From positions 1 to 64,000 of the forward strand of contig JAFQPI010000066.1 in the NCBI GenBank assembly GCA_017411805.1: a stretch of DNA of 64,000 bases, given 5' to 3'. The translations under genes and the position numbers were made by a program. The first letter of the stretch is position 1. Each line of letters begins with the position of its first letter. Source of the stretch: Clostridia bacterium. GTDB lineage: Bacteria > Bacillota > Clostridia > Oscillospirales > CAG-272. A model generated the notes under the pieces. It worked only from the letters and a program-made list of their open reading frames with translations, did no database searches and was not told where the DNA came from. This document shows positions 1 through 64,000 of this stretch, piece by piece.

Positions 1-89
1 CGGAGAGAGAGGGATTCGAACCCTCGTTGGGGTATTAGCCCAAACACGATTTCCAGTCGTGCGCCTTAGACCAGCTCAGCCATCTCTCC
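1..89 (-). tRNA. tRNA-Ser (anticodon GGA)
   Basis: Read on the minus strand, the 7-bp acceptor stem GGAGAGA/TCTCTCC closes the molecule, followed by discriminator G. The anticodon loop CTGGAAA carries GGA, which reads serine UCC/UCU codons. A long variable arm (about 17 nt, around GGGCTAATACCCC) marks it as a class II tRNA, as expected for serine. The T arm has the standard GGTTCGAATCC. The 3' CCA is not visible because the window begins at the discriminator base. Confidence 0.95.
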
Positions 90-181
90 ATGGCAGCTTG
101 CGCTGACTAATATATTATACCACAAACAAATCAAAAATGCAATACCTTTTTTGAATTTTTTTGAGTTTTTTGGATTTTTTA

Positions 182-210
182 TTGATTTTTCTATCTTATT
201 ATGCTATAAT
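182..210 (+). promoter_or_regulatory. Promoter of the cobalamin riboswitch operon
   Basis: TTGATT at 182-187 and TATAAT at 205-210 are separated by 17 nt, a good vegetative promoter. Transcription would start near 217, just before the riboswitch. Confidence 0.8.
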
Positions 211-221
211 ATCCTCAAACA

Positions 222-440
222 AAAGAATAAACACGGTTCATCTCGGGCTCTATGCTCGGTTGTCGGATGGATCCATTCGGGGATAAGGAAATTGCGGTGC
301 AAATCCGCGGCAACAGCCATTACCGTAACTGAAGCCTCGCTTCTCAAGTCGGAATGCTTATCGGACCGTGACACGCGAAAAAACTCTTGGGCAATTTGAA
401 GAGTGTCGGCGGACGGGGATACGGGCAGGGTATCTCTATA
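222..440 (+). promoter_or_regulatory. Cobalamin riboswitch
   Basis: The leader holds the conserved B12-riboswitch core in order: GGTTCATCTCGG near 236, then a purine-rich GGATAAGGAAATTGCGGTGC (279-298), AATCCGCGGCAACAGCC, ACCGTAACTG near 323, and AAGTCGGAATGC near 347. The last is the usual downstream B12 box. Boundaries are approximate because I could not fold the RNA. A Rho-independent terminator follows immediately, so the switch probably works by premature termination when cobalamin binds. The downstream genes fit B12 acquisition. Confidence 0.9.
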
Positions 441-447
441 TTGTCGT

Positions 448-473
448 GCACTCTCAATGGAGAGTGCTTTTTG
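448..473 (+). terminator. Riboswitch expression-platform terminator
   Basis: An 8-bp stem GCACTCTC/GAGAGTGC with loop AATG (448-467) is followed by TTTTT. It sits directly behind the cobalamin aptamer and is the likely OFF-state structure. Confidence 0.85.
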
Positions 474-493
474 CTTTATCCTTTTGAAGCAGC

Positions 494-638
494 CAATTGC
501 AAAACTTCGTTTTACAATTGAGATCGCGCGCTTATCGCCGTGAACCAAAATCTTTGATTTTGGCTCACTCCCCTCGGCGCGCGGACTCGCTTTGCTCGTC
601 TGGGCGGTGTTTTTTCGTCGGCGAACCCGCCGAAAAAA
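494..638. repeat. Cluster of palindromes in the riboswitch operon leader
   Basis: Between the terminator and the first gene lie several short palindromes: CAATTG arms at 494-520 around AAAACttcGTTTT, CCAAAATC/GATTTTGG at 545-563, and TCGGCG/CGCCGA inside A/T tracts at about 609-638. No ORF is convincing here. They resemble the hairpin arrays elsewhere in the window and may be inserted repeat units rather than part of the switch. Confidence 0.5.
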
Positions 639-693
639 CGGATCTCATTTAAAAAACGGTTTTGCAATGGCTGAAAAAAGAAAGGAAACAAAA

Positions 694-1176
694 ATGAAAA
701 ACACGATCAAATCAACACTCGCGCTTATCCTTGCGCTTCTCCTCTCTCTCTGCCTCTTCGCTTGTAAAAACGAGCCCGCAGAGACTCCCGATACCGACGG
801 CTCGAATGCCGCAACAGGCGGCGGCACGATCGCTCCCGAAGGACTTTGGGCAAATGCAACTTATCTTGAGGACACCTCCTTCGGCGAGGGTGCAAAGACC
901 GTGACCGTCAAGGTCGTAGCCGAAGGCAAGTCGATCATTTTTACGATCAAAACCGATGCCGAGACACTCGGCGACGCGCTTCTCGCGCATAATCTTATCG
1001 CAGGTGACGAAGGACAATTCGGTCTTTACATCAAATACGTAAACGGTATCCGTGCGGATTACGATCTTGATAAGCGTTATTGGAATTTCACAAAGAACGG
1101 TGAATATATGATGACCGGAGTTGACGGCACCGCTATTGCCGACGGCGAAGCTTATGAGCTTACCTACGCAAAGTAA
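694..1176 (+). CDS. DUF4430 (transcobalamin C-terminal-like) lipoprotein, putative extracellular B12 binder
   Basis: This 160-residue protein starts with a type II signal peptide (basic MKNTIK, a long Leu/Ala core, lipobox LFAC near residue 28), so it should be lipid-anchored outside the membrane. A short Asp/Gly/Ala-rich linker leads to a DUF4430 domain. Features of that family seen here are VTVKVVAEGKSI, an extended GQFGLYIKYVNGI segment, and WNFTKNGEYMMTGVDGTAI close to the C-terminus. DUF4430 resembles the C-terminal domain of transcobalamin/intrinsic factor. The ATG at 694 is chosen because AAAGGA lies just upstream and the signal peptide begins here; an in-frame start at 667 is possible. 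It is the first gene behind the cobalamin riboswitch and precedes an ECF S component, so delivering cobalamin to that transporter is the most economical role. This is inferred, not shown. Confidence 0.85.
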   Translation: MKNTIKSTLALILALLLSLCLFACKNEPAETPDTDGSNAATGGGTIAPEGLWANATYLEDTSFGEGAKTVTVKVVAEGKSIIFTIKTDAETLGDALLAHNLIAGDEGQFGLYIKYVNGIRADYDLDKRYWNFTKNGEYMMTGVDGTAIADGEAYELTYAK

Positions 1177-1720
1177 GAGTCGCCTGCGGCACATGTCGGA
1201 TCACATCTTTGAGATGGTGTTCTTCGCCATGTTTGCCGCGTTGATGTTCTGCTCTAAGATAATCATGGAAGCAGCGCCGAACATTCACCTGCTCGGAATG
1301 TTTACAATGCTCTGCACCGTCGTTTTTCGCTTGAAAGCCCTGATACCTATCTACCTTTACGTCATTATTCAAGGTATATACGCCGGTTTCGCCACTTGGT
1401 GGGTGCCGTATATCTACGTCTGGACGGTACTTTGGGGTATGACGATGCTCCTGCCGAAGAAAATGCCGCGCAAGGTTGCCGCGATCGTCTATCCCGCCGT
1501 CTGCGCGCTTCACGGCTTTACATTCGGAATTATATACGCCCCCGGGCAGGCGCTTCTATACGGACTTGACTTTGAGGCAACCCTCGCATGGATCGCTATG
1601 GGAGTATCGTTTGATATCACCATGGGCATTTCCAACGCATTCATGGGCATGCTCGTCCTTCCCCTCTCCGAACTGCTGAAAAGATTGCTCAAAAAGAGCG
1701 GAAGAAATATTAGTGGATAA
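1154..1720 (+). CDS. ECF transporter S component, probable cobalamin specificity subunit
   Basis: About 188 residues with six predicted membrane segments. The first carries the S-component signature FFAMFAALMFCSKIIME, followed by hydrophobic stretches around PIYLYVIIQGIYAG, YIYVWTVLWGMTM, VYPAVCALHGFTFG and a C-terminal FDITMGISNAFMGMLVLPL. Such subunits bind a vitamin and dock on shared EcfA1/A2/T subunits, none of which is in this window. The riboswitch and DUF4430 neighbour point to cobalamin (a CbrT-like role), an inference from context. The start is uncertain: the ATG at 1154 overlaps the upstream gene by 23 nt and gives the usual basic N-terminus, while the ATG at 1193 gives a shorter protein. 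Neither has a good ribosome site, so translational coupling is likely. Confidence 0.85.
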   Translation: MSLPTQSKSRLRHMSDHIFEMVFFAMFAALMFCSKIIMEAAPNIHLLGMFTMLCTVVFRLKALIPIYLYVIIQGIYAGFATWWVPYIYVWTVLWGMTMLLPKKMPRKVAAIVYPAVCALHGFTFGIIYAPGQALLYGLDFEATLAWIAMGVSFDITMGISNAFMGMLVLPLSELLKRLLKKSGRNISG

Positions 1721-1859
1721 TGAAAGGTTTATTTCCTCGCATTTCTCTGAAATTTTCCGAATCAATTGAATAATCGTCGTTTCTATACTTTATACTGTAC
1801 AAGCGGTGCTTGAGGAGAGCAAAGTCTGTACTTCACATCAAACAGGACACAAAACGAAA

Positions 1860-1899
1860 CTCGGATATTACGAAGTTTTTACGCTTCATAATATCCGAG
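1860..1899. terminator. Bidirectional terminator between ECF gene and sulfatase gene
   Basis: A near-perfect stem of 15 pairs (CTCGGATATTA...TAATATCCGAG with one mismatch, arms 1860-1875 and 1884-1899) has an 8-nt loop. T-rich tracts follow on both strands, suiting the two convergent genes. The rest of 1721-1991 contains no gene; a short CTGTCCACTGTCCAC repeat at about 1974-1988 recurs near 28380. Confidence 0.8.
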
Positions 1900-1991
1900 A
1901 TTATTCTTTATAATTCAATTATTTGTCGGTACAACAAACAGAAAATACAAATTAAATTATCATTCGCAACTTTCTGTCCACTGTCCACGTA

Positions 1992-3413
1992 TTACCTCGT
2001 AATAACCCTCGATGTCTGCACCTGCGTTGAGGGGATAATGACGTTTTCGGCGAGTGCCTTCATTATCTTGGCGCGGAGCATATTTTCGGTCTCGCGTGCC
2101 TCTGTCGATGCCGCGAGATTCAGTTGCTCCTCCTTGTCGTTCTTGCGGTCAAAGAGCATATAGATCTCGCCGTGGGTATTGACAAGTGCCTTCCACTCCT
2201 CGTCCATGTACATGATCTCGCCCGAAAGCTCACTTAAGACGTAATCGCGAGGCTTTTCACAGCTTCCGTCAAGCACTCCGCAGAGTGATCTTCCGCACTG
2301 AGGATAATCTATCGATCCGCCGCAGAGCTCAACGAGAGTAGGTCCGACGTCGATGAGGCTGACAAGGGCATCGGTCTGAACGCCGCCCTTTTCGATCGTC
2401 TCGGGAGTGCGGATGACGAGCGGAATATTGAGCGCACCGTCAAGGAAGGTACGCTTGTTTACGAACTCCTGGTCACCGTTCATCTCGCCGTGATCAGAGG
2501 TAAAGAGCACGACCGTGTTCTCCCATTCGCCGCGTGCCTTGATAACGTCCACGATCCTTCCGATCATTTCGTCGATCAGAGTGCAGTTTCCACTGTAGTC
2601 GGCGCGGATCTCGGGCGCCTTATCGGGCGTACAATGGATCTGAGGTTTATTCATGCGGAAGTCAGTCTCACCGCACGGACGGTCAGGATTTGCGTTCTGC
2701 ATTGCGGGACGGGGAGCGGGCATGTCCTCTTTCTTGTACATACTCGCGTAGGGTTCGGGGCAATCCCAGGGCTCGTGAGGTCCGCCGAAGCTGACGTGAC
2801 AGAACCAAGGCTTGTCGCCCTCGTAATTTTTCAGATAATCAACGCCGCAGTTGCCGACGTAAACGTCATAGTATTCCTCAAGAGGCAGGGGTGAGGGCTC
2901 GGCAAAGGGCGTCTTTCCGCGTCTCTTGATATCGTTGGCAAACGCCTCGAGCAGACCCTTTTCCGCCCAACGTTCGGTCATATAAGTACGCGATTTGCAG
3001 GCGGCGTGCGGACCCGTGATCTCGTTGACAACATCAAAGCCGTAAGCCTCGAGCATCGGCTCGCGCGCGATAAAGTCGCCGCTACCGCCGTGGATATGCG
3101 TCTTGCCAAAGAGAGAGGTCGCGTATCCGAGGTCGCGCAGCTGCTTCGACCAGATATCCGCATCCGGCGAGAGAATGTATTTCTGATTATCCCACGCGCC
3201 CGTTGTGTGCGCATACTTGCCGGAGAAAAGTCCTATTCTCGCGGGAACGCAAAGGGGGGCGCAAGTCGAGCATTGCGTGAAGACCACGCCCTCGCTTGCG
3301 ATCGCATCAAGATTCGGGGTCCTTGCGGGGCCTCCGACGCAGCTCATCCAGTCTCCGCGGAACTGGTCAGCCATAATAAACAGCACGTTCGGCTGTCTTC
3401 TTTCGTTACTCAT
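1992..3413 (-). CDS. Sulfatase (cysteine-type), probably acting on a carbohydrate sulfate ester
   Basis: 473 residues, a full-length alkaline-phosphatase-superfamily sulfatase. The N-terminal NVLFIMADQFRGDW supplies the first metal-binding Asp (D16). The motif C55-V-P-A-R59 matches the C-x-P-x-R sulfatase signature in which Cys is converted to formylglycine; the context CSTCAPLCVPARIGLFSG is typical. GKTHIHG and VLFTSDHGEMNGDQ supply further active-site and metal residues. There is no signal peptide, so it is probably cytoplasmic and would act on imported sulfated oligosaccharides. No sulfatase-maturing enzyme is in the window. The start at 3413 has a strong GGAGGG site, and a promoter lies at 3449-3477. 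The substrate cannot be told from sequence. Confidence 0.93.
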   Translation of the reverse strand: MSNERRQPNVLFIMADQFRGDWMSCVGGPARTPNLDAIASEGVVFTQCSTCAPLCVPARIGLFSGKYAHTTGAWDNQKYILSPDADIWSKQLRDLGYATSLFGKTHIHGGSGDFIAREPMLEAYGFDVVNEITGPHAACKSRTYMTERWAEKGLLEAFANDIKRRGKTPFAEPSPLPLEEYYDVYVGNCGVDYLKNYEGDKPWFCHVSFGGPHEPWDCPEPYASMYKKEDMPAPRPAMQNANPDRPCGETDFRMNKPQIHCTPDKAPEIRADYSGNCTLIDEMIGRIVDVIKARGEWENTVVLFTSDHGEMNGDQEFVNKRTFLDGALNIPLVIRTPETIEKGGVQTDALVSLIDVGPTLVELCGGSIDYPQCGRSLCGVLDGSCEKPRDYVLSELSGEIMYMDEEWKALVNTHGEIYMLFDRKNDKEEQLNLAASTEARETENMLRAKIMKALAENVIIPSTQVQTSRVITR

Positions 3414-3448
3414 GTTTCCCTCCGAAATGATCTGTAATTAACGAATAT

Positions 3449-3477
3449 ATTATACCACATATCGTCTCCTCAGTCAA
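3449..3477 (-). promoter_or_regulatory. Promoter of the sulfatase gene
   Basis: On the minus strand TTGACT (3472-3477) and TATAAT (3449-3454) are separated by 17 nt, about 35 nt before the start codon. Confidence 0.85.
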
Positions 3478-3540
3478 TAGTTGCGCGCGCAACTTTTTTG
3501 TTTTTTCTAAAATTAATACCCTAATAAGTATCTCAAAACA

Positions 3541-3567
3541 AACGGACCGATTCGTCATCGGTCCGTT
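3541..3567 (-). terminator. Terminator after the EEP-domain lipoprotein gene
   Basis: AACGGACCGA / TCGGTCCGTT form a 10-bp stem with a 7-nt loop. On the minus strand it is followed by TTTGTTTTG. Confidence 0.75.
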
Positions 3568-3577
3568 AATTATATAT

Positions 3578-5311
3578 TTAAGGCAAAAGATCAATGTCCG
3601 CGAGGTTTGCGGGATGATCGGAGATATGGCTGAGTCCGTTGTCGATAAGCTTTCTGTAACCCTTGAAAACGCCGTCGCCGGTTGTGACCATAATAAAGTC
3701 TATAGAATTTGTGCCCTTAGCATTGTAATAATGCTCTGAGTTGGTCAGCGCGTTGGTCATTCCGTTAATGTCCATAAAATATTTGTAAGAATCAGAAGTA
3801 TTATTGCAGTTGAAGTCGCCTGTAATAATTACGGGACAATTATACTCAGCCTTAAGAGCCGCGATCTTTGCTGACATCTCTTCAGCCTGAACCTTACGCA
3901 TTGCCTGCTTATTGTCCTCTGTACCGAAATCCCAGTGAGTCGAAATAAACGCGAATTTAACACCTGTAGCGGGTGCCATAAATATAGCCCACGACATATT
4001 GCGGCACTCTGCGCTTGCGTGATAAGAGTAGGTCTCAACGCCCTGAGCCAATACCTCGTACTTTGAGGAATCATAGACGATGGCAGAATAGCTCTCGCCG
4101 CCGTCCTTGCGCGTTGTACCGATAAGCTTATAATTGCCGATTCGGTCGGGCATATACTTTCTCCACTTGTCGCATACTTCCTGAACACCGACGATATCGG
4201 GCTTGTATACGTCAAGGCATGCGCCGAAATACTCAGCTCTTCCCGAGGTATCGGTGCCGCCCCATTTTTCGGTAAGCACGTTATATGTAATGATACGAAG
4301 ATCGCTTCCGTCGGTCATCGGCATTACGGTCTCGGTCAGAAGAGTTCCCGTGCAAAGCTCGCCCGAGGTAAGCTCGATCTTACCGCCCGAGGACATCTTG
4401 GATGCGTAAAGCTTACGGATAGCAGCATCGCCCGTTTCCGCGCTGAGGCAGTCGATAACGAGCTTGCCGGACTGCAGAGTTACGTTATAGCTGAGGTTTG
4501 CAAGATTGCCGACGTTCGCGCTTGCCGCACGATTCGTCTTGCCGACAAGGATCTCGCATTCTGCCTCGGCTTCCTTGTCGCTTACGATGGGAAGGTATCT
4601 GCCGGTCGCGCTCGCGATGACGTCAACCACGCTCTGCGCTACCGTCTGACCTGCGGAATTGCCCTTGCCGTATACGACGACGTAATTTTCGATAGGATTG
4701 CCGTCAAGCGTAAGTGCGTCAACGTTGTACTTGCCTCTGAAGATCGTCTCCTCAAAGATCATGGCAAAATCACCGTCAGCGTCCTTTTCTATCTTCGAAA
4801 CTACGTTATTTTTAAAATAAGTCATCGCCTTCTTAAGGCTCGCCTCGGTGTACGCCGCAATGACGATCTTGTTTCCGCGCTTAACGATAGCGTAATCATA
4901 GTACTTCATGTCTCCGAGGACCTCTACGGTCTCGTCGTAATTTGTATGTCCGAGAAGGATCTCATATTTCTCGGGGTCGCGAACCGTATTCCAACCCTTA
5001 AAATCGGTATCCTGCTTAAACTCCACGCCCGTGATCTTCTCAAGATTCTCGCCAAAATCTCTGGCAAGCTCATACAAGGACTGAGTGCATTCATCGGGAC
5101 GAATGATTGTAAAGAGAGCCTTACCGCCCTCTGTAAGTTTTATAGACTCCGAAGCGGGAGCTTCCGTAGACTCGGGAGCCGGTTCGGTAGTAACAACCGG
5201 AGAAAGGCTGCCGTCACCTTCGCCCGGATTGCAAGCGATAAAGGTGGGAAGCAACATGATAATTGCGAGCAAGAATGCAAGAGATGATAATGATCTGCGC
5301 GTAGTTTTCAT
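3578..5311 (-). CDS. Secreted lipoprotein with endonuclease/exonuclease/phosphatase (EEP) domain
   Basis: About 577 residues. The signal peptide ends in the lipobox FIAC, so it is anchored outside the cell. After an acidic linker the N-terminal half seems to contain two copies of a domain also seen at the start of the DUF4838 protein at the window's right end; compare EKYEILLGHTNYDE with AECEILVGKTNRAA. The C-terminal third (from about residue 330) is an EEP domain: LRIITYNVLTEKWGG, DIVGVQEVCDKW (catalytic Glu), FISTHWDFG, VIITGDFNCNNTSDS (Asp/Asn pair) and SHISDHPANLADI (final Asp-His). EEP enzymes cleave phosphoesters in nucleic acids, lipids or sugars; the substrate is unknown. The ATG at 5311 is preferred over 5317 because AAAGGA is then 9 nt away. 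It follows the topoisomerase gene by about 30 nt, probably in one transcript. Confidence 0.85.
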   Translation of the reverse strand: MKTTRRSLSSLAFLLAIIMLLPTFIACNPGEGDGSLSPVVTTEPAPESTEAPASESIKLTEGGKALFTIIRPDECTQSLYELARDFGENLEKITGVEFKQDTDFKGWNTVRDPEKYEILLGHTNYDETVEVLGDMKYYDYAIVKRGNKIVIAAYTEASLKKAMTYFKNNVVSKIEKDADGDFAMIFEETIFRGKYNVDALTLDGNPIENYVVVYGKGNSAGQTVAQSVVDVIASATGRYLPIVSDKEAEAECEILVGKTNRAASANVGNLANLSYNVTLQSGKLVIDCLSAETGDAAIRKLYASKMSSGGKIELTSGELCTGTLLTETVMPMTDGSDLRIITYNVLTEKWGGTDTSGRAEYFGACLDVYKPDIVGVQEVCDKWRKYMPDRIGNYKLIGTTRKDGGESYSAIVYDSSKYEVLAQGVETYSYHASAECRNMSWAIFMAPATGVKFAFISTHWDFGTEDNKQAMRKVQAEEMSAKIAALKAEYNCPVIITGDFNCNNTSDSYKYFMDINGMTNALTNSEHYYNAKGTNSIDFIMVTTGDGVFKGYRKLIDNGLSHISDHPANLADIDLLP

Positions 5312-5340
5312 AATCATAGTTCCTTTCGATAATTCTTTTA

Positions 5341-7467
5341 TCAGACGTCAACGTCCTTCATATATTCACCCGCGTGCTCCGCGATGAAAGACTTTCTTCC
5401 TGCAAGATTGTTTCCGAGCAGAACGTCAAAGATCTCCTCGGTTGCCGCCGCATCTGCGGGCTTGACGGCAATAAGCCTGCGCGTTGCCGGCTTCATGGTG
5501 GTACGCGACATCATCTGCGCCTCGTTTTCACCAAGACCCTTTGAACGCTGGAGGGTATATTTCTGATTGCCGATCTTCTTGAGTATCTCAGCCTTTTCCT
5601 TTTCGTCATAAGCGAAATAGGTGTCCTTGCTTGTCGTGATCTCGTAAAGAGGAGTTTCGGCAATGAATATTTTTCCCTTCTCGATTAGAGTCGGGAGCAG
5701 TCGGTAGAACATCGTCAAAAGCAGGGTTCGGATCTGGAAACCGTCCTCGTCCGCATCGGTACAGATTATGATCTTCGACCAACGAAGAGCGGAATAATCA
5801 AACTCGCTCATGTCGCTGTGCTTCTTAGCCTTTGAATCAAGCTCAACGCCGCATCCGATGACCCTGAGCAGATCGACGATTATCTCGCTTGCAAAGATCT
5901 GCTTGTAGTCGCTCTTCATGCAGTTGAGAGTCTTGCCTCGAACGGGTATGATAGCCTGGAACTCAGCCTCGCGCGCAAGTTTACAGGAGGTAAGAGCCGA
6001 GTCGCCCTCAACTATATAAAGCTCGCGTACCTCGGGATCCTTCGAGCGGCATCCGACGAATTTTTCAACGCGGTAGGAAACGTCCATGGCAGCCGAAAGC
6101 TTCTTTTTGATGTCGATGCGTCGCTCCATCGCGCTCTCGCGGCTTCTCTTGTTGAGCAGGACCTGCGCCGCGATCTTTTCCGCCTCCGCCGGCTTCTCAA
6201 CAAAATATGTGGCAAGATTCTCTTTGAGGACCTCTGTCATCGACTCCTGGATAAAGGAGTTCGTGATAGCCTTCTTGGTCTGGTTCTCATATGAAGCCAC
6301 CGTCGAATGGCTCGAGATAACGAGCACAAGACTGTCCGCTATATCGCTGTAATTGATCTTTGCCTCGGTTTTATTGTACTTACCCGCATCGCGGAGATAC
6401 TTATCTATCGCGCTGACGAAAGCCGCACGAACCGCCTTTTCAGGCGAACCGCCATGCTCGAGATAGCTCGAGTTGTGGTAATACTCCTGAACGCCCGTTG
6501 CCTGCGTAAAACAGAAAACGTAATCGGCTTCAAGGGGATATTCCTGTCTGTCGCCGCGGTCTCTTCCTCTGGTCTTTGATTTCCATACGACGGGCTCGGT
6601 CAGCGACTTACCCTCGCAAAGTTCATTGAGATACTCACGCAGACCGTCTTCTGCGGAATAAAAATATTCAAAGCTCTCAAATTTACCGTTCTCGTCCTCA
6701 AGCTCAAGCAAAAACTTTACTCCGTAATTGATCGCCGCCTGGCGATGGAGTACCTCCTTGAAATAATCGTAAGGAATATTGATATCCGTAAAGACCTCAA
6801 GGTCGGGACGCCAATGGATTACAGTACCCGAGCGTCTATCCGAAGGAGAAAGCTCGTATCTTTCAAGCTCGGTCACGGGCTCTCCCTTTTCAAATCTTAT
6901 CGAGCTTACAAACTTACCGTCAAATGAATCAACGTTCATAAAGGATGAAGCATACTGAGTTGCGCAGGCACCGAGGCCGTTCGTTCCGAGCGAGGATTTG
7001 TATACCGCCTCTTCGGTATTGTTGTCCATCTTACCGCCCGCGAAAAGTTCGCAGAAAACGAGCTCCCAGTTGTATCTTCCTTCCTTCTCATTGAAGCCGA
7101 GAGGAACACCGCGTCCGAAGTCCTCGACCTTCATCGAGTGGTCGTTATAGGCGGATACTCTGATCTCGCGTCCGTAGCCTGCATTAGCCTCGTCGATCGC
7201 ATTGGCAAGGATCTCGAAAAAGCAATGCTTACAGCCCTCAATATTATCCGAGCCGAAGATTACGCTCGGTCTCTTTCTTACTCTGTCTGCGCCCTTAAGC
7301 AGGGTTATGCTATCGTTATTATAAGCCGCGGGATCATCGGAAAGAGGCGTCTTTTTCTTTTCCGCAGACGCGCTCTTTGCGGCGGCCTTTGCCTTCTTTT
7401 CGGACTCTGCGGAAGCCGTCTTTGCCGCAGTCTTCTTCGTCTTGGTTTCTGTTTTCTTTACAGCCAT
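5341..7467 (-). CDS. Divergent type IIA topoisomerase B subunit (GyrB/ParE-like)
   Basis: 708 residues. A Lys/Ala-rich tail of about 40 residues precedes the GHKL ATPase domain: NAIDEANAGYG (Mg/ATP-binding Asn), VEDFGRGVP in place of the usual DNGRGIP, and SSLGTNGLGACAT in place of GGLHGVGA. A transducer domain follows, then a TOPRIM domain with LYIVEGDSAL (metal-binding Glu) and CTDADEDGFQIRTLLLTMFYR (the DxDxDG motif), and a C-terminal QRSKGLGENE. These are the expected active residues, so an ATP-dependent strand-passage enzyme is likely, but it belongs to a diverged paralogue group rather than the main GyrB. No GyrA/ParC partner gene is adjacent. Start at 7467 follows AAGGGACGG. The tail could bind DNA through charge alone. 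Confidence 0.88.
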   Translation of the reverse strand: MAVKKTETKTKKTAAKTASAESEKKAKAAAKSASAEKKKTPLSDDPAAYNNDSITLLKGADRVRKRPSVIFGSDNIEGCKHCFFEILANAIDEANAGYGREIRVSAYNDHSMKVEDFGRGVPLGFNEKEGRYNWELVFCELFAGGKMDNNTEEAVYKSSLGTNGLGACATQYASSFMNVDSFDGKFVSSIRFEKGEPVTELERYELSPSDRRSGTVIHWRPDLEVFTDINIPYDYFKEVLHRQAAINYGVKFLLELEDENGKFESFEYFYSAEDGLREYLNELCEGKSLTEPVVWKSKTRGRDRGDRQEYPLEADYVFCFTQATGVQEYYHNSSYLEHGGSPEKAVRAAFVSAIDKYLRDAGKYNKTEAKINYSDIADSLVLVISSHSTVASYENQTKKAITNSFIQESMTEVLKENLATYFVEKPAEAEKIAAQVLLNKRSRESAMERRIDIKKKLSAAMDVSYRVEKFVGCRSKDPEVRELYIVEGDSALTSCKLAREAEFQAIIPVRGKTLNCMKSDYKQIFASEIIVDLLRVIGCGVELDSKAKKHSDMSEFDYSALRWSKIIICTDADEDGFQIRTLLLTMFYRLLPTLIEKGKIFIAETPLYEITTSKDTYFAYDEKEKAEILKKIGNQKYTLQRSKGLGENEAQMMSRTTMKPATRRLIAVKPADAAATEEIFDVLLGNNLAGRKSFIAEHAGEYMKDVDV

Positions 7468-7506
7468 ATTACCGTCCCTTTAAAACTACATACTTTCTTA
7501 TATTAT

Positions 7507-7535
7507 ATTATACAACATTTTTTCGGATTTTGCAA
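7507..7535 (-). promoter_or_regulatory. Promoter of the topoisomerase gene
   Basis: TTGCAA (7530-7535) and TATAAT (7507-7512) on the minus strand with 17-nt spacing. The AT-rich stretch 7540-7715 between the two divergent promoters holds no ORF. Confidence 0.75.
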
Positions 7536-7719
7536 TACCCGTTTTCATCTTTTTCTTTTGATAAATTTCTAATATTTTTTATTTGAATATTATTTGAGTT
7601 TTATGTACTTCTAATAATATTGTTATAATTTTGTATAATATTGTCGAAGTTGCAAAAAAGGTAAATTAAATTGACGCAAAATGTCGTGCGATTTTTCATT
7701 CCGATTCTCAAAAAAATTA

Positions 7720-7748
7720 TTGACTTTTAGCCCTCATAATGATAAAAT
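7720..7748 (+). promoter_or_regulatory. Promoter of the HPr-like gene
   Basis: TTGACT (7720-7725), 17-nt spacer, TAAAAT (7743-7748). Confidence 0.8.
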
Positions 7749-7781
7749 AGTATTGATAAAAAATCCATGGAGGTAAAAATT

Positions 7782-8024
7782 ATGGAAACCATCACCGTAG
7801 TAAAGATCCATCTTGTTACTATCGCAGATCTCTACAATTTCGTCGCTGTTGCGAGCAAATACGATTTTGATATCGAACTCAAATCCGGCCGCTACACCGT
7901 TGACGGAAAGTCCATCATGGGCATGTTCTGCCTTGATCTCAGAGAAGAGCTTGAGCTTACCGCTCATACCGACAGCTCCGACCCCTTCTTTGCTGAGATC
8001 GCAAACTACATCGTAAAAGCATAA
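7782..8024 (+). CDS. HPr-fold protein lacking the phosphorylatable histidine
   Basis: 80 residues, the length of HPr, the phosphocarrier of the sugar phosphotransferase system. The second half matches well: VASKYDFDIEL, then DGKSIMGMF, which keeps the regulatory serine (S44, equivalent to Ser46). However the catalytic segment H-A-R-P-A is replaced by T-I-A-D-L at residues 13-17, so both the histidine (T13) and the partner arginine (A15) are gone. It cannot carry phosphate from enzyme I by the normal route. A regulatory or Crh-like role through the serine is possible but unproven. The ATG at 7782 is chosen over 7767 because GGAGG at 7769-7773 is well spaced. It is monocistronic, with its own promoter and terminator. 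Confidence 0.85.
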   Translation: METITVVKIHLVTIADLYNFVAVASKYDFDIELKSGRYTVDGKSIMGMFCLDLREELELTAHTDSSDPFFAEIANYIVKA

Positions 8025-8028
8025 TATA

Positions 8029-8054
8029 AGCCGCCTCCGAGGAGGCGGCTTTTT
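8029..8054 (+). terminator. Terminator of the HPr-like gene
   Basis: A GC-rich stem AGCCGCCTCC/GGAGGCGGCT closes immediately before a T tract, 5 nt after the stop codon. Confidence 0.9.
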
Positions 8055-8059
8055 AAAGG

Positions 8060-8194
8060 AAGAGGTAATAGTGAATAGATTAGAAGTAGGGTGTGTTTCC
8101 GTCTCTTTGCTTGAAAATTTTAATTTATATTAGAACTTTTCGAGCCTTGCAAGAAAAGCCATCCATACTTCTTCACTATTACTTCTTACCTCTT
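8060..8194. repeat. Imperfect inverted repeat, non-coding
   Basis: AAGAGGTAATAGTGAA at 8060-8075 reappears as an inverted copy at 8172-8194 with a 7-nt insertion. About 95 nt of AT-rich sequence lies between, including a GAAAATTTTAATTTAT segment that resembles one at about 59330. No gene is visible. Confidence 0.6.
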
Positions 8195-8201
8195 GCCTAA
8201 T

Positions 8202-8230
8202 AAAAAAGACCGCCGAAGCGGTCTTTTTTT
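8202..8230. terminator. Bidirectional terminator
   Basis: GACCGC/GCGGTC stem with CGAA loop flanked by A6 and T7 tracts. It ends the surface-protein gene on the minus strand and backs up the HPr-like gene. Confidence 0.85.
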
Positions 8231-8245
8231 ATTGTTATTGTATTA

Positions 8246-9853
8246 TTAGTTTTCTCTTCTCTTTGCTATTACAGCAACTCCGATAAGGGAGATGATTGCT
8301 ATCGCAACGAAGATCAGAGCGGAGTCTCCGGTGGGAGTAGAGGAGCCGGGCTCTGTGGTTTCGGGAGCAGGCTCTGTGGTTTCGGGAGCAGGTTCTGTGG
8401 TCTCGGGAGCAGGTTCTGTGGTCTCGGGAGCGGGCTCCGTAGTTTCGGGAGCGGGCTCTGTGGTCTCGGGGGCTTCTTCAGGGATGGAATCCGATGCAGT
8501 GGGGAAGCCGGCAATGTTGCTCTGAGAAGAGGTAATTGCAGAAGTAATAGCATTTGCCATAGGAGCGATAACGTCAGCAGCCAAACCTACCTGACAGCCC
8601 TCCTGACCGTTATTCTTTGTATATCCGTTGATCTTAGCGGCTGTTGTAGAACAATTCTGAGAGTAAAGGGTAGCCTCGTTTTCCTTATGCATTACACCAT
8701 TGATGCCTCCGGCTCTTGAGCCTGCGCCGCCTTCGCTCACGATCTCGCCGGCTCCTACACAGTCAATAACTGCACAATGTGCCTTGTTGATGTAGGAAAT
8801 CATTCCACCTGCGTAAGGATAATAGGTATTTACGCTGCTGTCAACCTTTGAAGTGATCTTGCCTGTATTAAGGCACTTTTCGATCTTGAGATACATGCCG
8901 TTAATACCGCTGGGAGTATAGGTTCCGCCAATAAATCCGCCTACGCTGGCATTGGAGGAATTGGTGAGAGTGCTGTGTCCGGTTACATCACCGTTATTAA
9001 CGCAGTTTAAGAAGGTTGTGTATTCCCCGTTCACCTTTGCAGTAAGCATTCCTACAAAACCTGCAACACTTATATGCTTGCCCTTGTCCTTGTTCGCATT
9101 GTCATTTACAATGGAAGTGATCTTACCGTTGTTAACACAGTTAACAAAAGTATCACGGTTGCCCTGTCCGATAATACCGCCGACACGGCTGGGAGCATTG
9201 GAATTGCTGTAAACATCGCCGTTGTTTACAACATTCTCAAATACGGTACAAAAAGCGTAACCCGCAACACCGCCGACACGACATTCTTTGGTATCGTTTG
9301 AGATAGTAATATCAACGTCTACATTACAATTGGTAACGGTAATGGGATGTGCAAGTGTTGTACTGTCCTTATAGAACCATCCGGAAAGACCGCCAATACC
9401 GTCGCTTGCATTGGATTCGGTAAGAGTAATGCTGCCGGAAACATTCAGGTTAGCAATACCTGCAGAACATGTTGCTCCGGACGCAACGTATCCAAAGAGT
9501 CCGCTTGCTGCGATTTTTTGTGTAATGGAGAGTCCGGAAACAGACTTGCCATATCCGTTGTAAACACCGCTAAACGGATGCGCCGAGGTTCCGATAGGAG
9601 TCCATTCCTTGCCGCCGAGGTCGATATCGGCAGTCTGAACGATGTACTTGCCCTCGTATGTGGTGCCTTCGTTTACCGACTTTGCAAGATATGCAAGGTC
9701 CTCAGCTGTCTCAACTATGTAGGGTGAATCAGCTGTTCCCTCTCCCTTAAGGGATGCGGAAACGGATGTGCCGTCCCAAGCCGCATTGATATTGAATGCG
9801 AAAAGGGAGATCAGCATTGCTGCGAACAGCACGAGTGATAACGCTTTTTTCAT
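8246..9853 (-). CDS. Secreted GLUG-type beta-helix surface protein with Pro/Thr repeat stalk and C-terminal anchor
   Basis: 535 residues. An N-terminal signal peptide ends near FNINA. The body (residues about 35-430) is a series of repeats with the GLUG pattern: SGLFGYVASGA, GGLSGWFY, VGGVAGYAF, VGGIIGQGN, VAGFVGML and VGGFIGGTY, mixed with CVNNGDV/CVNNGKI turns. Such repeats are expected to form a right-handed beta-helix, common in adhesins. Then come five EPAPETT repeats forming an extended stalk. The end, TPTGD followed by a hydrophobic helix and KRREN, resembles a sortase sorting signal with a non-standard motif, or a simple membrane anchor. Start at 9853 has AAAGGAA. It is likely cell-surface exposed; the ligand is unknown. 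Confidence 0.85.
   Translation of the reverse strand: MKKALSLVLFAAMLISLFAFNINAAWDGTSVSASLKGEGTADSPYIVETAEDLAYLAKSVNEGTTYEGKYIVQTADIDLGGKEWTPIGTSAHPFSGVYNGYGKSVSGLSITQKIAASGLFGYVASGATCSAGIANLNVSGSITLTESNASDGIGGLSGWFYKDSTTLAHPITVTNCNVDVDITISNDTKECRVGGVAGYAFCTVFENVVNNGDVYSNSNAPSRVGGIIGQGNRDTFVNCVNNGKITSIVNDNANKDKGKHISVAGFVGMLTAKVNGEYTTFLNCVNNGDVTGHSTLTNSSNASVGGFIGGTYTPSGINGMYLKIEKCLNTGKITSKVDSSVNTYYPYAGGMISYINKAHCAVIDCVGAGEIVSEGGAGSRAGGINGVMHKENEATLYSQNCSTTAAKINGYTKNNGQEGCQVGLAADVIAPMANAITSAITSSQSNIAGFPTASDSIPEEAPETTEPAPETTEPAPETTEPAPETTEPAPETTEPAPETTEPGSSTPTGDSALIFVAIAIISLIGVAVIAKRREN
8345..8480 (-). repeat. 21-nt tandem repeat coding the EPAPETT stalk
   Basis: Five full copies plus partial copies of a 21-nt unit encode Glu-Pro-Ala-Pro-Glu-Thr-Thr. 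Copies differ only at synonymous positions. Such arrays commonly vary in copy number between strains. Confidence 0.9.
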
Positions 9854-9890
9854 GAAATCTTATTCCTTTCATATATAATTAGGTAGTTTA

Positions 9891-9919
9891 ATTGTACTAT
9901 ATTTTCTTCTATTTGTCAA
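9891..9919 (-). promoter_or_regulatory. Promoter of the GLUG surface protein gene
   Basis: Minus strand TTGACA (9914-9919), 17 nt, TACAAT (9891-9896). Confidence 0.85.
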
Positions 9920-9979
9920 TGCTTTTTTGACAAATTGTATATTTTTTTATAAACTTATTTTACCGAGAATAGATAGCAC

Positions 9980-10008
9980 TTGAATTCTCGGCTCGAATGT
10001 GATATTAT
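9980..10008 (+). promoter_or_regulatory. Promoter of the MBOAT/SGNH operon
   Basis: TTGAAT (9980-9985), 17 nt, TATTAT (10003-10008). Confidence 0.65.
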
Positions 10009-10056
10009 ATTAATATATTATGTCGATATTATTTTAAGCAGAATGGAGGAGATAGC

Positions 10057-11502
10057 ATGTTATTCACATCGCCGGTTTTTCTGCTGCTTTTTTTACCTAT
10101 AATGCTCGGCGCATATACTCTCACTCCGCATAAATACCGCGGACGTGCAATCTGTTTTTTCAGCCTTGCATTCTACACTCTGGCAAATCTTGAAAGCCCC
10201 GCCTCCGTTCTATTCCTCTTCCTTTGCGCGATCTTTACCTATTGCGCCACTTTCGCCGTTTTCAGCGTGCGTAAAAATTACGTCATGGTGTTCGTCACCC
10301 TCGTGCTTGTCGGCATACTGGCGGTTCTGAGATATCTCGGCGTATGGGCTGACGAGGATGCGGCAAGGCAGTTTATTCCCTTTGGAGCCTCATTCTATCT
10401 GCTCGCCTCCTTCTCGTGCATATCCGACGTTCGCCGCGGAGACGCCAAAATGCCCCGCAGCTTCATTGACGTACTCACTTATATCACGTTTTTTCCCGTA
10501 ATGATCGTTGGACCGATCATCAAATATAAGAACTTTGAAAAGATGATCAGACCCGAGAATATCAGCTTCTCCGCCTCCTCGGTAGGCTCGGGAATAATCC
10601 TCTTTGCCCGCGGTTTTATCAAAAGAGTTGCCATCGCAGCTATCATTGACGAATATTACGATTCGATAGTCAATCGATTGATTCACTATACCGAAGCTCC
10701 TATCGGACTTGATATTTCAATATCATTGGCTCTGTTGCTCCTTGTTGCGGTATATTTTGCCTTTTCAGGATTTTCGGATATGGGACGCGGTATCTCGGCT
10801 ATGCTTGGTATTCCGCTCGCACCCGATTTCGGATCCTGCATACTTGCCTACACCCCCACGCTCTATGCGCGAAATTTCCTCTCAAGCCTTACTTCCTGGA
10901 TCACAGATTATATCAGAGAGCCGCTATCCCGCGTTCTCAAGCTCGATTCGATGAGCAATATCAAAAAGCGTTTTATAAACAGTCTCATATCCGTCGTCTG
11001 CGCTCTTGCTCTGCTCTTATGGTTCAAGATAGGAATAAGCGTCCTGCCCGCCATCGCGATCCTATTGTTGCCCTCTCTGCTCGATGCCTTTTTCGGTATC
11101 GAAGAATTCCTTGAAAAGCATAAATTTCTGAAGCCGGTATCATTCATTATCTCGTACGTATTCTTGACCGTCTTCTGGATGCTTATCAAGACCCGCGACA
11201 TGTCGGTGTTGGAGATCATCTTCGGAAATATGACTCTCTCGATGCCGCTTCAATCATATATTATCAACCAGACCTTCTTCAACCTTGAATTCCCGCTTGT
11301 GCTGACTCTGATCCTTTTCGTCCAGCTCCCCATGATCTTCGGAGTAATATTCAAAAAGAGGCAGTCTCCCTTTGTAAGAAGCGGCGCATTCAGATGGTGC
11401 TGGTCCATGCTGATACTCATCCTGTTCGTATTCTGTATCTATTATTACCTGCCCCAATATCCCGACCTCGCAACGGAACCCTTCCGCGACATAATATTCT
11501 GA
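10057..11502 (+). CDS. MBOAT-family (AlgI/DltB-like) membrane protein without the catalytic histidines
   Basis: 481 residues with about ten membrane helices. The family framework is clear: MLFTSPVFLLLFLPIMLG at the N-terminus, FIPFGASFYLLASFSCISDV, FIDVLTYITFFPVMIVGPI, and FAFSGFSDMGRGISAMLGI. AlgI-type proteins move an acyl group across the membrane for transfer to extracellular polymers and need a His in a WRRWHISLSTW-like motif and a second in a WHG motif. Here the first segment reads NFLSSLTSWITDY with Leu at the His position (L275), and the second reads LLWFKIG with Phe at the His position (F323). The protein is therefore probably not an active acyltransferase. GGAGGAG precedes the ATG, and it is followed at 15 nt by its SGNH partner. 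It may be a scaffold or transporter-like remnant still under selection. Confidence 0.87.
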   Translation: MLFTSPVFLLLFLPIMLGAYTLTPHKYRGRAICFFSLAFYTLANLESPASVLFLFLCAIFTYCATFAVFSVRKNYVMVFVTLVLVGILAVLRYLGVWADEDAARQFIPFGASFYLLASFSCISDVRRGDAKMPRSFIDVLTYITFFPVMIVGPIIKYKNFEKMIRPENISFSASSVGSGIILFARGFIKRVAIAAIIDEYYDSIVNRLIHYTEAPIGLDISISLALLLLVAVYFAFSGFSDMGRGISAMLGIPLAPDFGSCILAYTPTLYARNFLSSLTSWITDYIREPLSRVLKLDSMSNIKKRFINSLISVVCALALLLWFKIGISVLPAIAILLLPSLLDAFFGIEEFLEKHKFLKPVSFIISYVFLTVFWMLIKTRDMSVLEIIFGNMTLSMPLQSYIINQTFFNLEFPLVLTLILFVQLPMIFGVIFKKRQSPFVRSGAFRWCWSMLILILFVFCIYYYLPQYPDLATEPFRDIIF

Positions 11503-11517
11503 TGAAAGGAGACACGC

Positions 11518-12747
11518 ATGAATACCCCGTATATCAATCAGGAAATCAAGCCTGAGCAATATATATCAAGCAACCCATACGCGCTAAACGTCAGCCGCGA
11601 AGCGCATATTGAAGACGTGCTGATCAACGGAAAAAGTGCCAGAGCCCTCGGGGTGATCATTATCGTGCTTTTTGTCGGAATATTGCTTTCCTTCCTTGTA
11701 AACTTCGGCGTATCGGCTTATCTCGGCTCAGAGGAGCTTGTTGACGATTACTTTGACGGTGAGGATCATTCAAATATTATTCTTTCAGATTTCGCCGATA
11801 CCTTTTATCTCTCAAAAAAGATAAGAAACAATATAATAAAGGTAGACTACTATCTTTTTGAGCGTCTCCCCACCTCGGACGTTCTGCTCGGAGACAGCGA
11901 ATTTCTCTTCCCAACGTCGGATGAGAAGAACTCATACAGCTACGTAGCAGACTATCTCGGGGAGCTTGAGCCCAAGGGATCAGAGCTCGATCTCTACCTT
12001 GACGGTATAAATATGCTCACCAAGGAATACAGAAAATACGGCGCCGGCGTATATTTCGTGATCATCCCGAATTCGCAGACGGTATACCCTGAGAAGCTTC
12101 CCGACTACATGGGCGAGATCAGCGAGTATACCAGACTCAAATCGACAACGAGATATCTAAAAAAGCGAGGTGTCACAAACTACCTCGACCTTACAGACGC
12201 TCTGATCGCCGCGAAGGGTGAGGGCGAGCTATATAATAACACAGAGGATTCTCTCAACAGCCGCGGCGCGTATTATGCCTATCTTGCCATACTTGAGATG
12301 CTTCCGCAGTCAGTACTTGAAGAAATCACTCCTCTGGGGCTTAAATCGGATGATCTCGTTCACCATACGTCAACCGGGAAAGAACTGGCAAAGCTCGCCT
12401 CGCTTGAAAGCGAGATCAAGAACCGAACGGTATCGCTCTCGACCGACTTCATACAGAAATACGAGATCCTGCTTCGCTTTGAAGAATACGATATGGCATA
12501 TCCGAAGATGCAATACCAGAACGATCTTCCGGCAGATCCAAGGATACAGTTCCAATTCTCGGATGAATGGGACAGAATCATTATGACAGACTTTTTCTCA
12601 AACACGTTCGGAAGAACCATCTATCGCACCTCCACCGATTTTAATGCCGCAGTTCTTACAAAAGCCGACCCGGAATACGTGATCTGCTTCATCCATGAAA
12701 AAGAGCTTGCCAAGCTCGGCGACGGAAGCATGATGCCGAATAATTAA
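11518..12747 (+). CDS. AlgJ/AlgX-like DHHW/SGNH-family protein without catalytic residues
   Basis: 409 residues. One N-terminal membrane anchor (about residues 42-68) leads to an extracytoplasmic domain of the DHHW family that partners MBOAT acyltransferases. Recognisable pieces are VLLGDSEFLFP, YGAGVYFVIIPNSQTVYP, the segment TEDSLNSRGAYYAY, and DRIIMTDFFSNTF followed by PEYVICFIHEKEL. In active relatives the third piece reads TDHHWTSRGAYYAY and the fourth contains D-S-F. Here DHHW is E-D-S-L (residues 243-246) and the nucleophilic Ser is Phe (F359). All catalytic groups appear lost while the fold-defining residues remain. AAAGGAG precedes the ATG. With its degenerate MBOAT neighbour it may form a non-enzymatic envelope complex. 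Confidence 0.82.
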   Translation: MNTPYINQEIKPEQYISSNPYALNVSREAHIEDVLINGKSARALGVIIIVLFVGILLSFLVNFGVSAYLGSEELVDDYFDGEDHSNIILSDFADTFYLSKKIRNNIIKVDYYLFERLPTSDVLLGDSEFLFPTSDEKNSYSYVADYLGELEPKGSELDLYLDGINMLTKEYRKYGAGVYFVIIPNSQTVYPEKLPDYMGEISEYTRLKSTTRYLKKRGVTNYLDLTDALIAAKGEGELYNNTEDSLNSRGAYYAYLAILEMLPQSVLEEITPLGLKSDDLVHHTSTGKELAKLASLESEIKNRTVSLSTDFIQKYEILLRFEEYDMAYPKMQYQNDLPADPRIQFQFSDEWDRIIMTDFFSNTFGRTIYRTSTDFNAAVLTKADPEYVICFIHEKELAKLGDGSMMPNN

Positions 12748-12810
12748 TAAGTTCGGAAAGCGGAACAGCATTGTTTTGGAAATAATCTAAAATCCTTAAT
12801 AACAAAATAA

Positions 12811-12842
12811 AAACCGAGATACTTCAAAGCATCTCGGTTTTT
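12811..12842. terminator. Terminator after the MBOAT/SGNH operon
   Basis: AAACCGAGAT/ATCTCGGTTT 10-bp stem with a 10-nt loop, followed by TTTTT. Nothing else is recognised in 12748-12957. Confidence 0.85.
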
Positions 12843-12957
12843 CATTAATCAAGTCTTCGTATCAGCACAATACAAGCAGGATAAAGATGAAACAAAAATC
12901 TATTTTAATAATCAGCGAATTCCGTAAGGCTTTTTAGCAGCTTTTCATCCCTACCCC

Positions 12958-13004
12958 TTGACAATCTCCGATTTTTATTATATAATATTATAGAACAAAT
13001 GTTC
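12958..13004 (+). promoter_or_regulatory. Consensus promoter with LexA (SOS) box
   Basis: TTGACA (12958-12963), 17 nt, TATAAT (12981-12986) is a perfect vegetative promoter. Directly downstream, GAACAAATGTTC (12993-13004) matches the Gram-positive LexA box GAAC-N4-GTTC, within a wider TAGAAC/GTTCTA palindrome. LexA bound there would block transcription start, so the gene should be induced by DNA damage. Confidence 0.8.
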
Positions 13005-13017
13005 TATCGGAGGTAAT

Positions 13018-13443
13018 ATGAAAAAATGCAGAATGGATGAAGCAGCCATGCGCGCTTTCAGGACCTATGCGCGGCTCGGGCTTTGCGGATCGGAATCGGC
13101 ACTCGGAATAATATGCCGAATACGAGGCATCTGCCGCGATCCTGCCGCGCTTGATATGTTGGCTGTATTTGATACAATGCGGTTGCTCGAGCTCTCGGGA
13201 GACGATATTGCTCTGCGCGCTGTCGAAGAGGTTTACTTTTTTGCCGCATCGCGCAGATTGCGAGCAAACGAGATCACTCTAAGAGTGCGCCGTCTTGCCG
13301 ATGAGCTGCATTGCGACGACAGAACCGTATACCGACATCTAAAAAAGGCGCGCGATATCTGGCACACGCTTCGCGCCAAAGAAAAAAAGCAGACCGCGGG
13401 TGAACGCAGTCTGCTGAATTCCATGATCGGGAAGATCACTTGA
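13018..13443 (+). CDS. Putative SOS-controlled helix-turn-helix protein
   Basis: 141 residues. The C-terminal half carries a helix-turn-helix resembling sigma-70 region 4: VRRLADELHCDDRTVYRHLK (about residues 93-112), then a basic tail RAKEKKQ. The N-terminal half is helical (DEAAMRAFRTYARLGLCGSE) and not recognised. This layout resembles phage-type late-gene regulators (ArpU/RinA-like) but the match is not strong. GGAGG precedes the ATG. Its promoter has the only LexA box I noticed in the window, so a role in the DNA-damage response or a remnant prophage switch is possible. It is convergent with ktrA and overlaps its end by 8 nt. Confidence 0.7.
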   Translation: MKKCRMDEAAMRAFRTYARLGLCGSESALGIICRIRGICRDPAALDMLAVFDTMRLLELSGDDIALRAVEEVYFFAASRRLRANEITLRVRRLADELHCDDRTVYRHLKKARDIWHTLRAKEKKQTAGERSLLNSMIGKIT

Positions 13444-14089
13444 TCTTTCCGGTCATTATTTCTATATCACTGTCATCTCCTACGATAGAAACGATTTCTC
13501 CCGCATTAAACTCTCTCGTAGGCGAGGGGGAGACGTCAATTCTTCCGTCGGTATATCTCACGGCAATGATATTAACGCCGTAAGCCTTACGCAAGTTAAG
13601 CGTGATAAGGTCTTTTCCGACCCATTCGTCGGGAACAACGATCTCAACGACCTTATATCCCTTGAACTGCACAAAATCGGTAATCGAAGAATGCGAGAGT
13701 CTGAATGCAAGTCGCTGACCCATATCATACTCGGGATACACGATATCATCTGCACCGATATGTTCAAGTACTTTTTTATGTCCGTCGTTGACCGCGCGGG
13801 CGATAACGTGCTTGACACCGAGTTCCTTGAGCTGTATCGTTATCAGGATAATGTCGCTGATATTTTCGGTCATGCAGACAACGGCGCAATCGTAATCCGC
13901 AACACCCGAGGCTTTGAGAAGATTCATATTCGTCGCGTCTCCGATAACGGCGTTGGTTACGCTGTCGGCAACCATCGTAACCTTTTCGGTATCGTTATCA
14001 ATGATCATAACCTGCTTGCCGGCTGCAACCAGCGCGTGAGCAAGCGAAGTACCGAATTTACCGAGTCCAATAATACAAAAGCTTTTCAT
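13436..14089 (-). CDS. ktrA: K+ uptake regulatory subunit (KtrA/TrkA family)
   Basis: 217 residues, full length. RCK_N domain: FCIIGLGKFGTSLAHAL (nucleotide-binding GxGxxG), MIIDND with the acidic end of strand 2, VIGDATN, and conserved HVIARAVND. RCK_C domain: VVEIVVPDEWVGKDLITLNLRKAYGVNIIAV. KtrA forms a cytoplasmic octameric ring that gates the KtrB channel in response to ATP/ADP or c-di-AMP. It follows ktrB by 7 nt, with its AGGTG ribosome site next to the ktrB stop codon, so the two are co-expressed. Confidence 0.93.
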   Translation of the reverse strand: MKSFCIIGLGKFGTSLAHALVAAGKQVMIIDNDTEKVTMVADSVTNAVIGDATNMNLLKASGVADYDCAVVCMTENISDIILITIQLKELGVKHVIARAVNDGHKKVLEHIGADDIVYPEYDMGQRLAFRLSHSSITDFVQFKGYKVVEIVVPDEWVGKDLITLNLRKAYGVNIIAVRYTDGRIDVSPSPTREFNAGEIVSIVGDDSDIEIMTGKIK

Positions 14090-14096
14090 TTTTCAC

Positions 14097-15464
14097 CTAT
14101 CCTATCAAAATATTCGCGTCGGGGTAGCGCAAAGCAGAACTTGTCTGCGCGCTTCTTCCCATAAGCGAGCAGGTCACAGTCAGTATTCCGACACGTCCGA
14201 AATACATCATAAACATCAAAACTATCTTTGCCGCGGCGGGCAGGGAGGGCGTTAGTCCTGCGGTAAGTCCGACTGTCGCTCCGGCGGAAATTACCTCGTA
14301 AAGCAGGTCTATACCTGAGACCTCCATATTTGAACATACCGATGTGCAGATAAGAGTTGCAACAACCGTAAGTATCAGCTGAATGACAACAAGCGAGAGA
14401 GCGCGCAAAACCGTATCCAAAGTGATCATTCTGCGCATAAAATTGATGTCGTTACGTCCAACTGCAACCGTATAAGCCGCGAGCATGATTATTCCTATCG
14501 TCGCGATCTTGACACCGCCGGCGGTAGACGCCGAAGCACCGCCGGAGAACATCATGAAAAGTCCCGCCATCTTGGTTCCTTCGGAAAGTACCGCGTTGTC
14601 AACAGCGGCAAATCCCGCCGTTCTCCACGTCACGGACTGAAAAAATGAATTGAGTATCTTCTCTCCGAATCCCATTCCGCCGAGTGTCGCGGGATTGTTC
14701 CATTCAAGGATCGCAACGATCAGAGCACCGCCGACAACGTATATCAGAGAAAGTATCAGCACAAATTTCGTATAAACGCTGAACTTCTGTCCCTTTTTGT
14801 AGCCGATAAATTCGTTCCATACGGGGAAACCGATTCCTCCGAGCAAAATAAGGAACATAAGAGTGATGGTTACGATGGGGTCCTTTGCGTACGCACCCAT
14901 CGAGTCCCCGTTTCCGAGGATATCGAATCCCGCATTGCAGAAAGCGGATATCGAGTGAAAGGCACTGTAGGCAAGTCCTTTGCCGAATCCGTAATCGGGT
15001 ATAAATCTCAAAGACAGAAGCAACGCCCCCGCGCCCTCTATCGCAAGTGTGCCGAGAAGTATCCTTTTAACAAGCACATTGACCCCGCCGAAATCTGTGA
15101 TGCCGTAAGACGCGGCAACAAGCACGCGGTCGCGCGGAGACAGATGACGCCGCACTATTATCGAAAGAAGCACAGCCATCGTCATAAATCCGAGACCGCC
15201 GATCTGTATGAGCAGGATTATGACAATTTTGCCGAAAGCACTCCAATAAAGTCCGCTTTCAACGACAACGAGACCCGTGACACAGGTCGCGCTGACCGCA
15301 GTGAATGCCGCCGTCAGTGGAGACGTGAACTCGCCCGACGCGCTCGATATCGGCAGCATCAGAAGAACAGCTCCGATAGCTATTATGGCAAGGAATCCGA
15401 GTGCCATTACCGTAGCCGTATTCATAGGCTTGCGGAGCTTTTTATTTTTGTTCAGAATTTCCAT
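14097..15464 (-). CDS. ktrB: K+ (or Na+/K+) transporter subunit KtrB/TrkH family
   Basis: 455 residues with the four-repeat channel architecture. Selectivity-filter loops are visible: ATCVTGL, AFCNAGFD, TWRTAGF and GATVGLTAG, each with the conserved glycine. GGASASTAGGVK is the flexible loop that gates the pore in KtrB. Basic residues line the cytoplasmic ends. With KtrA downstream this makes a complete KtrAB system for osmotic and potassium homeostasis. The start codon overlaps the stop of the upstream sugar isomerase gene (TAATG), indicating translational coupling with a gene of unrelated function. Confidence 0.93.
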   Translation of the reverse strand: MEILNKNKKLRKPMNTATVMALGFLAIIAIGAVLLMLPISSASGEFTSPLTAAFTAVSATCVTGLVVVESGLYWSAFGKIVIILLIQIGGLGFMTMAVLLSIIVRRHLSPRDRVLVAASYGITDFGGVNVLVKRILLGTLAIEGAGALLLSLRFIPDYGFGKGLAYSAFHSISAFCNAGFDILGNGDSMGAYAKDPIVTITLMFLILLGGIGFPVWNEFIGYKKGQKFSVYTKFVLILSLIYVVGGALIVAILEWNNPATLGGMGFGEKILNSFFQSVTWRTAGFAAVDNAVLSEGTKMAGLFMMFSGGASASTAGGVKIATIGIIMLAAYTVAVGRNDINFMRRMITLDTVLRALSLVVIQLILTVVATLICTSVCSNMEVSGIDLLYEVISAGATVGLTAGLTPSLPAAAKIVLMFMMYFGRVGILTVTCSLMGRSAQTSSALRYPDANILIG

Positions 15465-16183
15465 TATCCGTTAATCTTGAGCCAATCAATACAGCGTCCG
15501 ATCTCGGAGGGACCGTCGGGATCCTGAGTCTCGCTCTCAACGATCATATAGAGTCCGAGTCTCTTAGCCGCCGCAACAATTTCGGAAAGAGGTGCCTCGC
15601 CCTCGCCGAGAGCTTTGCCCTTACCTGCGGCATTTCCGTCCTTCAGGTGGATCAGCGACATTCTGTGCGCGTACTTATCAAGGACCTTGACGGGATCCTC
15701 GCCACCGACGAATGCCCAATAGGTGTCGATCTCAAAATTCACCTTTGTCTCGTTTGCAAGAACGTCGTGAGTACGTACGCCGAAATCGTTCAGGATAAAC
15801 TCGCGTGCGTGATTGTGATAAGCGAGCTCAATGCCCTCCGCGGCAAGCTTCGGGGTCATGTAGTTGAGAAATTCAACGAAATCGCGGAGCTTTTCGGGAG
15901 TTGAAAGATCGGCACCGGGGATGGTGTAATGCTTATTGCCGATCTCCTTGTGAAAGCGAAGAGTGTTTTCGTAATCGTTTGCAAGCTCGCCCCATCCGCT
16001 GTGCGTACCGATGATGCGGATGCCCGCGTCATCCATGGCTTGGTTTACCTGTGCAGGCGTTCTTCCGAAGAAGCCGGCGAATTCTATAGAAGCATAGCCG
16101 AGACGCGCAGCTGTTGCGACAGCCTCCTCAAAGCTTTCTTTGGCAAGATCTCTGATACTGTAAAGCTGAATACCGTAATCCAT
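15464..16183 (-). CDS. Sugar phosphate isomerase/epimerase (xylose isomerase-like TIM barrel)
   Basis: 239 residues, slightly short for the family. Typical elements are GIQLYSIRDL at the N-terminus, YASIEFAGFFG, IRIIGTHSGW, LAYHNHAREF (metal-binding His/Glu area), NFEIDTYWAF (metal Asp), SLIHLKDGN and MIVESETQDPDGP. Members isomerise or epimerise sugars and cyclitols with a divalent metal; the exact substrate cannot be assigned. A strong GGAGG site precedes the start at 16183. It is the first gene of the ktrBA operon. Confidence 0.9.
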   Translation of the reverse strand: MDYGIQLYSIRDLAKESFEEAVATAARLGYASIEFAGFFGRTPAQVNQAMDDAGIRIIGTHSGWGELANDYENTLRFHKEIGNKHYTIPGADLSTPEKLRDFVEFLNYMTPKLAAEGIELAYHNHAREFILNDFGVRTHDVLANETKVNFEIDTYWAFVGGEDPVKVLDKYAHRMSLIHLKDGNAAGKGKALGEGEAPLSEIVAAAKRLGLYMIVESETQDPDGPSEIGRCIDWLKING

Positions 16184-16260
16184 AACAGACCTCCGTAAAG
16201 GTATTTTTTATTAAATTATATCACTAAAAATTACAAATGTCAATCGTTTTGCATTTTTCA

Positions 16261-16289
16261 TTGACAAAAGAGCGAGTTTGTGTTACAAT
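16261..16289 (+). promoter_or_regulatory. Promoter of the MFS-GH2 fusion gene
   Basis: TTGACA (16261-16266), 17 nt, TACAAT (16284-16289), followed by AAGGAG before the ATG at 16321. Confidence 0.85.
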
Positions 16290-16320
16290 TTTATTATAAA
16301 TACAGCAAGGAGATCAACAA

Positions 16321-19317
16321 ATGAAAACCAAGCTTTCCGGACGCTTCTGGCTCGCTCTCGCCCTCTTCGGGCTTATGGGACAGATCGCGTGGGTCGTTGA
16401 GAATATGTATCTCAACGTCTTTATCTACAAAATGTTCAACGCCTCAGCCGAGGACATCTCGCTGATGGTCGCCGCAAGCGCGATCGCGGCAACGCTGACC
16501 ACCGTCTTCATCGGCGCGCTTTCCGACCGCGTCGGTAAGCGTAAGGTATTTATCTGCGGCGGTTACATACTTTGGGGAATCTCAATATTTGCCTTTGCGC
16601 TGCTGAAGGTCGATCTTATCGAGTCTTTGTTCCCTGCCGTCACAGGCACAGCGGCGATCTGCGTGACTTTGACTATCGCGCTCGACTGCGTAATGACCTT
16701 TTTCGGCTCTTCGGCAAACGACGCGGCATACAACGCCTGGCTGACCGACTCTACCGATTCGACAAACCGCGGCTCGGCAGAGGGAATCAACTCGATGATG
16801 CCCCTTGTCGCAATCCTTGCCGTATTCGGCGGCTTTATGGCTTTCGACCTCAATGAAGCGGGAAGCTGGGTCATGATCTTCGCCATCATCGGCGCGGCAA
16901 CGCTCCTGATCGGTATTCTCGGAATCTTCATTATCGAAGACAAATGCCCCGCTCCCTCCGAAACGGGATACATAAGAAACGTCTTTTATGGTTTCATGCC
17001 CTCGACGGTCAAATTGAATCCCGCGTTCTACTTCTACCTTGCGGCGTTCGTGATCTTCAATATCTCCATTCAGATATTCATGCCCTACCTTATTATATAT
17101 TACGAGGTCTCGCTCGGAATGGCGGATTACGTCCTCGTAATGGCACCCGCGATCATTCTCGCATCGGTTGCAACGGCTTTCTGGGGCAAGGTATATGACA
17201 AGAAGGGCTTTGGATTTTCCTCCGCATTTTCACTCGCGTGGCTTGCGGTCGGATACGTTATTCTCTTTATCTTCAAGCTAAAGCTCCCCGTTTTCATCGG
17301 CTCGCTCCTTATGATGTGCGGCTACCTTTCGGGAATGGCAGTCTTCGGCGCGAAGATCCGCGACCTCACGCCCGAGGATAAGGCGGGCAGACTGCAAGGC
17401 GTCCGCATCTTCTCGCAGGTGCTCTTGCCCGGCATAATCGGTCCTTTTATCGGCAAAACAGTCCTCGCAAACGCCGAAAAAATAGTAAACAACGACGGCA
17501 CGGAGTCCTTCGTTCCCAACGAAAACATCTTCCTCGCGGCACTCGTGCCGATCGCGGTTCTTGTGCTCATCCTTCTCGTCGCATCAAAATTCTTCAATAA
17601 GCCACGGCTCTGCAAGGATCTCCGCACTCCCTTCGAGGATGACACCTCGAGCGACTGGACAGAATATCCCCGCCCGCAGATGAAGCGCGACTCCTATATG
17701 TCGCTTTGCGGCGAGTGGGAGCTTTCTCTACGACAATTCGACGAAACCAAGCCTCTCGGAGCAATAAAAGTCCCCTTCCCGCCTGAATCAAGGATTTCAG
17801 GAATTGAACAGAACCTGACTAAATTAGGTGAATTTATCTACCGCAAAAAGTTCGTTCTACCTCCGGAGATGTCAGGCAAAAGAATCATTATTCATTTCGG
17901 TGCTGTCGATCAGCACGCATATCTTTATGTAAATGATTTTGAAGAAGACAGCTTTGTTGATGCCTCCGTCGAGTGGGAGACCAATCTTCCCTACGAGATT
18001 GATATTACAGACTATCTCAAGGAAGGCGATAATATCATTGAGCTCAGAGGTTTTGATATTCTTGATCACGATCGCGGTTGGGGCAAACAGTGTATTAACC
18101 GCGGCGGTATGTGGTATACTCCGATCAGCGGCATCTGGCAGGCGGTATGGCTCGAGGCTGTTCCCGAAAATTATATCCGTGATATCAAAATGACGCCCAC
18201 GCTCGATTCGGTCAGATTCAAGATCGACGGCGGTGAGAATGAAAAAGTCATCACCCTTGATGGCAAGCAATACCGATTCGAGGGCGATGAATTTGAATTA
18301 AAGGTTGATGATCCCCATCTCTGGACTCCCGAGGATCCGTATCTTTATGAATTTACGCTTGAATCGGGCGAGGACAAGATCGAATCCTATTTCGCGCTCC
18401 GCACGGTCGGCACGGCAAAGATCGGCGGTAAATCCTATATAACCCTCAACGAAAAGCCCTATTTCTTCCACGGTCTGCTCGATCAGGGCTACTACAGCGA
18501 CGGCATCTTCACCCCCGCAACACCCGAAGGATACCGTTACGACATTCTCAAAATGAAAGAGCTCGGCTTCAATATGCTCCGCAAGCATATTAAAGTAGAG
18601 CCCGAGCTGTTCTATTACTACTGCGACAAATACGGTATGATCGTATTCCAGGACATGGTCAACAGCGGAAAATATAATTTCCTTATCGACACCGCTCTGC
18701 CCACGATCGGTCTGCGCCGAGGCATCACGCACAAGGCAAGCGATCTTCGCCGGGCATCCTTCAGAAGAGAAACCGAGAAAACGGTTGCTTCGCTTTACAA
18801 CCATCCCTCGGTCGTCTACTACACGATCTTCAACGAGGGCTGGGGTCAGTTTGACGCCGACGAAAACTACCGCCGACTCAAGGCTCTTGACCCCACCCGC
18901 ATCTGGGACGCGACCTCGGGATGGTTCGCGGAAAAGGAAAGCGACGTGCAGAGCGAGCATATCTACTTCAAGAAGCTCGATCTGAAAAACGATCCCGACC
19001 GCCCTCTCGTCCTCTCGGAATTCGGCGGCTACTCCTGCAAGATCGAGGAACATTCCTTCAATCTCGATAAAACCTACGGCTACAGCTTCTTTACCGACAC
19101 CGAAAAGTTCGGTAAGGCGCTCAAATCGCTCTATATCGACGAGGTCATCCCAATGATCGACCGAGGACTCTGCGCAACGGTCTATACTCAGGTCAGCGAC
19201 GTCGAGGACGAAACCAACGGACTCGTTACCTACGACAGACAGGTAGTCAAGGTCAAAAAGGAAGATATGCTTGAAATTTCAAAGACAATCGAAAATAGAT
19301 TTTATTCTCAATTTTAA
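16321..19317 (+). CDS. Fusion of an MFS transporter and a glycoside hydrolase family 2 enzyme
   Basis: 998 residues in one uninterrupted frame. Residues 1-430 are a 12-helix major facilitator: the loop GALSDRVGKRKVF between helices 2 and 3 is the MFS signature, and GKVYDKKGFGF is its second-half counterpart. After a short linker (TPFEDDTSSDWTEYPRPQ) a GH2 protein begins at about M454. It has a sugar-binding jelly-roll (SLCGEWELS, AYLYVNDFEE, GMWYTPISGIWQAVWLE), an immunoglobulin-like domain to about 700, and a TIM barrel. The acid/base is E839 in FNEGWGQ and the nucleophile E900 in LSEFGGY. Both ends of an MFS protein are cytoplasmic, so the hydrolase would sit at the inner mouth of the carrier and could cleave imported beta-glycosides on arrival. 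No internal ribosome site precedes M454. Sugar specificity is unknown. Confidence 0.93.
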   Translation: MKTKLSGRFWLALALFGLMGQIAWVVENMYLNVFIYKMFNASAEDISLMVAASAIAATLTTVFIGALSDRVGKRKVFICGGYILWGISIFAFALLKVDLIESLFPAVTGTAAICVTLTIALDCVMTFFGSSANDAAYNAWLTDSTDSTNRGSAEGINSMMPLVAILAVFGGFMAFDLNEAGSWVMIFAIIGAATLLIGILGIFIIEDKCPAPSETGYIRNVFYGFMPSTVKLNPAFYFYLAAFVIFNISIQIFMPYLIIYYEVSLGMADYVLVMAPAIILASVATAFWGKVYDKKGFGFSSAFSLAWLAVGYVILFIFKLKLPVFIGSLLMMCGYLSGMAVFGAKIRDLTPEDKAGRLQGVRIFSQVLLPGIIGPFIGKTVLANAEKIVNNDGTESFVPNENIFLAALVPIAVLVLILLVASKFFNKPRLCKDLRTPFEDDTSSDWTEYPRPQMKRDSYMSLCGEWELSLRQFDETKPLGAIKVPFPPESRISGIEQNLTKLGEFIYRKKFVLPPEMSGKRIIIHFGAVDQHAYLYVNDFEEDSFVDASVEWETNLPYEIDITDYLKEGDNIIELRGFDILDHDRGWGKQCINRGGMWYTPISGIWQAVWLEAVPENYIRDIKMTPTLDSVRFKIDGGENEKVITLDGKQYRFEGDEFELKVDDPHLWTPEDPYLYEFTLESGEDKIESYFALRTVGTAKIGGKSYITLNEKPYFFHGLLDQGYYSDGIFTPATPEGYRYDILKMKELGFNMLRKHIKVEPELFYYYCDKYGMIVFQDMVNSGKYNFLIDTALPTIGLRRGITHKASDLRRASFRRETEKTVASLYNHPSVVYYTIFNEGWGQFDADENYRRLKALDPTRIWDATSGWFAEKESDVQSEHIYFKKLDLKNDPDRPLVLSEFGGYSCKIEEHSFNLDKTYGYSFFTDTEKFGKALKSLYIDEVIPMIDRGLCATVYTQVSDVEDETNGLVTYDRQVVKVKKEDMLEISKTIENRFYSQF

Positions 19318-19329
19318 GGAGGACATATT

Positions 19330-20010
19330 ATGAAATACGAAATCCAAGGCGATTCGCTTCCCGTTGTAATCTGCACACTTGAGGCGGGTGAAACAATGAT
19401 AACCGAGCGCGGCAGTATGAGTTGGATGACGCAGAATATGAAAATGGAAACCACCTCGAACGGCGGTGTCGGCAAGGCATTTGCAAGAATGTTCGCGGGC
19501 GAATCCTTCTTTATGAACCGCTACACCGCAGAGCGCGCCGCGGGACTTATAGCGTTTGCCTCAAGCTTCCCCGGCTCCATCCGAGCTTGCGAGATCGCTC
19601 CCGGCAAGGAAATAATCGTGCAAAAGCGCAGCTTTCTCGCATCCACCGAGGGCATAGAGCTCTCGCTCCACTTTCAGAAAAAGCTCGGCGCGGGCTTCTT
19701 CGGCGGTGAGGGATTCATTATGCAGAAGATCGGCGGCAATGGCATTGCTTTCATAGAGATCGACGGTCACGCGGTCGAATACACGCTCGCCGAAGGTCAG
19801 ACAATGATCGTTGACACGGGCTATCTCGTTGCGATGGACTCGACCTGCTCGATGGACATCGTCACCACCGGAAGCGTCAAGAACGCCATCTTCGGCGGTG
19901 AGGGAATCTTCAACACCGTTGTCAAGGGACCCGGCAAGATCATTCTCCAGACCATGCCCATCCACGCAGTCGCAAGAACCCTCAGCGGATTTATTCCCTC
20001 GTCGAAATAA
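19330..20010 (+). CDS. AIM24 / TIGR00266 family protein
   Basis: 226 residues, normal for the family. Hallmarks: an early EAGETMITERGSMSWM, a central SFPGSIRACEI, FGGEGFIMQKI and its repeat FGGEGIFNTVVKGPG, and a late QTMPIHAVA. The protein is a beta-rich double-psi structure, probably cytosolic. Bacterial function is unknown; the name comes from a yeast mitochondrial relative. AAGGAGG precedes the ATG, 12 nt behind the fusion gene, so they are co-transcribed and end at the terminator at 20020. Confidence 0.9.
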   Translation: MKYEIQGDSLPVVICTLEAGETMITERGSMSWMTQNMKMETTSNGGVGKAFARMFAGESFFMNRYTAERAAGLIAFASSFPGSIRACEIAPGKEIIVQKRSFLASTEGIELSLHFQKKLGAGFFGGEGFIMQKIGGNGIAFIEIDGHAVEYTLAEGQTMIVDTGYLVAMDSTCSMDIVTTGSVKNAIFGGEGIFNTVVKGPGKIILQTMPIHAVARTLSGFIPSSK

Positions 20011-20019
20011 ACATAACGC

Positions 20020-20049
20020 AAAACCGTCAGGCAAACGCCTGACGGTTTT
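20020..20049. terminator. Bidirectional terminator between AIM24 gene and DUF1854 gene
   Basis: A 13-bp perfect stem AAAACCGTCAGGC/GCCTGACGGTTTT with a 4-nt loop serves the two convergent genes. Confidence 0.92.
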
Positions 20050-20059
20050 ATTATGTAGA

Positions 20060-20545
20060 TTAAAGAAAACTTGCAACGAGAAGCCAGCTCTTGCGGTCGA
20101 GCTTGTTAAGATTCTCGATCTCGTAACGGTTATCGTTCGAGTCGCGGATGATAACGCGGTCGCCGGGATAGGTCTTCATGTCGCTGTGACGGTTGCGGAT
20201 ACGGAAGGACGCGGGACCGTGATCGGTCTCGACGGTCATCTTCAGCATTCCCGTCTTGTCGTTGCATTCGGTGATCTTCGTGATCTTCGGAATGCGGTAG
20301 TAATCGTAGAAGCAAGCCTTGATCGCCGCCGCGCTGTCGGGCGTGATATCGTCGAGCGAGCGGATCAGCGCGATCTCGTGCTCGTCTTTATCGAGAAGCG
20401 AAATATAGTTGAATTTATCCGAGATCGGGAAGAGCCTGCGGAGCTCAACGTTCTCGTAAACGGTGCCGTCCTCGAGAGTAAGCTGAACGTAATAAACGTC
20501 GGTCATCTCGATCTTTGCGGTCTTGTCAAGATATCTGAGTGCCAT
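20060..20545 (-). CDS. DUF1854 family protein, partner of the adjacent ABC exporter
   Basis: 161 residues. The family features visible are YENVELRRLFPISDK, YISLLDKDEHEIALIRSLDDI, YYRIPKITKI, VETDHGPASFRIRN and RVIIRDSNDNRYEI. DUF1854 proteins are small and soluble, and usually sit beside a particular ABC exporter; in Proteobacteria the pair has been linked to cyanophycin metabolism by annotation. The ATG at 20545 follows a strong AAGGAGGG, shorter than the longest possible frame. It begins 13 nt after the ABC gene stops. Function is unknown; adjustment of the transporter is an inference. Confidence 0.85.
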   Translation of the reverse strand: MALRYLDKTAKIEMTDVYYVQLTLEDGTVYENVELRRLFPISDKFNYISLLDKDEHEIALIRSLDDITPDSAAAIKACFYDYYRIPKITKITECNDKTGMLKMTVETDHGPASFRIRNRHSDMKTYPGDRVIIRDSNDNRYEIENLNKLDRKSWLLVASFL

Positions 20546-20558
20546 CTGTCTTCCCTCC

Positions 20559-22832
20559 TTATTCGAATCTGTCAGCCTTCTTGGCTTCAATGACCTTTTC
20601 GGACATCGACTGGATCTCGACCAGGCGGTAATACTTACCCTTGAGAGCCAGAAGCTCCTCGGGAGAGCCGCACTCGATGATCTCGCCCTTGTCTATAACG
20701 ACGATCTTATTCGCCTTTGAAAGAGTTGAGAGTCTGTGCGCGATCATGATGGTCGTTCTGCCCGAAATTAGGCGTTCGATAGCCTCCTGGATCAGATGCT
20801 CGGTCTCCGAGTCGACAGACGCGGTAGCCTCGTCGAATACGAGGATCGAGGGATTCTTCAGCATTGCACGCGCAATGGAAACTCTCTGACGCTCACCGCC
20901 CGAAAGACCAACTCCGCGCTCGCCGAGGACGGCATCGTATCCGTCAGGCTGACGGACGATGAATTCGTGCGCGTTTGCGATGTCTGCCGCCTCAAGAACC
21001 TTCTCAACGGGGCAATCGGGACAGCCGTACGCGATGTTGTTGAAGATGGTGTCGTGGAACATCAGGGGCTCCTGCTGAACGAAACCGATCTGTCCGCGGA
21101 AGTGCGACATATCAATATCACGGATGTCAACGTCGTCCACAAGGATCTGTCCGTCATAGTGGTCGTAATAACGGAGAAGAAGGTTGATAAGCGTCGATTT
21201 GCCCGAACCCGTGGTACCGACGATACCGACGATGTCGCCGGGCTCGATCACGAGGTTGATATTCTTCAGCGTCTTCTTGGTGCGGTCGAAGGAGAAGTTT
21301 ACGTTTCTGAATTCGATCTTACCCTTGAATTCGGTCATATTCTTGCCCTCACCGAAGTTATGTTCGGGCTCGGCATCAAGAATATCGAGGATTCGCTCTG
21401 CAGATGCGAGGAAGTGCTGGAAGGAGTCGTTGAGGTTTGCAAAGAAGTTTACGGGCTCATAGAACATTGATGCATAGGAGATAAACGCAACAAGTACGCC
21501 GACCGAAAGGCCGGTATCAATGCCCAAAGTCTGCGCCTCAATAACCATTCTGCCTCCAAACGCCCAGATAACGACCGAGCCGAGGCCTATGAATGTACCG
21601 ACAATTGCGGGGAATGCGTTAAGTATCTTTGCGGCATTTGTGTCGGTCTTGTACCACTCTTCGTTCTTTTCCTTGAAACGCTCGGTGGTCTTCTTTTCAT
21701 TGGTAAAGGATTTTACGACACGGATGCCGGGGATTGTATCTGTAAGGATCGAAGAAACGGCGGTCCATCTTCTCCAGATACGGAGATAGAAGGGGCGGAT
21801 CTTCTTGCCGAATATTCTCGAACCGACAACTACAAGCGGTACGGGAACAAGCGATAGCAGCGTAAGCTTCGGATTCATGCAAAGCATGACAACAACGACG
21901 CCGACCATCTTGAAGAACTGAACGACGACCTCCTGCGTGATACGCAGCATGAAGGACTGGATCGTCGAGCTGTCGCCCGAGATACGGTTGATGACCGCAC
22001 CCGTCGAAGTCTTATCGTAGAATCGCATCGGCAGATATTGCGCTTTCTCGTAAACGTCGTTACGGAGATTCGATACTATCCTATCGCCGACAAGACGGAG
22101 GACGTATCCGCGCGTACCGCTTATGATATGGCTGATTATCTTGAGCGCGATCAGCGCAATAACGACCTGAGTGAGCATCTTTGCGTCGTTATTCGGAAGG
22201 ATCGTATCAACGAGAGCCGTCGTAAGCAGAGGTGGAACGAGCGCCAAAGCGGTCGAAGCGATAGAGAGGATAACCGAGATCACAAGCTTTTTCCATTGAG
22301 GAACGATATACTTGCCGAGTTTCCCTACAAGTTTCTTCTTGCTGGCGCAGTTGAGACATTCCGCACCGGGAGACGCCAAAGTACGTCCGCACTTGGGGCA
22401 GACGGAGAGTTGCTTCTCGTAGATAGCCTTCATACATTCGGTAGCTTCAACTATGTCCTCGCCCTTGATGACTGAGTTGATAAAGGTTGACGCTCCCTCG
22501 CAAAGTGTGTTTACGCTGAAGGTATAGCGGAATATTTTTTCTTCAAGACCGTTTTTAAGCTCGAGACAGAGCATTGCGTTTCCGTACATGCGGCGGGTAT
22601 GAGTCTTCTCAATATCCTCTATACGGATGGTTTTTCCTGCGTGGTGAGTATTGAACTCATGAGTGGTGACTTCAATGTCGCTTACAAGCAACACACTTCG
22701 GCAATAGTTCGAAAGTATCGAAATATCGCCAACAATTGCGAATATCCAGGGATGCCCCGGAGTCTCCCTACCTTTTAGTTCTGCAATTTCTTCTTCGGTC
22801 AATAGGGAGTTGACAAGGAGTTTGTCCATCAT
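20559..22832 (-). CDS. ABC exporter with N-terminal extra domain and zinc ribbon, DUF1854-associated type
   Basis: About 757 residues. Residues 1-130 form an unusual extra domain that looks like a beta-rich (PH-like) module. A zinc ribbon follows, CPKCGRTLASPGAECLNC. Then a six-helix exporter core and an ATPase domain with Walker A GTTGSGKST, Q-loop FVQQEP, signature LSGGERQRVS, Walker B ILVFDEATAS and switch AHRLS. It would work as a homodimer moving a substrate outward; substrate unknown. The first ATG at 22832 is preferred; an upstream TTG at 22895 has no ribosome site. It is the first gene of a two-gene operon with the DUF1854 protein. Confidence 0.88.
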   Translation of the reverse strand: MMDKLLVNSLLTEEEIAELKGRETPGHPWIFAIVGDISILSNYCRSVLLVSDIEVTTHEFNTHHAGKTIRIEDIEKTHTRRMYGNAMLCLELKNGLEEKIFRYTFSVNTLCEGASTFINSVIKGEDIVEATECMKAIYEKQLSVCPKCGRTLASPGAECLNCASKKKLVGKLGKYIVPQWKKLVISVILSIASTALALVPPLLTTALVDTILPNNDAKMLTQVVIALIALKIISHIISGTRGYVLRLVGDRIVSNLRNDVYEKAQYLPMRFYDKTSTGAVINRISGDSSTIQSFMLRITQEVVVQFFKMVGVVVVMLCMNPKLTLLSLVPVPLVVVGSRIFGKKIRPFYLRIWRRWTAVSSILTDTIPGIRVVKSFTNEKKTTERFKEKNEEWYKTDTNAAKILNAFPAIVGTFIGLGSVVIWAFGGRMVIEAQTLGIDTGLSVGVLVAFISYASMFYEPVNFFANLNDSFQHFLASAERILDILDAEPEHNFGEGKNMTEFKGKIEFRNVNFSFDRTKKTLKNINLVIEPGDIVGIVGTTGSGKSTLINLLLRYYDHYDGQILVDDVDIRDIDMSHFRGQIGFVQQEPLMFHDTIFNNIAYGCPDCPVEKVLEAADIANAHEFIVRQPDGYDAVLGERGVGLSGGERQRVSIARAMLKNPSILVFDEATASVDSETEHLIQEAIERLISGRTTIMIAHRLSTLSKANKIVVIDKGEIIECGSPEELLALKGKYYRLVEIQSMSEKVIEAKKADRFE

Positions 22833-22982
22833 TACTTTTACGGCGGAATGTGTGGCACTAACATTCTCAGCCGGCGGGAGGCCGCTTGCGCACAAAGATG
22901 TCGGAAATCAAATAATAATGTCTTGCGGGCGGCGGGTTTACAGAGAATGTCTCGTTTTTTAATCGGTTTTTGAAGATGCTTT

Positions 22983-23011
22983 ATTTTACCACCCCTCGCG
23001 GATTTTGTCAA
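22983..23011 (-). promoter_or_regulatory. Promoter of the ABC-DUF1854 operon
   Basis: Minus strand TTGACA (23006-23011), 17 nt, TAAAAT (22983-22988). Confidence 0.82.
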
Positions 23012-23061
23012 CCCATTTTGGAATTTTTTCGACAAAATTATTAACTTTTTTATTTTAAAGA

Positions 23062-23085
23062 AAAAATCCGCCGAAGCGGATTTTT
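23062..23085. terminator. Terminator of alaA
   Basis: AAAAATCCGC/GCGGATTTTT stem with CGAA loop; the T tract on the minus strand fits the end of alaA. Confidence 0.85.
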
Positions 23086-23097
23086 CCTAATTATTAA

Positions 23098-23130
23098 TTT
23101 TGCATTTTGCATTTTGCACTTTGCATTTTG
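23098..23130. repeat. Tandem TTTTGCA heptamer repeat
   Basis: Four near-identical copies of a 7-nt unit (TTTTGCA and a CTTTGCA variant) stand just outside the alaA stop codon. Similar arrays occur at about 42512 and 42725. Confidence 0.8.
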
Positions 23131-23131
23131 T

Positions 23132-24340
23132 TTACTGCCTGTAATCCTTCAGAAAATCTCCAATATCGCGTATTGCCTGCGCCATTCTTTCGGCGTCGGG
23201 GAGCATAACGATTCTGAAGTGGTCGGGTGTTGTCCAGTCAAATCCGCTTCCGGGAACGATGAGGATATGCTTTTGGTGGAGCAGATCAAACGCGAACTTT
23301 TTGTCCGAGGAGATATTGAACTTCTTGATATCAAGCTTCGGGAAGACGTAAAATGCCGCATTGTTCTTAACGCATGAAATGCCCTCGATCTTTGATAGCT
23401 CACGCATAGTCGCCTCACTCTGCTCGTAAAGTCTTCCGCCGGGGCGCATCATAGCGCGAGTGCTTTCGGTGTCCTTGAGTGCCGCGGGGATGGCAAGCTG
23501 GGGCAGAGTCGTCGAGCAAAGACGCATTGCCGCAAGCTGGAAAATGCCCTCCATATAGTCCTGAGCCCAGTCCTTTCTGCCCGAAAAGATCATCCAGGCG
23601 CAACGGAATCCGCAGATGACGTGCGACTTTGAAAGTCCGTTGAAGGTAACGGTAAAGAGATCGGGAGCAAGCGACGCGGGCGAGATATGCTCTACTCCGT
23701 CCATAAGGAGTCTGTCGTAGATCTCGTCCGAGAAGATAACGAGGTCGTTCTCGCGCGCGATCTTGATCATTTCCTCAAGCACCTCGCGGGGGTAGACCGC
23801 ACCCGTGGGGTTATTGGGGTTGATGATGACCATTCCGCGCGTGCGCGAGGTGATCTTGGAGCGGAGGTCATCGAGGTCGGGGTACCAATGATTCTCCTCG
23901 TCACAGCGATAAAAGACGGGCTTGCCGCCTGCAAGGTACGCGGAATTGCTCCAAAGCGAGTAGCTGGGCGCGGGCATAAGAAGCTCGTCGCCCGTGTTAA
24001 GGAAGACGTTGAGAGCCATCGTGACAAGCTCGCTGACGCCGTTACCGATATATATGTCGTCGGGCGAAATGCCTACAAGTCCTTTTCCGAGATGATATTC
24101 GTAGATCGCCTGTCTCGCCTCGGGCATACCCTTGGGGTCGCAGTAGGCGACGGCGTTGTCGAGTCCCGCGAGCATAGCCTCGCGGATGCTGTCCGGAAGC
24201 GTAAAGCCAAACGTCGCGGGATTACCCGTATTAAGTCTGAGGACGTCTATGCCCTCTTTGATCATCCTTTGAGATTCAACGTAAAGAGGCCCACGGATAT
24301 CCGAATGAACATGATCCATTTTGTGTGCGCGGTTGATCAT
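23132..24340 (-). CDS. alaA: Alanine aminotransferase
   Basis: 402 residues, aligning over its whole length with E. coli AlaA as I recall it: SDIRGPLYVESQRM, LRLNTGNPATFGF, YCDPKGMPEARQAI, IYIGNGVSELV, INPNNPTGAVY, IFSDEIYDRLL, the PLP-lysine segment TFNGLSKSHVICGFR, MRPGGRLYEQ and PDHFRIVMLP. It converts pyruvate and glutamate to alanine and 2-oxoglutarate in the cytosol. The ATG at 24340 follows AAAGGAGAAAG; a longer frame exists but lacks a ribosome site. Single gene with its own promoter and terminator. Confidence 0.93.
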   Translation of the reverse strand: MINRAHKMDHVHSDIRGPLYVESQRMIKEGIDVLRLNTGNPATFGFTLPDSIREAMLAGLDNAVAYCDPKGMPEARQAIYEYHLGKGLVGISPDDIYIGNGVSELVTMALNVFLNTGDELLMPAPSYSLWSNSAYLAGGKPVFYRCDEENHWYPDLDDLRSKITSRTRGMVIINPNNPTGAVYPREVLEEMIKIARENDLVIFSDEIYDRLLMDGVEHISPASLAPDLFTVTFNGLSKSHVICGFRCAWMIFSGRKDWAQDYMEGIFQLAAMRLCSTTLPQLAIPAALKDTESTRAMMRPGGRLYEQSEATMRELSKIEGISCVKNNAAFYVFPKLDIKKFNISSDKKFAFDLLHQKHILIVPGSGFDWTTPDHFRIVMLPDAERMAQAIRDIGDFLKDYRQ

Positions 24341-24377
24341 TTTCTTTCTCCTTTGCCTATGAAAATAATTAAATATT

Positions 24378-24406
24378 ATTTTATCATTAATTAAGGCTGT
24401 TGTCAA
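24378..24406 (-). promoter_or_regulatory. Promoter of alaA
   Basis: Minus strand TTGACA (24401-24406), 17 nt, TAAAAT (24378-24383). Confidence 0.82.
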
Positions 24407-24475
24407 GGTTTTTGAAGTAATTTATGTGTTTATATACCCGGTTTAACAATTATCCTATTATTTTTGAAATTCCTA

Positions 24476-24543
24476 TTGACAATATAATCCACCTGTGGTA
24501 TAATTATATCGTCACGCGATATATCGTTTTGTGATATATCGCG
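24476..24543 (+). promoter_or_regulatory. Promoter and palindromic operator of the PadR operon
   Basis: TTGACA (24476-24481), 17 nt, TATAAT (24499-24504) is a perfect promoter. Just downstream is an exact inverted repeat, CGCGATATATC (24515-24525) and GATATATCGCG (24533-24543), separated by 7 nt. Its position over the start of transcription suggests autorepression by the PadR protein encoded next. Confidence 0.8.
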
Positions 24544-24568
24544 AAACTGTATAATCGGGAGAAAAATC

Positions 24569-24886
24569 ATGGGAATAACAAACACCTCGGCACTTACCGA
24601 AACCGCATATTATATTTTACTTTCGCTTCAAAAGCAATCGCACGGTTACGCCATAATGCAAAACATCACCGCAATAACAAACGGCAGAATAAAAATGGGA
24701 GCAGGCACTTTATACGGTGCATTAAGCGCATTAAACGCTAAAAAGCTCATAAAAGAGTGCGAAAGTGATGATCCCGCACGCCGAGAATACATAATCACCA
24801 ACGAAGGTAAAGCGGTTTTGAAAAAAGAAATCGAACGCATTGAAGAGCTGTTGAATAATGCAAAATTATATTTCTCGGAGGAATAA
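24569..24886 (+). CDS. PadR family transcriptional regulator
   Basis: 105 residues, the short PadR type. The winged helix is clear: LTETAYYILLSLQKQSHGYAIM, GAGTLYGALSALNAKKLI and RREYIITNEGKAVLKKEIER. PadR proteins bind DNA as dimers and often repress an adjacent membrane or export operon until a ligand binds. A GGGAG site precedes the ATG. The gene is the first of three with near-contiguous spacing, and the upstream palindrome is its likely operator. Confidence 0.93.
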   Translation: MGITNTSALTETAYYILLSLQKQSHGYAIMQNITAITNGRIKMGAGTLYGALSALNAKKLIKECESDDPARREYIITNEGKAVLKKEIERIEELLNNAKLYFSEE

Positions 24887-24887
24887 T

Positions 24888-25514
24888 ATGAAAAAGCTTA
24901 CACGAATCAGATGCTTTGTCGACAAGAAAAAAGAAGAAGAATATCTGAACGAGATGAATAAAAAAGGGTGGAAACTCGAATATTTACAGTTTGGATGTAT
25001 ATTCAACTTTACCGAAAGCGAACCGAATGAATATTTCACCTCTATCTATGCAACCGACAAACCCAAAGTCCTGCAAATGACATCAGCGGCAGTATTAAGC
25101 GGATATGATAATATTCCTCATACATACGACGGCAGAAGCAATTTTCTGTATCTTACCGGCAAAAAAGGAAAAGTTGATAAGAATTTTATAAGTGATAACG
25201 AGAACCGCAGAAGCCATTTCAAGCATTTGTCCATTTTTTACAAAAAATGCGCACTTGCTGCCCTTCTAACCGCAATCATAGCAATAATATGTATGATACT
25301 CTGCACACCAACAATATACAAAGCCATATACTGCATCAACAATAATATCCTCGTCGAGCATCACAGCTTGTTTATTTCTTTATTTGTAGTAGGCGGAATT
25401 ATAACAATTGCGATTCTCGTATTGATCACATACTGTGTGCTGTATTCTCGCCTATACTTCAATTGTAAAAAGCAATGTGATACTCTTAATTCGGATATGA
25501 AGCTCTATGAATAA
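24888..25514 (+). CDS. DUF2812 membrane protein
   Basis: 208 residues. The cytoplasmic N-terminus has the DUF2812 pattern: VDKKKEEEYLNEMNKKGWKLE, then CIFNFTESEPNEYF. Two membrane helices follow (about residues 118-140 and 160-185). Such proteins are regularly encoded behind PadR regulators in Clostridia; their function is unknown. GGAGG precedes the ATG one nucleotide after the PadR stop codon, so translation is tightly coupled. Confidence 0.85.
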   Translation: MKKLTRIRCFVDKKKEEEYLNEMNKKGWKLEYLQFGCIFNFTESEPNEYFTSIYATDKPKVLQMTSAAVLSGYDNIPHTYDGRSNFLYLTGKKGKVDKNFISDNENRRSHFKHLSIFYKKCALAALLTAIIAIICMILCTPTIYKAIYCINNNILVEHHSLFISLFVVGGIITIAILVLITYCVLYSRLYFNCKKQCDTLNSDMKLYE

Positions 25515-26688
25515 TCGCTATATAAAAAAGGTTTACGGTATTGTGGCTTACGTTGAGGCTCCGCTTATTATAATTTGCGCATCGCAGTTTTTATACATCA
25601 TAGCAGATTTTTCAAATAAAGCCTTGAGTTCCTACCGAGATGTCGATTATTCCGTAATCAACTCTTGGATATGTCTTGTTACAGTTTGTCTGATTTCGCA
25701 TTCGATATTGCATGTTATAACCAAGCATAACAACGATCTGCGTGAAAAATATCGGTCACGCGGAAGCAAGCTTGATCTGAAAGAGCGATTGACCTTTGCT
25801 TTTCGTGAATCCGGAATGATCCTCAAATCGCTCATAGCCGGTTTAATTTATATCATTATGCCAATAAGATGGACAAATCCGGCATTGGCGGTGATATTCA
25901 ATACAGACGTTTTTTCGGTCAACAAATTCATCGCTCTATCGGTATTTCTTCCGACACTGTTTATAATTGCGCTTCTGTCACATCTATCGGCTTACGGGTA
26001 TTGGTGGCGATGCAGTAACCAAATGTTTTACGGCAAAAAGGTTATCATCAAGAATGCGCTGACAATCGCTCTTACCTATACGTTCGGAGAATTTTTTATC
26101 ATTAACGCTCTCGCCTTCTTCGACTCAAACAAGCATATCATAAAACAATTATTAACTTATAAAACGCTTATTGCATTGCTGATTCCGATCATTTTGATAA
26201 CAGCTTATATATATCTTCGCGCTCTCTTCAAACGAAATAAATGCATCAAGCAATTAAGAAAGATTTGCTGTGAGAAAGGCTACGCTCTGACCGATATTCA
26301 ATACCCTTATCGTTCCGTTTTCAAAGTCTGCGAGGGAGAAAGTTTCAAAGTCGGCATTGGAAATAAAACGTACTCATGCAAATTTATCGGAACACTCGAC
26401 TCATTGACTCCGCTTGCGTTGTATCCAAACGGAACAATGGTTTTCTTGGATAAAAATCCGTTTAAAGTCACAACGATATATAAGTTTGCTTACAAATCGG
26501 ACTGTCCGCAAATACTGGTACTCAATCCTACTCCGCGACATATTTATGCGCATCAAGAGGGAAACCGGCTTGCTAAAGTTGACAACGGCGACCGTGTAGG
26601 CAACTACAAACTTTTTACCGCGACCGCATTTCTACGTGCACTTGAACTTGATGTGTTAGACAGAAACATCAATACAAGTCATAGATAA
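25507..26688 (+). CDS. Polytopic membrane protein of unknown function
   Basis: 393 residues, overlapping the DUF2812 gene by 8 nt. About six hydrophobic helices occupy residues 10-240 (for example APLIIICASQFLYIIADF, VFLPTLFIIALLSHLSAYGY, LIALLIPIILITAYIYLRAL). The C-terminal 150 residues are soluble and contain several cysteines and HIYAHQEGNRLAK. I do not recognise the family. Operon position suggests it is controlled by PadR together with the DUF2812 protein. Base composition is more AT-rich than neighbouring genes. Confidence 0.75.
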   Translation: MNNRYIKKVYGIVAYVEAPLIIICASQFLYIIADFSNKALSSYRDVDYSVINSWICLVTVCLISHSILHVITKHNNDLREKYRSRGSKLDLKERLTFAFRESGMILKSLIAGLIYIIMPIRWTNPALAVIFNTDVFSVNKFIALSVFLPTLFIIALLSHLSAYGYWWRCSNQMFYGKKVIIKNALTIALTYTFGEFFIINALAFFDSNKHIIKQLLTYKTLIALLIPIILITAYIYLRALFKRNKCIKQLRKICCEKGYALTDIQYPYRSVFKVCEGESFKVGIGNKTYSCKFIGTLDSLTPLALYPNGTMVFLDKNPFKVTTIYKFAYKSDCPQILVLNPTPRHIYAHQEGNRLAKVDNGDRVGNYKLFTATAFLRALELDVLDRNINTSHR

Positions 26689-26711
26689 ATAAGGTGACTA
26701 AGACATAAATT

Positions 26712-26972
26712 CCCTTCCCGGTTTACGGGAAGGGGACGGGGGATGGGTCCCGATTTGCAGATACAGAATTATAGGATATCGGCAAAATCTCTGTCCGAAA
26801 ACAATATTTGAGCTGAAACGAGGTTCCCCGCCCCGTGCGGATCTGTCGGTTTTCCAAAGGAAAACGGCGGTGTTCAGCCGCCGAGACAGATCCGGCTTTT
26901 GCCGTAGGCAAATATGTTCACGGGGCGGGGGCAGGGGTGGGGTCCATATAAAATGGCGCGAAATTTTCGCAC
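26712..26972 (+). repeat. GTTTA-hairpin repeat element, copy with nested insertion
   Basis: Begins with the hairpin CCCTTCCCG-GTTTA-CGGGAAGGG (26712-26734), then GGGGGATGGGTCC and GATTTGCAGATACAGAATTA. It ends with GGGGTGGGGTCC and GGCGCGAAATTT. Start and end match the element at 59396. In between, a CCCCGCCCCGTG/CACGGGGCGGGG stem (about 26824-26930) encloses a second stem CGGATCTGTC/GACAGATCCG, which encloses GTTTTCC/GGAAAAC and GGCGG/CCGCC hairpins. No coding sequence is visible. Confidence 0.75.
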
Positions 26973-27011
26973 TCAAACGGAATCAAAAGCAAAAATATAA
27001 TAAAAATCAAA

Positions 27012-27036
27012 AGAATCCGCCTCGGCGGATTTTTTC
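27012..27036 (+). terminator. Terminator-like hairpin
   Basis: AATCCGCC/GGCGGATT followed by T6; it could end transcripts leaking from the PadR operon. Confidence 0.7.
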
Positions 27037-27041
27037 CTTTA

Positions 27042-27137
27042 CGTTCCGCAAAGCGGAACATATCGCGTCGGTGCAAGCCGACATATCGTGTGTAAGCATA
27101 TCGCGCCGAAGGCATATCGTGCGCGCCAAAGGCGCGC
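27042..27137. repeat. Array of short hairpins joined by ATATCG linkers
   Basis: Successive small palindromes, GTTCCGCaaaGCGGAAC, GTCGGtgcaagCCGAC, a GTG/CAT unit, GCCgaaGGC and GCGCGCCaaaGGCGCGC, are separated by ATATCGC or ATATCGT. Each stem differs but the linkers are constant. It runs directly into the four-hairpin element. Confidence 0.8.
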
Positions 27138-27141
27138 AAAA

Positions 27142-27305
27142 TGAAGGAGCAAAAATCTCCCCGTAAAGGGAGATTTTACTCCTTCCAAACCGCCTGCGGG
27201 ACGCAGGCGGTTCGAAGCGCATGTTCGGGGCTTTGCCCCGTACCCCACTAAAGAAACTTTTTGAAAAAAGTTTCTTTAGAATCTTCAAAAACTTCTCAAC
27301 TTTTT
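27142..27305 (+). repeat. Four-hairpin repeat element, copy 1
   Basis: TGAAGGAGC...ACTCCTTCC encloses the stem ATCTCCC/GGGAGAT. Then come AACCGCCTGC/GCAGGCGGTT, the constant TTCGAAGCG, CGGGGC/GCCCCG, and the A/T hairpin AAAGAAACTTTTTgaaAAAAGTTTCTTT followed by a CAAAAACTT tail. Three other copies share the layout with different stem sequences. It abuts the stop codon of the ZIP gene. A minus-strand ORF through it is not considered real. Confidence 0.85.
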
Positions 27306-28107
27306 AACCTAACATTACGTCGAGCAGCATCATCGTAGCAAAACCGAGGACGATGCCCATCGTTGCGAAATACGGTTGCGTTTCTTGATTTTTCTGACAT
27401 TCGGGGATCAACTCGTGCACTGCGACCAATATCATCGCGCCTGCGGCGAATGCGAGGGCGTATGGCAGGATCGTTTCCACGTAGACCACCAAAAGTGCGC
27501 CGAAGACGCCCGCGATCGGTTCTACCATTCCCGATGCCTGACCGTAAAGGAAGCTCTTCTTCGCCGAGAATCCTTCCCTTCTCAGCGGCAGAGAAACCGC
27601 CGCGCCCTCGGGGAAATTCTGTAATCCGATGCCGATGGCTATGGTGATCGCGCCCATAAGGCTTTCGGTGCTCCACATTCCGTTTTTGAGGACTCCGAAT
27701 GCCACCCCGACCGCAAGTCCTTCGGGTATATTATGAAGCGTGATCGACAAGATCAGCATCATTATTCTTCGGAACCGTTTGTTCGGTGCTTCATCTATAT
27801 CGTCCACTCCTCGCCGCGTCAGCGAAACAACCTTATCGCTCGCCCACATAAAAAATGCGCCGAACAAAAATCCGACCGTTACGACAAAATACGCGGGAAT
27901 CGCCAAGCTTTCCTCCGCGCGTTCTATTGCGGGCTGCAAAAGCGACCAGAAGCTTGCGGCTATCATAACGCCGGATGCAAATCCGAGCATCAAATTCATA
28001 ACCTTTGGATTCGGGGATCTGAAAAGCACTACAGTAGCAGCACCGAGAGCCGTCACAAACCACGTCCCGAGCGTTGCAAGCAGTGCCATTAATACTACGT
28101 AATCCAT
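27304..28107 (-). CDS. ZIP family divalent metal transporter
   Basis: 267 residues, eight predicted helices, typical of the bacterial ZupT/GufA branch. The metal-binding helices carry ITLHNIPEGLAVGVAFG and GIGLQNFPEGAAVSLPL, the two family signatures. A charged cytoplasmic loop (DKVVSLTRRGVDDIDEAPNKRFRR) lies between helices 3 and 4. It would import zinc, iron or manganese; specificity is not clear from sequence. GGAGG precedes the ATG at 28107. Its flanks on both sides are filled with repeat elements. Confidence 0.92.
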   Translation of the reverse strand: MDYVVLMALLATLGTWFVTALGAATVVLFRSPNPKVMNLMLGFASGVMIAASFWSLLQPAIERAEESLAIPAYFVVTVGFLFGAFFMWASDKVVSLTRRGVDDIDEAPNKRFRRIMMLILSITLHNIPEGLAVGVAFGVLKNGMWSTESLMGAITIAIGIGLQNFPEGAAVSLPLRREGFSAKKSFLYGQASGMVEPIAGVFGALLVVYVETILPYALAFAAGAMILVAVHELIPECQKNQETQPYFATMGIVLGFATMMLLDVMLG

Positions 28108-28175
28108 TTTACACCTCCTATATACAGTATATTTTTTGTCGATATGGGGTGTGTATGGTTTTAAGAATAAAAGGG

Positions 28176-28347
28176 TGAAGGAGCAAAAATCGCCCCGTAA
28201 AGGGAGATTTTACTCCTTCCAAACCGCCTGCGGGACGCAGTCGGTTCGAAGCGCATAGGGGAAGTTTCGCCCTCTGCGGAGGTCGGCTTAAGGCTCCGCC
28301 TTAAGAATCTGCCACCTTTTGAAAAAGGTGGACGAAAACTTTCCCGC
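28176..28347 (+). repeat. Four-hairpin repeat element, copy 2
   Basis: Starts TGAAGGAGC with stem ATCGCCC/GGGAGAT, then AACCGCCTGC and GCAGTCGGTT, TTCGAAGCG, a TTAAGGCtccGCCTTAA hairpin, CCACCTTTTTgaaAAAGGTGG and the AAAACTTTC tail. It lies upstream of the ZIP gene and downstream of the transketolase operon. No gene is seen in 28108-28447. Confidence 0.85.
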
Positions 28348-28412
28348 TAATTAATAAACAAAATTATCAGCCCGCATCTTTCTGTCCACTGTCCACTAAC
28401 CACTGTCCACTT

Positions 28413-28444
28413 AAAAACGGCAAGCCCGAAAGCTTGCCGTTTTT
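28413..28444. terminator. Terminator of the transketolase operon
   Basis: A 13-bp stem AAAAACGGCAAGC/GCTTGCCGTTTTT with a 6-nt loop lies just past the stop codon on the minus strand. Confidence 0.9.
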
Positions 28445-28447
28445 AGA

Positions 28448-29389
28448 TTATTTCTTCGCTGCGATAGCGGCTTTCGCCTTTGCAACGATATTCTCTGTGG
28501 TGAGACCGTAAGCCTCGAGAAGCGCGGGAACCTTGCCCGACTTTCCGAACTTGTCCTCAACGCCTACGCGGAGAACGGGAACGGGGCAATTCTCGCAAAC
28601 GACCTCTGCAACAGCCGCGCCGAGTCCGCCCATAATATTGTGCTCCTCTGCGGTGACGATGCATCCCGTGGTCTTTGCAGCCTCGATGATGTCTTCCTTA
28701 TCAATAGGCTTGATGGTGTGTACGTTTGTAACTCTTGCGGAAATGCCTTCCTCTGCGAGCTTCTCTGCAGCCTCGATAGCCATGTAAAGCATAGTACCCG
28801 TTGCCATAATGGTAACGTCTGTACCCTCGCGGACGGTAAGGTTCTTGCCGAACTCGAACTTGTAATCAGCCTCGTCGAATACTACCGGAACAGCAAGTCT
28901 GCCGAAACGGATGTAAACGGGACCAACGTAGTTAAGTGCCCACTCGACAGCCGCGCGAGCCTCTACGTCATCAGCGGGGTTGAGAACTACCATTCCGGGA
29001 ATGGTTCTCATAACGCCGAGGTCCTCGAGACACTGGTGGGTCGCGCCGTCCTCACCAACGGTGATACCTGCGTGAGTTGCGCCGATCTTTACGTTGAGGT
29101 GGGGGTATGCGATCGAGTTACGAACCTGCTCGAATGCACGTCCTGCCGCGAACATTGCGAAGGTGGATGCGAAAACGGGCTTACCGGTGGTCGCGATACC
29201 TGCCGCAACCGTCATCATATTACCCTCTGCGATACCGCAGTCGAAAAATCTTTCGGGGAACTTCTTCTTGAAAATACCGGTCTTTGTAGCAGCCGCAAGG
29301 TCAGCGTCGAGAACGACAAAATCGTACTTCTCGCCGAGAGCCGCAAGCGCATTACCGTAGGATTCTCTTGTTGCTATTTTCTGTGCCAT
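28448..29389 (-). CDS. Transketolase, C-terminal subunit (split type)
   Basis: 313 residues covering the pyrimidine-binding and C-terminal domains. Seen: RFFDCGIAEGNMMTVAAGIA (the conserved Glu of thiamine diphosphate activation), STFAMFAAGRAFEQVRN, GATHAGITVGEDGATHQ and IRFGRLAVPVVF. With the N-terminal subunit it transfers two-carbon units in the pentose phosphate pathway. Its start follows AGGAGG, about 20 nt after the partner gene ends. The split arrangement is common in Clostridia and archaea. Confidence 0.93.
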   Translation of the reverse strand: MAQKIATRESYGNALAALGEKYDFVVLDADLAAATKTGIFKKKFPERFFDCGIAEGNMMTVAAGIATTGKPVFASTFAMFAAGRAFEQVRNSIAYPHLNVKIGATHAGITVGEDGATHQCLEDLGVMRTIPGMVVLNPADDVEARAAVEWALNYVGPVYIRFGRLAVPVVFDEADYKFEFGKNLTVREGTDVTIMATGTMLYMAIEAAEKLAEEGISARVTNVHTIKPIDKEDIIEAAKTTGCIVTAEEHNIMGGLGAAVAEVVCENCPVPVLRVGVEDKFGKSGKVPALLEAYGLTTENIVAKAKAAIAAKK

Positions 29390-29408
29390 AGTTACTTCTA
29401 CCTCCTAA

Positions 29409-30236
29409 TCAAAGACTTGCCTTGATCTCGGCTACTGCCTGCTCGTACTGCTCGTCGTTGGGAGCGGCACCGTGCCAGCCTGCCTGATCTTCCATAAAGG
29501 AAACACCCTTGCCCTTTACCGAATTTGCGATGATTACCGAGGGCTTGCCCTTGCAAGCGCGTGCAGCGGCGAAAGCAGCCTCGATCGACTCGAAATCGTG
29601 AGCATTTGCAAGAATTACGTTGAAGCCGAAGCCTTCAAACTTCTTGTCGTGGGGAGTGGGGTTCATAACCTCGGTGATCTTACCGTCGATCTGGAGACCG
29701 TTGAGGTCGAGAATGAAGCAGAGATTGTCAAGCTTATAGTGAGCCGCGAACATAGCAGCCTCCCAAACCTGACCTTCCTGGGATTCACCGTCGCCGAGGA
29801 TAGCGTAGGTGCGGTAATCCTTGCCGTCGATCTTAGCCGCGAGAGCCATTCCGCAAGCCGCGGAAACACCGAGACCGAGAGATCCGGTGGTCATATCAAC
29901 GCCGGGAGTACCCTTCATATCGGGGTGACCCTGAAGGAAGGAACCAACCTGGCGGAGATTCTTGAGCTCGTCCTTGGAGAAGAAGCCCTTCTCTGCGAGA
30001 GCGGCGTAAAGAGCGGGAGCTGTGTGACCCTTCGAGAGAACGAGTCTGTCGCGGTCGGGATTTTTGGGATCAGCGGGGTTGACGTTCATCTCCGAGAAAT
30101 AGAGATAGGTCATGATGTCAGCGATCGAGAGCGATCCTCCGGGATGGCCCGATGCTGCTGCGTGTACGCCCTCAAGAACGCCGAGACGGATCTGTACGGC
30201 TTTTTCTTTGAGCATCTGAAGCTTTGCGTTATCCAT
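29409..30236 (-). CDS. Transketolase, N-terminal subunit (split type)
   Basis: 275 residues with the thiamine-diphosphate binding domain: AAASGHPGGSLSIADI, LVLSKGHTAPALYAAL, GSLGLGVSAACGMAL and the metal-binding ILGDGESQEGQVWEA followed by LDLNGLQ. Late motif GWHGAAPND. It is the first gene of a two-gene operon; GGAGG precedes the ATG and a strong promoter lies upstream. Functions as a heterotetramer with the following gene product. Confidence 0.93.
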   Translation of the reverse strand: MDNAKLQMLKEKAVQIRLGVLEGVHAAASGHPGGSLSIADIMTYLYFSEMNVNPADPKNPDRDRLVLSKGHTAPALYAALAEKGFFSKDELKNLRQVGSFLQGHPDMKGTPGVDMTTGSLGLGVSAACGMALAAKIDGKDYRTYAILGDGESQEGQVWEAAMFAAHYKLDNLCFILDLNGLQIDGKITEVMNPTPHDKKFEGFGFNVILANAHDFESIEAAFAAARACKGKPSVIIANSVKGKGVSFMEDQAGWHGAAPNDEQYEQAVAEIKASL

Positions 30237-30272
30237 TTTTTCCTCCGTAAGAGTAAATTTTTATACAATTAT

Positions 30273-30301
30273 ATTATATAATAAAAATTCGGTTTTGTCA
30301 A
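30273..30301 (-). promoter_or_regulatory. Promoter of the transketolase operon
   Basis: Minus strand TTGACA (30296-30301), 17 nt, TATAAT (30273-30278). Confidence 0.88.
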
Positions 30302-30358
30302 TGGTAGTTTTTATTTTTGTAGGGTTGAACAAATCTTCACAGCATTTTCGTTTCAATC

Positions 30359-30387
30359 TTGACTTTTCCTCCGAGTCGTGCTATACT
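30359..30387 (+). promoter_or_regulatory. Promoter of the class IV aminotransferase gene
   Basis: TTGACT (30359-30364), 17 nt, TATACT (30382-30387). Confidence 0.82.
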
Positions 30388-30430
30388 TTATTATAGAAAA
30401 ATATCTTTTTACATAAATTTCGGAGGCATT

Positions 30431-31276
30431 ATGAAGGACTTAGCTTATTACAACGGCAAGATCTCGCCGATTGATGATATGAGAATACCCATGAACGACC
30501 GCGTTTGCTATTTTGGCGACGGAGTTTACGACGCGACCTACTCGCGCAACCACATAGTCTGGCAGCTCGAAGAGCACGTAGCACGCCTTTACAGAAGTGC
30601 TGACAGGCTCGGCATCGGCATCCCACACACACCCGAGGAGCTCTGCGCACTCATCAGCCGACTCGTAACTCAGGTCGATGACGGCGAGCAGTTCGTTTAC
30701 TTTCAGGTCACTCGCGGTACCGCGCCGAGAAATCACGTCTACGGCGAGATGAGCCGCGGAAACGTATGGGTCATACTCCGCCCAACGAAGGTCAAAGACG
30801 TCTATTCAAGGATCAAGCTCATCACCGAGCCCGACACGCGTTTTCTGCACTGCGATATAAAGACTCTCAATCTTCTCCCATCTGTCATGGCTTCGCAAAA
30901 GGCTTCTCTCGCGGGCTGTGACGAGACAGTCTTCCACCGCGACGGACGAGTCACCGAATGTGCGCACTCGAACGTACATATTATTAAGGATGGAATTTTC
31001 CGCACCGCGCCGACAGATAATCTCATCCTCCCCGGCATCGCGCGCGAAAATCTCATCCGTTATTGCGGCATTCTCGGAATTCCCGTATCCGAGGAAGCCT
31101 TCACTCTTGACGAGATGATGGACGCCGACGAGGTCATCATCTCCTCCGTCGGATCCTTCTGCCTCGCCGCAGATGAGATCGACGGCAAACCCGTCGGCGG
31201 TAAAGCACCCGCTCTTCTCCGTTCTCTTCAGGATATGGCACTCGGGGAATTTACCGATATGACGAACGTCAATTAA
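30431..31276 (+). CDS. Class IV PLP aminotransferase, D-alanine aminotransferase-like
   Basis: 281 residues. Fold-type IV motifs: MNDRVCYFGDGVYDATY at the N-terminus, LEEHVARLYRSA, FLHCDIKTLNLLPSVMA (PLP-lysine in the IKT), VTECAHSNVHIIKDG and LPGIARENLI. The Y-F-G-D-G-V-Y-D segment and RGTAPRNHVY fit the D-amino acid branch, which makes D-alanine or D-glutamate for cell wall synthesis. A branched-chain or aminodeoxychorismate role is less likely. The ATG at 30431 has GGAGG; the longer frame has no ribosome site and would start inside the promoter. Confidence 0.88.
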   Translation: MKDLAYYNGKISPIDDMRIPMNDRVCYFGDGVYDATYSRNHIVWQLEEHVARLYRSADRLGIGIPHTPEELCALISRLVTQVDDGEQFVYFQVTRGTAPRNHVYGEMSRGNVWVILRPTKVKDVYSRIKLITEPDTRFLHCDIKTLNLLPSVMASQKASLAGCDETVFHRDGRVTECAHSNVHIIKDGIFRTAPTDNLILPGIARENLIRYCGILGIPVSEEAFTLDEMMDADEVIISSVGSFCLAADEIDGKPVGGKAPALLRSLQDMALGEFTDMTNVN

Positions 31277-31282
31277 ATATTT

Positions 31283-31313
31283 CAGCCGGCTCAGAACGAG
31301 CCGGCTGTTTTTT
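31283..31313 (+). terminator. Terminator of the class IV aminotransferase gene
   Basis: CAGCCGGCTC/GAGCCGGCTG 10-bp stem followed by T6. Confidence 0.9.
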
Positions 31314-32419
31314 CATTTTTTATTAAGCTTGGATGCGTCCACCCAGATCGCGGGACGGATGCCCGATACTGTTCTCGCACTTGTGCTGCCAAGCGCGCCG
31401 GTGATCACCCAATTCTTATTATTTTTGAATGATCGTGAAATATACGAATAATATCGCTCGATCTTACCGTCCTTAGAAGACTCGCACCAGCTGTCTACGT
31501 CAACCAAGCCTTTTTCGTTGGCATATATCGTCCCGATGCCAAAAGTATCAATACCGATAAGAAGCCGCGCTTCCTCGATGGAAGGCAGGCTTACTCTGTC
31601 CGTCGTACCAAGGCTCTCGTCGATGAAATCACAGATCATATCCTTTTCCGCTTCGCTGAAGACCTCGTTATAAAATTCACCGTTAAGCCATTTTCTCAGT
31701 TCACAATCCGCCCAATTAACGTATCCGGGCTTGCCGTCGGGGCGTCCGAGGCATCCCACGTCAAGCGTATATTTTGAAATAAGAAGGTATTTTCCGTCCT
31801 TTTTATCAATCGGGATCCACTCTATCGGCTCTTTTTCACCGTCGGGATTGATATTTTGCTCGTATTCGCCGATGAAGTAAGTCGTTCCCGGCTTGAATTT
31901 GCTCCAGGCGGCATGGAAACCAACGGTTCCATCCTCCACAAGATTATTCCAAATAATTTTTTCGGGAACGACGTAAGTACCGCACGTCCAACCGACAAAA
32001 TAATAACCCTTGCGCTCTGCCTTCGGCATAACGAGCTCCGAGCCGTACGGCACCATCAAACTCTCAACCTCGCATTCACCGCCGTCGGGATAAAAATTCA
32101 CCTCAGTCTCAAACGGCACCCAATGCGCGGTCAGCTCAATATTTCTCGTCACACGCTCGGACTCAAAATCAAATTCGATCTCGTTTCCCTGCTTATCGGT
32201 ATAATACCAACCGTCGAAAACGTATCCGTATCTTCCGATATCAAGAGGATCCTTGACTCTGCCCTTCTTTACCGTATGAGTCTCGTATCTGTCGTCGAAA
32301 CCGTAATAATAAATTATCGTAAAATCCTCGCGCGTCCAACCGATAGATGCAATCGCTCCAAACATGATCATCATGATAAGCACGCCTGCGAGAAGTCTTT
32401 TTCTTTCCTTTTTTTCCAT
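31313..32419 (-). CDS. Membrane-anchored surface protein with InlB B-repeat-like region and DUF6273 domain
   Basis: 368 residues. A basic N-terminus and one membrane helix (about residues 9-28) anchor it outside. Two B-repeat-like modules follow, ending in FDGWYYTDKQGNEIEF and FVGWTCGTYVV. The C-terminal half is a DUF6273 domain: GEYEQNINPDGEKEPIEWIP, YLLISKYTLDVGCLG, CELRKWLNGEFYNEVFS and the ending SGIRPAIWVD. DUF6273 is frequent in Clostridia extracellular proteins and its role is unknown. AAAGGAGG precedes the ATG. Probably surface display or binding. Confidence 0.85.
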   Translation of the reverse strand: MEKKERKRLLAGVLIMMIMFGAIASIGWTREDFTIIYYYGFDDRYETHTVKKGRVKDPLDIGRYGYVFDGWYYTDKQGNEIEFDFESERVTRNIELTAHWVPFETEVNFYPDGGECEVESLMVPYGSELVMPKAERKGYYFVGWTCGTYVVPEKIIWNNLVEDGTVGFHAAWSKFKPGTTYFIGEYEQNINPDGEKEPIEWIPIDKKDGKYLLISKYTLDVGCLGRPDGKPGYVNWADCELRKWLNGEFYNEVFSEAEKDMICDFIDESLGTTDRVSLPSIEEARLLIGIDTFGIGTIYANEKGLVDVDSWCESSKDGKIERYYSYISRSFKNNKNWVITGALGSTSARTVSGIRPAIWVDASKLNKK

Positions 32420-32541
32420 GGAAGATACCTCCTTTGTTTATTCATCCATATAACGAAAAGGCTCTTCTGTTTTTTCACATCAGCGAGATAGTTAACTTTT
32501 TGTTTACATTTTAACGAAAAGTAAATAATATAAAAAAAGCC

Positions 32542-32588
32542 TTGACTCTCGGCACAATGTGTGCTACAATATTAGCACAGCATGTGCC
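32542..32588 (+). promoter_or_regulatory. Promoter with TetR-type operator
   Basis: TTGACT (32542-32547), 17 nt, TACAAT (32565-32570). A 16-bp arm GGCACAATGTGTGCTA (32551-32566) is repeated in inverted form at 32573-32588 with two differences, enclosing the -10 box. This is a likely autorepression site for the TetR protein encoded next. Confidence 0.82.
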
Positions 32589-32610
32589 GAGGCGTTTTTC
32601 CTCGGTTTTT
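32587..32610 (+). terminator. Possible attenuator in the tetR leader
   Basis: CCGAGG/CCTCGG with a 7-nt loop, followed by T5, lies between the promoter and the start codon. It overlaps the end of the operator. The stem is short, so termination may be weak. Confidence 0.5.
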
Positions 32611-32629
32611 CAACGAAAGAGGTGATCCT

Positions 32630-33214
32630 ATGCCGGAGGCTGCCGTAAGCCTTATTCAAGACGAAATGTCGCAAAAAATTATAGATACCGTCGAAGAGAT
32701 CGCAATGGAGGGTGGTGCTGCAACTCTGACAGTGCGGCGGATCCTGCGCAAGCTTGACATCTCAAACCGTGTTTTCTATAACCGATTTCAGAATATCGAA
32801 CAGGTTCTCAACATAGTCTATAAAAACACAATCCTTAAAGTAAGAAACGCCATTAAATCGGATATCGATCCCGAGCGCGATTTCTTCAACTACGCGATCG
32901 ACGTCGTTTCCCGCTCGCTTCTCGTCTCCTACGAAGTCAAGATGAAATTCAATCAGTACATTTTCGAGGAGGATTCCATGGGTGAGCTCAACCGCGCATG
33001 GTGGACCGGCGAGATCAAAAAGCTAATAATCTACGCAAAAGAACATAAACTTATAAAGGAAGTTGACGAGGACATCCTCTCCTATTCCTTATGGTGCTTC
33101 TGCCGAGGCTACAATGCCGACGCGGTCGCACGCGGACTTCCGAAGGAAAAGGCCGTCGCGGATTTCAAATACAGCTTCTCCTTCCTGCTTGAAGGACTAA
33201 AAAGAGTAAATTAA
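32630..33214 (+). CDS. TetR/AcrR family transcriptional regulator
   Basis: 194 residues. The N-terminal helix-turn-helix is clear: KIIDTVEEIAMEGGAATLTVRRILRKLDISNRVFYNRF, shown here by its parts ATLTVRRILRKL and SNRVFYNRFQN. The C-terminal ligand-binding helices include SLWCFCRGYNADAVA and YSFSFLLEGL. The ATG at 32630 follows AGAGGTGAT. The next gene, 21 nt on, is an acyl-CoA ligase, so the ligand may be a fatty acid or acyl-CoA; that is inference. Confidence 0.88.
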   Translation: MPEAAVSLIQDEMSQKIIDTVEEIAMEGGAATLTVRRILRKLDISNRVFYNRFQNIEQVLNIVYKNTILKVRNAIKSDIDPERDFFNYAIDVVSRSLLVSYEVKMKFNQYIFEEDSMGELNRAWWTGEIKKLIIYAKEHKLIKEVDEDILSYSLWCFCRGYNADAVARGLPKEKAVADFKYSFSFLLEGLKRVN

Positions 33215-33235
33215 TTTCCGAAAGGGTATTTTATT

Positions 33236-34930
33236 ATGAATAAGTATCAGCTTCACGAAAAACTCAATTTCACGAATATGCGCGAGCTCGTTGAGTACGC
33301 GGGCGAGACGTACGCCGACAAGGTCGCGTACTCCTTCCGCCGCACCCCCAAGTCCGAGATCACTAAGATCAAGTTTTCCAATCTCCGCGATGACGTTCGC
33401 TCTCTCGCAAGCGAGCTTTCCGCTATGGGATGCGCCGGCAAGCATTGCGCTATCATCGGTAAGTTCAGCTATGACTGGGTGCTCACCTACTTTGCCGTTC
33501 TCTCTATCGGCGGCGTTCTCGTCCCCCTTGATCCTGAATGGCAGCCGGCGGACCTTGCAGATACAGCCTCCAAAGCCTGCGCCTCCTTCCTCTTCTGCGA
33601 TGAGGACATAAAGGAAAAGGCAGAATACATCGCCTCCGAAATAAAGCTCGAGGCAGAGCCCGTATATCTTGCTGCAAGGGAGACCGAGCGAAGCCTCCGC
33701 GCAACGATGCGTGCGGGCAAGCCGAAGTTTGAGGCAAATCCCGATCCCTACTATCACGCAGAGATCGATCCCGATGCTCTCGCGCTTCTCGTTTTCACAT
33801 CGGGAACCACGGGCAAGGGCAAGGGCGTTATGCTTTCGCAGAACGCTGTCCTTTCGGATATGACAACGGTAATCCCCTATATCGACTTTGGCGACAAGAC
33901 CGTCGGCGTTCTTCCTCCCCACCACACCTTCGGATCCTCGGTTATGATCGTAGGTCACGCCATCATCGGCACCGAGATCTTCATCTCGGGCGGTCTTCGC
34001 TATATCACTAAGGAGCTCGGCGAGCAGAAGCCCGAGCATCTCGTTCTCGTTCCCCTCTATCTTGAGACCTTCTACCGCAAGATCTGGGCGAACATCAAGA
34101 ACCAGGGCAAGGAAAAGCTCATCAAGCGTATGATCAAGCTCAGCAACGGTATGTGCAAGATCGGTATCGACCTCCGCAAGAAGATCTTCGCGCAGGTCCG
34201 CGCGGCATTCGGCGGCGAGGTCAAGATGATCATCACGGGCGGCGCACCCGTCAACCCCGAGATCGTCAATTTCTTCTCCGCAATGGGCATCACCACTCTC
34301 AACGGCTACGGCATCACAGAGTGCGCCCCCATCGTTTCGGTAAACCGCTCGCTCAATAACGTTCAGGGCAGTATCGGTACTCCCCTTGACTGCGATGAGA
34401 TCCTCATTCTCGATCCCAATGAGGACGGCGAGGGCGAGATCTGCGTCAAGGGTCCGAACGTAATGCTCGGCTACTACAATGATCCCGAGGAGACCGCAAA
34501 GGCATTCACCGAGGACGGCTTCTTCCGCACCGGTGACTACGGCAAGCAGCGCGAGGACGGCATCCTCTTCATCACGGGACGTAAGAAGAACCTCATCATC
34601 CTCTCGAACGGCAAGAACGTATATCCCGAGGAGATCGAAAACGCTCTCATTGCCACCCCCGGCATTCTCGACATCGTTGTTTACGAGGGTCAGAGCAAGA
34701 GAGGTCTCGCGCACAACGCGATCGTCGCCGAGATCTTCCCCGACGAGGACTATATCAAGGCAAACGGCATTGAGGACGTAAAGGCTCATATCAAGCCCTT
34801 TATCGACGAGTACAACAAGACCGCCGTTCCCTATAAGAAGATCGGTGTTCTCAAGATCAGAACCACACCCTTCCCCAAGAACACCCTCCGCAAGATCACA
34901 AGATTCAAGATCGATATGACTATCGACTAA
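33236..34930 (+). CDS. AMP-dependent acyl-CoA synthetase (long-chain fatty acid-CoA ligase-like)
   Basis: 564 residues, full length. Adenylate-forming motifs: LVFTSGTTGKGKGVMLS (phosphate loop), LPPHHTFGSS, TGGAPVNPEI, LNGYGITECAPIVS, GEICVKGPNVMLGYYNDPE, FRTGDYGKQREDGILFITGRKKNLI and the late KIGVLKIRTTPFPKNTLRKI with the catalytic lysine. It activates a carboxylic acid with ATP and CoA in the cytosol. Chain length is not evident. It is co-transcribed with tetR. A long minus-strand frame across it is a codon-bias shadow. Confidence 0.92.
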   Translation: MNKYQLHEKLNFTNMRELVEYAGETYADKVAYSFRRTPKSEITKIKFSNLRDDVRSLASELSAMGCAGKHCAIIGKFSYDWVLTYFAVLSIGGVLVPLDPEWQPADLADTASKACASFLFCDEDIKEKAEYIASEIKLEAEPVYLAARETERSLRATMRAGKPKFEANPDPYYHAEIDPDALALLVFTSGTTGKGKGVMLSQNAVLSDMTTVIPYIDFGDKTVGVLPPHHTFGSSVMIVGHAIIGTEIFISGGLRYITKELGEQKPEHLVLVPLYLETFYRKIWANIKNQGKEKLIKRMIKLSNGMCKIGIDLRKKIFAQVRAAFGGEVKMIITGGAPVNPEIVNFFSAMGITTLNGYGITECAPIVSVNRSLNNVQGSIGTPLDCDEILILDPNEDGEGEICVKGPNVMLGYYNDPEETAKAFTEDGFFRTGDYGKQREDGILFITGRKKNLIILSNGKNVYPEEIENALIATPGILDIVVYEGQSKRGLAHNAIVAEIFPDEDYIKANGIEDVKAHIKPFIDEYNKTAVPYKKIGVLKIRTTPFPKNTLRKITRFKIDMTID

Positions 34931-34939
34931 TATAAAAAG

Positions 34940-34976
34940 CCTCAACCGCCAATGGGTGATGTTCTTGGCGGAGAAA
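34940..34976 (+). repeat. Left inverted repeat of a putative mobile cassette
   Basis: AACCGCCAATGGGTGA with downstream TTCTT and CGGAGAAAT matches, in inverted orientation, the sequence at 36024-36057. The two would bracket about 1.1 kb containing the acetyltransferase-like gene. Confidence 0.75.
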
Positions 34977-35023
34977 TCGCAAATCAGTTTGCCTTATTTG
35001 ATCCGCAGTAAACAAATAATAAT

Positions 35024-35062
35024 CCCCGACAGATTGTCAAAAAATCTGTCGGGGGTAGTTTT
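35024..35062 (+). terminator. Terminator
   Basis: A 12-bp stem CCCCGACAGATT/AATCTGTCGGGG with a 7-nt loop, followed by GGTAGTTTT. Confidence 0.75.
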
Positions 35063-35098
35063 ATTCTGTTCGATAAATTGGAATTGACTGACGGAATT

Positions 35099-35680
35099 TT
35101 ATTCAAACAATGCAGGACAAAGGTTTGAATGGGAATTGTTAGAACTTATTTTTTTTGCAGGAACGCCACCATAAGTACATCCGTTTTCAGTGATTGATTT
35201 AACTACTACCGCATTCGCTCCAATTGCAACATCATCTGCAATTGTTATATCTCCGATGATTTTTGCACCGGTTCCAATGAAAACATTATTGCCTATTTGA
35301 GGGGCCGCACTACTACCATTCGTGGCACCAATATTCACGCCTTCTTGTATACGACAATTTTTCCCAACTTTGGCAGCAGAATTAACAACAATAGTACCAT
35401 AGTGTGCAATTGACAACCCAGGGCCAAAAACATTTATGGGTATTGAAAATCCTAATTTAACCGAATATCTGTGTAACAGTAATTTGTACCAAACAAAATG
35501 AAACACATAACATTTTTTTGAATTGCGATATAAATTGCTATAGTATTCGGATTTTCTTAGAATAATTTGAAATTTCCATATTTCATCGCCAAAAAAATTT
35601 GGGTGTTTTTTGTTCGATTGCCGCAAAGCGATTGCATCTTGTTTCAAATAATACTCAAGTTCCTTTTTTGTAGTAATCAT
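35099..35680 (-). CDS. Serine acetyltransferase-like hexapeptide-repeat acetyltransferase
   Basis: 193 residues. A helical N-terminus is followed by a left-handed beta-helix: PINVFGPGLSIAHYGTIVVN, KVGKNCRIQEGVNIGATNG, PQIGNNVFIGTGAKIIGDI, ADDVAIGANAVVVKSI and the closing TYGGVPAKKIS. The catalytic His is in SIAHYG. It is shorter than housekeeping CysE and resembles acetyltransferases of polysaccharide clusters, so O-acetylation of a sugar is as plausible as O-acetylserine synthesis. cysK lies next door on the same strand, which favours cysteine synthesis, but the gene is clearly more AT-rich than its surroundings and sits between inverted repeats, suggesting acquisition. GGGAG precedes the start. 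Confidence 0.85.
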   Translation of the reverse strand: MITTKKELEYYLKQDAIALRQSNKKHPNFFGDEIWKFQIILRKSEYYSNLYRNSKKCYVFHFVWYKLLLHRYSVKLGFSIPINVFGPGLSIAHYGTIVVNSAAKVGKNCRIQEGVNIGATNGSSAAPQIGNNVFIGTGAKIIGDITIADDVAIGANAVVVKSITENGCTYGGVPAKKISSNNSHSNLCPALFE

Positions 35681-35753
35681 AAAGTGCTCCCTGTATACAA
35701 AATTTTAGTTTTCAAAAATTGCTTGGTTGAATTCAAATTTTTCTAACAGTTAC

Positions 35754-35782
35754 ATTATATCATAAATTTCAACACAAGTAAA
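35754..35782 (-). promoter_or_regulatory. Promoter of the acetyltransferase-like gene
   Basis: Minus strand TTTACT (35777-35782), 17 nt, TATAAT (35754-35759). Confidence 0.7.
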
Positions 35783-35811
35783 TAGTACGGCAGATTTTTT
35801 ACAAATTGAAC

Positions 35812-36057
35812 CGCCCTTTTTCGTAGGGCGGGGGCTCGCTCCCGCAAAACAAAAAGCCCTGCAAAAACAGAGCTTTCTGTATATAATATAAAACAAATTT
35901 TCTCTTCGAGCTTTAAAAACGCCGTTCCAATCGACAAATTCTTATTCATCGTTCTGCTTTATCGCCGGTTTCGCCTTTGTATTACAAAGGCACAGGGCAA
36001 AGCCCATACCCCTATCTTATTTCTCCGATAAGGACCTCACCCATTGGCGGTTTACCT
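35812..36057. repeat. Non-coding hairpin-rich stretch and right inverted repeat of the cassette
   Basis: Contains CCGCCCT/AGGGCGG (about 35810-35830), an AAAAGCCCTG/CAGAGCTTT hairpin with T-rich tail near 35855, GGGCaaaGCCC near 35995, and at 36024-36057 the inverted copy of the 34940 repeat. No gene is seen between 35700 and 36089. Confidence 0.65.
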
Positions 36058-36089
36058 TAACTCTGCATTCTTAACTCTGAACTCTGCAC

Positions 36090-37013
36090 TTAAAACAGGT
36101 CTGTGCTGAGATACCTCTCTCCTCCGTCGGGGAGGATGACGACGATATTCTTGCCTCGGTTTTCATCGAGCCTCACAAGCTTGATCGCAGCCGAAAGTGC
36201 CGCGCCCGATGAGATTCCGACGAGCACGCCCTCTCTCGCCGCAAGATTACGGCAAGCGGTCTTTGCTTCATCAACGGAAATTGTCATAATTTCATCAATA
36301 AGCGAGCACTCAAGCACCTCGGGGATGAATCCCGCGCCAATACCGGAAAGTCCGTGCGGACCCGCAGGCTTGCCCGAAAGAACCGCAGAGGTGTCGGGCT
36401 CAACGGCAACGACCTTGACGTTCGGATCCATTTCCTTAAGATAACGTGCGCTGCCCGTCAGCGTTCCGCCCGTGCCGACGCCCGCGACGAAGATATCAAC
36501 CTTTCCGTCGGTGTCGTTCCATATCTCGCGTCCGGTTGAAAGATAATGAGCATCTGCGTTCGCGGGGTTGTCAAACTGGCTCGGGATGAAGGAATTCGGC
36601 GTATTTGCCGCGATCTCCTTCGCCTTTGCGATCGAACCGCTCATACCCTCCGCCGCGGGAGTCAGAACGACCTCTGCGCCGTAAGCCTTCATCAGCTTTT
36701 GTCTCTCGAGCGACATATTATCGGGCATAACGACGATGACCTTATAGCCTCTGTGAACTCCGACAGCGGCAAGCCCGATGCCTGTGTTTCCCGACGTCGG
36801 CTCGATAAGAGTCGCGCCCGCCGAGATCAAACCGCGCACCTCGGCATCGTTGATCATATTCAGAGCCACGCGATCCTTCGCCGATCCCGCGGGATTGAAA
36901 TATTCGAGCTTGGCAAGAATCGCGGCTTTCGCATCCTCTGCTTTCTCGGTCTTCGCAAGCCTCAGCATCGGTGTCGCACCGATCAGCTCGTCGAGATCAT
37001 TGTATATTTTCAT
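36090..37013 (-). CDS. cysK: Cysteine synthase (O-acetylserine sulfhydrylase)
   Basis: 307 residues, normal for CysK. Seen: IGATPMLRL, the PLP-lysine in LEYFNPAGSAKDRVAL, EPTSGNTGIGLAAV (phosphate-binding), MPDNMSLERQKLMKAYGAEVVLTP, FVAGVGTGGTLTGSARYL, PHGLSGIGAGFIPEVL, VGISSGAAL and ILPDGGERYLSTDLF. It makes cysteine from O-acetylserine and sulfide. The ATG at 37013 follows GAGGT and is correct for the family; the longer frame is not. A perfect promoter lies upstream. An acetyltransferase-like gene follows but with its own promoter. Confidence 0.95.
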   Translation of the reverse strand: MKIYNDLDELIGATPMLRLAKTEKAEDAKAAILAKLEYFNPAGSAKDRVALNMINDAEVRGLISAGATLIEPTSGNTGIGLAAVGVHRGYKVIVVMPDNMSLERQKLMKAYGAEVVLTPAAEGMSGSIAKAKEIAANTPNSFIPSQFDNPANADAHYLSTGREIWNDTDGKVDIFVAGVGTGGTLTGSARYLKEMDPNVKVVAVEPDTSAVLSGKPAGPHGLSGIGAGFIPEVLECSLIDEIMTISVDEAKTACRNLAAREGVLVGISSGAALSAAIKLVRLDENRGKNIVVILPDGGERYLSTDLF

Positions 37014-37044
37014 AGTCGGTACCTCACTTTTCGTATATATGATT

Positions 37045-37073
37045 ATTATAACACCGGGAATAGGCCGTGTCAA
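37045..37073 (-). promoter_or_regulatory. Promoter of cysK
   Basis: Minus strand TTGACA (37068-37073), 17 nt, TATAAT (37045-37050). Confidence 0.9.
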
Positions 37074-37131
37074 TATTATTCGGAAACTTTTTGATATTCG
37101 GAAAACATAATAAGAACGCTTGCAAAAATGC

Positions 37132-37170
37132 ATTTTATCCCAAAAAATATACGATTTATCCCAAAAATCG
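37132..37170 (-). repeat. 39-bp repeat with paired TTTTGGGATAAA motifs, copy 1
   Basis: On the minus strand TTTTGGGATAAA occurs twice, about 20 nt apart. The whole 39-bp stretch is nearly identical to 59633-59670, including the CGTAT between the motifs. No other feature is recognised in 37171-37349. Confidence 0.75.
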
Positions 37171-37349
37171 AAAAAAGCAAAAGTTTATGCTATAATAAAA
37201 CAGTCAAAATCGGCAAACGATGCGTAGATTTTTATATCGGATAACAGGTCTCCTATCACAATTCCGACAATTAATTACAATATATTCCTATATTTTTAAT
37301 TGGACAAAAAACAATTTCCGAACATTAAGAAAAATTAATCATTTCACTA

Positions 37350-37378
37350 TTTCATATTAATAATATGTGTGCTATAAT
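37350..37378 (+). promoter_or_regulatory. Promoter of the ABC-FtsX pair
   Basis: TTTCAT (37350-37355), 17 nt, TATAAT (37373-37378). The weak -35 overlaps the palindrome CATATTA/TAATATG (37353-37367), which may bind a regulator. Confidence 0.65.
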
Positions 37379-37410
37379 AGTGTTAACATCTCGAAAGGAG
37401 AAAAGGAATA

Positions 37411-39636
37411 ATGTCTCTTTTGAAGCTTTCGGGCATCGGTAAGATATACTATTCGGAGGGAAGCGTTGCAGTTGGAATCCGCGGCGTCGATCTTGCCTTC
37501 GAGCGCGGCGAATTCGTTGCGATCACGGGCGCATCCGGCTCGGGTAAATCTACCCTGCTCAACGTAATCAGCGGTATGGACAGCTACGAGGAGGGCGAGC
37601 TTTATATTGAAGGTTCACCTACTTCGCATTATCTTGAACCCGATTGGGAAGAATACCGCTCAAAGTACATCTCATTCATATTCCAGGATTACAATATCCT
37701 TGAAAGCTATACCGTTCTGCAGAATGTGGAGCTTGCGCTGATGCATATCAAGGACCGCCGCGAGCGACGCCGACGTGCTGTCGAACTGCTCACGAGAGTC
37801 GGAATGGAAAAGCATCTCCGCCAGAAGGGTTCGAAGCTCTCGGGCGGTCAGAAGCAGAGGACCGTCATCGCCCGCGCACTCGCAAAGGACAGCCCCATCA
37901 TCCTCGCGGACGAACCTACGGGCAACCTCGACGAGACAACCTCAAAAGAGATCATCAACCTTCTGCGCGAGGTCTCAAAGGATAAGCTCCTCATCATCGT
38001 AACGCACAACTACGAGGAGGTCGAGCATTGCGCGACGAGACACATCCGAATTTTTGACGGCTCGGTTGAATTCGATCGCGGTTCAAAGCCATCCGAAATA
38101 TCCGCGCGCGAAGACAAGAAATTCGATTACGTTCCCGCAAAGAAAAAGAAATTCGATCTCAAAGAATTCCTTGCCGATCTCAAGGACGGAATCGGGCTTG
38201 GAGGCCACGTTTTCGCATCTCGCCCGAAGCTTGCGGTATTCACTTGTCTGCTCATGGCTGTCGGTATGCTCGGCGTCTTCCTTATGACCTCGATCTGCTT
38301 TGACCGCGAGATAGTCGATGAGATCTCAAGCAATATGTTCGAATACAGAAAGGGACGTGTCGTTGTTGTCCGCCGCGACGGAGATATACCGACTATCGAC
38401 GAAATACGTGCGCTTGCCGAGGAATACGGCGCAAAATCATACGTTGAATGCGATTATCTTATCGACACGCCTATAGGGGTAAGCCTCGATTACATGCCCT
38501 ACCGTTATTATTACTCGATGGGCTCATCCGGCACCTTCCTCTATCCCGTAAGCGAGTATGAAGGCACGTTCGAAGGAACGCTTCCCGACGAAGAGGGTGA
38601 GATGCTGCTCCGCCTTCCCATCTCCGAAAAAGAGGAATACGCGGATGCAATTCTCGGTGAAACAGTCGTATACTGCGATGACGTTTCCTTCGTTCTGACG
38701 GGAATATCATACTATTACGACAACAATCTTCCCGCCGCCGCTTACGTGACAGATGAGGATTACATGTTGATGGCAAGGATCCTGGCATTCATGAACAGCT
38801 CCTCGTCCGTCATGTTGAACGCTGCAAGTCTCGGCGGCTCAATGTTCAGCATACACGATTTTTCCATCTGCCGCGAGCTCGGAGACAAATTTTATTTTTC
38901 TAAGTCATTCGGATACGATATGCCCTTCTCCGAGGATATGACTATCGGGATAGTCGGCATCACCTCCGAATTGTTGACGATTGAAGCAAAGAATATGGCA
39001 ACCAAGCTTCCCGAAGAGATCGCAGACTATGACGGATATTCCGTTGCTTTTGTCGGTATCGACGTCATCGAAAAGCTTGCCCGGATCTATACCGATAACG
39101 ACTACTGCCAATTCTCCCTCTTCTTTGAGAATGATATAGAAGCGAGGCGCGCAGCCAAAAAGCTCTTCGGGGAGGGCTACATCGCCGTTCTCTCGAATGC
39201 CACCTTCGAGCCCGAGCCATTTGAAAAATTCGCCAAGACCTTCATCGTTTTCCTCATGGTATCGATCTGGCTCGGCGGAATCATAAGCCTTGCATTCTTC
39301 ATAAGGCTCTGCCAATCACGCTCCATCGTCTCCTTCAAGAACGACATTGCCATCATGCGCTCGATGGGTATCAAAACCTCGGTCATAAAGATCTCAATGT
39401 ACATGCGTTCCGTGATCGCACTCATTCCCGCAACCGGCGCGCTCTTTGGAGTTGCCGCGCTGATATTTACCTCGCCAAAATGGAACGGCTTTTTCAATTA
39501 TCTCTACGGCTGGCAATACGCGCTGATCTGCGCGGGACTCTTGCTGATCGCTATCCGCGTTTCCTTCAAACAGCAATCCAAGCTATTCGCCGGAAGTGTC
39601 AAAAAGACTCTGACGGGAGGTGAGCTCAATGATTAA
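37411..39636 (+). CDS. ABC transporter, ATPase fused to FtsX-like permease (first of a pair)
   Basis: 741 residues. Residues 1-230 are a MacB/LolD-type ATPase: Walker A TGASGSGKST, FIFQDYNILESYTVLQNVEL, signature KLSGGQKQRTVIARAL, Walker B PIILADEPTGNLDE and VTHNYEE. One helix follows (about 280-300), then an extracytoplasmic domain of about 300 residues, then three helices near the C-terminus with an FtsX-type ending. This is the ATPase-first order of MacB-type mechanotransmission transporters, which export peptides, antibiotics or lipoproteins without passing them through the membrane core. AAAGGAG precedes the ATG. It overlaps the second gene by 8 nt. Confidence 0.88.
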   Translation: MSLLKLSGIGKIYYSEGSVAVGIRGVDLAFERGEFVAITGASGSGKSTLLNVISGMDSYEEGELYIEGSPTSHYLEPDWEEYRSKYISFIFQDYNILESYTVLQNVELALMHIKDRRERRRRAVELLTRVGMEKHLRQKGSKLSGGQKQRTVIARALAKDSPIILADEPTGNLDETTSKEIINLLREVSKDKLLIIVTHNYEEVEHCATRHIRIFDGSVEFDRGSKPSEISAREDKKFDYVPAKKKKFDLKEFLADLKDGIGLGGHVFASRPKLAVFTCLLMAVGMLGVFLMTSICFDREIVDEISSNMFEYRKGRVVVVRRDGDIPTIDEIRALAEEYGAKSYVECDYLIDTPIGVSLDYMPYRYYYSMGSSGTFLYPVSEYEGTFEGTLPDEEGEMLLRLPISEKEEYADAILGETVVYCDDVSFVLTGISYYYDNNLPAAAYVTDEDYMLMARILAFMNSSSSVMLNAASLGGSMFSIHDFSICRELGDKFYFSKSFGYDMPFSEDMTIGIVGITSELLTIEAKNMATKLPEEIADYDGYSVAFVGIDVIEKLARIYTDNDYCQFSLFFENDIEARRAAKKLFGEGYIAVLSNATFEPEPFEKFAKTFIVFLMVSIWLGGIISLAFFIRLCQSRSIVSFKNDIAIMRSMGIKTSVIKISMYMRSVIALIPATGALFGVAALIFTSPKWNGFFNYLYGWQYALICAGLLLIAIRVSFKQQSKLFAGSVKKTLTGGELND

Positions 39637-42508
39637 GATCAATTCTCTGCATAAATACTTCAACCGCGGAAAGGGGAACGAGATACACGTTCTCAACGAT
39701 ATCACCATGGAGCTCCCCGAGCGCGGTATGGTTGCCATCTTCGGCAGAAGCGGATGCGGTAAAACCACGCTTCTCAACGTTATCGGCGGACTTGACAACT
39801 ATCTTTCGGGCTCTGTCGAGATCGACGGCGAGAAGATCACGACAGATTCGGATGCTCTGCGCAACCGCCATATCGGCTATATCTTCCAGAACTACAACCT
39901 CAATACGGGCGCGACCTGCTTTGACAACGTCGCGGACGCTCTCCGCCTTTGCGGTATGAACGACAAGCAGGACTTTGATGCCATCCGCGAGCGCACTATG
40001 TCCGCGCTTTCCGCTGTCGGAATGGCGCAGTACGCAAGCCGCTATCCCGACACCCTTTCGGGCGGTCAGAAGCAGCGTATCGCTATCGCGCGCGCGATCG
40101 TAAAGTCCCCCGATATCATCCTCGCCGACGAGCCCACGGGTAACCTCGACGAGACCAACACGGTCATGATAATGGACATCCTCCGCGAGATCGCCGAGAC
40201 ACGGCTTGTCCTGCTCGTCACGCACGAGGCAAACCTCGTTGACAGCTATTGCGACCGCGTCATCGGTATCACCGACGGAAGGATCACGTCCGTCAAGGAG
40301 AATGACATCTCCTCGGACTTTGTTGCAAGGAACAAAAACCACGTCTACCTCGGCGAATTCGAGAAATCGAGCGAGGATGCGGGCGCAGTCAGCATCGACT
40401 ACTACGGCGAACCCGCTGAGGGCGGGATCAAGCTGACTGTCGTAAACGACGGCGGCAAGATATTCCTACGCGTTGATACCCCCGGAGTCCACGTCATCGA
40501 TGAATACGGTGAGACCAAGCTTCATGAGGGCACGTTTGAGAAAAAGGAAAGCGGCGAAAAAAAGAGCCGCCTCGATCTCTCGCTCCTATCAAGCTTCGAG
40601 GGCAAAAAATACGGCAGTCTTTTCACCTTCTTTGCCTCTTTGAAAAGCGGAAGCAAGATCTTATCGGGCAAAAAGATCCGCCGCGGAAAGAAGGTTGCCA
40701 AGGCATCCAACGTCCTTGCGGCATCATATCTCGTATGCTTCGCTCTGATATTCACGATCCTGCTCTCCTATTGCGCCTCGGGAATCGCGCTATATGACAA
40801 CGTATCGGGCAAAACCAACCAAAACATGTTTTACATCTCGCTCGACAGCATTGATCAGGATCGGCTTGCCGAAGTGATCAAGAAGGATGAGGCATGCATC
40901 GACTATATGTACACCTCAAGATTCTTTAATATGTCCGGAACAAATCTTCGCATTTCCACCGGTGTTTTTGAGACCTTCACCTACTCCAATTACGACGCCT
41001 ATCGCGCAAGCGTTGAGATCCTGCCCAACACGCTCATTAATAACTCTCCCGTGATCGCGGGAAGCACGGAGAATCTCGGCAGATTCGATATCGTTCTTTC
41101 AAAGGAAGCCGCGGACGAGATCCTTTCAACCGCGACATACGAATATATTTCCGAGTACGAGGATCTGATAAACTGTGAGATCGGCGCTTCTCGTTACAGC
41201 AGCGAAAGCAAGCTTCACGTTGCCGCGATCGTTGAAAGCGGCGAGCTTGCGGCGTATTATCATCCGAAAACGCTTGCTTCGAACCTGCTTTCTTCAAGCA
41301 GCAGACTCTCTCTGGTTCCCGCGTCCGACTTTGGAATTGATCTTAAAGAAGGCGAAGCTCTTGTAGGCGGCAACGTTCAGACAAAATATACTCCCCGCGT
41401 CGGCGAGACGATAAAGGTAAACGGTGTCGCTCTCAAAGTCACAGACGTTTGCTCAGCCGAATACGGTTATTGCGACTACACGTCATGGCTCATGCACGAG
41501 AATATCACGCCCGAAAGCTCGGATAACTATTTTGAAAGCCTTGAGAAGCATTACTCTTATCTGCATGATTACGCAGTTTATTGCCTGCTCTCCGGAATCG
41601 ACGAAGCCTGGATCCTCAGCTACTTCATTGAAGGAAACAAGGATGCGTTATATCTCGCGTCACGCGATATCGATTATTACGCCGCTTGCAAGTACCGCGA
41701 GACGCACGGAGCCTTCCCCGTATCGATCTCGATGGAAGACAGACAAAAATACGAAAAGAGCTTCTACGCGCTTGACCGCGAATGCGGTGAGTTCTATAAC
41801 CGTAACAATTACTATAATTCATCTCGCTACAACCCAACGGCAGTCTATCTCTCTGATGCGGACTATGCCTCCGCAGTCTTCGGCTTCGGCGAGACCCATC
41901 CCGTTGCTTTGGCGGATTACTACTATTATTCCGAATACAAAGTTACAGAATCGAATTCCCACCTCGTTCTCCACAGCACAGATCCCGAGGCAACCGAAGC
42001 CTTCCTCCGCGCTGAATTTCCCGAGCTTCCTCCGAACGACCCCGAGCTCAACGGATACGATTTCGTCACTCCCACGCTTGTGATCGAAACAGCTTTGGCA
42101 GATAGCCGTATGGAGATCATTTCAAGCATCGTCGGACTCGCTCTCGGACTGCTTCTTATGTGCGTTTGCATCTATTTTATCATGCGCTCCTCGATGCTCT
42201 CCAAGGTCCGCGAGATAGGAATCTACCGCGCTGTCGGCGTCTCGAAGAAGAATCTGATATACAAATTTGCAGTAGAATCAACCGCAATCGCCCTCCAGAC
42301 GCTTACCGTTGGATTTATTATCGGCGCATATCTTGCAACAACGCTTGCAAGCGGCGGAGTCACGAGCGCGACCTTCTACTTCCCCTTCTGGCTCGGCGCG
42401 CTTACGCTTGCCTTCCTCATCGGAACCTGCATCCTCTTCGGTATCCTTCCGATAGCGTCGCTGCTCCGTAAGACCCCCGCGCAGATACTTGCAAAGTACG
42501 ACATTTAA
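39629..42508 (+). CDS. ABC transporter, ATPase fused to FtsX-like permease (second of a pair)
   Basis: 959 residues, same architecture with a larger external domain. ATPase: Walker A FGRSGCGKTT, YIFQNYNLNTGATCFDNV, signature TLSGGQKQRIAIARA, Walker B IILADEPTGNLDE. One helix at about 365-390, an external domain of about 430 residues rich in Tyr and Asp/Glu, then three C-terminal helices with KVREIGIYRAVGVSKKNLIYKF, a clear FtsX-family segment. The two proteins probably assemble as a heterodimer. The ATG at 39629 has GGGAGG and overlaps the previous gene. No histidine kinase or regulator is adjacent; the substrate is unknown. Confidence 0.88.
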   Translation: MIKINSLHKYFNRGKGNEIHVLNDITMELPERGMVAIFGRSGCGKTTLLNVIGGLDNYLSGSVEIDGEKITTDSDALRNRHIGYIFQNYNLNTGATCFDNVADALRLCGMNDKQDFDAIRERTMSALSAVGMAQYASRYPDTLSGGQKQRIAIARAIVKSPDIILADEPTGNLDETNTVMIMDILREIAETRLVLLVTHEANLVDSYCDRVIGITDGRITSVKENDISSDFVARNKNHVYLGEFEKSSEDAGAVSIDYYGEPAEGGIKLTVVNDGGKIFLRVDTPGVHVIDEYGETKLHEGTFEKKESGEKKSRLDLSLLSSFEGKKYGSLFTFFASLKSGSKILSGKKIRRGKKVAKASNVLAASYLVCFALIFTILLSYCASGIALYDNVSGKTNQNMFYISLDSIDQDRLAEVIKKDEACIDYMYTSRFFNMSGTNLRISTGVFETFTYSNYDAYRASVEILPNTLINNSPVIAGSTENLGRFDIVLSKEAADEILSTATYEYISEYEDLINCEIGASRYSSESKLHVAAIVESGELAAYYHPKTLASNLLSSSSRLSLVPASDFGIDLKEGEALVGGNVQTKYTPRVGETIKVNGVALKVTDVCSAEYGYCDYTSWLMHENITPESSDNYFESLEKHYSYLHDYAVYCLLSGIDEAWILSYFIEGNKDALYLASRDIDYYAACKYRETHGAFPVSISMEDRQKYEKSFYALDRECGEFYNRNNYYNSSRYNPTAVYLSDADYASAVFGFGETHPVALADYYYYSEYKVTESNSHLVLHSTDPEATEAFLRAEFPELPPNDPELNGYDFVTPTLVIETALADSRMEIISSIVGLALGLLLMCVCIYFIMRSSMLSKVREIGIYRAVGVSKKNLIYKFAVESTAIALQTLTVGFIIGAYLATTLASGGVTSATFYFPFWLGALTLAFLIGTCILFGILPIASLLRKTPAQILAKYDI

Positions 42509-42511
42509 GGA

Positions 42512-42763
42512 AATGCAAAATGCAAAATGCAGAATGCAAAATGGAGGAAAATTTCCGTCGCTCCGCTCGTAAATTATTGAGAAGAGAATTTTGTTTCTGC
42601 TTGATAGCCTATTGTATGTTCTAAACTGAAGTTTTGCAAAATAAAAAATCGAGATGCTTTGAAGTTTCTGCTTCATTGCATCTCGATTTTTTCTGTTATG
42701 TTATTACTTGTTGCAGCTTAATAATTATGCATTTTGCATTTTGCATTCTGCATTCTGCATTAT
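42512..42763. repeat. Non-coding element bracketed by inverted heptamer arrays
   Basis: GCAAAAT-type heptamers at 42512-42543 reappear in inverted orientation at about 42725-42763 (TTTTGCA, TTCTGCA). Between them are an AT-rich stretch and the terminator at 42643. Another TTTTGCA array is at 23098. Confidence 0.7.
42643..42692. terminator. Bidirectional terminator
   Basis: A 15-bp perfect stem AAAAAATCGAGATGC/GCATCTCGATTTTTT with a 20-nt loop ends the two convergent transcription units. Confidence 0.85.
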
Positions 42764-42774
42764 CCGCTGCTCGC

Positions 42775-43968
42775 TCAATCCCCGATCAAATACCGCTCAT
42801 ACGCCCCGTGGCTCTCCGCGATCTTCGCGATATCGGCGTCGGTCAGAAGACCTTTTTCGTATGCCTCCTTAAATTCAACGATGCCAGAATCTCTGCTGTA
42901 GACCCACATTTCGGCTCCGTTACCGAAAAAGATCTCGTGTCCCGCAAGTTTAAAAACCGTCACAACTTCGGTCGGATCAACTTCAGCGAAAACTGCATAC
43001 CCGGAGACGATTCCGTAATATCTCCAGCCGATCAGATCGGAATTTGCATTTTCCATGAAATACACGTGGCTCGAGTTTCCGCCTATCGCGGCATACCACG
43101 AACAAATCGCGTCGATCCTTTCTTCGCTGTAGATGCCGCCATACCTTTCGGTGTAATTCTCAAATTCCGCGTTGTACCGTTCCTCATAGGCATCCGTATA
43201 CATACGCGCCTCGATCTCGGCGATCATTTCGTCCGAAATATCCTCGAGATCATCGGTAAATTTCACGTAGCTGTAATCGGTCTTCTTATCCGCGTAATTC
43301 GCTTTCCAATACGTATTGAAATCGCTGTTACGCTTTGAGATCAGAAGGACGTCGATCGCGGTCAGCCATTCCTTTTCGTATGCTTCGGCAAGCGGGATCA
43401 TCTCCTCGCCTCGGCAGACGTAGACGACAAAAGGAGTGGGATTGGCGATCTTCACGCCGCCGAGCTCGATCGAGCTTTCCTTCTCCGTAAAGGAATGGAT
43501 CGAAATTATCTCGCAGCCGCCGACTGTGCCGTAATAGCGCGAGGTGTAGAGATTTACGTGGCTGAGGCTGTCGTCGATCTCGAGGTTTTCGCGGTTCAGA
43601 AGCGTACTTTTACCGCGCAAAGCTAATTCGACAGCCGAATTTTGTGCCGCGTTTTCAATCTCATTACCCTCAAGCTCGGTCTTTTTCAAAAATGCGGTCT
43701 GTGCATCAACTTCGTTTTTGTAGATCATCTTGTAAAACGCCTGTCTTACCTCCTCGATGCGCTCAGCCGCGATCGGCTCAAGGTCGGAGGAAAATACGAT
43801 ATACGGAGCGTCATCGGCGTGGGCATCCGAATAATCGGTCAATGCGCCGAGAGTCAATTCGGGAGCACTCGAAGCGTCGCCGCTTTCTCTTTCGGAAAAA
43901 CAAGCGCACAGAAAAATTGCAAGTGCAGAAATGAAAACTACAGCCCAAATTGCTTTTAATCGTTTCAT
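42775..43968 (-). CDS. Lipoprotein of unknown function with internal duplication
   Basis: 397 residues. The signal peptide ends in the lipobox LCAC near residue 22. The mature protein seems to be two copies of one domain of about 180 residues: YIVFSSDLEPIAAERIEEVRQ...RYYGTVGGCEII...VVYVCRGEEMIPLAEAYEKEWLT, and YVKFTDDLEDISDEMIAEIEA...RYYGIVSGYAVF...MWVYSRDSGIVEFKEAYEKGLLT. I do not recognise the family. The ATG at 43968 follows GGAGGAA; a longer frame starts further upstream. It is a single gene. Confidence 0.82.
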   Translation of the reverse strand: MKRLKAIWAVVFISALAIFLCACFSERESGDASSAPELTLGALTDYSDAHADDAPYIVFSSDLEPIAAERIEEVRQAFYKMIYKNEVDAQTAFLKKTELEGNEIENAAQNSAVELALRGKSTLLNRENLEIDDSLSHVNLYTSRYYGTVGGCEIISIHSFTEKESSIELGGVKIANPTPFVVYVCRGEEMIPLAEAYEKEWLTAIDVLLISKRNSDFNTYWKANYADKKTDYSYVKFTDDLEDISDEMIAEIEARMYTDAYEERYNAEFENYTERYGGIYSEERIDAICSWYAAIGGNSSHVYFMENANSDLIGWRYYGIVSGYAVFAEVDPTEVVTVFKLAGHEIFFGNGAEMWVYSRDSGIVEFKEAYEKGLLTDADIAKIAESHGAYERYLIGD

Positions 43969-44042
43969 AAGTATTCCTCCTTTTTGTTTCATATTATTTA
44001 AGACAGATTTTTTCGCTCAAGGTTTCACATTTTCTTGAAAAT

Positions 44043-44816
44043 TTACAAATTTTCTTTTACTCTCCAAGCCTTCGCTCTGCCCTTTTTCTCGGTTTCCTCG
44101 ACAACTCCGAGGTTTTGGAGTGCCGCGACAGCCATATATGCGTGCTTACTGTGAATGATCTTTGCAGCCCTTCGGTATTCCTCCACCGTGAAGCTTTCGG
44201 GAAGTCCCTCGGGAATCAGCTCGAGGAAATCCTGTGGCTCAGCAAAAACAACTTCGTCGATTATATCGACGGGCAATCTCTCAAAGCGCGAGGAATGGCG
44301 TTTTTTATCCTTTCCTCTGCCGTCGAGGAAGCGGTATTCCTCCTCCTCGATGAAGAGAAACCATACCGCAACCCTTCCCGTGGCGAGTGCATCCGAGATA
44401 TAAACGAGCTCGTGCGCCTCGCCGAAGACGTTTGATACTCCGGGGACACGCTTTCTCGGCTGCGATTCGCCCGTTTCGGGGTCGATCCAAATGCGAAATC
44501 TCTTCATTGGGATCGGATGAACTACGGTTACGTGGCAATCGGTGTTCTCAATATAGTATTCAAGTTTTGCTTTAAGTGGATATAGCGACCCCGTCTGTAT
44601 CTCAAAGATCTCGTCATCGAGCTTAATGTCTGCTACGAATCTGTTGCCCATATCCGCCTCGTATTTTGTCTCATCGGGGCAGACAAAGCGTTTAAGCGCG
44701 ATATGCATTCTTTTTTCATTGAGAGTTCCGATCCCGCCGCCCTCCGCCGCGGTTCTGACTGTCAGAATATCGCGGCAGATCGCGCGGAATTTCTCTCTTT
44801 CAAAATTGCTTATCAT
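44043..44816 (-). CDS. Putative PD-(D/E)xK-like protein with C-terminal winged helix
   Basis: 257 residues. The N-terminal half shows GTLNEKRMHIALKRFV, then MGNRFVADIKLDDEIFEIQTG: an Asp, a short hairpin and E-x-Q, as in some restriction-endonuclease-like folds. The C-terminal third looks like a winged helix (SFTVEEYRRAAKIIHSKHAY, AALQNLGVVEETEKKGRAKAWRV). I am not certain of the family. Its ATG overlaps the stop codon of the ABC exporter gene (ATGA), so it is translated with the transporters and MarR, an unexpected partnership. Confidence 0.65.
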   Translation of the reverse strand: MISNFEREKFRAICRDILTVRTAAEGGGIGTLNEKRMHIALKRFVCPDETKYEADMGNRFVADIKLDDEIFEIQTGSLYPLKAKLEYYIENTDCHVTVVHPIPMKRFRIWIDPETGESQPRKRVPGVSNVFGEAHELVYISDALATGRVAVWFLFIEEEEYRFLDGRGKDKKRHSSRFERLPVDIIDEVVFAEPQDFLELIPEGLPESFTVEEYRRAAKIIHSKHAYMAVAALQNLGVVEETEKKGRAKAWRVKENL

Positions 44817-46699
44817 GTTGCGATTCCCGCAAACTGATTCGAGTAGAGCTTATGATACTCTCCTCCGAGAGCCAAAAGCTCCTCGTGGCTTCCCGATTCG
44901 ACGATCACACCGTGATTGAGAACAACGATCACGTCCGCGTCACGGATAGTAGAAAGTCTGTGCGCGATAATGAGCGACGTGCGGTTCTTCATCAGCGCGA
45001 CCATTGCCTTCTGAATATGCATTTCGGTTCTTGTATCTACGGATGACGTTGCCTCGTCAAGAATGAGTATTCTCGGATCGGCAAGCACCGCGCGAGAGAT
45101 CGAAAGAAGCTGTCTTTGTCCCTGCGAGAGATTGCTGCCCGACTCGGCAAGCTCGGTCTTGTATCCCTCGGGCAGACGGTCGATGAAGAAATCGGCGTAT
45201 GAGGTGTGCGCCGCGCGCTTCATATCCTCGTCGTCGGCATCCTCGCGGCCGTATTTGATATTCTTCTCGATAGTGTCCGAGAAGAGGACGGTATCCTGAA
45301 GAACGATTGCGATCGCACGGCGGAGATCCGCCTTCGGGATCGTTGTGATATCAACGCCGTCGACCGTTATCGTACCGCTGTCGGGCTCGTAGAATCTCGT
45401 CAAAAGATTTACGATCGTGGTCTTACCCGAGCCCGTCGCGCCAACGATGGCAACCTTCTGTCCCGCCTTTACGCTGAGATTCAGCCCCTTGAGGACCTTC
45501 TCGCCTTCGATATAGGAAAAGTCAATATCCTTGAACTCGATGTCTCCGCGAAGCGACTGGATATCGAGCTTTTCTTTTCCCTCGTCGATCTCAGGTCTCG
45601 AATCAAGGATCTCGAAGATTCTCTCAGCACCCGCAAGTGCCGTCAGGATCGTCGAATACTGATTTGCGATCATGTTGATCGGGTGCGAAAACTTCTTTGA
45701 ATACTGCAGCATAGCCTGAACCGAGCCGATCGTGAACGCCGCGCCCGTCACGGGATCGGCATTCAGAATGAGATAACCGCCGACTGCGGCGATCATAACG
45801 TACTGCAGGTTACCGATGAAGTTCATAACGGGACCCATTATTGAGCCCCAGACGCGTGCCGAGATCGAGCAGGAACGGAAATTATCCGAGATCTCTCCGA
45901 ATTTTTCGATCGCATCGGGCTCTTTGCCGTAAGCCACAACCGTCTTATAGCCCGTGACCATCTCCTCGATCTGTCCGTTGAGCTGACCGAGAAGTTTCTG
46001 GCGGCGAATGAAATATTTTCGCATAAATTTTGCGAGAGTAGACGATACTAAAATAGTTATCGGGATCGTCACGATCGCAACGAGTGTCACGATCCAGCTG
46101 TAATAAAGCATCATGCAAAGCGCGCCGATTAGGGTCAGAACGCCCGAGAAAAGCGCGGTCAGCGACTGCGACATTGCCGTTGATACATTTTCCGCGTCGT
46201 TTGTAAGCCGGCTCATAATGTCGCCGTGGCGATGGCGGTCGGTATAGCTGATCGGAAGCTTCGAGATCTTATTGAAAAGATCGCGGCGGATGTGGTAAAC
46301 GGTATTCTGCGCAAGCTTTGCGGCAACTCTGCCCTGGATGAGCTGGCTGAGCGCGCGGATAAGATACGCGCAGAACATGATAAGAAGCACGCCGGTAAGC
46401 GACTTCATATCGACCCTGAGCTTCAGCGCATCGTCGAAATAGAACTTATCTATCGCAAGCTGCTGGAACATCGGATTGAGGACGTCGGCAAGAGTTACGA
46501 CAAAGGTTGCGATGATAAGGAAGATGAGTATCCAGGAACTCTTGCCCGAGTAGCGGAGCAGACGCGAGATCGTCTTGCCCATATTCTTCGGCTTTTCGCG
46601 GTTGATGCGCGCGTTCATTCCTCCGGGACCGCCGGGTCCTCCGCCGGGTCGGAGATTCATCTTAACTTCCTGTCTTTCGGGAGGTCTCTGTTCAGCCAT
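44813..46699 (-). CDS. ABC exporter, transmembrane-ATPase half (second subunit)
   Basis: 628 residues. A Gly/Pro-rich cytoplasmic N-terminus (RPGGGPGGPGG) precedes six helices and an ATPase domain: Walker A GATGSGKTT, Q-loop IVLQDTVLFSDTI, signature NLSQGQRQLLSISRA (an S-Q variant), Walker B ILILDEATSSVDTRTE with catalytic Glu, and IAHRLST. With the upstream gene it forms a heterodimeric exporter of the MarR-linked multidrug type. It overlaps the upstream stop as TGATG. Confidence 0.92.
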   Translation of the reverse strand: MAEQRPPERQEVKMNLRPGGGPGGPGGMNARINREKPKNMGKTISRLLRYSGKSSWILIFLIIATFVVTLADVLNPMFQQLAIDKFYFDDALKLRVDMKSLTGVLLIMFCAYLIRALSQLIQGRVAAKLAQNTVYHIRRDLFNKISKLPISYTDRHRHGDIMSRLTNDAENVSTAMSQSLTALFSGVLTLIGALCMMLYYSWIVTLVAIVTIPITILVSSTLAKFMRKYFIRRQKLLGQLNGQIEEMVTGYKTVVAYGKEPDAIEKFGEISDNFRSCSISARVWGSIMGPVMNFIGNLQYVMIAAVGGYLILNADPVTGAAFTIGSVQAMLQYSKKFSHPINMIANQYSTILTALAGAERIFEILDSRPEIDEGKEKLDIQSLRGDIEFKDIDFSYIEGEKVLKGLNLSVKAGQKVAIVGATGSGKTTIVNLLTRFYEPDSGTITVDGVDITTIPKADLRRAIAIVLQDTVLFSDTIEKNIKYGREDADDEDMKRAAHTSYADFFIDRLPEGYKTELAESGSNLSQGQRQLLSISRAVLADPRILILDEATSSVDTRTEMHIQKAMVALMKNRTSLIIAHRLSTIRDADVIVVLNHGVIVESGSHEELLALGGEYHKLYSNQFAGIAT

Positions 46700-48516
46700 C
46701 AGTTGTTACCTCCTTCTACGTTCTGTCTCTGCGACGAGCAGATATCGCGGTAGGTCTCGCTGATCTTCAAAAGCTCATCGTGCGGAGCGCAATGGATGAT
46801 CCGTCCGTCCGATTCAATAACGGCAATTCTGTCCGCGTGCTTTACGCTGGCGATTCTCTGCGCGACCATAATAACCGTGGTATCCTTCAATGACTCATGC
46901 AGAGCCGCGCGGAGGCGCGATTCTGTTGCAAGGTCGAGAGCCGAGGTCGCGTCGTCAAGGATGAGTATCTCGGGCTTGCGGACGAGTGCGCGCGCGATCG
47001 AAAGCCTCTGCTTCTGACCGCCCGAAAGTGACGCGCCCTTCTCTGCAATGAATGTGTCGTAGCCATCGGTAAATTCCGAGACGAAGGAATCCGCCTGCGC
47101 GATCGATGCAGCCGCGCGGATCTCCTCTGCGGTCGCATCCTCCTTGCCCCACTTGATATTGTTTGCGATAGTATCCGAGAAGAGCTCGCTCTTCTGCATA
47201 ACGTAGCCGATCTTTTGGCGGAGCGCGGGAAGCGAATATTCGGAAATCTCTCGTCCGTCGATATAGACCTTGCCATTTACTGCGTCGTAATATCTCGGAA
47301 TAAGCGAGATCAGCGAGGATTTGCCCGAGCCCGTTGCACCGATAACGGCAAGAGTCTCGCCGTGTTTAACTTTCAGGGAAATGTCAGATAGCACGTTCTT
47401 GCCCGCGGTATTCGGATACTTGAAATCAACGCCGCGGAATTCAATGGCGTAATCCGAGCGAACGCCCTCGGTCTCCTTGCCGCCCTTGATGACGGGCTCG
47501 GATTCAAGCACCTCGATAACTCGTCTCGAGGATGCGCCCGCACGCGAGATCGTCTGGAAGATCATAGTCAGCATCATAAGCGAGTTTACGACCTGAGTAA
47601 CGTACGTAATAGCCGCCATGACAGTACCCGTGGTCATACCCGCCGCCTCGATCTGAACCTGCCAGCCGCCGATATAGATGATGGCAACCGTCGCAAAGGC
47701 GAGAGAAATTATGAGAATCGGGTTTATGAAAACGAGAAGGAGCTGAACCTTCAGGTTGGTATCGCGCATCTCGCTGTTTGCTGTCTCAAAACGGTCGCAT
47801 TCGTATTCCTCGCGGACGTAAGCCTTGATAACTCGTGCACCGCCGATATTCTCGCGCGCAACCGAATTGATGCGGTCAAGCTTCTTCTGCACCTCCGAAA
47901 ACAGCGGAACAGCTTTGCGAATGATAAATACCATCGCAAAAAGCTGGATCGGAAGCGTACAAAGCAGAACGATACCGAAGTTTACGTTGAGAGAAAGGAG
48001 CATAACTGTGCCGCCTATGAAAAACATTGGCGAGCGAACGATCATGCGGAGCATATGCTCGACGAATTCGACGAGGATCGTAATATCGTTCGTCATTCTC
48101 GTAACGAGCGAGCCTGTGGTAAACTTATCGGTCTGCTCAACAGAGAGTGCCATAACGTGCGAATAAGCATCGCGGCGAAGATCGTTTCCGAATCCCTGCG
48201 AAGCCTTTGCGGCTGTGTATGCGCAGAAGGTTCCGAAGAAGCCGCCTACAAGCGTAACGCATAGCATCAGTATGCCGAAGAGGATGATGATCTCCATTCT
48301 CGTCGCATCCGCGCCGAGGAAGAGATCGATAAGGCTTGCGGCAAGTTCAGAGCCGTGCTTAGGATCGGTGGGAGAATATCCCTCAACGCCGAAATTTACT
48401 ATGTAAGACATAAGGTAGGGCAGGCAAAGGTCGCCCAGAACCTCACCTATCATCATAATAGGTGAGATCATTGCCACAAACCAATATGGCTTTAGATAAG
48501 GAATCAGCTTTTTCAT
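46699..48516 (-). CDS. ABC exporter, transmembrane-ATPase half (first subunit)
   Basis: 605 residues: six helices, then an ATPase with Walker A GATGSGKSS, Q-loop YVMQKSELFSDTIANNI, signature SLSGGQKQRLSIARAL, and Walker B EILILDDATSALDLATE, where the catalytic Glu is replaced by Asp. That is the usual degenerate site of heterodimeric exporters, with the partner subunit supplying the active site. Its ATG overlaps the MarR stop (TAATG). Substrates of this family include drugs and peptides. Confidence 0.92.
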   Translation of the reverse strand: MKKLIPYLKPYWFVAMISPIMMIGEVLGDLCLPYLMSYIVNFGVEGYSPTDPKHGSELAASLIDLFLGADATRMEIIILFGILMLCVTLVGGFFGTFCAYTAAKASQGFGNDLRRDAYSHVMALSVEQTDKFTTGSLVTRMTNDITILVEFVEHMLRMIVRSPMFFIGGTVMLLSLNVNFGIVLLCTLPIQLFAMVFIIRKAVPLFSEVQKKLDRINSVARENIGGARVIKAYVREEYECDRFETANSEMRDTNLKVQLLLVFINPILIISLAFATVAIIYIGGWQVQIEAAGMTTGTVMAAITYVTQVVNSLMMLTMIFQTISRAGASSRRVIEVLESEPVIKGGKETEGVRSDYAIEFRGVDFKYPNTAGKNVLSDISLKVKHGETLAVIGATGSGKSSLISLIPRYYDAVNGKVYIDGREISEYSLPALRQKIGYVMQKSELFSDTIANNIKWGKEDATAEEIRAAASIAQADSFVSEFTDGYDTFIAEKGASLSGGQKQRLSIARALVRKPEILILDDATSALDLATESRLRAALHESLKDTTVIMVAQRIASVKHADRIAVIESDGRIIHCAPHDELLKISETYRDICSSQRQNVEGGNN

Positions 48517-48977
48517 TATTCGTTCTTTCCCTTCGGATTTGAAAGATTATCGCGTATACGCAGAAGCATTTTTCTGAGAAGAACGATTTCCTCATCGGAG
48601 AATCCGTTCATCATCTCGTCATCAACTCTGTTGAAGCGTTCGGTGTTCTCGCGCTCAAGAGCATGCCCCTTATCCGAAAGAAATACTCTCGCGGCACGCT
48701 TATCGTCAGCATCTACCTCGCGTACTATATATCCCTCGTCCTCAAGATGCTTGAGGGCAACGCTTACCGTCGGAGGTTTTAGTCCGGCACGGCGTGAAAG
48801 CTCAAGTTGAGTCATGCCTTCCTCATGGGAAAGGCAGAAAAGTAAAGAGCGGCAGCTGTTCTGCGTCATGATCGGATCATTTTCCCTTGACCTGAGGGTA
48901 CATCTTTGCATGCGTGAAATGTGGCCTATCAACATCGGAGGTGTCAGCATATCATCCGGAATAGGGTTCTTTTTCAT
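48516..48977 (-). CDS. MarR family transcriptional regulator
   Basis: 153 residues. The winged helix reads MTQLELSRRAGLKPPTVSVALKHLEDEGYIVREVDADDKRAARVFLSDKG in parts: TQLELSRRAGL, PTVSVALKHLED and the wing DADDKRAARVFL. MarR proteins repress efflux operons and release DNA on binding small molecules. It is the first gene of a four-gene coupled operon with two ABC subunits and the nuclease-like protein. AAAGGAG precedes the ATG and palindromic operators overlap its promoter. Confidence 0.93.
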   Translation of the reverse strand: MKKNPIPDDMLTPPMLIGHISRMQRCTLRSRENDPIMTQNSCRSLLFCLSHEEGMTQLELSRRAGLKPPTVSVALKHLEDEGYIVREVDADDKRAARVFLSDKGHALERENTERFNRVDDEMMNGFSDEEIVLLRKMLLRIRDNLSNPKGKNE

Positions 48978-48995
48978 TTGGATTCTCCTTTGAAA

Positions 48996-49074
48996 TTAGT
49001 TTGTTAGTAAACTAACTATTATTATAGCAATTTTTTCCGAAAAGTCAAGAGAATAATTAGTTTATTAACAAATT
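48996..49074 (-). promoter_or_regulatory. Promoter of the marR operon with two operators
   Basis: Minus strand TTGACT (49043-49048), 16 nt, TATAAT (49021-49026). TTAGTTT/AAACTAA (48996-49015) lies between the -10 box and the gene; a related imperfect palindrome at 49053-49074 lies upstream of the -35 box. Two MarR dimers could bracket the promoter. Confidence 0.8.
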
Positions 49075-49202
49075 ATTTTTTCAGCCGAAAAATGGCATGC
49101 CGATTGAATTTTTCTACACATCAATCACAAATAAAGGGGTAAATTATTATTGCGGAAAAGCAAATCACGTTTTTTCTGCAGACTAAGAAACCGGTGGATC
49201 TT

Positions 49203-50243
49203 ATGCGAATAATATGGAAAAAAGGCAGACTGGCGGCATATGTCTGCACACTGATGGCGGCGCTTATGCTGAGCGGAGGCGGACGGAATATCGCCTCAAT
49301 GGCAAAAGCATTACCCGTGAATACAAGCGCGGCAAACGAAGAGAAGACCTTGATCCCCGGAGGGATGGTCTTCGGTGTCAGGTTTTTTACCGAGGGAGTG
49401 CTCGTCGTCAGCATTCCGGATGGCTCGGGAAGTCCCGCTTATGCGGCGGGAGTCAGAGTAAATGACGTTATATTGAAGGTAGACGACGTAAAAATCAGCG
49501 ATGCGGATTCGCTCAGCCGCGCAGTCGATTCCGCGGGCGGCAAGGCGGTTAAATTCACACTGCGACGCGATGGACGAGAATTTACCGTAAGCGTCACGCC
49601 GAGGCTTGAAGAGAGCGGTTACAAGACGGGTATCTGGGTGCGCGACAGCGGCGCAGGTATCGGCACCGTAACCTTCATTGACCCGAAGACGGGGCTTTTC
49701 GGCGGACTCGGACACGGCATCTGCGACGCGGACACGGGCAAACCGATGCCTCTCGGACGGGGAGTACTCCTCGGAGTCAATATCAACGGTATAAGGAAGG
49801 GTGCGGCAGGCGATCCAGGAGAGATTCGCGGCAGCTTCAAGCAGGGGAAGCTCGGCGCGGTCACGGGAAACACCGATTGCGGAATTTTCGGTATTTATTC
49901 CGAGATACCGAAATCGCTCTACGGCGCTATCCCAATCGCCCATAAAAACGAAGTACGCGGCGGAGCGGCGACTATTCTCTGCACTCTCGAGGACGGAGTG
50001 ACGAGGGAATACAAAGCCGAACTTTCCTCGATCGACACGAGTGCCTCGGGCGGACGATGCTTCACCGTCAAAATAACCGACCCGGAGCTGATAAAGCAGA
50101 CGGGAGGGATCGTTCAGGGAATGTCGGGCAGCCCGATAATCCAGAACGGCAAGCTTGTCGGTGCCGTCACGCACGTCCTCGTCTCCGACCCGACCCGCGG
50201 CTACGGCATTTTTATCGAAAATATGCTGAACGCCGCAGGGTAA
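49203..50243 (+). CDS. spoIVB: SpoIVB stage IV sporulation serine protease
   Basis: 346 residues. A membrane segment near the N-terminus is followed by a PDZ domain (GVLVVSIPDGSGSPAYAAGVRVNDVILKVDD seen in parts: SPAYAAGVRVND) and the SpoIVB peptidase domain: FGGLGHGICDADTG with the catalytic His, and GIVQGMSGSPIIQNGKLVGAVTHV with the catalytic Ser. SpoIVB is made in the forespore and triggers sigma-K activation in spore-formers, so the organism is expected to sporulate or derive from sporulators. The ATG at 49203 has a GGTGG site; an in-frame GTG at 49194 is an alternative. Confidence 0.93.
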   Translation: MRIIWKKGRLAAYVCTLMAALMLSGGGRNIASMAKALPVNTSAANEEKTLIPGGMVFGVRFFTEGVLVVSIPDGSGSPAYAAGVRVNDVILKVDDVKISDADSLSRAVDSAGGKAVKFTLRRDGREFTVSVTPRLEESGYKTGIWVRDSGAGIGTVTFIDPKTGLFGGLGHGICDADTGKPMPLGRGVLLGVNINGIRKGAAGDPGEIRGSFKQGKLGAVTGNTDCGIFGIYSEIPKSLYGAIPIAHKNEVRGGAATILCTLEDGVTREYKAELSSIDTSASGGRCFTVKITDPELIKQTGGIVQGMSGSPIIQNGKLVGAVTHVLVSDPTRGYGIFIENMLNAAG

Positions 50244-50247
50244 AAGG

Positions 50248-50287
50248 AAAGGCAATATCATTCCCCCTCGGGTCTGATATTGCCTTT
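50248..50287. terminator. Bidirectional terminator
   Basis: A 13-bp stem AAAGGCAATATCA/TGATATTGCCTTT with a 14-nt loop lies between spoIVB and the convergent zinc-ribbon gene. Confidence 0.88.
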
Positions 50288-50289
50288 GT

Positions 50290-50859
50290 TTATTTTGTTA
50301 CCAAAGTATGCCCGCAATCGGCACATTTTCCGTTTTCCTTGAGATTCTTGATCCCGCAGACGGGACAACGGACGGCATTTGCGGTATCGGGCGGCAGAAC
50401 TATCGTGTACCTCGAACCATAGAGGTGGAAAACGCGGTCGCCCTTATGATAAAAATAGGGATTCAGGTCGTCGTCTCTGCCCTCGTAAGCCTTGACTGTG
50501 ATCTCCTTGCCGTTATCGAGGCGGATATCAAGATATACGGTGTTTTTGAAATACATATGCTCGAGCGTGGGCTTGACGTAGGACTCGTTATCGACGGTCC
50601 TTTTCACTCTCGCGTCAAGGACCTCGCCGCAATAGGTGCGGTCAATGAGCTTCATCGGCAAGCCCGTCACGGCAAAGGGGATCAGCATAACGACGATGTA
50701 GCAGAGTATACGCATCTGCACGTTTTCCATATTGAATATTCGCTCGCCGAGGAAGAACAGCAAAGCGCCGCACGCCGCAAGCAGTATCGCGCAAGGGATC
50801 GCTCTTTTTAAGATCACTCGGCGGATATGGGATTTCAGATCATTGGGAAGTTCTTTCAT
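50290..50859 (-). CDS. Small membrane protein with C-terminal zinc ribbon
   Basis: 189 residues. Two helices (about 19-37 and 48-68) are followed by a soluble beta-rich domain (YLDIRLDNGKEITVKAYEGRDDD, GDRVFHLYGSRYTIVLP) and a zinc ribbon CPVCGIKNLKENGKCADC. The same plan, two helices, a middle domain ending in GDRVFF..G.KYPL and a C-terminal zinc ribbon, is found in the island gene at 55439, so the two are probably distant paralogues. Function unknown. Confidence 0.75.
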   Translation of the reverse strand: MKELPNDLKSHIRRVILKRAIPCAILLAACGALLFFLGERIFNMENVQMRILCYIVVMLIPFAVTGLPMKLIDRTYCGEVLDARVKRTVDNESYVKPTLEHMYFKNTVYLDIRLDNGKEITVKAYEGRDDDLNPYFYHKGDRVFHLYGSRYTIVLPPDTANAVRCPVCGIKNLKENGKCADCGHTLVTK

Positions 50860-50904
50860 TTTAATTCTTTCTTTGTTTATTGTAGATATCCTATAATTTA
50901 CTCT

Positions 50905-52359
50905 TTACATATTTTCTCTTATCTTATTGCAAAGCGCGTCGAGAGCCTTTCCGGTCTCAGGTGTTGCGGGTCTGTCCGCGAATTCGATCTGCTCGAAGGC
51001 TTCGGTGATCATTTCGATCTCCTGCTTCGACGCCACACGTCCGCCGGCGGTAAGCCGCTCGCAGATCTTGCGCGGTGTATCCGATTTTCTCACGAACATC
51101 GGCATCTTGAGCAGCTGCGAAACGAAGGTCGAGTAGGCAAAGCGGTATTTTTCCTCATCCGATTTTTTCATTCGGAGGCTGAGGTTGAATTCGCTCCAGG
51201 TCATCCGCGCGCGGTTCTCTTCTCTGCGCTTCGCCTTGAGCTCGTTCTTTTGAAGCTTCAGTTCCTCGTCAACGTAATTCGTGAAATAATAATCCTCGTG
51301 CTCGAATTGATCGCGAATCGGAAGCCAAATAAGTTCAAACAAGGATACTATCCAAGCCTTAAGCCACGCGACGAAACGCTGAAATTCCGCACGGCGGCGG
51401 ACAAGAACAACGATCAGCAGAATGATCGAAAATACAACGAATACCCAAAAAAGCCAGTAATTTGCCGAGCTGACGGCATCCTGCTTACCCCAAAGCATAT
51501 CCGAAAGACTTCCCGAGATCTCCTCTTCCTCCTCGGTATATCCAACATCCTCGTCGCTGAATGCGCGGATTATCGCGGCAAGCACAAAAAGCACGCAAAC
51601 GCGGAGACCGTTGACTATCAGATAAGCAAGAAAGAGCAGAATGCAGAAAAAACCGACGAGTCCGATGGACAAGAGGAGATTGTATCTTCTCGTCTGCGGC
51701 GTCATAAAAGAAACGACCGTCCCGCGATAAGTTCTGCCGAGCGAATACTGATTCGCGGCGACGAGCGCGCAGAATGCGTAGCCGATAAGGCAAATGCCGA
51801 CGGTAACCACTCCGGGCGAGCGGACCATCGAATGGAGCGAGAAGACGACAAGATTGACCGTCACGCCGATATAAAGACCCTTTGCGGTCATAATTCGGTT
51901 ATAGGGGAAGAACCATATGAAAGAGCCGAGCGCAACGACGATCACAAAGGTCGCGGCGGCAAGGAAAGGCAGTATCGAATCGGGATCGTAGACCACCGTC
52001 GGCTGCTTTGACCGCTCGAAAAGGTACATATCCGTCAGCTTGCTGACAAATACCGAAAGGATCAGCGCGATCACCCAGACGGGAAAGGCGCGGTTTTGCT
52101 TGAAATACTTATGCTCGGGCTCGTAGGCGCGGGTCTCGAGCTCTCGCTTGAAGCCCGTTGCAGCGCTGACTCCCGCCTGCAGGAAATATCCGAAAGCCAT
52201 AAGGATGAATATCAGCGCAAATACCGCGAGATTTTCGAGGAATCCGTACGCCACAAAGGGCGCGATCGCGGCGCAGACCACAAAATAAACTCCGAGGAAG
52301 CCGAGAATAGTAAAGCTCGGGTTGCTGATCCGGGAGGTATTCTTATTTTTTGTTCTCAT
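50905..52359 (-). CDS. Large membrane protein, third gene of the MoxR/DUF58 unit
   Basis: 484 residues. Eight or so helices occupy residues 15-340, including an acidic loop EEEEEISGSLSDMLWG. The C-terminal cytoplasmic part (KLQKNELKAKRREENRAR, then RFAYSTFVSQLLKMPMFVRKSDTPRKICERL) resembles the DUF4129 tail found in transglutaminase-type proteins that follow MoxR and DUF58 genes, but no transglutaminase domain is present. The ATG at 52359 follows AAGGAGG, 10 nt behind the DUF58 gene. Likely part of a membrane complex with them. Confidence 0.75.
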   Translation of the reverse strand: MRTKNKNTSRISNPSFTILGFLGVYFVVCAAIAPFVAYGFLENLAVFALIFILMAFGYFLQAGVSAATGFKRELETRAYEPEHKYFKQNRAFPVWVIALILSVFVSKLTDMYLFERSKQPTVVYDPDSILPFLAAATFVIVVALGSFIWFFPYNRIMTAKGLYIGVTVNLVVFSLHSMVRSPGVVTVGICLIGYAFCALVAANQYSLGRTYRGTVVSFMTPQTRRYNLLLSIGLVGFFCILLFLAYLIVNGLRVCVLFVLAAIIRAFSDEDVGYTEEEEEISGSLSDMLWGKQDAVSSANYWLFWVFVVFSIILLIVVLVRRRAEFQRFVAWLKAWIVSLFELIWLPIRDQFEHEDYYFTNYVDEELKLQKNELKAKRREENRARMTWSEFNLSLRMKKSDEEKYRFAYSTFVSQLLKMPMFVRKSDTPRKICERLTAGGRVASKQEIEMITEAFEQIEFADRPATPETGKALDALCNKIRENM

Positions 52360-52369
52360 TTTTACCTCC

Positions 52370-53632
52370 TTAAACTCGGAAATAGACGTCATTTTCCTCG
52401 CTGAGCGCACCGACCTCGTTGCGTGTCGTTGCAACGTAGAAGATCACGCGGACACCCTCTGCGGCAAGCGCATCGCGCAGATTCATCATTCTGCGGTCGA
52501 TGTATGACGTTACGATGATCATATTTTCGTTTTCGCGGTAAAGCTCGGGATGGGCAACGATATGGTCGAATACACGGTCGATCGGGGTCGAGATCTTCAT
52601 CCCGAGCATTGCGAGCATTCGCAGGGCGTAGATCATATCGCGCGAGCCGCGGAAGGGTCCGCAGACGCCGACCTTCGCTCCGATCTCGTCATCCGAGACA
52701 GCCTCTCCGCCGAATTCCTTCATATCCTCGGGCGGATAGTTCGAGAAGAATTTCACGGGAACGTCCTCCGCCGCGATCCTGTCAAGTATTGAGGTACAGA
52801 GTGTGATGCAACGCTCGATTGCCGCGGGGTCGGAGGGGACGTCGAATTTTTCGATCTGTCTCGAGGACATATTGAGCAGTAGCGAGAAACGGTGGCGCAC
52901 CGTTTTCTCCTCGATATTGACCATCAGCTTGCCGTGTGCCGCTGTGGATTTCCAGTTGATGCGGCTCATAGGGTCGCTCGTCAGATATTCGCGCGCACCG
53001 CAACGGCGCAAGGGGTCGCTCACGGGGCAGATCTCGGAGATGATATCTCCGCAGAGGTAGCGCGACGAGGTATAATTTCCCGCGAGATCCTCGGGGCGCG
53101 GAAGTACGATCAGGCGGTTTCGCTCGGTATTCGAGAGCTCGATAAGCTTGGAGTGAACGCCGATGCCGAGGATATCGCTTGCGGTTGCAAGGACTCCGCG
53201 TAGCGTGAAGTCACCGCGCTTTTTGCAGGTGAGTCTCCAACGGCGGCGGATGCAGGCGTAGGGACGGAGGACGAAGAGCGACTGGATCGACGAGGTATGC
53301 TTGATCTTGCGCAGGCGTTCGGTCTCGCGCGTAGCCGCGCCCTTCGAGACGGCCATATTCTTCGAGAAGATACCGCCGGGATCGCTCACGGACGACTCAA
53401 GCAGGGTAAACACGATACCGTCGGGCAGATCGGTATCGATCTTGATATATGGCATCGGGAGCGCGCCGTTATTCCTTATCTCCTCATAGAGATAGACGTC
53501 ATCGCCCTCAAAGACCTCGCCCGAGGAGAGCGTCGCGCTGTATTCGATATTTGAAAAGCCTGTTTTCTTATAGACGAAGTACTGAATCAGTACCGCGGCT
53601 ACGACGGCAATGCCGACAGCGATGAAGAGCAT
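52370..53632 (-). CDS. DUF58 domain protein
   Basis: 420 residues. Two short N-terminal hydrophobic stretches, a beta-rich domain, and the DUF58 core with GAREYLTSDPMSRINWKSTAAHGKLMVN, the family signature, followed by a von Willebrand-like segment (FSLLLNMSS, MIIVTSYIDRRMM). DUF58 proteins act with MoxR ATPases, probably in chaperone-like assembly of a membrane complex. AAAGGAG precedes the ATG. Its moxR partner lies about 4 kb upstream, beyond the island, where it would normally be adjacent. Confidence 0.88.
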   Translation of the reverse strand: MLFIAVGIAVVAAVLIQYFVYKKTGFSNIEYSATLSSGEVFEGDDVYLYEEIRNNGALPMPYIKIDTDLPDGIVFTLLESSVSDPGGIFSKNMAVSKGAATRETERLRKIKHTSSIQSLFVLRPYACIRRRWRLTCKKRGDFTLRGVLATASDILGIGVHSKLIELSNTERNRLIVLPRPEDLAGNYTSSRYLCGDIISEICPVSDPLRRCGAREYLTSDPMSRINWKSTAAHGKLMVNIEEKTVRHRFSLLLNMSSRQIEKFDVPSDPAAIERCITLCTSILDRIAAEDVPVKFFSNYPPEDMKEFGGEAVSDDEIGAKVGVCGPFRGSRDMIYALRMLAMLGMKISTPIDRVFDHIVAHPELYRENENMIIVTSYIDRRMMNLRDALAAEGVRVIFYVATTRNEVGALSEENDVYFRV

Positions 53633-53650
53633 AGCGAGACTCCTTTCGGT

Positions 53651-53769
53651 GAGTTAAGGTCGGACTTCGTCCGAGTTAAGATTGCCTTCGGCAAGTTAAG
53701 ATCGCGCAAAGCGCGAGTTAAGATTCGCCCGATGGGCGAAGTTTAAGGAAGATTTTCGCCGAGCGAAAA
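53651..53769 (+). repeat. Hairpin array with GTTAAGAT linkers (left flank of island)
   Basis: Five small palindromes, TCGGACttcGTCCGA, TGCCttcGGCA, CGCGCaaaGCGCG, TCGCCcgatGGGCGA and ATTTTCGCcgaGCGAAAAT, are joined by GTTAAGAT-like linkers. 53673-53743 is almost identical, inverted, to 57572-57640 on the other side of the island. Confidence 0.85.
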
Positions 53770-53780
53770 TCAATTTCAGT

Positions 53781-53946
53781 GGAAAGTTTTGGTCAAGCTT
53801 TTTCAAAAGCTTGTGGGGTCAAGGGGCGAAGCCCTTGCCGACCTCCGCAGAGGTCGGAATGCTCCTTGCGCTTCGAACCGACGGCGTCCCTGCCGGCGGT
53901 TCGGAAGGAGTCAAACCTTCCTTCTCGGAAGGTTTGCGCTCCTTCA
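53781..53946 (-). repeat. Four-hairpin repeat element, copy 4
   Basis: On the minus strand TGAAGGAGC with stem AAACCTTCC/GGAAGGTTT, then GAACCGCCGGC/GCCGTCGGTTC, TTCGAAGCG, GCAAGGGC/GCCCCTTG, CAAGCTTTTgaaAAAGCTTG and an AAAACTTTC tail. It abuts the left hairpin array. Confidence 0.85.
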
Positions 53947-54086
53947 CTCTTTATTATTTCTCGAAACGTGGCAAAATCCCTTATGTCCGCATTTGGGGCA
54001 TCTGAAAAGTCTGTCGATGTCATCCTGAGGCGGCGTCTCTCTTGCAGGGGCTTCGCCCCATAGGTGAGAACATAAGAAAGTCAAAG

Positions 54087-54275
54087 TCTCTCCCTCCACC
54101 GCAAGCGGTCCCCCTCCCTCCTCAGAGGGAGGCAAGATTTGCGAGTGCGAACAAAGCTTTCTTAATAATGAAATTCAAACTTTTTTGCTATTTATATCTC
54201 AATATTACATGTTAGCACAAACTCTTCACCTCCCTCTGAGGAGGGAGGGGGACCACGGAGTGGTGGAGGGAGAGA
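54087..54275. mobile_element. MITE-like element with 46-bp terminal inverted repeats
   Basis: The left end TCTCTCCCTCCACC...(54087-54132) is repeated inverted at 54229-54275, differing only at the tip of an internal hairpin. The 96 nt between are AT-rich. There is no coding capacity for a transposase and no obvious target duplication. The rest of 53947-54425 has no gene. Confidence 0.72.
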
Positions 54276-54425
54276 TATAATATGCTTTAGTTCCCACTTA
54301 TGTGGCGTAGCCCCTGCACCCCGTTATGCGAGTACTAACATTGGTTTGCTATTTATAATTTATAATTTGTAAAGTATTAGTTGAAACAATGTGCTACGGA
54401 CTCGTAATATTATTTAACCTTACAG

Positions 54426-54818
54426 TTATACCGATTCCGTCTTTTCCTTCTTCACTCTTATCGCGCCTCGGATATAGTAAACAAGAAGGATAACCGAGCA
54501 AATGATCGACAGCCAATCACCGATACCGAGCGTTTTGATAGCTATCAGGATCGAATAACGGTCAACAAACACGGAAAGCAGGCAGAAGATCGTCTGCATT
54601 CCCGATATTCCCGCGAGCATCTTTTGTCTTTCGTCATCATCGCGGAATTTCAGTCCCATTATGCCCGCAACCAGCATCAAAACGTGGTTGACAAAGGAAA
54701 TGGTAAACTGCGCGGGTGCGCCCATAGAAGAGCGAAGTAATAAGTAGCCTTCGAAAAAGCCGCCGAATACCGCAAGAACTATCATAGCGATACATAAGTA
54801 TTTGATCAAGTTTTTCAT
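54426..54818 (-). CDS. Small four-helix membrane protein
   Basis: 130 residues with four hydrophobic segments (CIAMIVLAVFGGFFEGYLL, FVNHVLMLVAGIMGL, TIFCLLSVFVDRYSILIA, LSIICSVILLVYYI) and a charged loop KFRDDDERQKM. No family recognised. AAGGTGG precedes the ATG. It is the last gene of the island between DUF58 and moxR, separated from the gene upstream by 42 nt. Confidence 0.7.
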   Translation of the reverse strand: MKNLIKYLCIAMIVLAVFGGFFEGYLLLRSSMGAPAQFTISFVNHVLMLVAGIMGLKFRDDDERQKMLAGISGMQTIFCLLSVFVDRYSILIAIKTLGIGDWLSIICSVILLVYYIRGAIRVKKEKTESV

Positions 54819-54860
54819 AACAATGCCACCTTATTTTTTGATTAATTGTTTATTTGTCCG

Positions 54861-55331
54861 TCATCGGGGATCTTTTTGGATCGCCCTCAGCATCTTCGCC
54901 AGTTCCTTTTCGGATATGACGATATGCTCGCGGACGTACTCGTAAAACTCGTCATCGGTATAGGGCTCGTTTTTGCTTCTCTCAAATTCGCGTACAAGGG
55001 AGCGGACGAGTTTTTTTCTCTTTGAGCCCATGATCAGAGCAACTGTTACGTGAACACAAAGAATAACCAGAAGCTGTATCTTCACTACAACGTCCGCCGC
55101 TGCGTCAAGGTCGATCTGCGAACCGATCTCCGCCAAAGCCATCACGGCAATAATCGCAACGAAAACGGAGTTTACAATACGCATTATGATCAAGAAAGTT
55201 TTGCGAGTTTTATCTTTTAAGACATTATAAGTCAGACGGTTTAAGTCGTCCTCCAAAGCCTCGGTATGCCCCGGCAGAAAATAATATATACCGAAAAACA
55301 GTGAAATTATCAGTTTAAAAAATATTCCCAT
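54861..55331 (-). CDS. Small membrane protein with charged C-terminal tail
   Basis: 156 residues. An N-terminal hydrophobic segment (LIISLFFGIYYFLPG), two central helices (IMRIVNSVFVAIIAVMALAEI, VVKIQLLVILCVHVTVALIMG), then a long charged tail (KKLVRSLVREFERSKNEPYTDDEFYEYV). Not recognised. GAGGAAA precedes the ATG. The preceding gap (55332-55438) shares ATTCCTATTGAACTTCGCCG with the right hairpin array at about 57561. Confidence 0.68.
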   Translation of the reverse strand: MGIFFKLIISLFFGIYYFLPGHTEALEDDLNRLTYNVLKDKTRKTFLIIMRIVNSVFVAIIAVMALAEIGSQIDLDAAADVVVKIQLLVILCVHVTVALIMGSKRKKLVRSLVREFERSKNEPYTDDEFYEYVREHIVISEKELAKMLRAIQKDPR

Positions 55332-55438
55332 GGTGCATTTCCTCTTTAATAGAATTAATTCCTATTGAACTTCGCCGAGGCGAAGATTGGTTGTAATTAT
55401 TGTTTTGATATGGGCAGAAACCTTTATATCCGCAATCA

Positions 55439-56023
55439 TTATATTTTTAGTATATCGGAAAAATCCAATCTGCAGGATTTACATACCGCGTCTTCTGCGG
55501 AAACCGTATGTCCGCACGCGGGGCATGTAAATTCCTCCCCCTCGGTTATCGGGAACTTGAGCGGATATTTCAATCCGCGTACAAAAAAGACTCTGTCGCC
55601 TTCGTCGTAGTGTAAGCCGTCCATAATATAACCCTTTATTTTGTAAGATATCGTGAATTTCTCGCCGCTATCTTTTTCGAAAGTCACCGAACGAACATTT
55701 TCAACATCAAAACGATTGCTCATATAAGCCTTTCTCAACTCGTCGTAAAGTGCGTCGTCAGTCGCGTGCGAAACGCTTGCGTAAAAACTTTTTGAGAGCA
55801 ATATCTTGTGCGCTGAAAACGGAAAAAACGGAACAATACAAAGAAGGAGGATAAGATAATTGCCGAGATCCGCAAATGAACGCTCGGTCGAAATTACAAA
55901 AACAAGAAATGAGGCGATTACAAGTAGAATCCACACTGCTGTCAGGACAAGGGTCCTGTAATACCTTTTATTGCCGAGAGCAATAAAACGCGCTTCAATC
56001 TTCGGATCAAGCTTATTTTTCAT
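55439..56023 (-). CDS. Membrane protein with C-terminal zinc ribbon
   Basis: About 194 residues. Two helices (LVLTAVWILLVIASFLVFVI and YLILLLCIVPFFPF), a middle domain (VRSVTFEKDSGEKFTISYKI, DEGDRVFFVRGLKYPLKFP) and a zinc ribbon CPACGHTVSAEDAVCKSC. It resembles the gene at 50290 in layout. The ATG at 56023 is 8 nt from AAGGAG; one at 56029 makes an ATGA overlap with the upstream gene but is too close to the ribosome site. Function unknown. Confidence 0.72.
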   Translation of the reverse strand: MKNKLDPKIEARFIALGNKRYYRTLVLTAVWILLVIASFLVFVISTERSFADLGNYLILLLCIVPFFPFSAHKILLSKSFYASVSHATDDALYDELRKAYMSNRFDVENVRSVTFEKDSGEKFTISYKIKGYIMDGLHYDEGDRVFFVRGLKYPLKFPITEGEEFTCPACGHTVSAEDAVCKSCRLDFSDILKI

Positions 56024-56025
56024 TT

Positions 56026-56676
56026 TCATTCTCCTTCATTTTTGTTAAAATCATAAAAACGCTTCTTTTCATTCATACAGCCTTCAAGATATTTCATGTG
56101 ACGAATGATCTCTTTTTTGAGTTTTTTGTAAATCAACAGACAATATATACCGAAATATAAGAAATATATGAGCAAAAATACGACGATATCTGCCGCTTCG
56201 GCGTTACCGTTTAGCATAACGGCTTCGAATTTGCCAAGCGGCTCAAGATAAAACGTAGTATACAAATGATAGGTCACCGGAGAAGTGATAACTCCGCATT
56301 TCGTTATTGACAGAGGTATCAGACCGATCAGAAAGCGCGCTATCTCCCCGACACCAACCCATTTTATCATCTTGCGAGTCCAATCGTGAGGGCTATCGGC
56401 AAGCGAAAAATGCTTCGGCACAAAATGCCTTATGTACTGGAACATGAGAAATACGGGGAGCACGGCACAGATAGGAACGTAAATAAATATCGACTGCAAA
56501 ATAAGATACATCGAGTTTGCCGCGAGCTTCGAAATAAAAGAATAAATGCAGGAAACGAGATAATAAGCCATAAAGTTCGCAAGTATCACAATTAATGCAT
56601 ATTTCAGCACATCATAAAGCTCGACTTCTTTTTGGGCATAAAAATCTCTTTCATTTACAAGGTCTTTTTGTGCCAT
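56026..56676 (-). CDS. Multi-helix membrane protein, tandem paralogue B
   Basis: About 216 residues with four helices: YALIVILANFMAYYLVSCIY, LQSIFIYVPICAVLPVFLMF, GEIARFLIGLIPL and ADIVVFLLIYFLYFGIYCLLIY, ending in a basic/acidic tail. The gene upstream encodes a protein with the same motifs (GE..RF.L and a similar last helix), so the two are tandem paralogues. The ATG at 56676 has GAGG 10 nt upstream; a GTG at 56688 is also in frame. Not recognised. Confidence 0.7.
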   Translation of the reverse strand: MAQKDLVNERDFYAQKEVELYDVLKYALIVILANFMAYYLVSCIYSFISKLAANSMYLILQSIFIYVPICAVLPVFLMFQYIRHFVPKHFSLADSPHDWTRKMIKWVGVGEIARFLIGLIPLSITKCGVITSPVTYHLYTTFYLEPLGKFEAVMLNGNAEAADIVVFLLIYFLYFGIYCLLIYKKLKKEIIRHMKYLEGCMNEKKRFYDFNKNEGE

Positions 56677-56684
56677 CCGAAACC

Positions 56685-57314
56685 TCACTTAACGCTATTG
56701 TAATCCATTCTGATTTTGACTTCATTCTTTTTCTTAACTTCGTTTTCTTTCCAAAGCTGTTTGAAAAGCAGGAACAAAACGGCGATAGTGATAGCGAAAT
56801 AAATTAAATAGATCAAGAAGAAAAGCGCATTATCGGCAAAAGTATATCCGGACTCGCGTATTACTGCAAGGCGCTTTTGCGGCATAAGATAAAACCAATC
56901 ATATGCGATATTGGCGGGCATAGCAAAAAATCCGTCAAAAAATCGATAACCGAACATACTTCCGGGTTTGGTCGGTAGAGTTGCCAAGATAAATCTGATT
57001 ACCTCTCCCGGCAAAACCCAAGAGCAAAAGTTTTTGAATATCACCTTGATGCTGTCTGCGTTTTCTGTATCAGAAACAAAAATATCAGGCAGTTTGCTTC
57101 TGAAATATAAGAATGTAACGAGGCAGGTGACTCCAATTCCTATAAGGGCAAAAATTACGGTAAATAGCCTGTAATTTTTGATGATAATATTGCGATCGTT
57201 AGATTTAGAAAAGATCGACAAAATCAAAATAATCGCAACTGATCCCAAGAGGTTGGCTCCTAACATAGTGACGAAATATACGATCTTGTCACGCGCAGTT
57301 ATTTTATTTTTCAT
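56685..57314 (-). CDS. Multi-helix membrane protein, tandem paralogue A
   Basis: About 209 residues. Helices at VYFVTMLGANLLGSVAIILIL, LFTVIFALIGIGVTCLVTFLYF, GEVIRFILATLP and ALFFLIYLIYFAITIAVLFLLF. It matches the downstream protein around VLPGEVIRFILATLP / VGVGEIARFLIGLIP and in the last helix. The frame stays open further upstream through the four-hairpin repeat, but that part looks like translated repeat, so the ATG at 57314 is used; its ribosome site is weak. First gene of the island. Confidence 0.68.
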   Translation of the reverse strand: MKNKITARDKIVYFVTMLGANLLGSVAIILILSIFSKSNDRNIIIKNYRLFTVIFALIGIGVTCLVTFLYFRSKLPDIFVSDTENADSIKVIFKNFCSWVLPGEVIRFILATLPTKPGSMFGYRFFDGFFAMPANIAYDWFYLMPQKRLAVIRESGYTFADNALFFLIYLIYFAITIAVLFLLFKQLWKENEVKKKNEVKIRMDYNSVK

Positions 57315-57381
57315 AGTTCTTGTATAATGCATACACTTAAAGACAATTACAGTAGTATGCAAATTCCTTTCTCTCAGGTGT

Positions 57382-57545
57382 TGAAGGAGCGCAAACATTC
57401 CGCAATGGAATGTTTGACTCCTTCCGAGCCGTCGGCAGGGACGCCGCCGGCTCGAAGCGGATAAACAGTTCGAGGCTCTGCCTCGAGCTCCGCTTAAGAA
57501 ACTTTTTGAAAAAAGTTTCTTAAGGATTTTCAAAAACTTTCGGTC
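57382..57545 (+). repeat. Four-hairpin repeat element, copy 3
   Basis: TGAAGGAGC with stem AAACATTCC/GGAATGTTT, GAGCCGTCGGC/GCCGCCGGCTC, CTCGAAGCG, CGAGGCtctGCCTCG, TTAAGAAACTTTTTgaaAAAAGTTTCTTAA and a CAAAAACTTTC tail. Orientation is opposite to the copy on the left flank. Confidence 0.87.
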
Positions 57546-57571
57546 TTTTTTAATAAAACTGATTCCTATTG

Positions 57572-57680
57572 AACTTCGCCGCAGGCGAATCTTAACTCGC
57601 GCTTTGCGCGATCTTAACTTGCCGCAGGCAATCTTAACTCACGCGAAGCGTGATCTTAACTCGGTCGCTTCAGCGACCGA
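57572..57680 (-). repeat. Hairpin array with GTTAAGAT linkers (right flank of island)
   Basis: Five palindromes, TTCGCCgcaGGCGAA, CGCGCtttGCGCG, TGCCgcaGGCA, ACGCgaaGCGT and CGGTCGCttcaGCGACCG, are joined by ATCTTAAC linkers (GTTAAGAT on the minus strand). The last hairpin contains the moxR stop codon. It is the inverted counterpart of the array at 53651. Confidence 0.87.
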
Positions 57681-58620
57681 TGGGTGCTTCAACCGAATCA
57701 AGCACAAATTCGATCAGCTTTTCGTTTGTATCCGACATTCTGACGGTGCTCTGTGTGCGCGAGATGATCCTATGCGCGAGAACGGGTACGGCTACGCGGC
57801 GTACGTCATCGGGGAGACAATAGTCGCGTCCGTCGCAAGCAGCGGCGATTCTTGCGGCATTCAGAAGCGCAAGTGTGCCACGGGGGCTGACACCCATCGA
57901 AATGCGGTTATTGTTTCTCGTTGCGTCAACGATTCGGAGGATATAATCCTTGACGGGCTCGGTCACGGTCACGCCGCGGCAAGCCGCGTTCGCCGCGACG
58001 ATATCCGCGGAAGTGCAAACGGCGCCCAGTGAATCAAGCGGAACTTGCGAGCCGTGGATATCCATCATCGACATCTCGCTGTCGCGATCGGGGTAGCCGA
58101 GTGCGAGCTTCATGAAGAAACGGTCGGTCTGTGCCTCGGGAAGCGGGAAGGTACCCTGCGACTCGATCGGGTTCTGCGTTGCGATGACAAAGAAGGTGTC
58201 GGCAAGCTTATACGTCACGCCGTCAACGGTAGTCTGACGCTCTCCCATACATTCAAGAAGAGCCGACTGGGTTCGCGGGGTGGTGCGGTTGATCTCGTCG
58301 GCAATAAGAATATTCGTGAAAACGGGACCCGGACGGAATACGAAATCCGAGGTCTTCTGGTCAAAGAAATTGATACCCGTGATGTCGGAGGGCAGAAGGT
58401 CGGGGGTGAACTGAATTCTCTTCACGTCGCCCGAGATCGACTTCGCCAGCGCGCGTGCGAGCGTGGTCTTGCCCGTGCCGGGGATGTCGTCGAGAAGGAC
58501 GTGTCCGCCCGCGATCAGCGAGATAACGATCAGCTCGATCTCGCGCTTCTTGCCGAATATAACGCGGCTAACGTTTTCTGTAATATTTGCGGAAAGACTC
58601 GCAACAGAGGTAATATCCAT
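57670..58620 (-). CDS. MoxR family AAA+ ATPase
   Basis: 316 residues. Walker A LLDDIPGTGKTTLARAL, the FTPDLLPSDITGINFFD segment, Walker B NILIADEINRTTPRTQSALLECM, sensor ATQNPIESQGTFPLPEAQTDRFFMKL and the late ISMGVSPRGTLALLNAARIAA. MoxR ATPases remodel or load cofactors into a membrane complex built with DUF58 proteins. The ATG at 58620 follows AAAGGA. It has a perfect promoter. Its last codons lie inside a repeat hairpin, and its usual partner gene is beyond the island. Confidence 0.92.
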   Translation of the reverse strand: MDITSVASLSANITENVSRVIFGKKREIELIVISLIAGGHVLLDDIPGTGKTTLARALAKSISGDVKRIQFTPDLLPSDITGINFFDQKTSDFVFRPGPVFTNILIADEINRTTPRTQSALLECMGERQTTVDGVTYKLADTFFVIATQNPIESQGTFPLPEAQTDRFFMKLALGYPDRDSEMSMMDIHGSQVPLDSLGAVCTSADIVAANAACRGVTVTEPVKDYILRIVDATRNNNRISMGVSPRGTLALLNAARIAAACDGRDYCLPDDVRRVAVPVLAHRIISRTQSTVRMSDTNEKLIEFVLDSVEAPIGR

Positions 58621-58661
58621 TTTATTTAATCCTTTCAAGGTATTAAAATTTCGCTATTCAA

Positions 58662-58690
58662 ATTATAACATACAGTCACGTGATTGTCAA
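58662..58690 (-). promoter_or_regulatory. Promoter of moxR
   Basis: Minus strand TTGACA (58685-58690), 17 nt, TATAAT (58662-58667). Confidence 0.9.
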
Positions 58691-58802
58691 TAGGAATTTC
58701 AAAACTTTTTCGTGATTTTTTAATATTTTATTCGGAATTGATTAACCGATACGCACTCGGGGCATAAACTGTTGATGAAAACATATTTGTGAGGACTGAA
58801 AG

Positions 58803-59270
58803 ATGACAAACAATTCACATCAGAAGAATATTCCGCTTGCCAACGAAGCCGCAAGGGCACGCGCGGGCGAGCTCAATTCGATCTCAGAATACCTTTACTT
58901 ATCTATAGTTTTTGCCGATGCCCTGCCCGAGCTTTCTGAATATTTCGAGAGGCTCGCCATGGAGGAGATGCATCATCACCGCGCCCTCGGCGAGTTGATC
59001 CTCCGCCTCGGGTGCGATCCCGCCGAGAGGAGTGCCGTGCGCAATTCGGGCAAGATCAACCTCTGCGAGGACCGCGACAGCCGCGCGCCCGTCGCCGCAA
59101 CACGTGCGCTGAAGAACAACATTATGGACGAAAGGCGCGCCTCGGAAAACTACCGCCGACTCGCCGCAATAGCCGAACGCAGCGGTGACCTTGCGGCAGC
59201 ATCGCTGTTCTCCAAGCTCTCGGCAGACGAAGCAAGACACGCGAAGGAGCAGGAGGGGATGCTTTCTTAG
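58803..59270 (+). CDS. Ferritin-like four-helix-bundle protein
   Basis: 155 residues. Two halves each carry iron-ligand patterns: ELNSISEYLYLSIVFADALPELSEYFERLAMEEMHHHRALGE (Glu and E-x-x-H, seen as EEMHHHR) and DERRASENYRRLAAIAERSGD with LSADEARHAKEQE. That matches rubrerythrin/ferritin-like di-iron domains without a rubredoxin tail. Possible roles are iron storage, peroxide reduction or spore coat manganese catalase-like activity; the sequence does not decide. GAGGAC precedes the ATG. Single gene. Confidence 0.82.
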   Translation: MTNNSHQKNIPLANEAARARAGELNSISEYLYLSIVFADALPELSEYFERLAMEEMHHHRALGELILRLGCDPAERSAVRNSGKINLCEDRDSRAPVAATRALKNNIMDERRASENYRRLAAIAERSGDLAAASLFSKLSADEARHAKEQEGMLS

Positions 59271-59395
59271 GGAAGAGATAAGAGAGAAGAGGTAAGAAGT
59301 GAGGTGAATTTCCTCGCTGAAGCTTCGGAAATTTTCAATTTATAAAGAATTTTCTGCTTCAGAACGCTTTGCAAAAGACTCCGCACACTTTAACT
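59271..59395. repeat. AT-rich non-coding repeat segment
   Basis: GAGGTAAGAAGTGAGGTGAA followed by TTTCCTCGCT and GGAAATTTTCAATTTAT resembles segments near 8060-8140, 42540-42600 and 1733-1775. No gene is visible. Confidence 0.45.
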
Positions 59396-59571
59396 CCCCT
59401 CCTCGGTTTACGAGGAGGGGGCGGGGGTGGAGTCCAGATTTGCAGATGCACAATTACATAGACGTCGATCTCACCAATATAGCTGAATTAAATTTAAGCA
59501 CTTACGAGACTTCCCCCGCCCGGTTTACGGGAGGGGGAGCGAGGGGGTGGGTCCCTCTTGAAGGGCGCACG
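59396..59571 (+). repeat. GTTTA-hairpin repeat element, compact copy
   Basis: Hairpin CCCCTCCTCG-GTTTA-CGAGGAGGGG (59396-59420), then GCGGGGGTGGAGTCC and GATTTGCAGATGCACAATTA, then a second hairpin CCCCCGCCCG-GTTTA-CGGGAGGGGG (59513-59537), GGGGGTGGGTCC and GGGCGCACGAAATTT. The first and last parts match the element at 26712. Confidence 0.78.
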
Positions 59572-59632
59572 AAATTTCACCGTCCAAGCATTATTTCCAC
59601 ACTGCCATTATACCACAAAATCACCTGAAAAA

Positions 59633-59670
59633 CGAATTTTGGGATAAAACGTATGTTTTTTGGGATAAAT
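59633..59670 (+). repeat. 39-bp repeat with paired TTTTGGGATAAA motifs, copy 2
   Basis: Two TTTTGGGATAAA motifs about 20 nt apart with ACGTATGT between; nearly identical to the copy at 37132-37170. Confidence 0.75.
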
Positions 59671-59684
59671 AACGTTTTTTCATC

Positions 59685-59717
59685 AAAAAAGCCGAGGTAT
59701 GATGCCTCGGCTTTTTT
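59685..59717. terminator. Terminator of the aldolase-sialidase-PHP operon
   Basis: AGCCGAGG/CCTCGGCT stem between A6 and T6 tracts, just past the stop codon of the PHP gene on the minus strand. Confidence 0.87.
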
Positions 59718-59723
59718 ATACGG

Positions 59724-60392
59724 TCAGAGCTCTGTTCCAACCGAAAGGATGAGCTTTCTCTCAAAGACAAGCCGCAAATACTGCTCTATGCTCTCGATCT
59801 TTTCCTCGGAAAGCGTTGCGGAAATACCAACGTCCTCGGGTCTGTGAGCATCCGAGCCGATCGTCAGCGGCAGATCATATTCCTTTGCGACCTTCACGGT
59901 TCTTTCATTATAATTATCCTTGCGCAGGTTGAAATTGATCTCAAAGCCGTCAACGTGATGCGGATGGGGCACGCACTTCTCCGCTCTGTGCGAATGCGCC
60001 TGAATGATGGTTATGCCGTGTGCCTTGAGATGCGCGTAAAGCTCGTCGATATCGATATCGAAAATATCCTCGCGGAGCTTGAGGAACTCGCGCGTTACAC
60101 CGTAAAGCAGATAATGATTCTTATGGAAGCTGAGCTCGACCGAGAAAAGAACGGTAAGACCTATGCGGTCACCCTCCGCCTTTGCCTCGAGGTAAGCATC
60201 GCAGAGCTTATCCACCTTCTCTGCAAAGGTAAGATGCTCGCCGAGCTTCTTGAAATGATGGGGAGAAAAATGATCGGAAACGATGACGGTATCGTAGCCC
60301 GCCTCCTTGAAAAGTCTGACCTGCTCGACGGGAGTAAGCTGCGCGCAGGATGATACGGGATAGGTATGCAGATGTGCTTCGGTTTTATACAA
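59724..60392 (-). CDS. PHP domain phosphoesterase
   Basis: 222 residues. Metal-binding motifs of the PHP family in order: EAHLHTYPVS, TVIVSDHFSPHH, VELSFHKN, IIQAHSHRAEKCVPHPHH and TIGSDAHRPEDVG. Members hydrolyse phosphate esters such as histidinol phosphate or nucleotide phosphates using two or three metals. The start codon is TTG, with a strong GAGGAG 7 nt upstream. It is the last gene of an operon after the sialidase-like gene (18-nt gap). Substrate not evident. Confidence 0.88.
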   Translation of the reverse strand: MYKTEAHLHTYPVSSCAQLTPVEQVRLFKEAGYDTVIVSDHFSPHHFKKLGEHLTFAEKVDKLCDAYLEAKAEGDRIGLTVLFSVELSFHKNHYLLYGVTREFLKLREDIFDIDIDELYAHLKAHGITIIQAHSHRAEKCVPHPHHVDGFEINFNLRKDNYNERTVKVAKEYDLPLTIGSDAHRPEDVGISATLSEEKIESIEQYLRLVFERKLILSVGTEL

Positions 60393-60410
60393 AATAAGCT
60401 CCTCTTTTCA

Positions 60411-61358
60411 TTAAATTTCAATTTCCGCGTAAACGATCTTTTTGCGGTTATAGGTATAAACGATATGCAAACGTCCGCCGCACTCAACGACCGAGGGATA
60501 TGCAAATCCACCCTCATCGGTTTCAAGATCGAGAATTTTTTCAAAGCTCTCGCCGTTATTATCCGAAATATAGAGCGAAAGCGGCGTTCTCGGACCCCAA
60601 TTCTTTTCTACGGGATTACAAAGAAGCACGATCCTTCCGTCGGAGAGCTTCACGCAATCTATTCCGCTGTTATTGTTCGGCATATCGGTGGGATATATCG
60701 GCGACCAGCTCTCGCCGTGATCCTTTGAATCCGAGCGGTAAATTCTGCCGATATTGGAGCGTATAAGCGCGTGGATATTGCCCTCCGAGCTTTCCCAAAG
60801 AGTCGGCTGGATGACGTTGATCTTCTCCGCTCCCTCGAGAGTCACGGGGATATCGCGCTTACGCCATTCTTTGCCGTCATAAATATCGACAAAGCAACGC
60901 CAGGGGCCTCTCTCCGTAGATCCCGGAGCAAGGATATTACCGTTCGAGATGCGTATGGGCTTATTTTTGACGGGGCCTCTGCCTCCGCTCACGTCGCCCG
61001 GTACAAGCTCGCGCGGCTCCGACCAGGTTTCGCCGAAGTCCTTCGACGTTATATACCTCGTGTGCCAATCGGCAATGGGGTAGCCCATTTTATAAAAGAG
61101 CACGATCTCTCCGTTCATTTGGAAAAGGACGGGATTCCAATGCTGAACGCCGACCTCGGGAGTAACGGCGCGCGGATCGCTCCATTTTCCGTCCTCAAAT
61201 CTGCTGACAAAGATGAGAACGTCGGGATTTGCCTCCTTTGTTCCCGCAAACCAAGCCGCGAGCCTTCTGCCGTCCTCGCCGACGATAACGGTCGATGCGT
61301 GGCATTCGGGTGTCGGAAGCGGCTCGCCGAAGATAAATTCCTGCTTTATGAGCCTCAT
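60411..61358 (-). CDS. Sialidase-fold (BNR-repeat) protein
   Basis: 315 residues, six-bladed propeller type. Several Asp-box repeats are visible: SKDFGETWSEP, SDSKDHGESWSPI and SDNNGESFEKI. Opening FGEPLPTPECHASTVI and the segment GGRGPVKNKPIRISNGNILAPGSTE fit the exo-alpha-sialidase-like group that also includes other glycosidases. There is no signal peptide, so it works inside the cell. Sialic acid is only one possible substrate. GGAGG overlaps the end of the aldolase gene, whose stop is 1 nt upstream. Confidence 0.83.
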   Translation of the reverse strand: MRLIKQEFIFGEPLPTPECHASTVIVGEDGRRLAAWFAGTKEANPDVLIFVSRFEDGKWSDPRAVTPEVGVQHWNPVLFQMNGEIVLFYKMGYPIADWHTRYITSKDFGETWSEPRELVPGDVSGGRGPVKNKPIRISNGNILAPGSTERGPWRCFVDIYDGKEWRKRDIPVTLEGAEKINVIQPTLWESSEGNIHALIRSNIGRIYRSDSKDHGESWSPIYPTDMPNNNSGIDCVKLSDGRIVLLCNPVEKNWGPRTPLSLYISDNNGESFEKILDLETDEGGFAYPSVVECGGRLHIVYTYNRKKIVYAEIEI

Positions 61359-61359
61359 C

Positions 61360-62136
61360 TTACGCCTCCATATGATACTTCTGAAGCAGATTTCTCGTAT
61401 TCTTCGCGGCGTCAAAAACAAAATTCCAATCGGCGCCGACAGTCATCATATCTATCCCGAGCTCCGACCAGAAACGAAGCGTTTCGGGGCGAAGATCACC
61501 CGTTGCGAGTCCGACGTATTTGCCGTTTTCCTTGACGATCTTGAGCGCCCGGCGGATCTGATCCATCGTTTTATCGCCGAAAACGTTTCCAAGCTCGCCG
61601 AGAGAGCCCGAAAGATCGTTCGGACCGAAGATAAATCCGTCGATATAAGGGATCTTGACTATTTCCTCAAGATTTTCAACGCATTCAACGTGCTCGATCT
61701 GCATAAAGCGGCAAAGCTCGAAGCTTTCCTCGTCGGTATAATACTTGCAGTCGGTCTCGCCGTAGCGGATAGCTCTCATCGGACCGAAGCCGCGAGTACC
61801 GTGGGGCGGATAGAGCGTTGCACCGATCATCTCACGAACCTCCTCGGGCGTTCGCATCATCGGGAATATGATGCCCTCGGGACCCATCTCGAGGATCTTT
61901 TTTGTTACCGTCAGATCGTTTTGCGGCAGTCTTACCACAGATGCCGCACCGACCGACCTTGCCGCATTCAGGTGGCAGAGCACCTCCTTATACGACATAT
62001 AAGTGTGCTCCATATCTATCCAGATGTAGTCATATCCAACGATGCCCATTATCTCGCATAGCGCGGGATCGGTGAGGCTGACGAGCGTACCGCAGGTCTT
62101 CTCACTCTTTTTGATCTTTTCACGAAGAATGTTCAT
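61360..62136 (-). CDS. HpcH/HpaI family aldolase
   Basis: 258 residues. Motifs: GYDYIWIDMEHTYMSY (metal-binding Glu region and His), ASVVRLPQNDLTVTKKILEMGPEGIIFPMM, the loop HGTRGFGP, FMQIEHVECVENLEEI and DGFIFGPNDLSGSLG. These enzymes cleave 2-keto-3-deoxy sugar acids to pyruvate and an aldehyde. In this operon it precedes a sialidase-fold protein and a PHP protein, pointing to breakdown of an acidic sugar; this is inferred. First gene of the operon, with a promoter at 62164. Confidence 0.92.
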   Translation of the reverse strand: MNILREKIKKSEKTCGTLVSLTDPALCEIMGIVGYDYIWIDMEHTYMSYKEVLCHLNAARSVGAASVVRLPQNDLTVTKKILEMGPEGIIFPMMRTPEEVREMIGATLYPPHGTRGFGPMRAIRYGETDCKYYTDEESFELCRFMQIEHVECVENLEEIVKIPYIDGFIFGPNDLSGSLGELGNVFGDKTMDQIRRALKIVKENGKYVGLATGDLRPETLRFWSELGIDMMTVGADWNFVFDAAKNTRNLLQKYHMEA

Positions 62137-62163
62137 AGCGATCTCCTTAGAATTAATAGGATA

Positions 62164-62192
62164 ATAATATCACAAAAAGCCAAAAAAATCAA
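62164..62192 (-). promoter_or_regulatory. Promoter of the aldolase operon
   Basis: Minus strand TTGATT (62187-62192), 17 nt, TATTAT (62164-62169). Confidence 0.7.
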
Positions 62193-62200
62193 GGGCTTCC

Positions 62201-62229
62201 TTGACAATCTTTATTCCTTTTGATATAAT
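62201..62229 (+). promoter_or_regulatory. Promoter of the P-loop kinase / DUF4838 operon
   Basis: TTGACA (62201-62206), 17 nt, TATAAT (62224-62229), perfect consensus. It starts 9 nt from the divergent aldolase promoter. Confidence 0.92.
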
Positions 62230-62253
62230 AAAGAAAAAAACGGAGGTGGCCTG

Positions 62254-62742
62254 ATGAGGCGCATTATGATAATCGGCTGTCCCGGAAGCGGAAAGAGCAC
62301 TTTCGCCCGTGCTTTGTCAGGAAAGACGGGGCTGCCGCTTCACTACCTCGATATGATGTATTGGAATCCCGACCGCACGACAAAGCCTAAGGAAGAATTC
62401 CGCGCGGCACTCCGAGAAACCGTTGCTCTGCCCGAATGGATCATCGACGGCAACTACGGCTCGACGCTCGAGCTCCGTATGGAAGCCTGCGACACCGTCA
62501 TCTTCCTCGATTACCCTGTCGAGGTCTGCATCGCGGGTGTAGAAGCGCGCCGCGGCAAGCCTCGCGCGGACATGCCGTGGGTCGAGACCGAGCCCGACCT
62601 CGAATTCATCGAGTTTATCAGGAAATTCAACGAGGAAAGCCGCCCGAGGGTCATCGAATTGCTTGAAAAATACAAGGAAAAGAATATTATCATCTTCAAG
62701 TCAAGACAGGAATCCGAAGACTTTTTAAGGAGTTTATCATGA
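62254..62742 (+). CDS. P-loop nucleotide kinase-like protein (topology modulation / FlaR-like)
   Basis: 162 residues. Walker A IIGCPGSGKSTFARAL; then LPLHYLDMMYWNPDRT, WIIDGNYGSTLELRMEACDTVIFLDYP, which is typical of the group annotated as topology modulation proteins and related to adenylate kinases. The true substrate of this group is not established. GGAGG precedes the ATG. The stop overlaps the start of the DUF4838 gene (ATGA), so the two are translationally coupled. Confidence 0.87.
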   Translation: MRRIMIIGCPGSGKSTFARALSGKTGLPLHYLDMMYWNPDRTTKPKEEFRAALRETVALPEWIIDGNYGSTLELRMEACDTVIFLDYPVEVCIAGVEARRGKPRADMPWVETEPDLEFIEFIRKFNEESRPRVIELLEKYKEKNIIIFKSRQESEDFLRSLS

Positions 62743-64000
62743 TGAAACGACTGATCTGCTGTATGCTTGCGCTGATAATGCTTCCCGCCGCCGTCTCCTG
62801 CTCTCCCGATACGGGCAAGATCACGACCGACGAGGATGTATCAACACCTAAAATTCCCGACGAAACTACAGAAGAACCCGAAGAAACCGAAGAACCTTTT
62901 ATCATCAAGGAGGATACGCTTGTGTTTGTACAGAACAATATTTCCGAATACGTGATCATCCGCCCCGAGGGCTCGACCGAATCGAATATCAAGGCGGCGT
63001 CAGAGCTTCAAGGCTACCTAAAAAAGATCTCGGGAGTTGAGCTTCCCGTATTGACCGATGCCGAAACCGAAAAGGAATACGAGATCCTCGTCGGCTACAC
63101 AAACCGCTCGGCAGAGGGTCAGTTTGACACAAAGAAGCTCGGCGCGGAGGGATTTGTCATCGAAACCGTAGGCAAGAAGCTCTTCATCGCGGGAAGCGGT
63201 GTTCGCGGCGCGCTCTACGGTGTCTATACCTTTCTCGAGAACTACCTCAGCTGTCGCTTCTACGCATCCGATTACGAAAAGATCCCCGTACGCGACGTTC
63301 TCGGTGTTCAGCCGATCGAGCGCGACGAGCAGATACCTGTCTTCGAATACCGCGACATCGACTTCGTAACCTCGCGTCAGAACAATTTCCAGCCAAAGCT
63401 CAAGCTCAACGGCGTCTACAACAACTCCCCCGCGGAATACGGCGGAAAGATCGAGTACATCGGCGGCTTCGTGCATACCCTTGAAAACTGGATCTCGGTC
63501 AAGGAATACTTCGCCGATCATCCCGAGTATTTTGCTCTTAATGAAGACGGCACGCGTCAGAGCGGCTGGGGTGCACAGCCCTGCCTCTCCAACCCCGACG
63601 TAATGGATCTCGTCAAAGAAAAGGTCCGCTCCCTGCTCAAGGATCGCCCCGACGCCAAGATCATCTCGATCTCACAGCCCGATAACGGCACGGCGCAGAA
63701 GCCCTGTATGTGCCCCGAATGTCGGAAGATCTATGAAGAGGAGGGCGCGTTTTCGGGCGCGCAGATCCGTTTTGTCAACGCGATCGCAGAAGAGTTCGCA
63801 GCTGACTATCCCGATCTGAAATTCGACACCCTCGCATATCACCACACCAGGAGCATCTGCAAGACTCCGCCCGCTGACAACGTCATAGTCCGCTTCTGCA
63901 CCATCGAATGCTGCTTCTCGCATCCTCTCGGCACCTGTCGTGACGTATACGCTATGGCGGGAAGCGAAAAGACGATCTCCGAGGACATTTCGGATTGGGC
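62739..64000 (+). CDS. DUF4838 lipoprotein, putative glycan-processing protein (3' end beyond window)
   Basis: At least 420 residues, truncated by the window end. The signal peptide ends in the lipobox VSC, then an acidic Glu/Pro/Thr linker. The first domain resembles the N-terminal domain of GH67 alpha-glucuronidases: KAASELQGYLKKISGVELPV, EYEILVGYTNR and GVRGALYGVYTFLENYLSCRF. The next part is DUF4838: FVHTLENWISVKEYFADHPEYF, ISISQPDNGTAQKPCMCPECRKIY (a Cys-x-Cys-xx-Cys group) and FDTLAYHHTR. Family members are probably secreted glycan-active proteins. AAGGAG precedes overlapping ATGs at 62739 and 62742. Confidence 0.87.
   Translation, partial: MMKRLICCMLALIMLPAAVSCSPDTGKITTDEDVSTPKIPDETTEEPEETEEPFIIKEDTLVFVQNNISEYVIIRPEGSTESNIKAASELQGYLKKISGVELPVLTDAETEKEYEILVGYTNRSAEGQFDTKKLGAEGFVIETVGKKLFIAGSGVRGALYGVYTFLENYLSCRFYASDYEKIPVRDVLGVQPIERDEQIPVFEYRDIDFVTSRQNNFQPKLKLNGVYNNSPAEYGGKIEYIGGFVHTLENWISVKEYFADHPEYFALNEDGTRQSGWGAQPCLSNPDVMDLVKEKVRSLLKDRPDAKIISISQPDNGTAQKPCMCPECRKIYEEEGAFSGAQIRFVNAIAEEFAADYPDLKFDTLAYHHTRSICKTPPADNVIVRFCTIECCFSHPLGTCRDVYAMAGSEKTISEDISDW

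Follow-up and report, generated by a model that had tools for sequence, protein, structure and literature searches.

The moxR-DUF58 Junction

Do inverted repeats around a small gene cluster, lodged between moxR and its DUF58 partner, mark a mobile island? The question is raised by a locus in the window, the 64,000-nt stretch of Clostridia bacterium DNA analysed here, which an earlier note described as a cargo-carrying insertion or an inversion hot spot built from non-coding repeats. We called genes by ORF heuristics; G000 is the genome of the window, and further G and L numbers are the other genomes compared.

The minus-strand moxR (57670-58638) encodes an AAA_3 ATPase (Pfam, 1.5e-61). For the DUF58-like gene (52370-53632, minus strand), PF01882 is matched by four of six family members (Pfam, best 1.5e-4), and by the window's own copy at E 0.05, below the cut-off. 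With that weak match in mind, the order is that of the operon, moxR then DUF58 in the same direction. Between the genes lie 4037 bp with five ORFs (130, 156, 196, 220, and about 209 aa), and every one of these has 2-4 TM-like windows; the five small membrane-protein genes of the earlier note thus stand, and its length of about 3.9 kb becomes 4.04 kb. All five are on the minus strand. The first two, g1 (54426..54818, 130 aa, 4 TM-like windows) and g2 (54861..55331, 156 aa, 3 TM-like windows), have orthologues in the G005 insert, at 58% and 74%, respectively. g3 (55439..56029, 196 aa, 2 TM-like windows) ends in a C-terminal zinc ribbon that scores below the Pfam cut-off, and is a paralogue of a 189-aa gene at 50290-50859. 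g4 (56026..56688, 220 aa, 4 TM-like windows) and g5 (56685..57314, about 209 aa from its ATG) each resemble a gene of the G001 insert, at 22% and 26%, respectively; an alternative longer TTG start would extend g5 into the four-hairpin element (4HP) described below. No transposase or integrase was matched among the five proteins by Pfam, PADLOC, or PHROGs, in line with the note. Defence or phage cargo was considered and rejected (no PADLOC match, a single weak match to an unknown PHROG). The insert also contains a short remnant (53935..54023, minus strand), by eye like the C-terminal zinc-ribbon part of a gene whose frame is open at the same place in G005 and G010, and a partial array-end copy (55340..55385), 87% identical to 57544-57581 over 38 nt.

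The assumption that moxR and DUF58 are as a rule direct neighbours is supported: in all six more distantly related congeners whose DUF58 is 53-60% identical (G004, G006, G007, G008, G011, and G012) the gap is about 8-140 bp, that of G004 being judged from a contig end. The genes are split in G000, G001, and G005, and across contig breaks in G010 and the near relative L070. These closer relatives have other small genes at the junction, with orthologous edge elements; the G005 insert combines its g2 and g1 orthologues with a zinc-ribbon gene whose closest G000 relative is the gene at 50290, downstream of this operon. Insert genes run in the operon direction in G000, G001, and G005, the species whose whole junction is readable. 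In G030, of another genus, one gene occupies the junction and no GTTAAGAT occurs in the 11.7 kb read. The best explanation is that the space was opened in the ancestor that the window's species shares with three or more related species, and that the small membrane-protein genes it contains, in operon direction, change from species to species.

Repeats at the Two Edges

The left hairpin array (53651..53745, plus strand) adjoins the 5′ end of DUF58 and is oriented away from it; it has four hairpins, with GTTAAGA spacers and GTTAAGG at the gene end. It is followed by a GATTTTCGC hairpin and the left 4HP (53746..53951, plus strand; nhmmer 53779-53951), with its tail towards the insert. The right 4HP (57375..57566, minus strand) likewise has its tail towards the insert, and is followed by the right array (57575..57680, minus strand), with five hairpins and GTTAAGA spacers. 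This array holds the moxR stop codon (TGA), as the note had it, and does so in its first hairpin. The note's claim of the same composite in inverted orientation at both edges is borne out by two inverted pairs, 53651-53729/57584-57662 (79 nt, 90%) and 53869-53946/57382-57459 (78 nt, 88%), and the nearly identical 70-bp pair that it named, 53673-53743/57572-57640, shows 93% identity in alignment (3 mismatches, 1 gap). The hairpin array itself was also rightly seen; its spacer needed correction, to the heptamer GTTAAGA between hairpins that start with T and finish with A.

The window contains nine copies of GTTAAGAT, where 2.27 would be expected; 0 of 100 shuffles reached nine. The folds of array and four-hairpin pieces have z from -3.0 to -7.7. 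On the minus strand the left array folds as a simple string of hairpins with the heptamers unpaired between them; the minimum-energy fold of the right array fuses the middle hairpins into a longer stem, giving no simple hairpin string. Rfam over the whole window gave a tRNA at 1-89 as its sole match and nothing at gathering score for the arrays. A known RNA family was rejected: in 53600-57700 there was one match, MIR4208 at 54072-54288, which scores far below its gathering score and falls on a pyrimidine-rich inverted repeat. Next to the arrays at moxR-DUF58, no gene for an array-associated protein was seen.

The left 4HP region is orthologous in G005 (85% over 267 nt), and the right 4HP stands at the same place after moxR in G005 and G001. 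The left array has orthologues with other heptamers in G005, G001, G010, and L070, while the right array is common to G000 and G010 and missing after moxR in G001 and G005; at this one site no target-site duplication is visible by eye between G000 and G001 or G005. The note had held that relatives carrying the insert genes without the repeats would speak against an island. G005 goes part of the way, with two of the five genes and no GTTAAGAT in 20 kb, but it does have 4HP on both sides and the left array, with another heptamer.

Dispersal and Orientation

The composite is dispersed in the genome, with at least 48 matches from 40 of 96 candidates scored; composite-match and whole-4HP counts are lower bounds, part of the candidates having been scored. 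Array matches numbered 26, against 0 in the control, and composites were found at both 5′ and 3′ gene ends. In a sample drawn by heptamer, from stretches fetched for composite or heptamer matches, the array head lay within 150 bp of a gene in 108/117 and the tail in 38/113, and the head was nearer to the gene than the tail in 96 of 108 arrays (12 were not). Five large G001 contigs (712 kb), chosen for size, some with array matches and others known from the DUF58 search, gave the same direction in smaller numbers: a gene within 150 bp of the head in 16/21 and of the tail in 7/21, and the head nearer in 15/21.

Where one interval held both orientations, the copies faced each other in 22 of 22 sampled cases, all between neighbouring genes without cargo, and in 4 of 4 in the G001 contigs; since the elements point away from genes, facing copies are the usual intergenic layout. 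Against this pattern, two other genera had pairs facing outward. The edge repeats are two ordinary copies of a dispersed intergenic element, an array often near a 4HP; in the four species counted, every pair of opposite copies within a single intergenic space was a facing pair. An inverted repeat pair round a gene cluster in such genomes is the usual layout and not by itself a sign of a mobile island.

A role of the repeats as synteny breakpoints was tried and rejected, the first count (0.29-0.50 vs. 0.70 conserved adjacency) losing much of its difference on matching for intergenic length. For intervals of at least 150 bp, adjacency was conserved in 78/194 element-bearing and 54/117 element-free cases (p = 0.34); for those of at least 50 bp, p = 0.08. 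Below 50 bp the counts were 7/37 vs. 311/376, and for convergent pairs of at least 150 bp 4/34 vs. 6/20, which leave room for a breakpoint role. Dropping 4HP matches that span fewer than 100 model positions reduced one set from 53 to 47 and another from 99 to 86.

Species-Specific Heptamers at Conserved Positions

An array usually consists of 3-5 self-pairing hairpins of variable sequence, with a gap of exactly 7 nt from one to the next. Between consecutive heptamers there are 11-19 nt, and 205 of 221 such intervals self-pair (shuffled, at most 1%); for G000 the figure is 64/69, with 44 distinct hairpins among the 69 intervals. A few heptamer-pair matches are visibly non-hairpin. The detector accepted arrays of three or more paired hairpins, the rate of pairing when this is not required being checked separately, and omission of arrays without a recognised heptamer class took the four-species total from 126 to 122 (G000, 33 to 31; G010, 28 to 26). 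The sequence read from G029 (105 kb), G011 (59 kb), G006, G019, G024, G008, and others contained no arrays.

The heptamer is near-uniform inside most species and different between species: GTTAAGA, ATGGTTA, or RTGATAA, with TCGATAT in other genera and one congener. Genome pair counts for GTTAAGA/TGGTTA/TGATAA/TGATGA are 26/2/0/5 in G000, 1/46/1/1 in G005, 0/0/64/5 in G001, and 14/0/2/5 in G010; the other nine congeners have 0 or 1 pair per pattern. Reversed-heptamer controls gave 0, except for one TGATGA pair each in G000 and G009. The 58 spacers of the five large G001 contigs (712 kb) include 33 GTGATAA and a single GTTAAGG. Spacer distance is 3.15 of 7 between orthologous arrays of different species and 1.48 to other arrays of the same genome, in array pairs mostly sampled by heptamer search, which favours typical spacers. 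G010 is mixed, with GTTAAGA and ATGATGA and a within-genome distance of 2.28, and minor heptamers remain in G000 and G005.

Six of 13 array-bearing gene ends of G000 also have an array at the orthologous end in G001, against 4 of 150 control ends (p = 1.3e-5; from the whole large G001 contigs), and these kept sites bear the other species' heptamer. The six sites fall in four neighbourhoods, and two of the sites are at neighbouring similar genes. The remaining 7/13 have no array in G001, which indicates fast turnover. Despite the differing heptamers, hairpins are partly common between species (0.291 vs. 0.171 expected; 0 of 2000 permutations). Arrays thus often stay at orthologous gene ends while the spacer heptamer differs by species.

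Comparison with Known Repeats

MITEs are recognised by terminal repeats and target duplication. The TCGATAT form resembles them in being short, non-coding, and dispersed across genera, and near-identical copies at unrelated sites are found for several TCGATAT elements of related genera, though not for GTTAAGA arrays; unlike MITEs, the GTTAAGA arrays have no demonstrated structure of terminal repeats plus target duplication. Nor does the moxR-DUF58 insert show, by Pfam, PADLOC, or PHROGs, the internal recombinase or transposase of a mobile cargo island or composite transposon, or boundaries specific to such an element.

REP/REPIN palindromes with their RAYT transposases (GTAG and CGTC families; PMC3733652) are likewise short and present as many copies between genes. 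Some types are species-specific, and copies are often close together in opposite orientation and often downstream of genes. They differ from the present arrays, in which hairpin sequence varies and the constant part is the 7-nt spacer, and in which the dominant spacers GTTAAGA, ATGGTTA, RTGATAA, and ATGATGA carry no GTAG or CGTC tag as defined there. Unlike in REP/RAYT, palindrome sequence is not conserved and heptamers change at conserved positions. RAYT seems an unlikely mobiliser, since in these genomes (72-86% complete) PF01797 does not follow the arrays: it was found in 3/13 genomes of the genus (G005, G010, and G012), and not in G000 or G001.

The TAACTGA heptamer direct repeats of Beggiatoaceae, Cyanobacteria, and Bacteroidetes (PMC4679880) are likewise genome-favoured heptamers in intergenic sets near genes; that paper predicts no particular RNA structure for them, and in the Beggiatoa genome they are mostly forward and before start codons. 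Here, unlike there, heptamer pairs are separated by hairpins and the heptamer differs between close species. TIGR arrays (PMC12045711) are also arrays of repeated units, and that paper uses "stem-loop array"; the present arrays, dozens of short ones at gene ends, appear to differ from them. We recognised no description of heptamer-spaced hairpin arrays in open-licence PMC literature, which does not establish their absence from print.

Interpretation

We lean towards the explanation that the edges are dispersed gene-end hairpin arrays plus 4HP, in which the species heptamer would be the recognition sequence of a trans-acting partner; we read the arrays as a form of bacterial extragenic palindromic repeat, with a spacer that this putative partner probably reads. 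The heptamer would be kept open between hairpins, and a genome's copies would track the specificity of one partner, a candidate being a small RNA or a protein that binds DNA or processes single strands; the analysis found no gene or RNA for such a partner. Uniformity could arise by rewriting of copies through recombination or by selection against mismatched ones. Recognition at the DNA level is favoured because orientation tracks the gene boundary, not the transcript. More tentatively, this may be a class of gene-boundary elements in which free hairpins display a heptamer of fixed length, and the reader's specificity switches in speciation and then rewrites or selects spacers genome-wide at the old positions. 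If true, dispersed sites of a bacterial genome would be undergoing concerted evolution that is genome-wide and sequence-specific. If dozens of sites fixed in place change spacer together, some cell component reads the spacer. Close species with different heptamers, plus the TCGATAT genera, are natural replicates in which the reader may be findable as a gene or RNA that changes with the heptamer.

That the repeats are the ends of a mobile or invertible island by which the five genes entered the operon is very improbable, although the insert and whole 4HP occur in the same four genomes of the genus (4HP counts being lower bounds), the inserted genes vary among species, and element pieces lie inside inserts, namely a fused element junction in G010 (by eye) and the partial array end in G000. 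The composite is dispersed and mostly gene-outward, facing pairs without cargo fill the 22 sampled intervals and four more in the G001 contigs, and, with intergenic length matched, elements show no clear excess of synteny breaks. The five genes match no transposase or integrase and, as in G001 and G005, are co-directional with the operon, the nearest relative of the G005 zinc-ribbon gene is already downstream of it, and the G030 junction holds a gene with no GTTAAGAT in the stretch read; no sign of inversion or transposon was found at moxR-DUF58 in the species compared. An RNA function (mRNA stabilisers, terminators, or protein-binding 5′ or 3′ UTR structures, the heptamer being recognised in the transcript) is unlikely. 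Strong folds, positions near stop codons and, before DUF58, near the ribosome-binding site, and the unpaired heptamers of the left array on the minus strand are all consistent with it, but transcripts bear the heptamer at 3′ ends and its reverse complement at 5′ ends (70 vs. 38 arrays; 7 vs. 9 in the G001 contigs), so that a single RNA-binding specificity would miss one set.

The best RNA fold of the right array, which is no simple hairpin string, counts against the explanation that we favour, as do the mixed heptamers of G010, the minor ones of G000 and G005, the fast turnover of sites, the 12 arrays whose head is not the end nearer to a gene, and the outward pairs of the two other genera. 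Somewhat doubtful, and overlapping with that explanation rather than exclusive of it, as do the odds given to each, is the possibility that the arrays are non-autonomous, MITE- or REPIN-like mobile elements of a transposase not seen here, which would recognise heptamer and hairpin; the species heptamer would mirror a transposase family active now or in the past, and gene ends would be tolerated targets. The post-moxR right array, present in G000 and G010 and absent from G001 and G005, fits such movement. Swapped heptamers with partly common hairpins at conserved positions are unexpected under fresh insertion, the moxR array shows no target duplication by eye, and the RAYT-like Y1 transposase (PF01797) is absent from array-rich G000 and G001 and present in G012, which has one, non-hairpin, heptamer match (the assemblies being incomplete MAGs). 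The TCGATAT form, which in other genera behaves like a dispersed mobile element, also speaks for mobility, as an element of about 190-230 bp with up to 87-93% identity in different genera and no match outside the element (G215:C7/G192:C30, 90% over 227 nt; G212:C4/G215:C36, 93% over 190 nt); copies within G212 reach 95% over 223 nt. The G009:C44/G212:C2 match, however, runs into the flanks (682 and 1470 nt), so that this copy may be inherited or have moved with its neighbours.

The moxR-DUF58 locus

In the window, moxR (57670-58638) and the DUF58-like gene (52370-53632) lie on the minus strand with a gap of 4037 bp, in which there are five further minus-strand ORFs (g1 to g5) encoding 130-220 aa; each shows between two and four TM-like windows. 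The earlier note had described five small membrane-protein genes here, inverted composite repeats at both edges and the moxR stop codon within the right array. We find all of these: the edges are inverted copies, one pair of segments being 90% identical over 79 nt and another 88% over 78 nt, the pair of about 70 bp that it had named aligns at 93%, and the first of the right array's hairpins includes the stop codon. On both sides a four-hairpin element (4HP) lies on the insert side of a hairpin array, the two together forming the composite. Minus-strand RNA folding gave z = -4.6 for the left array, which folds as a string of hairpins, and z = -3.05 for the right array, whose minimum-energy fold merges the middle hairpins; most of the right 4HP folds with z = -7.7.

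The left part of the insert also contains a perfect 26-bp inverted repeat (GGTCCCCCTCCCTCCTCAGAGGGAGG; 54107-54132 and 54229-54254, 96 bp apart), perhaps a further repeat type, at whose site the Rfam MIR4208 score is far under threshold. At the window edge (1-89, minus strand) Rfam scores a tRNA at 58 bits; ARAGORN reports none.

Array architecture and species heptamers

Arrays are built of hairpins of about 11-21 nt, with T at the start and A at the end, separated by 7 nt. Most have three to five hairpins (the detector required three), and one stretch of G005 has a run of about eleven. Seven is the highest class of successive-hairpin distance in all six genomes examined. When intervals were chosen by the species heptamers, with no palindrome required, those between two heptamers were self-pairing in 64/69, 66/74, 44/46 and 31/32 cases, and in 1% or less after shuffling.

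The spacer heptamer is species-typical among the four main species, G000 (the genome of the window), G001, G005 and G010. Paired GTTAAGA was counted 26 times in the G000 MAG, 14 in G010, 0 in G001 and 1 in G005; paired TGGTTA 46 times in G005, 2 in G000 and 0 in G001 and G010; paired TGATAA 64 times in G001, 0 in G000, 1 in G005 and 2 in G010; and paired TGATGA 5 times each in G000, G001 and G010 and once in G005. The other nine congeners gave 0 or 1 per pattern, and the reversed controls were empty but for single TGATGA hits in G000 and G009. Uniformity is lowest in G010 (spacer distance within the genome 2.28 vs. 0.98-1.60). Mixed-heptamer arrays exist, such as L149 and L150 of G005, as would be expected of intermediates. 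One chain in G000 (L081 4129-4221, contig C24) has CGATAT-type spacers in a GTTAAGA genome, and may be an immigrant copy of the TCGATAT element that occurs across the family.

Dispersal and orientation

The 351-bp left composite has at least 48 matches in the same genome (40 of 96 candidates scored). The array pattern has 26 and its reversed control none, and a 4HP profile found 53 copies in the 387 kb sampled around composite or array matches. Across the four species the array head (its gene-side end) is within 150 bp of a gene in 108 of 117 cases and the tail in 38 of 113; the gene ends with a head are 3′ in 70 cases and 5′ in 38, and the head is nearer the gene than the tail in 96 of 108 arrays. 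All 22 intergenic intervals counted with both orientations have the elements facing. Five large G001 contigs (712 kb) gave 16/21 heads vs. 7/21 tails within 150 bp, the head nearer in 15/21, and facing elements in 4/4 mixed intervals. Where two composites share an intergenic space in these genomes, an inverted pair with inner ends to the middle is therefore the common layout, and the edges of the locus are not special among composites of the genome.

Several MAG contigs end close to arrays or 4HPs (e.g., G000:C19, G000:C17, G005:C24, G010:C3), so these repeats may break assemblies and the gene order at such places is uncertain.

The insert in relatives

A DUF58 protein of at least 53% identity occurs in ten of the 13 genus genomes, the window's own included. 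In six (G004, G006, G007, G008, G011 and G012; 53-60%) it follows moxR within about 8-140 bp, bearing out the adjacency that the earlier note took as usual. The gap in G005 (DUF58 87%) spans 2288 bp and holds orthologues of g2 (74%) and g1 (58%), a further gene, and a zinc-ribbon gene 70% identical to that for the 189-aa zinc-ribbon membrane protein downstream of the window operon (50290-50859), of which g3 is a more distant paralogue. In G001 (DUF58 also 87%) a gap of 1545 bp holds a g4/g5 relative (22-26%) and another gene. Insert genes all run in the operon direction in G000, G001 and G005. G010 and L070 are 97% identical beside the array; in both the contig ends within the insert.

A 4HP follows moxR at the same place in G005 and G001, and the left 4HP has an orthologue in G005 (85% over 267 nt); beside it G000 has, by eye, a short remnant of a gene that is open in G005 and G010. 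On its DUF58 side G001 has the array alone. The right array is common to G000 and G010 (L133) and is absent from the matching place in G001 and G005. From this distribution we infer that insert and edge elements largely go back to common descent, that the insert turns over in its gene content, and that the GTTAAGA arrays form a later or changing layer.

The earlier note read the repeats as bounding a cargo insertion or an inversion hot spot. This appears mostly wrong, the composite being dispersed, facing pairs usual, and insert and edge elements largely inherited. By its own account, relatives with the five genes and without the repeats would have refuted it, and G005 answers in part, having two of the genes but also both 4HPs. 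What is left is a repeat of gene boundaries, unusual in its pattern of concerted change. By eye, an array terminal hairpin start is directly joined to a 4HP tail in the G010 insert (L057, contig C132, about 8250-8350, minus strand), as if two elements had recombined.

Conserved positions with changed heptamers

Of the gene ends that carry an array in G000, 13 could be matched within the large G001 contigs (five in all). Six of these have an array there, vs. 4 of 150 gene ends that are array-free in G000 (p = 1.3e-5); the six lie in four neighborhoods, with two arrays at neighboring similar genes, and so are not fully independent. All six carry G001's heptamers in G001. Sixty array pairs were matched by gene-side flank. 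Spacers differ on average by 3.15 of 7 positions in the 56 pairs from the four main species, much like unrelated arrays of different species (3.31), and unrelated arrays within one genome average 1.48. Ordered stem sharing was 0.291 vs. 0.171 expected (50 pairs with different dominant heptamers; 0/2000 permutations). Before DUF58, three of four stems match between G001 and G005, with spacers RTGATAA and RTGGTTA. Part of the hairpin sequence is thus kept while heptamers differ, as this array before DUF58 shows directly. Array pairs were sampled mostly by heptamer searches except in the G001 contigs, where GTGATAA makes up 33 of 58 spacers and GTTAAGG one.

Spacers of 7 nt, a heptamer that hardly varies within a genome and hairpins that pair despite varying in sequence together suggest a model in which the heptamer would be the part that is read, with hairpins holding heptamers apart. 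A putative reader or process acting on DNA fits better than an RNA-binding one, since arrays at 5′ ends give the reverse complement in the transcript and one RNA-binding specificity would miss one kind. Spacers might change through rewriting by recombination or through selection one by one. A Y1 transposase was considered as partner; its presence does not track arrays. Our search of open-licence PMC papers found none recognisably describing heptamer-spaced hairpin arrays at gene boundaries; the nearest cases it gave are tagged REPs (PMC3733652) and TAACTGA heptamer repeats (PMC4679880).

Occurrence beyond the genus

A generic detector permitting spacers of 6, 7, 8 and 9 nt was run on stretches of other genomes. 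Apart from one run of Ns, every array that it found had a 7-nt spacer: G026 has five and L077 two; stretches of G029, G011, G006, G019, G024 and others gave none. A triple YCGATAT pattern matches in 38 of 196 family genomes and 27 of 71 genera (tool tally); the control gave a single match. At least five matches occur in 18 genomes, and G009, of the window's genus, has 37. Some of the single matches resemble chance hits in coding sequence. In several cases a TCGATAT element, often a pair of facing arrays within about 190-230 bp, recurs across genera at up to 87-93% identity without a match outside the element. Because identity stops at the element edges, this form behaves like an element that is mobile or spreads horizontally. 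Flanks match as well in one pair (G009:C44 and G212:C2), and other pairs between genomes have only 71-85% identity. Among 20 TCGATAT stretches, picked for having arrays and most with both orientations, all four from G150 and G015 have an outward-pointing pair by the same heptamer reading, so facing pairs are not the rule throughout the family. A complete 4HP was found in four of the 13 genus genomes, and its head part matches several other genera.
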